Positions 1 through 17,047 of a DNA stretch of 17,047 nt are shown here, piece by piece. Source of the stretch: Smithella sp. ME-1 (GTDB lineage: Bacteria > Desulfobacterota > Syntrophia > Syntrophales > Smithellaceae). Position 1 is the stretch's first letter. Every line of letters begins with the position of its first letter. Location of the stretch: assembly GCA_000495415.1 (NCBI GenBank), contig AWGX01000681.1, forward strand, positions 1 through 17,047, written 5' to 3'. The notes below the pieces were generated by a model. That model was not told the DNA's origin. It saw only the letters and a list, made by a program, of their open reading frames with translations, and did no database searches. Made by a program: the position numbers and the translations under genes.

Positions 1-63
1 CATGCGGGACTTCGAAATGACACAGAGATTTAGAATTGGAATAATTTTTCAGGAAACTGATTC

Positions 64-1056
64 ATGCTTAAAGTAATTACAGAACAGGCGGCTATTAAAA
101 AGCATGCCGGACAATTCAATAAAAAATTCAAGCCATTTATTGATGAAGAAATAAAAGTAAAGCTTGGACATCAGGGCGCAAGTTTCCCTGCGAAAGTATT
201 ATGGTCAAGCAGCCTGGACATCTGGAAGTTCTCGCGCGCTGTAAAAGATGTCCGGTATTGGAACGCCTTTGGTGTGGAAAAACCCGGAACGTCAGGAGTG
301 CTTTCCATAGCTTCCGAAATTAATTTCCCCTGGGCTCAAATAGATCGAAAAACAGGTGGTGCATTTGCTCAGGATTCGTGGGGCAATGTTTTTGTTGTTC
401 ACCGGGGGAAAATCGGTGGCGGAAGAAAAGGCGTAGGTAAATCTCTCTTCGAACAAAGTTATCGAGGTGTCTGGTCTTTTATGGAGGATGGAGCTTCCAT
501 CAGCCAGGTGGCCGTGATCGGCCATCTGGCTTCCAGTCGCTTTGCTTTGCAGGTGGCGCAATTTGTGAAAAAAATAGAAATAATGAAGTTGTCGGCTGCC
601 GAATCAACACAAACAGAAATGGATTTTTCGGAGATAACTTTTCGTGAAGACTTGATAGGAAGCGAAACATCCCTGTCCGAAGATGAGATAATTTCTGCAT
701 GCGATCATGACCTTGTTGTAAGCGAATTGGCTGTACTTCTTCAACGGCAGAAAATTAAAATAGGAAATGATATGGAAAATGAACTTTTTACAGTTGATTC
801 ATCCGAAAACAGGATTTCTCATATTTTTGAAATTGTAACCGATGCAAAAGAAAAAAACATACTGGCTGCCGCAGGCAAATTACTTTTACAAACATCCGCT
901 GCTGCCGTAAATCCTCTCCCTGTTTTAGTTCTACCGGAAGAAAAAATAAATCAATATGAGACGGAATTAAGAAGAATCAATATCTCTGTTATCGGTTTTT
1001 ACTGGCGGGAAGAAAACGCTGTTTTTTCAGGCTTGGAGAAAATCAGGTTTGAGTAA
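64..1056 (+). CDS. Hypothetical protein with degenerate PD-(D/E)XK-like C-terminal domain
   Basis: I do not recognise this 330-residue protein as a named family. The start is supported by AGGA at 51-54, nine bases before the ATG. The N-terminal half (about residues 40-165) has a Trp-rich segment and a Gly/Lys/Arg-rich stretch, HRGKIGGGRKGVGK at 113-126. The C-terminal part (about 210-325) has the layout of a PD-(D/E)XK nuclease domain: a helix with E221, a strand starting near E240, a strand with F255-E256-I257-V258-T259, then a helix containing A270-G271-K272-L273. In related restriction-like proteins I would expect a D, then F-E-x-K-T, then G-Q-L. Here the D appears as E240, the lysine as V258 and the Gln as K272, so activity is doubtful. 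No signal peptide or membrane segment is seen. It stands alone, convergent with the next gene. That it is a gene is fairly sure; the fold is an inference from motif spacing. Confidence 0.8.
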   Translation: MLKVITEQAAIKKHAGQFNKKFKPFIDEEIKVKLGHQGASFPAKVLWSSSLDIWKFSRAVKDVRYWNAFGVEKPGTSGVLSIASEINFPWAQIDRKTGGAFAQDSWGNVFVVHRGKIGGGRKGVGKSLFEQSYRGVWSFMEDGASISQVAVIGHLASSRFALQVAQFVKKIEIMKLSAAESTQTEMDFSEITFREDLIGSETSLSEDEIISACDHDLVVSELAVLLQRQKIKIGNDMENELFTVDSSENRISHIFEIVTDAKEKNILAAAGKLLLQTSAAAVNPLPVLVLPEEKINQYETELRRINISVIGFYWREENAVFSGLEKIRFE

Positions 1057-1094
1057 TGTCCTGAACGTAAGGCTCTGAAATTTTCCTGCAATCA

Positions 1095-1122
1095 AAAATA
1101 ATTCTATTCCCGTGCGGGGAAT
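1095..1122 (-). terminator. Possible weak terminator of the FecR-OmpA-CHASE2 operon
   Basis: Read on the minus strand, a six-base-pair hairpin (ATTCCC / GGGAAT, five-base loop) spans the last codons and stop codon of the CHASE2/HD-GYP gene. A T-rich stretch, TTATTTTT, follows about eight bases later. The gap between hairpin and T-run is longer than in a canonical intrinsic terminator, so this is tentative. The facing gene ends at 1056, so some stop signal between them would be expected. Confidence 0.3.
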
Positions 1123-3212
1123 TTCTGTAAGTCATGCGTTATATCTTCTATCGGGGTTTCTCTATCCAGAGCTTCCCGTTCTTCTTCGAAATCAGCAAAC
1201 TCACGGGCGATATTTCTGAATTGTTCTTGAATTTCAATAAAAGCATCTACCATATCAGGATCAAAGTGAGTACCACGGCCTTTTTTAATGATTTCCACAG
1301 CCAGGGCATGCGAAAAAGGTGGTTTGTAAACTCTTTTACTGGTCAGAGCATCATAAACATCGGCCAAAGCCATAAGTCTGCCGCTGATAGGAATTGCATC
1401 TCCTTTTAAACCTTTTGGAAAGCCTGAGCCATCCCATTTCTCCTGATGGGAGAGAGCTATTTCTGCGGCAACTGTCAGAAAAGAATTCTTGCCGAGTTTA
1501 CTAACGGAAGATTCAATTACTTCATAACCGATAGTAGTATGAGTCTTCATAATTTCGACTTCTTTCTCAGTCAACTTTGTCGGTTTTAGTAAAATATTAT
1601 CAGGAATGGCCACTTTGCCGATGTCATGCAGAGGCGCAGACTTGTATAACATGTCAATGTTTTCGTCACTTAGAAATTGTTTGTACTTGTCATGCTTTTT
1701 GAGGTGCTCTGCCAGTAATTTTACATACGTCCTCGTTCTCTTGATATGTCCACCGGTTTCTTTGTCGCGATATTCGGCCAAATTTGCCATGCTTTCAATG
1801 GTTACATCCTGAGTCAGAAGCAGTTCAGTCATGCCGGAGAGCATTTTTCTTTCTTCCAACCGGTGTTTTAGAAGAGTTAGGAACATGTAATTACAGACAA
1901 CAGCTGTAATCGGAAATATCGTTCCTACAAACAAGCCAGTACGAAAGAAAACCTGTTGTGTTGTCAGCCATAACCCGACAACAAAGATTAACATAACAAT
2001 AAAAACAAAAGCAGCACTTCTGAAAGCAATAAAAAGGCTTAATATTATACCCGAACCTAAAATAAGCATCATTATTACACCATTGGACCAATCGGGTATT
2101 GAAATGAAATCACCTCTTATTAGATTATCAACAACTGTAGCATGTACTTCTACGCCGGGTAAAATCTGACCAAAAGGTGTATTAAGCAATTCTTTCAGAC
2201 CGATTGCCGAGGTGCCGACCAAAACTATCTTCCCCCGTAGACGTTCTGAAGAAACGTTTCGATTCAAAATGTCGGCTGCCGACACATATTCATATTTGTT
2301 CTCCGAGTTTCTGAACTTGATTAGCATTTGACCATGCTCATCAACAGGCATAGACGTTCCCTTGTAATTGATTGATTGCAGGGTATTTCCGTCTTTTTTT
2401 AGAATAAGATTATCAAGATTTTTAATTTTCAAAACTGTGGCAAGCGCGAGACTGGGATACACGTTTTCGTTATATTGAATAAGCATCGGAAGGCGCCTTA
2501 GCATTCCATCCGGATCAGGGCTGAAATTAATAAAACCTGATGAATCAACCTTTTCTGAAAACATCTTTAAATTGCATAAGACACCAATACCTCCCGGAAG
2601 ACAGGTATTTTTCACCTGTTGGCTAACATTTTGAATAAAGGAAACCTTGACCGGATGTAAAACGCATTGTTCCGAACTTCTTTCACTACTGTTAAATTGA
2701 AATCTATTACCCAGGACAAATGGTCCGCCTGCCAATGTTTTAGCAAGAATTTGGTCGTTATCACTTAAAGCATCAGGCAGCTTATCCATAGTTATCTTTA
2801 ATTTATAAGTGTCTCCGAGATCTTTAAGCAGTTTTTTTGCAGACGTCCTGTCGGGTTCGGGAAAAAACATGTCGAGACCGATTACCACCGGCTTCATGGC
2901 CGCTATCTTATCAAATAGCTCGGCGACTCTGTAACGAGGCCAGGGCCATTGCCCATACCGATTCAGACTTTTTTCATCAACATCAACGATTACTAACTTT
3001 TTACTGGCGTGATTGTTCGGGAATTTTTTCAGAAGAAGGTCGTAGTTCATAAAATCAAGCCGTTGCATCAGAGTTGGTTTGAAGAAAAAGAGAGCTGCAA
3101 AAACAAGAGTCCACACAACGCCCCAGATGAAGATACGGCGGCTTTCCGATCCCGCGCTGGCGATAGAATTTGCGGCGTACGAAGTTGAAAGTTTACTCGA
3201 ATCTTTTTTCAT
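1104..3212 (-). CDS. CHASE2 sensor with HD-GYP phosphodiesterase output
   Basis: A 702-residue membrane receptor predicted to sense an envelope signal and hydrolyse cyclic-di-GMP. A first membrane segment lies at about residues 26-45. The extracytoplasmic CHASE2 domain runs from about 48 to 370, with typical sequences near IVDVDEKSLNRYGQWPWPR (75-93) and GLDMFFPEPD (112-121). Three further hydrophobic segments follow at about 378-448. The HD-GYP domain (about 470-665) keeps H489, the HD pair H529-D530 followed by IGK, and HQEKWDGSGFP at 589-599, so the metal-site residues look complete; the GYP signature reads GFP. A short charged tail follows. The ATG lies 29 bases after the stop of the OmpA lipoprotein gene, with only a weak ribosome site, so translation may be coupled to it. 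CHASE2 is more often fused to adenylate cyclase or histidine kinase domains. Domain calls are firm; the sensed signal is unknown. Confidence 0.92.
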   Translation of the reverse strand: MKKDSSKLSTSYAANSIASAGSESRRIFIWGVVWTLVFAALFFFKPTLMQRLDFMNYDLLLKKFPNNHASKKLVIVDVDEKSLNRYGQWPWPRYRVAELFDKIAAMKPVVIGLDMFFPEPDRTSAKKLLKDLGDTYKLKITMDKLPDALSDNDQILAKTLAGGPFVLGNRFQFNSSERSSEQCVLHPVKVSFIQNVSQQVKNTCLPGGIGVLCNLKMFSEKVDSSGFINFSPDPDGMLRRLPMLIQYNENVYPSLALATVLKIKNLDNLILKKDGNTLQSINYKGTSMPVDEHGQMLIKFRNSENKYEYVSAADILNRNVSSERLRGKIVLVGTSAIGLKELLNTPFGQILPGVEVHATVVDNLIRGDFISIPDWSNGVIMMLILGSGIILSLFIAFRSAAFVFIVMLIFVVGLWLTTQQVFFRTGLFVGTIFPITAVVCNYMFLTLLKHRLEERKMLSGMTELLLTQDVTIESMANLAEYRDKETGGHIKRTRTYVKLLAEHLKKHDKYKQFLSDENIDMLYKSAPLHDIGKVAIPDNILLKPTKLTEKEVEIMKTHTTIGYEVIESSVSKLGKNSFLTVAAEIALSHQEKWDGSGFPKGLKGDAIPISGRLMALADVYDALTSKRVYKPPFSHALAVEIIKKGRGTHFDPDMVDAFIEIQEQFRNIAREFADFEEEREALDRETPIEDITHDLQKFPARE

Positions 3213-3241
3213 GAATAATCCCGCAGTGTCAACAGAAGTTA

Positions 3242-3844
3242 TTATCTTATCGTTATTTCTACCCTGCGGTTTCTAGGTTCAGCAACTTCATCAGCAGTTT
3301 TAATGAGAGGATTACCTTCCCCGTGTGAAGTAACAGTTATATTGGCAGGAATTGCGCCGTTAGCCACCAGTATTTTGTATGTTGCCTGAGCCCTTTCCAA
3401 AGATAATTTGTAGTTATATTCGTTTTCACCAACAGTGTCGGTGTGCCCCGAAATAACAATATCAGTTGAACTCCTGCTTTGTATAGCTTGAAAAATTTTC
3501 GGCAGAACAGTCTTAGACTTATCAGTCAGTTCATCCGAGCCTTCTAAGAAATAAAGGATGACTGTGATTGGCTGAAGCGGTTGAGCGGCCAGAGCATCGG
3601 AAAAGGTATCCTGAATTTCTTTATCGCCGAGAGTTGTTACTTTACCAGGTGATGTTTTTTGGTCTATAACCTTTACGGACTGATTCTTTTCATTCAAAAT
3701 CTGCTGTCCGCCTTCATTCGTAACTGACAATTGTCCTACATTGCCATCTGGATCAGGAATTAAGATAACCATGCTTCTGGCTCCACATCCGGCTAAAACC
3801 AGAACAAAACCTAAACATAAAAATGTTTTAATAAAATCCTTCAT
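3242..3844 (-). CDS. OmpA-family outer-membrane lipoprotein
   Basis: A 200-residue lipoprotein with a C-terminal peptidoglycan-binding OmpA domain. The frame is open further upstream to 3907, but I place the start at the ATG ending at 3844. It has a strong AGGAGG just upstream, and the protein then begins with a classical lipoprotein signal, MKDFIKTFLC onward, with lipobox L17-A-G-C20. Glycine follows the cysteine, so sorting to the outer membrane is expected. The OmpA domain covers about residues 92-200, with GHTDTVG at 133-139 (D136), LSLERA (R151), SHGEGNP at 173-179 and the RNRRVEI end. D136 and R151 match the diaminopimelate-contacting pair of the family. The N-terminal 70 residues are poorly conserved. 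It lies between the FecR and CHASE2 genes and probably ties that envelope-sensing module to the cell wall. Confidence 0.92.
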   Translation of the reverse strand: MKDFIKTFLCLGFVLVLAGCGARSMVILIPDPDGNVGQLSVTNEGGQQILNEKNQSVKVIDQKTSPGKVTTLGDKEIQDTFSDALAAQPLQPITVILYFLEGSDELTDKSKTVLPKIFQAIQSRSSTDIVISGHTDTVGENEYNYKLSLERAQATYKILVANGAIPANITVTSHGEGNPLIKTADEVAEPRNRRVEITIR

Positions 3845-3923
3845 GTAGTCCTCCTTTGCCATGATTGTCTGACCAATTAACAACTCATGAAAAAAGTCTT
3901 GTTTCAACCAGCAGAGACTGAGA

Positions 3924-4373
3924 TTATCTGCAGCAATCCACCTGAACTAAGAAATGTGTGCCACGAATGCCTATTGTTGCATCGGGAGTTTGGAATTTCA
4001 CCGATTCCGGAGATTGCCTTCCGATAATTCCTGAAAGATAGGAGGCCGTGCCTTTGGCCATCCTGGCGATCATCGAGAATAGGCCTTTTTCGGGGGCAAA
4101 AACATACTTGTCTATTAGAATTTCACTGTCAGGACCAAGGGATAGAATAGAATTGTCCTCGAAGATAATGCCTACAGAGCTTGCCATGCCGGTACGTATA
4201 GTATCATTTTGGAAAAGTTTATCACCGATAGCGAGGGGAATTTGTTTGCCGCTGCGAATTACAACAACATCACCTTTGCTTGTTTTTGTTTTTCCTATTG
4301 GCGATTCTTCTCCCATGGCAAGGCATGGCAGCAGAATGGTCATGATGAGAAAGAGGGTACGCAGTCGTTTCAT
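3924..4373 (-). CDS. FecR-domain periplasmic protein
   Basis: A 149-residue exported protein with a FecR domain. A signal peptide of about 20 residues starts MKRLRTLFLIMTILLPCLAM. The FecR domain runs from about 55 to 146, with GDKLFQNDTIRTG (50-62), the FEDNS segment (71-75) and the family's closing ATIGIRGTHFLV (132-143). It ends soon after in an unusual Cys-Cys-Arg. GAAAGGAG lies seven bases upstream of the ATG. It is the first gene of an operon with the OmpA lipoprotein (79 bases downstream) and the CHASE2/HD-GYP receptor. It has no anti-sigma-factor N-terminal region, so it is not a FecR regulator of the iron-citrate type; a periplasmic structural or ligand-sensing role is more likely. 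A long inverted repeat lies in its leader. Confidence 0.88.
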   Translation of the reverse strand: MKRLRTLFLIMTILLPCLAMGEESPIGKTKTSKGDVVVIRSGKQIPLAIGDKLFQNDTIRTGMASSVGIIFEDNSILSLGPDSEILIDKYVFAPEKGLFSMIARMAKGTASYLSGIIGRQSPESVKFQTPDATIGIRGTHFLVQVDCCR

Positions 4374-4400
4374 AGGTAAACTCCTTTCTTGTTAAAGTTG

Positions 4401-4439
4401 TGGGTTACCCATATTTCGTGCGAGCATTTAACGCACGAA
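4401..4439 (-). promoter_or_regulatory. Paired inverted repeats in the FecR operon leader
   Basis: Two dyads lie 28-66 bases upstream of the FecR start codon. One is a perfect eight-base inverted repeat, TTCGTGCG (4415-4422) and CGCACGAA (4432-4439), separated by nine bases. Next to it, nearer the gene, is the short palindrome TGGGTTACCCA (4401-4411). In RNA they would form a hairpin just upstream of the ribosome site; in DNA they could be an operator. I do not recognise a known riboswitch consensus, and the core sequences of cyclic-di-GMP riboswitches are absent. No T-run follows, so it is not an intrinsic terminator. Confidence 0.5.
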
Positions 4440-4589
4440 CCCTGTTTTTCTTATTTAGTATTGGTAATAATAACACAAGTCGTTTATAAAAATCCATCTT
4501 TTTTCAGTTAGTTATCTCTCTGTTGCTTTATTACAGTACAGATAGCGCAGATTTAATTTCTAAGTTTAATTATTAATTGGACGATAATT

Positions 4590-5573
4590 TTAATCGTGAA
4601 CGTGATGTTTTGCAGTGTTGCAGAGAAGTTTTGCTTCATTGCAGGAATTGGATTCAAATTGCAAAATCGGGTGATTAATTTTGAATTTCTCATAAAGAGT
4701 ATGTCTTATTTTCTCCGCCAGTTCATCTACAGCACTTAACCTTTGATCCGGCAATGTGATGTGTACAGCCAGGGCAATATTTTCAGCAGACGGATTCCAG
4801 ACATGCAGATCATGAATTTCTTTGATACCATCGATTGATTCCAGAGATTTTTGAATATCGGATAAATCTATGCCCGGTGGTGTAGCGTTCATTAGAATAA
4901 GAACGCTGTCTTTTATAAGGCTCCAACCACTGAATAATATCATAGTGACGATCAGCCATGAAAATACAGGATCAAGCCAGAACCATGGCTTGTAAAGCCA
5001 GACAAATCCCAATATTGCAACAACCAGAGAGGTGGCAGCATCACTGAGCATGTGCAGAAAGGCGCTTTTCATGTTCAGATTTGTTTTTGAACCGGTATGC
5101 AGCATCAGAGCGGAAATAGAATTACCGGCAAATCCCAAAAGAGCAATCCAGATAACAAATTGTCCCGCAATCGGCTGAGGATTTCGGAATCTATACCAGG
5201 CCTCTATCGCGATATAAACGCCTGCACCATACAGCAGAGCGACGCTAATTAACGTAGCAAATATTTCCACGCGCTTGAAACCGAAGGTGTGTTTATGAGT
5301 AGGACCACGTTTGCCCAGAAGCAAGGCAGCGTAGTTAATAACGAGAGAAACAAAATCACTTAAATTATGCAGGGCATCGCTGATGAGCGCCATACTACCG
5401 GAGACAATACCGCCGTAAATCTGTACTACCGGAATAATCAGATTCATAAACATGGAGACAATTAAGCGCTTGCCCCATGATGCTTCTGCGCGTTTGTGAT
5501 GGTTGTGCTCGTGTGTGGACAAGGTTCCTCTTTCATAAAGCTGGTATTTACCAGTAATCCTAGCATATTTCAC
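4590..5573 (-). CDS. Cation diffusion facilitator (CzcD/ZitB-type divalent metal exporter)
   Basis: An inner-membrane metal/proton antiporter of the CDF family, predicted to export Zn2+ or similar ions. There are about six membrane segments between residues 38 and 225. The transport-site pairs are complete: H69-x3-D73 in the second segment and H174-x3-D178 in the fifth, the His-Asp arrangement usual for zinc transporters. A His-rich N-terminus (HEHNHH, 21-26) and a C-terminal cytoplasmic domain (about 235-305) fit the family. The start is uncertain because there is no in-frame ATG near the N-terminus. The GTG at 5573 gives 327 residues. A TTG ending at 5522, three bases after AGAGGA, would give 310 residues beginning with Ser-Thr-His-Glu-His, which looks more like a normal CDF start. 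It is transcribed away from cimA from a divergent promoter. Confidence 0.93.
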   Translation of the reverse strand: MKYARITGKYQLYERGTLSTHEHNHHKRAEASWGKRLIVSMFMNLIIPVVQIYGGIVSGSMALISDALHNLSDFVSLVINYAALLLGKRGPTHKHTFGFKRVEIFATLISVALLYGAGVYIAIEAWYRFRNPQPIAGQFVIWIALLGFAGNSISALMLHTGSKTNLNMKSAFLHMLSDAATSLVVAILGFVWLYKPWFWLDPVFSWLIVTMILFSGWSLIKDSVLILMNATPPGIDLSDIQKSLESIDGIKEIHDLHVWNPSAENIALAVHITLPDQRLSAVDELAEKIRHTLYEKFKINHPILQFESNSCNEAKLLCNTAKHHVHD

Positions 5574-5612
5574 AACCTATTAAAATCTGCATTAATGGTT
5601 GGTACTGTAATT

Positions 5613-5640
5613 ATTATAAATATTTCTATTGACAAAACAA
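5613..5640 (-). promoter_or_regulatory. Predicted sigma-70 promoter for the CDF transporter
   Basis: On the minus strand, TTGTTT (5640-5635) and a consensus TATAAT (5618-5613) are separated by 16 bases. Transcription would start near 5606, giving a leader of about 33 bases to the GTG start. Its -35 box directly adjoins the -35 box of the plus-strand promoter. Confidence 0.55.
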
Positions 5641-5657
5641 TGGAGTATAATTATATG
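5629..5657 (+). promoter_or_regulatory. Predicted sigma-70 promoter of the cimA leader
   Basis: A consensus -35 box TTGACA (5629-5634) is followed after 17 bases by TATATG (5652-5657). An overlapping TATAAT lies at 5646-5651 but at too short a spacing from the -35 box. Transcription should begin near 5664, about 22 bases before the leader-peptide ATG and about 180 bases before cimA. Confidence 0.7.
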
Positions 5658-5685
5658 TAAGCAAACTGACACTTAGAGCGTTATT

Positions 5686-5763
5686 ATGAAAAAAGACATT
5701 TGCTCCATAATAATTATCAACATTATAATTAGCTTCTGCATAGGAGGCCGGGGCGCGGTATAG
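5686..5763 (+). CDS. Isoleucine-rich leader peptide of cimA (attenuator)
   Basis: A 25-codon ORF, ATG at 5686 to TAG at 5763, beginning Met-Lys-Lys-Asp-Ile. Nine of its 25 residues are isoleucine: positions 5, 8-11, 13-15 and 19. All three codons are used (four ATT, four ATA, one ATC), so both isoleucine tRNAs would be read. There is no leucine codon, and the only valine is the last residue. A weak AGAG lies seven bases upstream of the ATG. The ORF sits between a good promoter and a strong terminator that abuts the cimA ribosome site. CimA starts the citramalate route to isoleucine, so the repeated amino acid matches the pathway product. The coding end (5747-5758) is also one strand of a predicted antiterminator. 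A small membrane peptide is the alternative reading, but the context strongly favours a leader peptide. Confidence 0.85.
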   Translation: MKKDICSIIIINIIISFCIGGRGAV

Positions 5764-5804
5764 TATTATTTATAAATAAGCAAAATTCAAATCCGCTGCC
5801 AGGC
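5747..5804 (+). promoter_or_regulatory. Predicted antiterminator pairing in the cimA leader
   Basis: GGCGCGG (5752-5758), in the last codons of the leader peptide, can pair with CCGCTGCC (5793-5800), the 5' arm of the terminator, with one bulged U. GCC (5747-5749) can extend this by pairing with GGC (5802-5804) across a small internal loop. The two structures are mutually exclusive. A ribosome stalled on the isoleucine run at 5707-5730 leaves 5747-5758 free; one that reaches the stop at 5761-5763 covers it. I see no obvious protector hairpin upstream. The pairing is drawn by eye and not scored by energy. Confidence 0.65.
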
Positions 5805-5827
5805 AAACCCGGCAGCGGATTTTTTTT
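5791..5827 (+). terminator. Intrinsic terminator (attenuator) just upstream of cimA
   Basis: A perfect ten-base-pair GC-rich stem, ATCCGCTGCC (5791-5800) and GGCAGCGGAT (5811-5820), with a ten-base loop, is followed at once by seven T residues (5821-5827). The AGGAG ribosome site of cimA begins two bases later, so the terminator lies between promoter and gene and must be bypassed for cimA expression. This position is diagnostic of attenuation, not of ending an upstream gene: the upstream neighbour is divergent. Confidence 0.92.
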
Positions 5828-5842
5828 GAAGGAGAAGGGGAA

Positions 5843-7426
5843 ATGAAAAATAAAGTACTGGTTTACGACACAACTTTACGGGATGGTACGCAGGGTGAGC
5901 AGACAAATTTTTCGGCTGAGGAAAAACTGCGCATTGCTCAGCGTCTTGACGATATTCATTTTCACTATATTGAGGGCGGTTGGCCCGGTTCCAATCCCAA
6001 GGATATGCGTTTTTTTGAAATGGCCAAAAGCATTAAGTTCAAAAACTCGCGTCTGACTGCGTTTGGCAGTACGCGCCGCGCTCATACCAAGACGGAATCG
6101 TGTCCGAATCTCAAGGCTTTAATCAAAGCGGGGACCACCGCTTGCGCTATTGTCGGGAAATCATGGGATTTGCACGTCACCGACATTCTGAAAACAGACC
6201 TTGACGAAAATCTGGCGATGATTGCCGATTCCATCGAATATCTGAAATCGCTGGGCAGGGAAGTGCTCTTTGACGCCGAGCACTTTTTCGACGGTTATAA
6301 AAATAATCCGCGTTACACGACCAAAGTGGTGAAAACGGCGCTAGCCGCCGGAGCGGATTTTATTGTTCTTTGCGATACCAACGGCGGCTCTCTGCCTCAT
6401 GAAATCTGTACTATCGTGAAAAGAATATCCGCTCATGTTCCTTTGGAAAAGATGGCAATTCATACACACAATGACGGAGGGCTTGCCGTGGCGAATTCCA
6501 TTGCCGCCGTGCAGAAAGGCGTAGTCATGGTTCAGGGCACGGTCAATGGTTACGGTGAAAGATGCGGAAATGCCGATTTGATTACACTCATTGCCAATTT
6601 GCAATTAAAGCTAGGCAAAAAATGTCTGCCGCCGGAATCAATCAGGCAACTAACCAATTTATCTCATTACGTAAGTGATGTGGCCAATGTGCCACCGCTT
6701 AATTCGCGTCCATTTGTCGGACGCAGCGCCTTTGCACATAAAGGCGGTGTGCATGTCAGCGGCATCGTCAAAAACTCCGTTGCCTATGAGCATATCCAGC
6801 CGGAGCTGGTCGGCAACCACCGGCGCGTTCTGGTTTCCGAACTGGCGGGAAAGAGCAATGTGGAATATAAAGCAAAGGAACTGGGCATCGATATTACTAA
6901 AGATGACGCAATCAGTAAAAAGATAGTACATGAGGTCAAGCTTATGGAAGACCGCGGTTTTCAGTTCGATGCCGCCGACGGCTCGCTTTCTCTGCTGATG
7001 AAGAAAGCTATCGGTGAATTTGTCGAACCGTTTAATCTGGAAACCTTCAGCGTGATTACTTCACGAAGTGAAAATAACCCGTGCCTTTCTCAGGCGACTA
7101 TTAAAATATCGGTTGCCGGTGAGGAGGAATTGACCGCCGCGGAAGGCAATGGTCCGGTAAACGCTTTGGACCAGGCCCTGCGCAAAGCACTGACCAAGTT
7201 TTATCCGCAAATCAAGGAAATGCATCTGGTTGATTTCAAGGTGCGCACGCTGGAAGGTTCGGAAGGCACCGCCGCGGGTGTCCGGGTGCTTGTGGATTCG
7301 ACGGACGGCGAGGAATTCTGGAGTACCATCGGTGTTTCCGAAAATATTATCGAGGCCAGTTGGCAGGCTTTGGTTGACAGTATTGAATACAAATTGAGCA
7401 AGGAGGAAAACCTTAATCTAAAATAA
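5843..7426 (+). CDS. cimA: (R)-citramalate synthase
   Basis: Condenses pyruvate with acetyl-CoA to (R)-citramalate, the first step of threonine-independent isoleucine synthesis; citramalate is then processed by the leucine-pathway isomerase and dehydrogenase to 2-oxobutyrate. The 527-residue length fits the long CimA type. The N-terminal TIM barrel (about 1-285) has the DTTLRDGTQGE signature (9-19), with R13-D14 for catalysis and metal binding, the HTHNDGG motif (207-213) whose histidines bind metal, and GTVNGYGERCGNADL (232-246). A linker region with HKGGVHVSG (299-307) follows. A C-terminal regulatory domain (about 385-520), as in 2-isopropylmalate synthase, suggests feedback inhibition, presumably by isoleucine. 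AGGAG lies eight bases before the ATG. Expression is predicted to be controlled by the leader-peptide attenuator upstream. Homocitrate and 2-isopropylmalate synthases are relatives, but the barrel sequence and length favour CimA. Confidence 0.95.
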   Translation: MKNKVLVYDTTLRDGTQGEQTNFSAEEKLRIAQRLDDIHFHYIEGGWPGSNPKDMRFFEMAKSIKFKNSRLTAFGSTRRAHTKTESCPNLKALIKAGTTACAIVGKSWDLHVTDILKTDLDENLAMIADSIEYLKSLGREVLFDAEHFFDGYKNNPRYTTKVVKTALAAGADFIVLCDTNGGSLPHEICTIVKRISAHVPLEKMAIHTHNDGGLAVANSIAAVQKGVVMVQGTVNGYGERCGNADLITLIANLQLKLGKKCLPPESIRQLTNLSHYVSDVANVPPLNSRPFVGRSAFAHKGGVHVSGIVKNSVAYEHIQPELVGNHRRVLVSELAGKSNVEYKAKELGIDITKDDAISKKIVHEVKLMEDRGFQFDAADGSLSLLMKKAIGEFVEPFNLETFSVITSRSENNPCLSQATIKISVAGEEELTAAEGNGPVNALDQALRKALTKFYPQIKEMHLVDFKVRTLEGSEGTAAGVRVLVDSTDGEEFWSTIGVSENIIEASWQALVDSIEYKLSKEENLNLK

Positions 7427-7529
7427 CAACAGGAATAATCTTTGGTTTCCTGCAAAGCTCTCGTTGCGAAAGAATCATTTTTGGTATATGACCTTCATGA
7501 AAGTTGGTAAAATTACAGGAAATTAGAAG

Positions 7530-8138
7530 ATGTTGCTATCGATTAACAGTCTGAATCCGCAAATGCGGCTAATAAAAAAAGCCGCGGATGTCCTGCGTGA
7601 GGGAGGAATAGTAATTTATCCGACGGACACGGTTTACGGATTAGGCTGTGATTTATCAAATAAAAAAGGTATTGAAAAAATTTACGAGTTAAAAAGACGA
7701 AACAGAAAACAACCGTTGAGTTTTGTCTGCTCGGATCTAAAACATATTAGTCAGTACGCCAAAGTTACCGACTACGCGTATAAAACAATGAAAAGACTGT
7801 TACCGGGAGCTTATACTTTCATTCTGGAAGCGTCACGTCTGGTGCCGAAAATTATTTTGCCGAAAAGGTCAACGACAGGAATAAGGGTGCCCGACAATCA
7901 GATTTGCCTGACTTTGGTCAAGGAACTGGGTCAGCCGATAATCAGCACCAGTGTGAAAACAGAACAAGGTGAAACATTAGGCGATCCCTCTGTTATTAAA
8001 GAATATTTCGGCAAGACAGTTGACTTAATTATTGATGGTGGTATTATTGTACCGCAACCATCCAGTGTTATCAGCCTTGTGGGCGACAACATAGAAATTA
8101 TAAGAATAGGAAAAGGCGATATAAGCGCCTTTCTATAA
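7530..8138 (+). CDS. YciO/Sua5 (YrdC-domain) family protein
   Basis: A 202-residue YrdC-fold protein. The YrdC/Sua5 family includes L-threonylcarbamoyladenylate synthases, which make the intermediate for the t6A37 tRNA modification. Length and sequence along the whole chain resemble E. coli YciO more than TsaC or the long Sua5. Examples are the N-P-Q-x-R-L-I start (9-15), PTDTVYGLGC (31-40), the P-G-x-Y-T-F-I-L segment near residue 92, and the end with V-D-L-I-I-x-G-G. Whether YciO proteins perform the synthase reaction efficiently in vivo is less certain than for TsaC, so no gene symbol is given. AGGA lies nine bases before the ATG. The gene follows cimA by 103 bases and precedes RNase G by 96 bases on the same strand, a shared interest in RNA metabolism with the latter. 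Confidence 0.88.
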   Translation: MLLSINSLNPQMRLIKKAADVLREGGIVIYPTDTVYGLGCDLSNKKGIEKIYELKRRNRKQPLSFVCSDLKHISQYAKVTDYAYKTMKRLLPGAYTFILEASRLVPKIILPKRSTTGIRVPDNQICLTLVKELGQPIISTSVKTEQGETLGDPSVIKEYFGKTVDLIIDGGIIVPQPSSVISLVGDNIEIIRIGKGDISAFL

Positions 8139-8165
8139 ATACAACAGGTCGCGCGGATATTTGTG

Positions 8166-8188
8166 AATAGACACACAAAAAGTCTATT
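8166..8188 (+). other. Small hairpin in the leader of the RNase G gene
   Basis: A seven-base inverted repeat, AATAGAC (8166-8172) and GTCTATT (8182-8188), with a nine-base A-rich loop lies about 46 bases before the RNase G start codon. No T-run follows, so it is not a terminator. RNase E in enterobacteria controls its own mRNA through its 5' leader, so a role in autoregulation is conceivable, but nothing more specific can be read here. Confidence 0.3.
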
Positions 8189-8234
8189 GCAGCATGGATA
8201 AGATTGAGAATATCGGCGACTAAAAAGGACATTT

Positions 8235-10082
8235 ATGAAACACACGATGCTCGTTAACGCTGTTCATAAAGAACAGATGCGGATGGCTACGGTTAACGAA
8301 AAGGGTATTCTTGTTGATTTCAACATTGAAATGCCGACAAGGGAACCAATTACCGGTAATATTTATAAAGGTAAGGTTCTTAAAGTTGAGCGCGGCCTTC
8401 AGGCAGCCTTTGTTGATTACGGAGGCTCTAAAGATGGTTTTCTTCCAATTAAAGATGTCGGTTCTGAATATTTAACCCAACAAGAAAATGGCCAGGATCA
8501 TGGCAAGCCTGTTCTGAAGGTCGGACAGGAAATAATAGTTCAGGCCGTTAGAGAAGCGATTGGCAATAAAGGAGCCCTCCTTACCTCTTATGTTTCTCTT
8601 CCCGGCAGATATATGGTTCTGCTTCCCAACAAACCCGGCAGCGGCATTTCCCGCAAAGTTGAAGATGAAGAAGACCGGCAGAAAATAAAAAATATAATGA
8701 AGCAAATTAAAATCCCTGAGAATATGGGATTTATTGTCAGAACGGCCGGTTTCAACCGGACAAAGCAGGAAATTGCCCGTGACTATCAACATCTCGTGCG
8801 TCTTTGGAAAGAAATCAATAAAAAAGCAAACAGTCTTAATAAAACTTCCATGATTTATCAGGAAACAGATTTCGGCGTACGCAGTTTACGCGATTACCTT
8901 ACTTCGGAAATTGATGAAATTCTGGTTGATGATCCGGAGACTTTTCGCAAAATGCGGGCTTATTTGAGAGCTATTTCTCCACGTTATATAAAAATACTCA
9001 AACATTACAAAGAAAAAACACCTCTTTTTGACAATTATAAATTAGAAGATCAAATACGCGTTATCTATCAGGAACGTGTAGAGCTTAAATCCGGAGGACA
9101 CATTGTTATAAATCCGACAGAAGCTATGATTACGATTGATGTTAATTCCGGACGCGCTTCCAATAAGAAAAATATTGAAGAGACAGCTTTTAAAACAAAC
9201 ATTGAAGCCAGCGAGGAAATTGCCAGACAATTGCGGTTACGCGACTTAGGTGGATTGATTGTCATCGATTTTATTGACATGATGGATAAAAAACACATTG
9301 CCGAAGTGGAGAAATCTTTCAAAACAGCTCTTAGTATAGATAAAGCAAGAATTCAGCTCTCGAGAATTTCCAAATTCGGGATACTCGAATTATCACGGCA
9401 AAAGAAACAGTCGACAATTCAGGAAATCAGTTACACGAAATGTCCTTTCTGTAAGGGCAGCGGTTTGCGTCAATCTCTGGAAGCTGCGGCGCTGGGAGCT
9501 TTTCGTAAGATTGAATCAGAGGCCGTTAAGGGAATTTGTTCTGAATTGAAAATAATCTTACCGCATGAAATCGCCGATTATATTCTCAACCGGAAAAGAA
9601 GCGAATTGTTGGATTTAGAGTTGGAGTTCGATGTTGCTTTGAATATTGCCGGCAGTGCGGAAATAGCCTGGGATAAGGTAACCATACAGCAAATAGCCAA
9701 AGAGCATGTTGATGATCAGGACCATACGGAAGAAATAAAGGACGCGGAAGCTCAAGAGGCTTCGAGATCAATTGTTGAGGAAAAAGTCTCAGTAAACGGA
9801 GAAAAGCGCACTAAAAAGAAAAACCGCCGGAGACCACGGCACAAGAAGAGAAAACCGATGGAATCGTCAACGGAAACTTCTCCGGCAATGAATGGTGCAT
9901 CTGCGATTGTTCAGGAAGTTCTAGGGGAAGATAATTTGCCGGCAGCGGAAAATACTCCGGCGAAATCCAGTCCCTTTATTATTGAACCGGCTAAGCCTGA
10001 AAAAGATATTGTTAATACAAGACCTGATGAGCAGAAAAATAATATTAGTGAACCAGACGCAAACAGAAAAGATGAAGAGTAG
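8235..10082 (+). CDS. rng: Ribonuclease G/E with basic C-terminal extension
   Basis: A single-strand endoribonuclease for rRNA and tRNA maturation and mRNA decay. The 615 residues hold an S1 RNA-binding domain (about 38-125), a 5'-sensor and RNase H-like region (about 125-280), and the DNase I-like catalytic region with D302 in ITIDVNSGR and D345 in IVIDFIDMMD. These are equivalent to D303 and D346 of E. coli RNase E. The zinc-link cysteines are C403 and C406 in KCPFCKGSG. E. coli RNase G ends soon after the core, but here about 125 further low-complexity residues follow. They include a strongly basic patch (about 524-541), then an acidic, proline-containing tail, like a short RNase E scaffold. 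AAGGA precedes the ATG by five bases; a second ATG at codon 5 is possible. It is convergent with proC, with only 15 bases between the stops. Confidence 0.93.
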   Translation: MKHTMLVNAVHKEQMRMATVNEKGILVDFNIEMPTREPITGNIYKGKVLKVERGLQAAFVDYGGSKDGFLPIKDVGSEYLTQQENGQDHGKPVLKVGQEIIVQAVREAIGNKGALLTSYVSLPGRYMVLLPNKPGSGISRKVEDEEDRQKIKNIMKQIKIPENMGFIVRTAGFNRTKQEIARDYQHLVRLWKEINKKANSLNKTSMIYQETDFGVRSLRDYLTSEIDEILVDDPETFRKMRAYLRAISPRYIKILKHYKEKTPLFDNYKLEDQIRVIYQERVELKSGGHIVINPTEAMITIDVNSGRASNKKNIEETAFKTNIEASEEIARQLRLRDLGGLIVIDFIDMMDKKHIAEVEKSFKTALSIDKARIQLSRISKFGILELSRQKKQSTIQEISYTKCPFCKGSGLRQSLEAAALGAFRKIESEAVKGICSELKIILPHEIADYILNRKRSELLDLELEFDVALNIAGSAEIAWDKVTIQQIAKEHVDDQDHTEEIKDAEAQEASRSIVEEKVSVNGEKRTKKKNRRRPRHKKRKPMESSTETSPAMNGASAIVQEVLGEDNLPAAENTPAKSSPFIIEPAKPEKDIVNTRPDEQKNNISEPDANRKDEE

Positions 10083-10097
10083 CAAATAAAATCGTCA

Positions 10098-10916
10098 TTA
10101 TTTGCCGCGGGCTAATTCTCTTGATCGCTTTGTTGCTGCTTCAACGGCAGAAGAAATTATCTTGCGGATTTCTTTTTCTTCCATCACCTTCAATCCGGCG
10201 GCGGTAGTGCCACCCGGTGATGTTACCATTTCCCTCAAATGTGACGGTTCTTTATCGCTTTCCAGGCAAAGGCGAGCGGCTCCCAGCATGGTTTGCACCG
10301 CCAGTTTTTTAGACAGATCACGGGACAAGCCGGTTTTAAAACCGGCTTCAATCAATGCTTCGATAATCAGAAAAAAATAGGCGGGGCCGCTTCCGCTCAA
10401 GGCGGTTATGGCATCCATCAGTTTTTCCTCAACCTCGTGGCTGACGCCCACAGCGTCAAAAATAGCGCGTGTAAGTTTGACATCACCGGCTTTTGCATAA
10501 CGGCCTGCGGCGACAGCTGCCGTTCCTTCTCCCACGAGAGCCGGCGTGTTGGGCATTACTCTTACAACCCTCACGCCTTTAGCCAAAGATTTTTCAATAA
10601 AATTTGTTGTGATTCCTGCGGCAATGGAAATCACGATTTTTGATTTATTAACAACTGTACTTATTCCCTGAAGAGTCGAAATCATATTTTGCGGTTTGAC
10701 GGCTAGAATAACTATGTCCGACACTTTTACGGCTTTTTTATTATCAGGAGAAACCTTTACCTTCAGAGATGAACGTAGAGAATCAAGTCTTGCAGCATCA
10801 ATATCCGTAACAGTTATATCTTTGGCCGGGATAATTTTATGAGCGATTAAACCCTGGGCAATGATGCTTCCCATTTTTCCGCCACCGATAATTGCTGTTT
10901 TTTTACCTTTAAGCAT
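10098..10916 (-). CDS. proC: Pyrroline-5-carboxylate reductase
   Basis: Catalyses the NAD(P)H-dependent last step of proline synthesis in the cytoplasm. The 272-residue length is typical. The N-terminal Rossmann fold starts with IIGGGKMGSIIAQGL (9-23), and the AVKPQ motif lies at about 72-76. The family signature near the C-terminus is clear: ALSGSGPAYFFL around 171-182, then TSPGGTTAAGL around 231-241. GGAGG lies seven bases before the ATG. The DUF2845 gene is 138 bases upstream on the same strand, so a shared transcript is possible but not shown. No terminator is visible between the convergent proC and RNase G stops. A 22-base perfect palindrome lies inside the gene. Confidence 0.96.
   Translation of the reverse strand: MLKGKKTAIIGGGKMGSIIAQGLIAHKIIPAKDITVTDIDAARLDSLRSSLKVKVSPDNKKAVKVSDIVILAVKPQNMISTLQGISTVVNKSKIVISIAAGITTNFIEKSLAKGVRVVRVMPNTPALVGEGTAAVAAGRYAKAGDVKLTRAIFDAVGVSHEVEEKLMDAITALSGSGPAYFFLIIEALIEAGFKTGLSRDLSKKLAVQTMLGAARLCLESDKEPSHLREMVTSPGGTTAAGLKVMEEKEIRKIISSAVEAATKRSRELARGK
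10327..10348. repeat. 22-bp perfect palindrome inside proC
   Basis: The half-site AAGCCGGTTTT is followed directly by its exact reverse complement, AAAACCGGCTT. It encodes Ala-Gly-Phe-Lys-Thr-Gly within a conserved part of ProC, which may explain some of the symmetry. It has no T-run, so it is not a terminator. Confidence 0.85.
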
Positions 10917-11054
10917 GTTTTAACCTCCGACGTTGTTAATACGCTTTGCAATTTATCTTTCAACACTATTTAATGATCAATAATTTTCGGTTTGGAATTT
11001 AATGGAGGGTTATCCATCACCAAACTTTGTGAAAAATGGTAATTAAACCTGATG

Positions 11055-11393
11055 CTATGGCGTATTGCCTTTGCAGTGCGAATTTCCTTTCCCACGAGAC
11101 GTGGCTTTTTCTTGTATCAATATGTCTTTTTCATTAAAGGTAAGTTCATAAAAAAAATCACCTTCGCCACAGTTGTAAGTCCATATGTCTATTTCCTTAA
11201 TGCATATCCCCGTTTCCGGGTGGCGGCTTTCGCATTTTTGTTTTTTTGAAGCAGGTTCTCCGCAAGTAACCAATACTTGAGATTCGCTATCACCTGTTGA
11301 GACGAGTCCTAATCCGCAGCGGAATGTCCATCCGTTACCGGCAATTATAAATATTCCTAAAATTATAGCGAATAAAAAAAATAAATTTCGCAT
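11055..11393 (-). CDS. DUF2845-family exported protein
   Basis: A 112-residue small secreted protein of unknown function. A signal peptide of about 20 residues (MRNLFFLFAIILGIFIIAG) is followed by a domain resembling DUF2845: FRCGLGLVSTGDSESQVLVTCGEP at 24-47, then the IWTYNCGEGDFFYELTF block (70-86). The opening G-D-S-x-x-x-V-L-x-x-C-G-x-P pattern recalls SmpA/BamE-like folds. Six cysteines in the mature part (26, 44, 54, 64, 75, 107) suggest disulfides in the periplasm. AGAGGA lies about nine bases upstream of the ATG. The last 18 residues are polar and look disordered. It stands upstream of proC and divergent from the hydrolase operon; the neighbours give no functional hint. Confidence 0.85.
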   Translation of the reverse strand: MRNLFFLFAIILGIFIIAGNGWTFRCGLGLVSTGDSESQVLVTCGEPASKKQKCESRHPETGICIKEIDIWTYNCGEGDFFYELTFNEKDILIQEKATSRGKGNSHCKGNTP

Positions 11394-11523
11394 AATAATT
11401 CATCCTCTCATGATTTAAAGATTTGTCTTTTATTAATATGTGACCTGTCCATTAGGCTTTCTATCACAAATCAAGCCAGAGTTCAGCAGTTTTTAATAAT
11501 TACCGATTAAAATGTTGTATGAA

Positions 11524-11551
11524 TTGGCAAAATAAAAAAACAATATTATAG
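11524..11551 (+). promoter_or_regulatory. Possible promoter of the hydrolase-to-serS gene row
   Basis: TTGGCA (11524-11529) is followed after 16 bases by TTATAG (11546-11551) in an AT-rich, 259-base divergent intergenic region (11394-11652). It would start transcription near 11558, about 95 bases before the hydrolase gene. The -10 box is weak. I see no clear terminator or operator elsewhere in this intergenic stretch. Confidence 0.4.
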
Positions 11552-11652
11552 GAAGGAATGTTGTTTTTTGATTATCAACGAATTCTTCGCATACTTTTCT
11601 TTAATTGCATTAAAAATCGCTTTTGTGATACTTAGTTTTCAGGAGAAAATGT

Positions 11653-12450
11653 ATGCTGAAACAATTTGACATTGATTCTGCAAAAATTGCCTGCTGGGTA
11701 AACAACAACGACAAACAAAACATTTTTTTTATTCACGGTTCCGGCAGCGATCATACAGCCTGGTCACATCAATATGCACGATTGAATAAAAAATATAATA
11801 TCGTTGCTGTTGATCTTCCGGGGCATGGTTCATCCAGCGGTGGTGGAGAAGCAGACGTAGGAAGTTACTGCCTTTGGATAAAAAAATTACTAAATATTCT
11901 TGATTTGAAAAATACTGTCCTGGTAGGACATTCACTTGGTGCGGCTGTAGCGCTGAGGTTTTCCCTTGATTATCCGCAATATCTCGCAGGAATTGTTTTG
12001 ATTGGTGCTGGAATAAAAATGCCGGTTAATCCTTTTATGTTGGAATTTTTAAAAACAAATCCGGCAGAGATACCGCCAGAAATATTAGACTTAATGTGCA
12101 AGTTTTCGCTGGCCAAGGAAAACCGCGTCAAATTATCTGATCCATTGCGAAAAAGTCTTTCTCAATCAAGTGTTAAAGTTTTATATGGTGATCTCTCGGC
12201 CTGCAATGATTTGGACTTGACTGAGGAAATATGTAAAATCAACATGCCCGCTCTTATCGTTTGCGGAGCAGAAGATAAAATGACGCCAGCTGATTTTTCC
12301 CGTCAACTTGCCGCGTGTATTAATGGAGCAAAGCTGGAAATAATTGATGGTGCCGGTCACATGGTTATGTTGGAAAAACCGGACGAATTTAATGTGTCTC
12401 TGGATAAATTCGCCGCGTTAATTTCAGCCGTAAATTCCGGTGAAGGTTGA
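11653..12450 (+). CDS. Alpha/beta-fold hydrolase
   Basis: A 265-residue soluble hydrolase with an intact catalytic apparatus. The oxyanion-hole segment is IHGSGSDHTAW (27-37). The nucleophile elbow GHSLGA gives S94, and the acid and base are probably D208 in GAEDKMTP and H236 in GAGHMVMLEKP. A cap region lies at about 120-185. No signal peptide or membrane segment is seen, so it should act in the cytoplasm. Substrate cannot be read from sequence; esterase or C-C hydrolase types share this layout. AGGAG at 11641-11645 is seven bases before the ATG; an overlapping out-of-frame ATG at 11649 ends after six codons. It is followed after 21 bases by the YggT gene and heads a closely packed row through serS. 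Confidence 0.9.
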   Translation: MLKQFDIDSAKIACWVNNNDKQNIFFIHGSGSDHTAWSHQYARLNKKYNIVAVDLPGHGSSSGGGEADVGSYCLWIKKLLNILDLKNTVLVGHSLGAAVALRFSLDYPQYLAGIVLIGAGIKMPVNPFMLEFLKTNPAEIPPEILDLMCKFSLAKENRVKLSDPLRKSLSQSSVKVLYGDLSACNDLDLTEEICKINMPALIVCGAEDKMTPADFSRQLAACINGAKLEIIDGAGHMVMLEKPDEFNVSLDKFAALISAVNSGEG

Positions 12451-12471
12451 TATTGAATTAGTGAGGGTCTT

Positions 12472-12768
12472 ATGTTTGTTTTAAAGTACATGATTTTGGC
12501 GCTGGCTGAAATAATAGATATTGTTTTATTGAGTTATATGATTATCATATTCGCCCGTGCGGTAATCTCGTGGGTTAATCCCGATCCCTATAATCAAATT
12601 GTAGTTTTTTTATATCGCATTACTGAACCTGTTCTTGGACATATTCGTCGAATATTGCCTATGCGTAATTTAGGGATTGATTTATCACCTGTTATAGTCA
12701 TCCTGGTAATTATTTTTCTGCGGCTGTTTTTGATACCGACAATGCGACATCTGGCCCAGCTTATTTAA
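12472..12768 (+). CDS. YggT-family membrane protein
   Basis: A 98-residue integral inner-membrane protein with two hydrophobic blocks (about residues 5-31 and 70-90) separated by a conserved cytoplasmic or periplasmic stretch. The family motif is present: ISWVNPDPYNQIV (32-44) and ITEPVLGHIRRILPMRNLGIDLSP across 49-72. The length matches single-repeat YggT proteins. GAGGG lies four bases before the ATG. YggT genes commonly neighbour DUF167 (YggU) genes, as here; roles in division or osmotic tolerance have been proposed in other organisms but nothing here defines one. Confidence 0.9.
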   Translation: MFVLKYMILALAEIIDIVLLSYMIIIFARAVISWVNPDPYNQIVVFLYRITEPVLGHIRRILPMRNLGIDLSPVIVILVIIFLRLFLIPTMRHLAQLI

Positions 12769-12793
12769 TATCCCGCGAAAAGGAAGCTTTAAA

Positions 12794-13141
12794 TTGACCG
12801 GCATGGTTCAGGTACGAGAATCAAAAAAAGGCCTGACTTTTGATATTCAGGTGATTCCGCACGCTTCCCGTGCGGAAATCGTTTGTATTCAGGATGGCGT
12901 TTTTAAAGTCAAGGTTACCGCGCCACCCTTGGAAGGAGCGGCTAATGATGCTTGTATAAAAATGTTGGCAAGCAAGCTGGGATTGAAAAAAAGCCAAATG
13001 GAAATATCCGCCGGTTCGAAATCAAGAAGAAAAACTGTTATGGTGAAAAACATAAACAAAATGGAATTGGAATTGAAGATAAGTAGTTTTCTAAAGGCAA
13101 ATAAAATCTTCGAGCAAAAAAGTTTTTTAGAAAATATATGA
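12794..13141 (+). CDS. DUF167 (YggU) family protein, TTG start
   Basis: A small cytoplasmic protein of unknown function with the DUF167 signature VTAPPLEGAANDACIKMLA (41-59) and a following ISAGSKSRRKTV segment (71-82). The start is best placed at TTG 12794, because AGGAAG at 12781-12786 is seven bases upstream. An ATG at codon 4 (12803) lies sixteen bases from that site and is the alternative. The last 15-20 residues extend past the usual DUF167 length of about 100. It follows YggT by 25 bases and precedes MurJ by under 30 bases, so it is most likely co-transcribed with them. Confidence 0.88.
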   Translation: MTGMVQVRESKKGLTFDIQVIPHASRAEIVCIQDGVFKVKVTAPPLEGAANDACIKMLASKLGLKKSQMEISAGSKSRRKTVMVKNINKMELELKISSFLKANKIFEQKSFLENI

Positions 13142-13167
13142 AAATATAAAACAGCAGACAAGTCGTG

Positions 13168-14760
13168 ATGAATAAAACAAAAAACTCGGAAAATTCCAAA
13201 GTCGTCAAAGCTGCCGGTATTGTCGGTGTGGCCACAATGATCAGCCGCGTATTCGGGCTTGTGCGCGATATGGTGATTGCCGCCTTTTTTGGCGCCAGTT
13301 GGATGACCGACGCATTTTGGATAGCCTTTCGTATCCCGAATATGCTCAGACGGCTTTTGGGTGAAGGGTCTCTTACAATTTCCTTTGTGCCTGTATTTAC
13401 CGAGTATCTGGAAAAAAAATCAGGAAAAGAAGCAATTGAACTGGCTCAAAATGTTTTTACCATTCTCTCTATTATTCTGGCATTTCTTTCAGTTTTGGGA
13501 ATTCTTATTTCACCGATCATCGTCGGAATTTTTGCGCCCGGTTTTATTGCCGATCCTCACAAGTTCAGTCTCACTGTTTTTTTAAATCAGATGATGTTCC
13601 CGTACATATTTTTCATCTCTCTGGTGGCTTTATGCATGGGTATCCTGAATTCGTTTAGACATTTTACAGCGCCGGCCTTATCTCCGGTGATGTTAAACAT
13701 TGCAATGATTGCGGCCGCGTTTTTCCTGCGGCCTTTCTTTGCCGAACCAATTACTGCTTTGGCCGTGGGTGTGCTGATTGGTGGAGTTCTTCAACTGGCA
13801 ATGCAATGGCCGTTTTTAATGAAGTATGGGTTTAAATTCAAATTTCGGTTCAATTTGCATCATCCGGGAATCAGACAGATCGGCCAGTTGATTCTTCCCG
13901 CTATCTTCAGCGCGGGCGTGAGCACCATTAATGTTCTTGTTACTGGAATGATCCTGGCCTCAATGCTTCCGAGCGGCTCCGTTACGTATCTTTTTTATGC
14001 CGATCGGATTATGGAACTGCCTCTGGGCATTTTTGCCATTGCCATAGGTACGGCAGCCCTGCCTAGCTTTTCCAAGCACGTTGCTGCAGGTCAAATGGAT
14101 GATTTAAAATCCAGTATATCTTTTTCTCTACGCCTGATACTTTTTTTGACAATTCCGGCGATGGTTGCCTTAATGGCACTGAACTTGCCGATTATTTCCG
14201 TTCTGTTTCAGCGCGGCGCTTTTGACGCAAGGGCGGCTCAATTAACCGGTCAGGCTTTATTCTGTTATTCTCTTGGTCTCTGGGCAGTTTCGGTTCTCCG
14301 CGTGTTTATTTCCTCTTTTTTTGCTCTTCAGGATTCCAAATGGCCGCTGAAAGCAGCCATTGTTGTGCTGATCGTTAACGTAGTGGCAAGTGTGGCATTG
14401 ATGAATCCTTTGAAACATAATGGAATTGCCCTAGGCCTCTCCATTTCTTCCATTGTTCACGTCTTGGTATTGGCATATGTCCTAAAAAATAAAATAGGAA
14501 AATATCTTGACCACACCTTTTTTGTATCAATTTCTAAAATTATTGTGTCCGCGCTGGTTATGATGGCGGCGATCTTTCTTTTTGATTTAATTAATCCCTG
14601 GAATACTTATGCCGCGTTTAAAATAAGATTATTTTATCTGATGACTTCCATTAGTATAGGTGCAGGCGTTTTCTTTATTTGTGCTTATCTTCTGAAAAGC
14701 CCGGAAATGCACGCTGTTGTCAATATGGTCAAAAGGAGATTAAGCCGACAAAATCATTGA
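13168..14760 (+). CDS. murJ: Lipid II flippase MurJ (MviN)
   Basis: Flips the lipid-linked peptidoglycan precursor across the inner membrane. The roughly 530-residue, highly hydrophobic chain has about 14 membrane segments and belongs to the MOP exporter superfamily. The N-terminal signature is clear: the ISRVFGLVRDMVIAAFFGA segment (about 26-44), then TDAFWIAFRIPNMLRRLLGEG (about 47-67), which carries conserved charged residues lining the cavity. A later TYLFYADRIMELPLGIFAIA block near residue 275 is also typical. GTG at 13165 and ATG at 13168 are adjacent in-frame starts; neither has a good ribosome site, and I chose the ATG. It sits between DUF167 and serS (76 bases downstream) on the same strand. 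Confidence 0.95.
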   Translation: MNKTKNSENSKVVKAAGIVGVATMISRVFGLVRDMVIAAFFGASWMTDAFWIAFRIPNMLRRLLGEGSLTISFVPVFTEYLEKKSGKEAIELAQNVFTILSIILAFLSVLGILISPIIVGIFAPGFIADPHKFSLTVFLNQMMFPYIFFISLVALCMGILNSFRHFTAPALSPVMLNIAMIAAAFFLRPFFAEPITALAVGVLIGGVLQLAMQWPFLMKYGFKFKFRFNLHHPGIRQIGQLILPAIFSAGVSTINVLVTGMILASMLPSGSVTYLFYADRIMELPLGIFAIAIGTAALPSFSKHVAAGQMDDLKSSISFSLRLILFLTIPAMVALMALNLPIISVLFQRGAFDARAAQLTGQALFCYSLGLWAVSVLRVFISSFFALQDSKWPLKAAIVVLIVNVVASVALMNPLKHNGIALGLSISSIVHVLVLAYVLKNKIGKYLDHTFFVSISKIIVSALVMMAAIFLFDLINPWNTYAAFKIRLFYLMTSISIGAGVFFICAYLLKSPEMHAVVNMVKRRLSRQNH

Positions 14761-14836
14761 CTTCAACATCCCAAAATGATAGGGAAATCCGTCTTTTGGC
14801 AGGTATTACAAATGCAAAGGACTGAAAAGGTAAAAT

Positions 14837-16111
14837 ATGTTAGATATTAAACATTTAAGGCAGAATATCGATTTTGTCCGCAAGAAAATGGATGAACGCG
14901 GCCAGAAAATAGATTTTGACCGGTTTCTTGCGTTGGATGCAAAAAGAAGGGATGTTTTGCAGTCTGTGGAAACTCTTCGCAATGAGCGCAATAGTGTTTC
15001 CAAGCAGGTCGGCGAGTTAAAGAAAAAGAAAGCTGATGCATCCGCGCTTATTGAAAAGATGAGTGAGGTATCGGCAAAAATAAAAGAATATGACGAAAAT
15101 CTGCGTGTCATTGAAGAAGAGCTTAACGCTTTTGTTATGATCGTACCGAATGTTCAGCATGAATCAGTGCCGCAGGGTAGCAGTTCCGAAGATAATACAA
15201 TTGTGCGTAGCTGGGGTGAAAAACCTGTATTTAACTTTAAACCCAAACAGCATTTTGATCTGGGGGAGAGCTTAAATATTCTGGATTTCGCGCGTGGAGC
15301 AAAAATTGCCGGAGCGCGTTTTACGGTATACCGCGGAGCGGGCGCTCAATTGGAAAGAGCTATTTTGAATTTTATGCTGGACTTGCATACGGAGAAGCAC
15401 GGTTACACGGAAGTGCTGACGCCGTTTATGGTCAATGCCGAAAGCATGACCGGCACGGGCCAACTGCCGAAATTCAAGGAAGACCTTTTTAAAATAGAAG
15501 GTATGGAGTATTACCTGATTCCGACGGCTGAAGTGCCGGTGACCAATATTTACAGGGAGGAAATTCTGGAAGAAGAAATGCTGCCGATACATCTGGTGGC
15601 TTACTCGCCCTGTTTTCGCGCAGAAGCGGGTTCTTATGGAAAGGATACGCGTGGATTAATCCGCCAGCATCAGTTCAATAAAGTGGAAATGGTGAAGTTC
15701 TCCAAGCCTGAAACTTCCTATGATGAACTGGAGAATCTGACCGCCAACGCCGAAGAAGTGCTAAAACGTCTTGGTATTCCTTTCCGGACCGTTTGTCTGT
15801 GCACGGCCGACCTTGGTTTCTCGTCGGCTAAGACATATGATGTGGAGGTATGGTTACCCGGACAAAATACGTATAGGGAAATTTCTTCGTGCAGTAACTT
15901 TGAAGATTTTCAGGCGCGCCGCGCTTCTATCAGGTTCCGCAGAAAAGAAAGCGGCAAAGTGGAATTTGTTCACACGTTAAACGGATCGGGTCTTGCGGTT
16001 GGCAGAACCGTTGTGGCGGTACTGGAGAATTATCAGCAGACTGATGGTAGTGTTATCATCCCGGAAGCATTGCGTCCTTATATGAGAGGTCTGGAGCGAA
16101 TAATTCCTTAA
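14837..16111 (+). CDS. serS: Seryl-tRNA synthetase
   Basis: A class II aminoacyl-tRNA synthetase charging tRNA-Ser (and tRNA-Sec where present) with serine. At 424 residues it is a standard bacterial SerRS. The N-terminal long coiled-coil arm (about 27-100, rich in Lys and Glu) grips the long variable arm of tRNA-Ser. The catalytic domain has the serine-binding TAE at 230-232. Motif 2 runs about 256-285 with R261 in [15 protein letters not shown], and motif 3 is [20 protein letters not shown] (381-400) with R390. AAAAGG lies upstream of the ATG at normal spacing. Two serine tRNA genes begin 25 bases after the stop, with no terminator between, so serS transcripts may run into them. Confidence 0.97.
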
Positions 16112-16136
16112 GGAGTTAAAAAAAAGTTTTATAAAT

Positions 16137-16222
16137 GGAGGGATGGCCGAGTGGTCGATGGCGGCGGTCTTGAAAACCGTTGACCGAAAGGTTCGCGGGT
16201 TCGAATCCTGCTCCCTCCGCCA
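16137..16222 (+). tRNA. tRNA-Ser (anticodon TGA)
   Basis: A class II tRNA of 86 bases including an encoded CCA. The acceptor GGAGGGA (16137-16143) pairs with TCCCTCC (16212-16218), with discriminator G. The anticodon loop CTTGAAA places TGA at 16171-16173. A long variable arm with a GACC/GGTT stem follows, then a T arm with the TTCGAAT loop. It reads UCA and other UCN codons by wobble. Confidence 0.97.
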
Positions 16223-16283
16223 GAAAATAATAACAAGCGGTGAAATTTGCCGCTGTGTTCTAAAGATAGATCGATAACAAAGC

Positions 16284-16378
16284 GGAGAGATGGCTGAGTG
16301 GTCGAAAGCGATCGCCTGCTAAGCGATTGTACGCCCTTTAAAGGTGTACCGCGGGTTCAAATCCCGCTCTCTCCGCCA
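16284..16378 (+). tRNA. tRNA-Ser (anticodon GCT)
   Basis: A class II tRNA of 95 bases with encoded CCA. The acceptor GGAGAGA (16284-16290) pairs with TCTCTCC (16368-16374), discriminator G. The anticodon stem ATCGC/GCGAT encloses CTGCTAA, giving GCT at 16318-16320, for AGC and AGU codons. The variable arm is long, as required for SerRS. It follows the first serine tRNA by 61 bases. Confidence 0.97.
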
Positions 16379-16448
16379 TTTTTTGAAAAATTGTGTTGAT
16401 TTAATTAATGTGCTATTGAAGCCACCGCAAGTTATATCAGCATATTCA

Positions 16449-16525
16449 GCGCCCATGGCTCAGCTGGATAGAGCGTCGGACTACGAATCCGGATGTCGGA
16501 GGTTCGAATCCTCCTGGGCGCGCCA
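16449..16525 (+). tRNA. tRNA-Arg (anticodon ACG)
   Basis: A 77-base tRNA with encoded CCA. The acceptor GCGCCCA (16449-16455) pairs with TGGGCGC (16515-16521), discriminator G. The anticodon loop CTACGAA gives ACG at 16483-16485; the first position is expected to be deaminated to inosine so that CGU, CGC and CGA are read. It lies 70 bases after the second serine tRNA and just before a terminator. Confidence 0.97.
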
Positions 16526-16533
16526 TTTATAAT

Positions 16534-16574
16534 AAGGGGTTAATAAATGCCAGTCATTTGTAACCCCTTTTTTT
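16534..16574 (+). terminator. Intrinsic terminator of the serS/tRNA transcript
   Basis: The outer stem AAGGGGTTA (16534-16542) pairs with TAACCCCTT (16561-16569), and an inner stem AAATG/CATTT extends it with a small internal loop. Five more T residues directly follow the stem, ending at 16574. It begins nine bases after the CCA end of tRNA-Arg, which fits the end of a tRNA or serS-tRNA operon. Confidence 0.9.
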
Positions 16575-16719
16575 CTTATATTTAAAATAAATATAAATGG
16601 AACATCCTGAAGTCACCATCCGAAACGATGTTTCCTTAATAGTTTATACTAATGTAAACAGTATGAAATTATATTACTGAGAATAGATTACGAATTAAGT
16701 AAGATATAGATAAATTAGT

Positions 16720-17047
16720 ATGAAAAATATAAGATTAAGAAAACAAATAACAAAGAAAAAATCTCTATTTCTTTACTTGCGTCGTGTTGCCGGTATCATT
16801 GCTTTTGTGACATTTCAAATACTCGTAGTGTTTGTACTGCTAGAACTAGCTCTGCGTGCACTGGATCCTTTTGGCATTTCGTATTATCCGGAAACTGCGC
16901 GTTATTTTGATACTCTTGTGCTGGAAGAACCAATTGGATACCGCAACCGTCCTTTTTTAAGCGGCACATTTTATGGTGTTCCGGTTTCAATCAATTCGCT
17001 GGGTATGCGTGATCGGAAAGTAGGTGTTGAGTGCCAAGACATCGTAG
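16720..17047 (+). CDS. N-terminal part of a membrane-anchored protein, probably SGNH-hydrolase type (cut by window edge)
   Basis: An open frame from ATG 16720 runs off the window with at least 109 codons. It starts with a strongly basic cytoplasmic tail (about residues 4-22, rich in Lys and Arg) and one membrane segment (about 24-47). An extracytoplasmic part follows with LRALDPFGISYY (45-56), a GYR segment (73-75) and INSLGMRD at 91-98. In anchored SGNH/GDSL-type hydrolases of this layout the INSLG-x-RD motif comes shortly before the G-D-S nucleophile block, which would lie just past the edge. No convincing ribosome site precedes the ATG, so the start is the least certain part. The 144 bases upstream are AT-rich; a TATACT at 16645-16650 has no good -35 partner. 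Confidence 0.7.
   Translation, partial: MKNIRLRKQITKKKSLFLYLRRVAGIIAFVTFQILVVFVLLELALRALDPFGISYYPETARYFDTLVLEEPIGYRNRPFLSGTFYGVPVSINSLGMRDRKVGVECQDIV

What the first reader, a model, noticed from the sequence alone, without database searches (positions are those of the whole stretch)
5664..5842. Isoleucine-specific leader-peptide attenuator controlling citramalate synthase
Seen: a consensus promoter; a 25-codon ORF with nine isoleucine codons (eight within codons 5-15); a ten-base-pair GC-rich terminator with seven T's whose run ends two bases before the cimA ribosome site; and then cimA. Known: leader peptides rich in the end-product amino acid control trp, his, leu and ilv operons of enterobacteria. 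Inference: this organism uses the same logic on the threonine-independent isoleucine route. The leader has no leucine codon and only a terminal valine codon, unlike the multivalent ilv leaders, which suits cimA because it feeds isoleucine alone. I am not aware of a described leader-peptide attenuator dedicated to cimA.
Basis: partly seen in the sequence, partly recalled or inferred. Interest (0 to 1): 0.88.

Follow-up and report, generated by a model that had tools for sequence, protein, structure and literature searches.

The report
Isoleucine-codon attenuator before citramalate synthase gene
In a Smithella-like bacterium a tiny isoleucine-rich leader peptide and a pair of competing RNA hairpins sit before the gene that opens an unusual route to isoleucine, very probably letting that gene be read only when isoleucine runs short; the device is of a known type, but it is kept across this bacterial group and I found no earlier description of it at this gene.

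Summary
In detail: a promoter, a 25-codon ORF with nine Ile codons, a terminator with a T-run, then cimA (TIGR00977, 740.9 bits). Leader and terminator precede cimA in 44 of 44 scorable regions of the window's family (window included) and in most of 77 regions of its order. Terminator and antiterminator covary across clades, and Ile codons change mostly at the third base. A model of the element also finds a sister attenuator before ilvB in the order; its leaders add valine (Val in 33 of 44 leaders, against 19 of 112 at cimA). In the window's family ilvB has a separate Val/Leu-rich leader (20 of 20 read). Control codons thus follow the operon's product. This is classical ribosome-mediated attenuation, a new member of a known kind. 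The target cimA and the deep conservation in this phylum were not described in the open-licence papers I could search. Response to isoleucine is untested. Group names are inferred: most genomes came without names.

The parts
5629..5657 (+). promoter: -35 TTGACA (5629-5634), 17-bp spacer, -10 TATATG (5652-5657)
   Evidence: best-scoring site has an exact TTGACA in 117 of 132 loci (window included; no shuffled control was run); not listed by the scan
5686..5763 (+). leader peptide ORF, 25 codons, nine Ile
   Evidence: the nine gaps inside the ORF part of the 44-row family alignment are all of 3 bases
5698..5730 (+). control region: eight Ile codons (codons 5, 8-11, 13-15)
5732..5748 (+). 1:2 (pause/protector) hairpin GCUUCU/GGAGGC; region 1 = 5732-5737, just after the Ile run
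   Evidence: single folds; weak in alignment counts
5747..5758 (+). region 2: antiterminator 5' arm, inside the last leader codons
5793..5804 (+). region 3: terminator 5' arm, alternative partner of region 2
5789..5827 (+). intrinsic terminator (regions 3:4, 5789-5822) plus T-run 5820-5827
5829..5834 (+). AAGGAG, likely ribosome-binding site of cimA
5843..7426 (+). cimA, citramalate synthase, the controlled gene
   Evidence: TIGR00977, 740.9 bits, cut-off 450

Best explanation
A classical ribosome-mediated transcription attenuator tuned to isoleucine. RNA polymerase starts near 5664 and a ribosome translates the leader behind it. With charged tRNA-Ile plentiful the ribosome reaches the stop codon at 5761 and covers region 2, so region 3 pairs with region 4 and transcription stops at the T-run before cimA. 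When charged tRNA-Ile is scarce the ribosome stalls on the Ile run, covers region 1 (5732-5737) and leaves region 2 free to pair with region 3 as soon as that is made; the terminator does not form in time and cimA is transcribed. Shown here: the parts, their mutually exclusive pairings, their conservation and covariation, and the match of control codons to operon content. Inferred: start of transcription, leader translation, stalling, termination, and the response to isoleucine.
For: Ile run in 43 of 44 regions of the family and 52 of 77 of the rest of the order, against 0.34% and 0.19% of shuffles; the one family miss, L090, has its leader beyond the distance limit. None of 11 other residues reaches 6 in 12 codons in the family regions. 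Ile columns: 140 third-base changes against 38 and 46 at bases 1 and 2; of 126 third-base changes from A, C or T, 14 go to G, against 147 of 481 in the spacer. Terminator paired in 99.1% of cells, 5 pairs changed on both sides; antiterminator 91.8%, 4 pairs; covariation score beyond 500 of 500 shuffles for both and above every slid version (39 rows chosen by me for diversity). Antiterminator duplex -19.2 against -10.5 kcal/mol shuffled, P <= 0.05 in 125 of 134 loci. Region 2 with region 3 of the other clade is about 5 kcal/mol weaker; the cognate pair beats the mean swap in 41 of 44 and 60 of 67. Masked-ribosome folds of the window give the antiterminator for a stall at codons 13 or 15, and only a -2.3 local pairing followed by the terminator for a ribosome at the stop. 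Val occurs in the control part of 33 of 44 ilvB leaders and 19 of 112 cimA leaders.
Against: No RNA or expression evidence. In the window clade the antiterminator has mismatches and is weaker than the terminator, which is the minimum-energy state in every masked fold once fully made, so the switch must be kinetic. The number of antiterminator pairs changed on both sides (4) is reached by 45 of 500 shuffles, and one slid version also has 4. The 1:2 hairpin is weak on the alignment (59% of cells) and modest on single folds (z below -1 in 16 of 44, 43 of 67 and 3 of 16). The leader has no strong Shine-Dalgarno sequence. 25 of 77 other regions of the order fall below the Ile threshold, some with only a GII core, and 9 of 134 loci show no significant antiterminator. 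Leader ORFs were picked by Ile content, and open frames by construction, which inflates Ile fractions and frame conservation there. Related genomes are not independent.
Confidence: 0.9

Rival explanations
1. The leader ORF encodes a small hydrophobic membrane peptide with its own function, and the terminator merely ends its transcript.
For: The peptide is hydrophobic and conserved in the family and much of the order.
Against: Residues are Ile at cimA but Val/Leu-rich at ilvB of the same family rather than freely exchanged hydrophobics; the conserved C-terminal codons are explained by pairing with the terminator arm; in several relatives (such as L113, L153, L155, L213) the stop lies before region 2 and the pairing is kept outside the ORF.
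Confidence: 0.03
2. A riboswitch, T-box or protein-bound attenuator in which the ORF is incidental.
For: A conserved terminator and antiterminator exist, as in those systems.
Against: No Rfam family reaches its gathering score in this region; the spacer between ORF and terminator is variable; Ile codons show a coding pattern of change.
Confidence: 0.03
3. A multivalent branched-chain sensor rather than an isoleucine sensor.
For: Homologous leaders at ilvB carry Val, and cimA leaders of the Desulfobacterales-like set carry a Leu run (at least 6 Leu in 12 codons in 11 of 19 regions). The window leader ends in a Val codon.
Against: In the control part of the 44 family cimA leaders there are 347 Ile, 9 Val and 10 Leu, and the same family has a separate Val/Leu-rich leader at ilvB.
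Confidence: 0.04

Closest known systems
ilvGMEDA and ilvBN leader attenuators of enterobacteria (recalled)
   Same: leader peptide with branched-chain control codons, antiterminator and terminator before ilv genes
   Different: those are multivalent and precede ilv operons; here Ile alone before cimA, in another phylum, with ilvB under its own leader
Trp_leader RF00513 and Leu_leader RF00512 (Rfam)
   Same: order of parts: ORF, alternative hairpins, terminator (order in those families recalled)
   Different: window scores 19.3 and 18.2 bits against gathering 41 and 50; other control codons and target
uORF of the ilvBNC mRNA of Corynebacterium (PMC10272879; search listing and start of abstract only)
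   Same: conserved uORF before ilvB said to regulate the operon
   Different: other phylum and operon
T-box regulators of Ile/Leu genes in Firmicutes (recalled)
   Same: sense tRNA charging through transcription termination
   Different: bind uncharged tRNA directly, without a leader peptide; no T-box match here

Membership tests
ribosome-mediated transcription attenuator (trp/his/leu/ilv type) | short leader ORF rich in codons for the end product | tested here: met
ribosome-mediated transcription attenuator (trp/his/leu/ilv type) | intrinsic terminator between leader ORF and first gene | tested here: met
   (not listed on the + strand by the simple scan)
ribosome-mediated transcription attenuator (trp/his/leu/ilv type) | antiterminator that shares an arm with the terminator and would be masked by a ribosome at the leader stop | tested here: met
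ribosome-mediated transcription attenuator (trp/his/leu/ilv type) | 1:2 pause/protector hairpin placed so that a ribosome on the control codons blocks it | tested here: inconclusive
   present in single folds, weak in alignment counts
ribosome-mediated transcription attenuator (trp/his/leu/ilv type) | leader has a promoter and a ribosome-binding site | tested here: inconclusive
   -35 conserved (no shuffled control); only a weak TAGAG before the leader ATG
ribosome-mediated transcription attenuator (trp/his/leu/ilv type) | read-through rises when the cognate aminoacyl-tRNA is scarce | not testable with these tools
   needs RNA measurements
Rfam Leu_leader RF00512 / Trp_leader RF00513 | score at or above the gathering threshold | tested here: not met
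   18.2 of 50 and 19.3 of 41 bits
T-box | match to an Rfam T-box model | tested here: not met
   no match listed (at gathering; up to E = 1)
citramalate synthase CimA | score above the TIGR00977 cut-off | tested here: met
   740.9 against 450 bits

The most novel reading that the evidence does not exclude
This phylum (Desulfobacterota, name inferred) carries one inherited family of branched-chain attenuators whose RNA frame (CCTGATAATGG antiterminator against CCGTTATCAGG terminator arm) is kept while the control codons are re-tuned to the operon that follows: Ile alone at lone cimA, Ile/Val at ilvBNC, Ile/Val/Leu at ilvD-ilvB operons upstream of cimA; in the window's family sensing is split between an Ile device (cimA) and a Val/Leu device (ilvB). 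That would place an old and diverse amino-acid attenuator lineage outside the gammaproteobacteria. Common descent of the elements was not tested with a tree.
Probability: 0.55. Interest if true: 0.65.

Novelty: new member of a known kind. Interest (0 to 1): 0.5.

Why it matters
It gives a mechanism for isoleucine control of the threonine-independent (citramalate) route in syntrophic bacteria that are hard to study genetically. It also shows amino-acid attenuation as a conserved system in a group for which Rfam has no matching model; a 2013 survey worked with His, Leu, Thr and Trp attenuator motifs only and suggested that they may have originated in gammaproteobacteria (PMC3766115, one passage seen). 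The paired cimA and ilvB leaders are a natural experiment on how control codons adapt to operon content.

Tried and rejected
Chance Ile run: rejected by shuffles and conservation. Coding on the reverse strand: the reverse complement of an Ile run is itself Ile/Met-rich and shares the wobble position, so C against G at the third base was used, not density. Known RNA families: none at gathering score. Attenuator confined to cimA: a strict pattern gave 22 matches in 149 genomes, 21 of them just upstream of a cimA match and one (G117) in a genome without a listed cimA match; the covariance model then found ilvB sites too, so this was dropped. Leu run in Desulfobacterales-like cimA leaders as a leucine sensor: left open, because part of the run is one arm of an internal hairpin such as GCAACAGGGAU/AUCCCUGUUGC. 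1:2 hairpin by alignment counting: weak. Elsewhere: no ORF with 6 Ile in 12 codons before cimA in 39 more distant regions of the phylum or in 72 regions from other groups; in many of these the best ORF upstream is the end of a protein with MISTSEIK (ACT domain of aspartate kinase, recalled) so that cimA seems to lie inside an operon.

Literature: searched open-licence PubMed Central papers only; no listed paper was seen to describe a cimA leader or attenuator, judging by titles and abstract starts. each listed one paper holding the terms, which I did not open. PMC2965389, PMC4833913, PMC545781 and PMC3766115 were searched for terms only. Earlier surveys of classical attenuation (one of 2004, recalled; one of 2010, seen only as a reference) were not looked up, so they could hold a mention.

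Full report
Observation. The ORF 5686-5763 encodes MKKDICSIIIINIIISFCIGGRGAV with Ile at codons 5, 8-11, 13-15 and 19. The terminator 5789-5822 has a 12-bp outer stem, a mismatch and two inner pairs, -23.1 kcal/mol. The gene that follows is citramalate synthase. No whole genome is held for the window.

Conservation. I collected 256 regions upstream of cimA; four were duplicates and one (L097, 112 bases) too short, leaving 251. Of the 48 family matches, four partial ones (G009, G020, G031, G039) were not fetched. An ORF with at least 6 Ile in 12 codons occurs in 43 of 44 family regions (window and 43 others), 52 of 77 other regions of the order, 6 of 19 Desulfobacterales-like, 0 of 39 other regions of the phylum and 0 of 72 from other groups; shuffles reach it in 0-0.34%. 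The family miss (L090) has its leader beyond the distance limit. A terminator of -12 kcal/mol or better follows in 44 of 44, 73 of 76 and 17 of 17 regions in which any ORF could be scored; L209 of the order and L006 and L007 of the Desulfobacterales-like set were not in that scan or gave no ORF. The Desulfobacterales-like label rests on the record titles of L005-L007 and on similarity for the rest. The 25 regions of the order below the threshold include rows with only a GII core and rows without a leader; L204 is a second cimA copy in its genome.

Selection on the peptide. In 105 leaders picked for Ile content, the seven Ile-majority columns changed 38, 46 and 140 times at codon positions 1, 2 and 3; of 126 third-base changes from A, C or T, 14 went to G, against 147 of 481 in the spacer (parsimony on a tree of the same DNA). 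In the 44 family rows, none of which was dropped for its Ile content, codons 2, 3, 6, 7 and 8 of the aligned run are Ile in 43 or 44 rows, with all three Ile codons in use at four of the five. The nine gaps inside the ORF part of that alignment are all of 3 bases; eleven leading gaps of 6 or 9 only reflect the choice of start codon; spacer gaps are 1, 2, 4, 5, 6 or 7.

RNA switch. Region 2, in the last leader codons or just after the stop, pairs with the terminator's 5' arm: mean -19.2 against -10.5 kcal/mol for shuffled segments, P <= 0.05 in 125 of 134 loci (100 single-base shuffles each). The nine exceptions are L163, L182, L202, L207, L208, L210, L004, L127 and L129. On a 39-row alignment (rows chosen by me) the terminator is paired in 99.1% of cells with 5 pairs changed on both sides and the antiterminator in 91.8% with 4. 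The covariation scores exceed all 500 shuffles and every slid version, but the count of 4 antiterminator pairs is reached by 45 of 500 shuffles and by one slid version. Related rows can exceed shuffles without structure, so the swap test matters: region 2 with region 3 of the other clade gives -14.5 and -13.7 against -19.2 and -18.8 for cognate pairs, and cognate beats the mean swap in 41 of 44 and 60 of 67. Region 3 differs between lineages (CCGCTGCCAGG, CCGTTATCAGG, CCGCCGCCGG) and regions 2 and 4 change with it. A 1:2 hairpin after the core Ile codons touches region 2 in 42 of 44, 67 of 67 and 14 of 16 single folds, but with z below -1 in only 16, 43 and 3, and alignment counting supports it weakly. 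In the rest of the order it often includes the last core Ile codon (ATTAGGCC with GGCCTGAT). Folds of the window with a masked ribosome (footprint assumed) give the antiterminator for a stall at codons 13 or 15 once region 3 is made (-15.3), and only a -2.3 local pairing for a ribosome at the stop codon. The full terminator is the minimum-energy end state in every case, so the decision must be kinetic.

Regulon. A covariance model of the element (R1, built from 39 of these loci) matches 105 of 120 genomes of the order and 43 of 247 of the phylum at E <= 0.01; the weakest may be chance, the lists are capped, and many second matches are the same terminator on the other strand. From the listed matches I fetched 60 further sites. 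Tested against six query proteins, the first gene recognised downstream is ilvB in 46, ilvD in 6, cimA in 2, an acyl-CoA dehydrogenase in 1 and none in 5. ilvB and ilvD were checked by family on examples (TIGR00118 for L257 and L269, TIGR00110 for L269, above cut-off); the names ilvN and ilvC are recalled from their sequences and were not confirmed. In five fetched loci the leader heads ilvD-ilvB-ilvN-ilvC, 5.2-5.8 kb before cimA in the same direction (L269-L273). In the control part Val occurs in 33 of 44 ilvB leaders and 19 of 112 cimA leaders of the order, family included (Mann-Whitney P = 3.5e-13); the two sets were picked by different residue criteria (Ile for cimA, Ile+Leu+Val for ilvB) and related genomes are not independent, so the P value is too small. 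In the family the only second site I recognised in the listed matches is L256 (not ilvB). Reading upstream of ilvB in 20 of the 48 family genomes with a hit shows another leader in all 20, such as MFLKDLTGGVIPILIKVLVLVVVVLTGSAALYL, picked as the ORF densest in Ile, Leu and Val, with mean 3.0 Ile, 5.9 Val and 5.8 Leu, and a terminator of -14.5 kcal/mol or better in 19 (L316 had none in the stretch scanned). In the one example tried its end also pairs with the terminator arm (-22.9). No shuffled control was run for these ilvB leaders.

Judgement. The sequence-level features that define classical attenuation are met, apart from the 1:2 hairpin and the leader's ribosome site, which are inconclusive; translation, stalling and the response to isoleucine are inferred. 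It is a new member of a known kind. The new points are the target gene, the isoleucine-only tuning, and the depth of conservation with homologues at ilv operons. No description of a cimA attenuator was seen, which cover open-licence papers only.

Noticed in passing
L256 (G012:C29:96000-100100): A second complete Ile leader (MNTITIRHIIIISNIIISVHIGGLVLV) and terminator, 85.7 bits to model R1, stands before an acyl-CoA dehydrogenase and electron-transfer-like genes (nearest NCBIfam acryloyl-CoA reductase, below cut-off) in a genome that also has the cimA leader.
   Followed up: partly
L121, L123-L135, L216, L004, L005 upstream of cimA: Desulfobacterales-like cimA leaders carry an extra internal hairpin after the Ile codons, one arm of which encodes part of a Leu run (such as SLLLLLL); whether the Leu codons also regulate is open.
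   Followed up: partly
L316-L335 upstream of ilvB: Val/Leu-rich leader peptides with GC-rich terminators; at least in L317 a second terminator-like hairpin follows.
   Followed up: partly
G015:C14 (L141), G113:C101 (L204), G133:C269 (L180): Some genomes carry more than one cimA match; the extra G015 copy keeps an Ile leader, the G113 copy (54% identical) has none.
   Followed up: no
window 16137-16522: Three tRNA genes in a row after serS (Rfam tRNA matches).
   Followed up: no
window 7530-10082: cimA is followed on the same strand by an L-threonylcarbamoyladenylate synthase gene and an Rne/Rng family ribonuclease gene, which could share its transcript.
   Followed up: no
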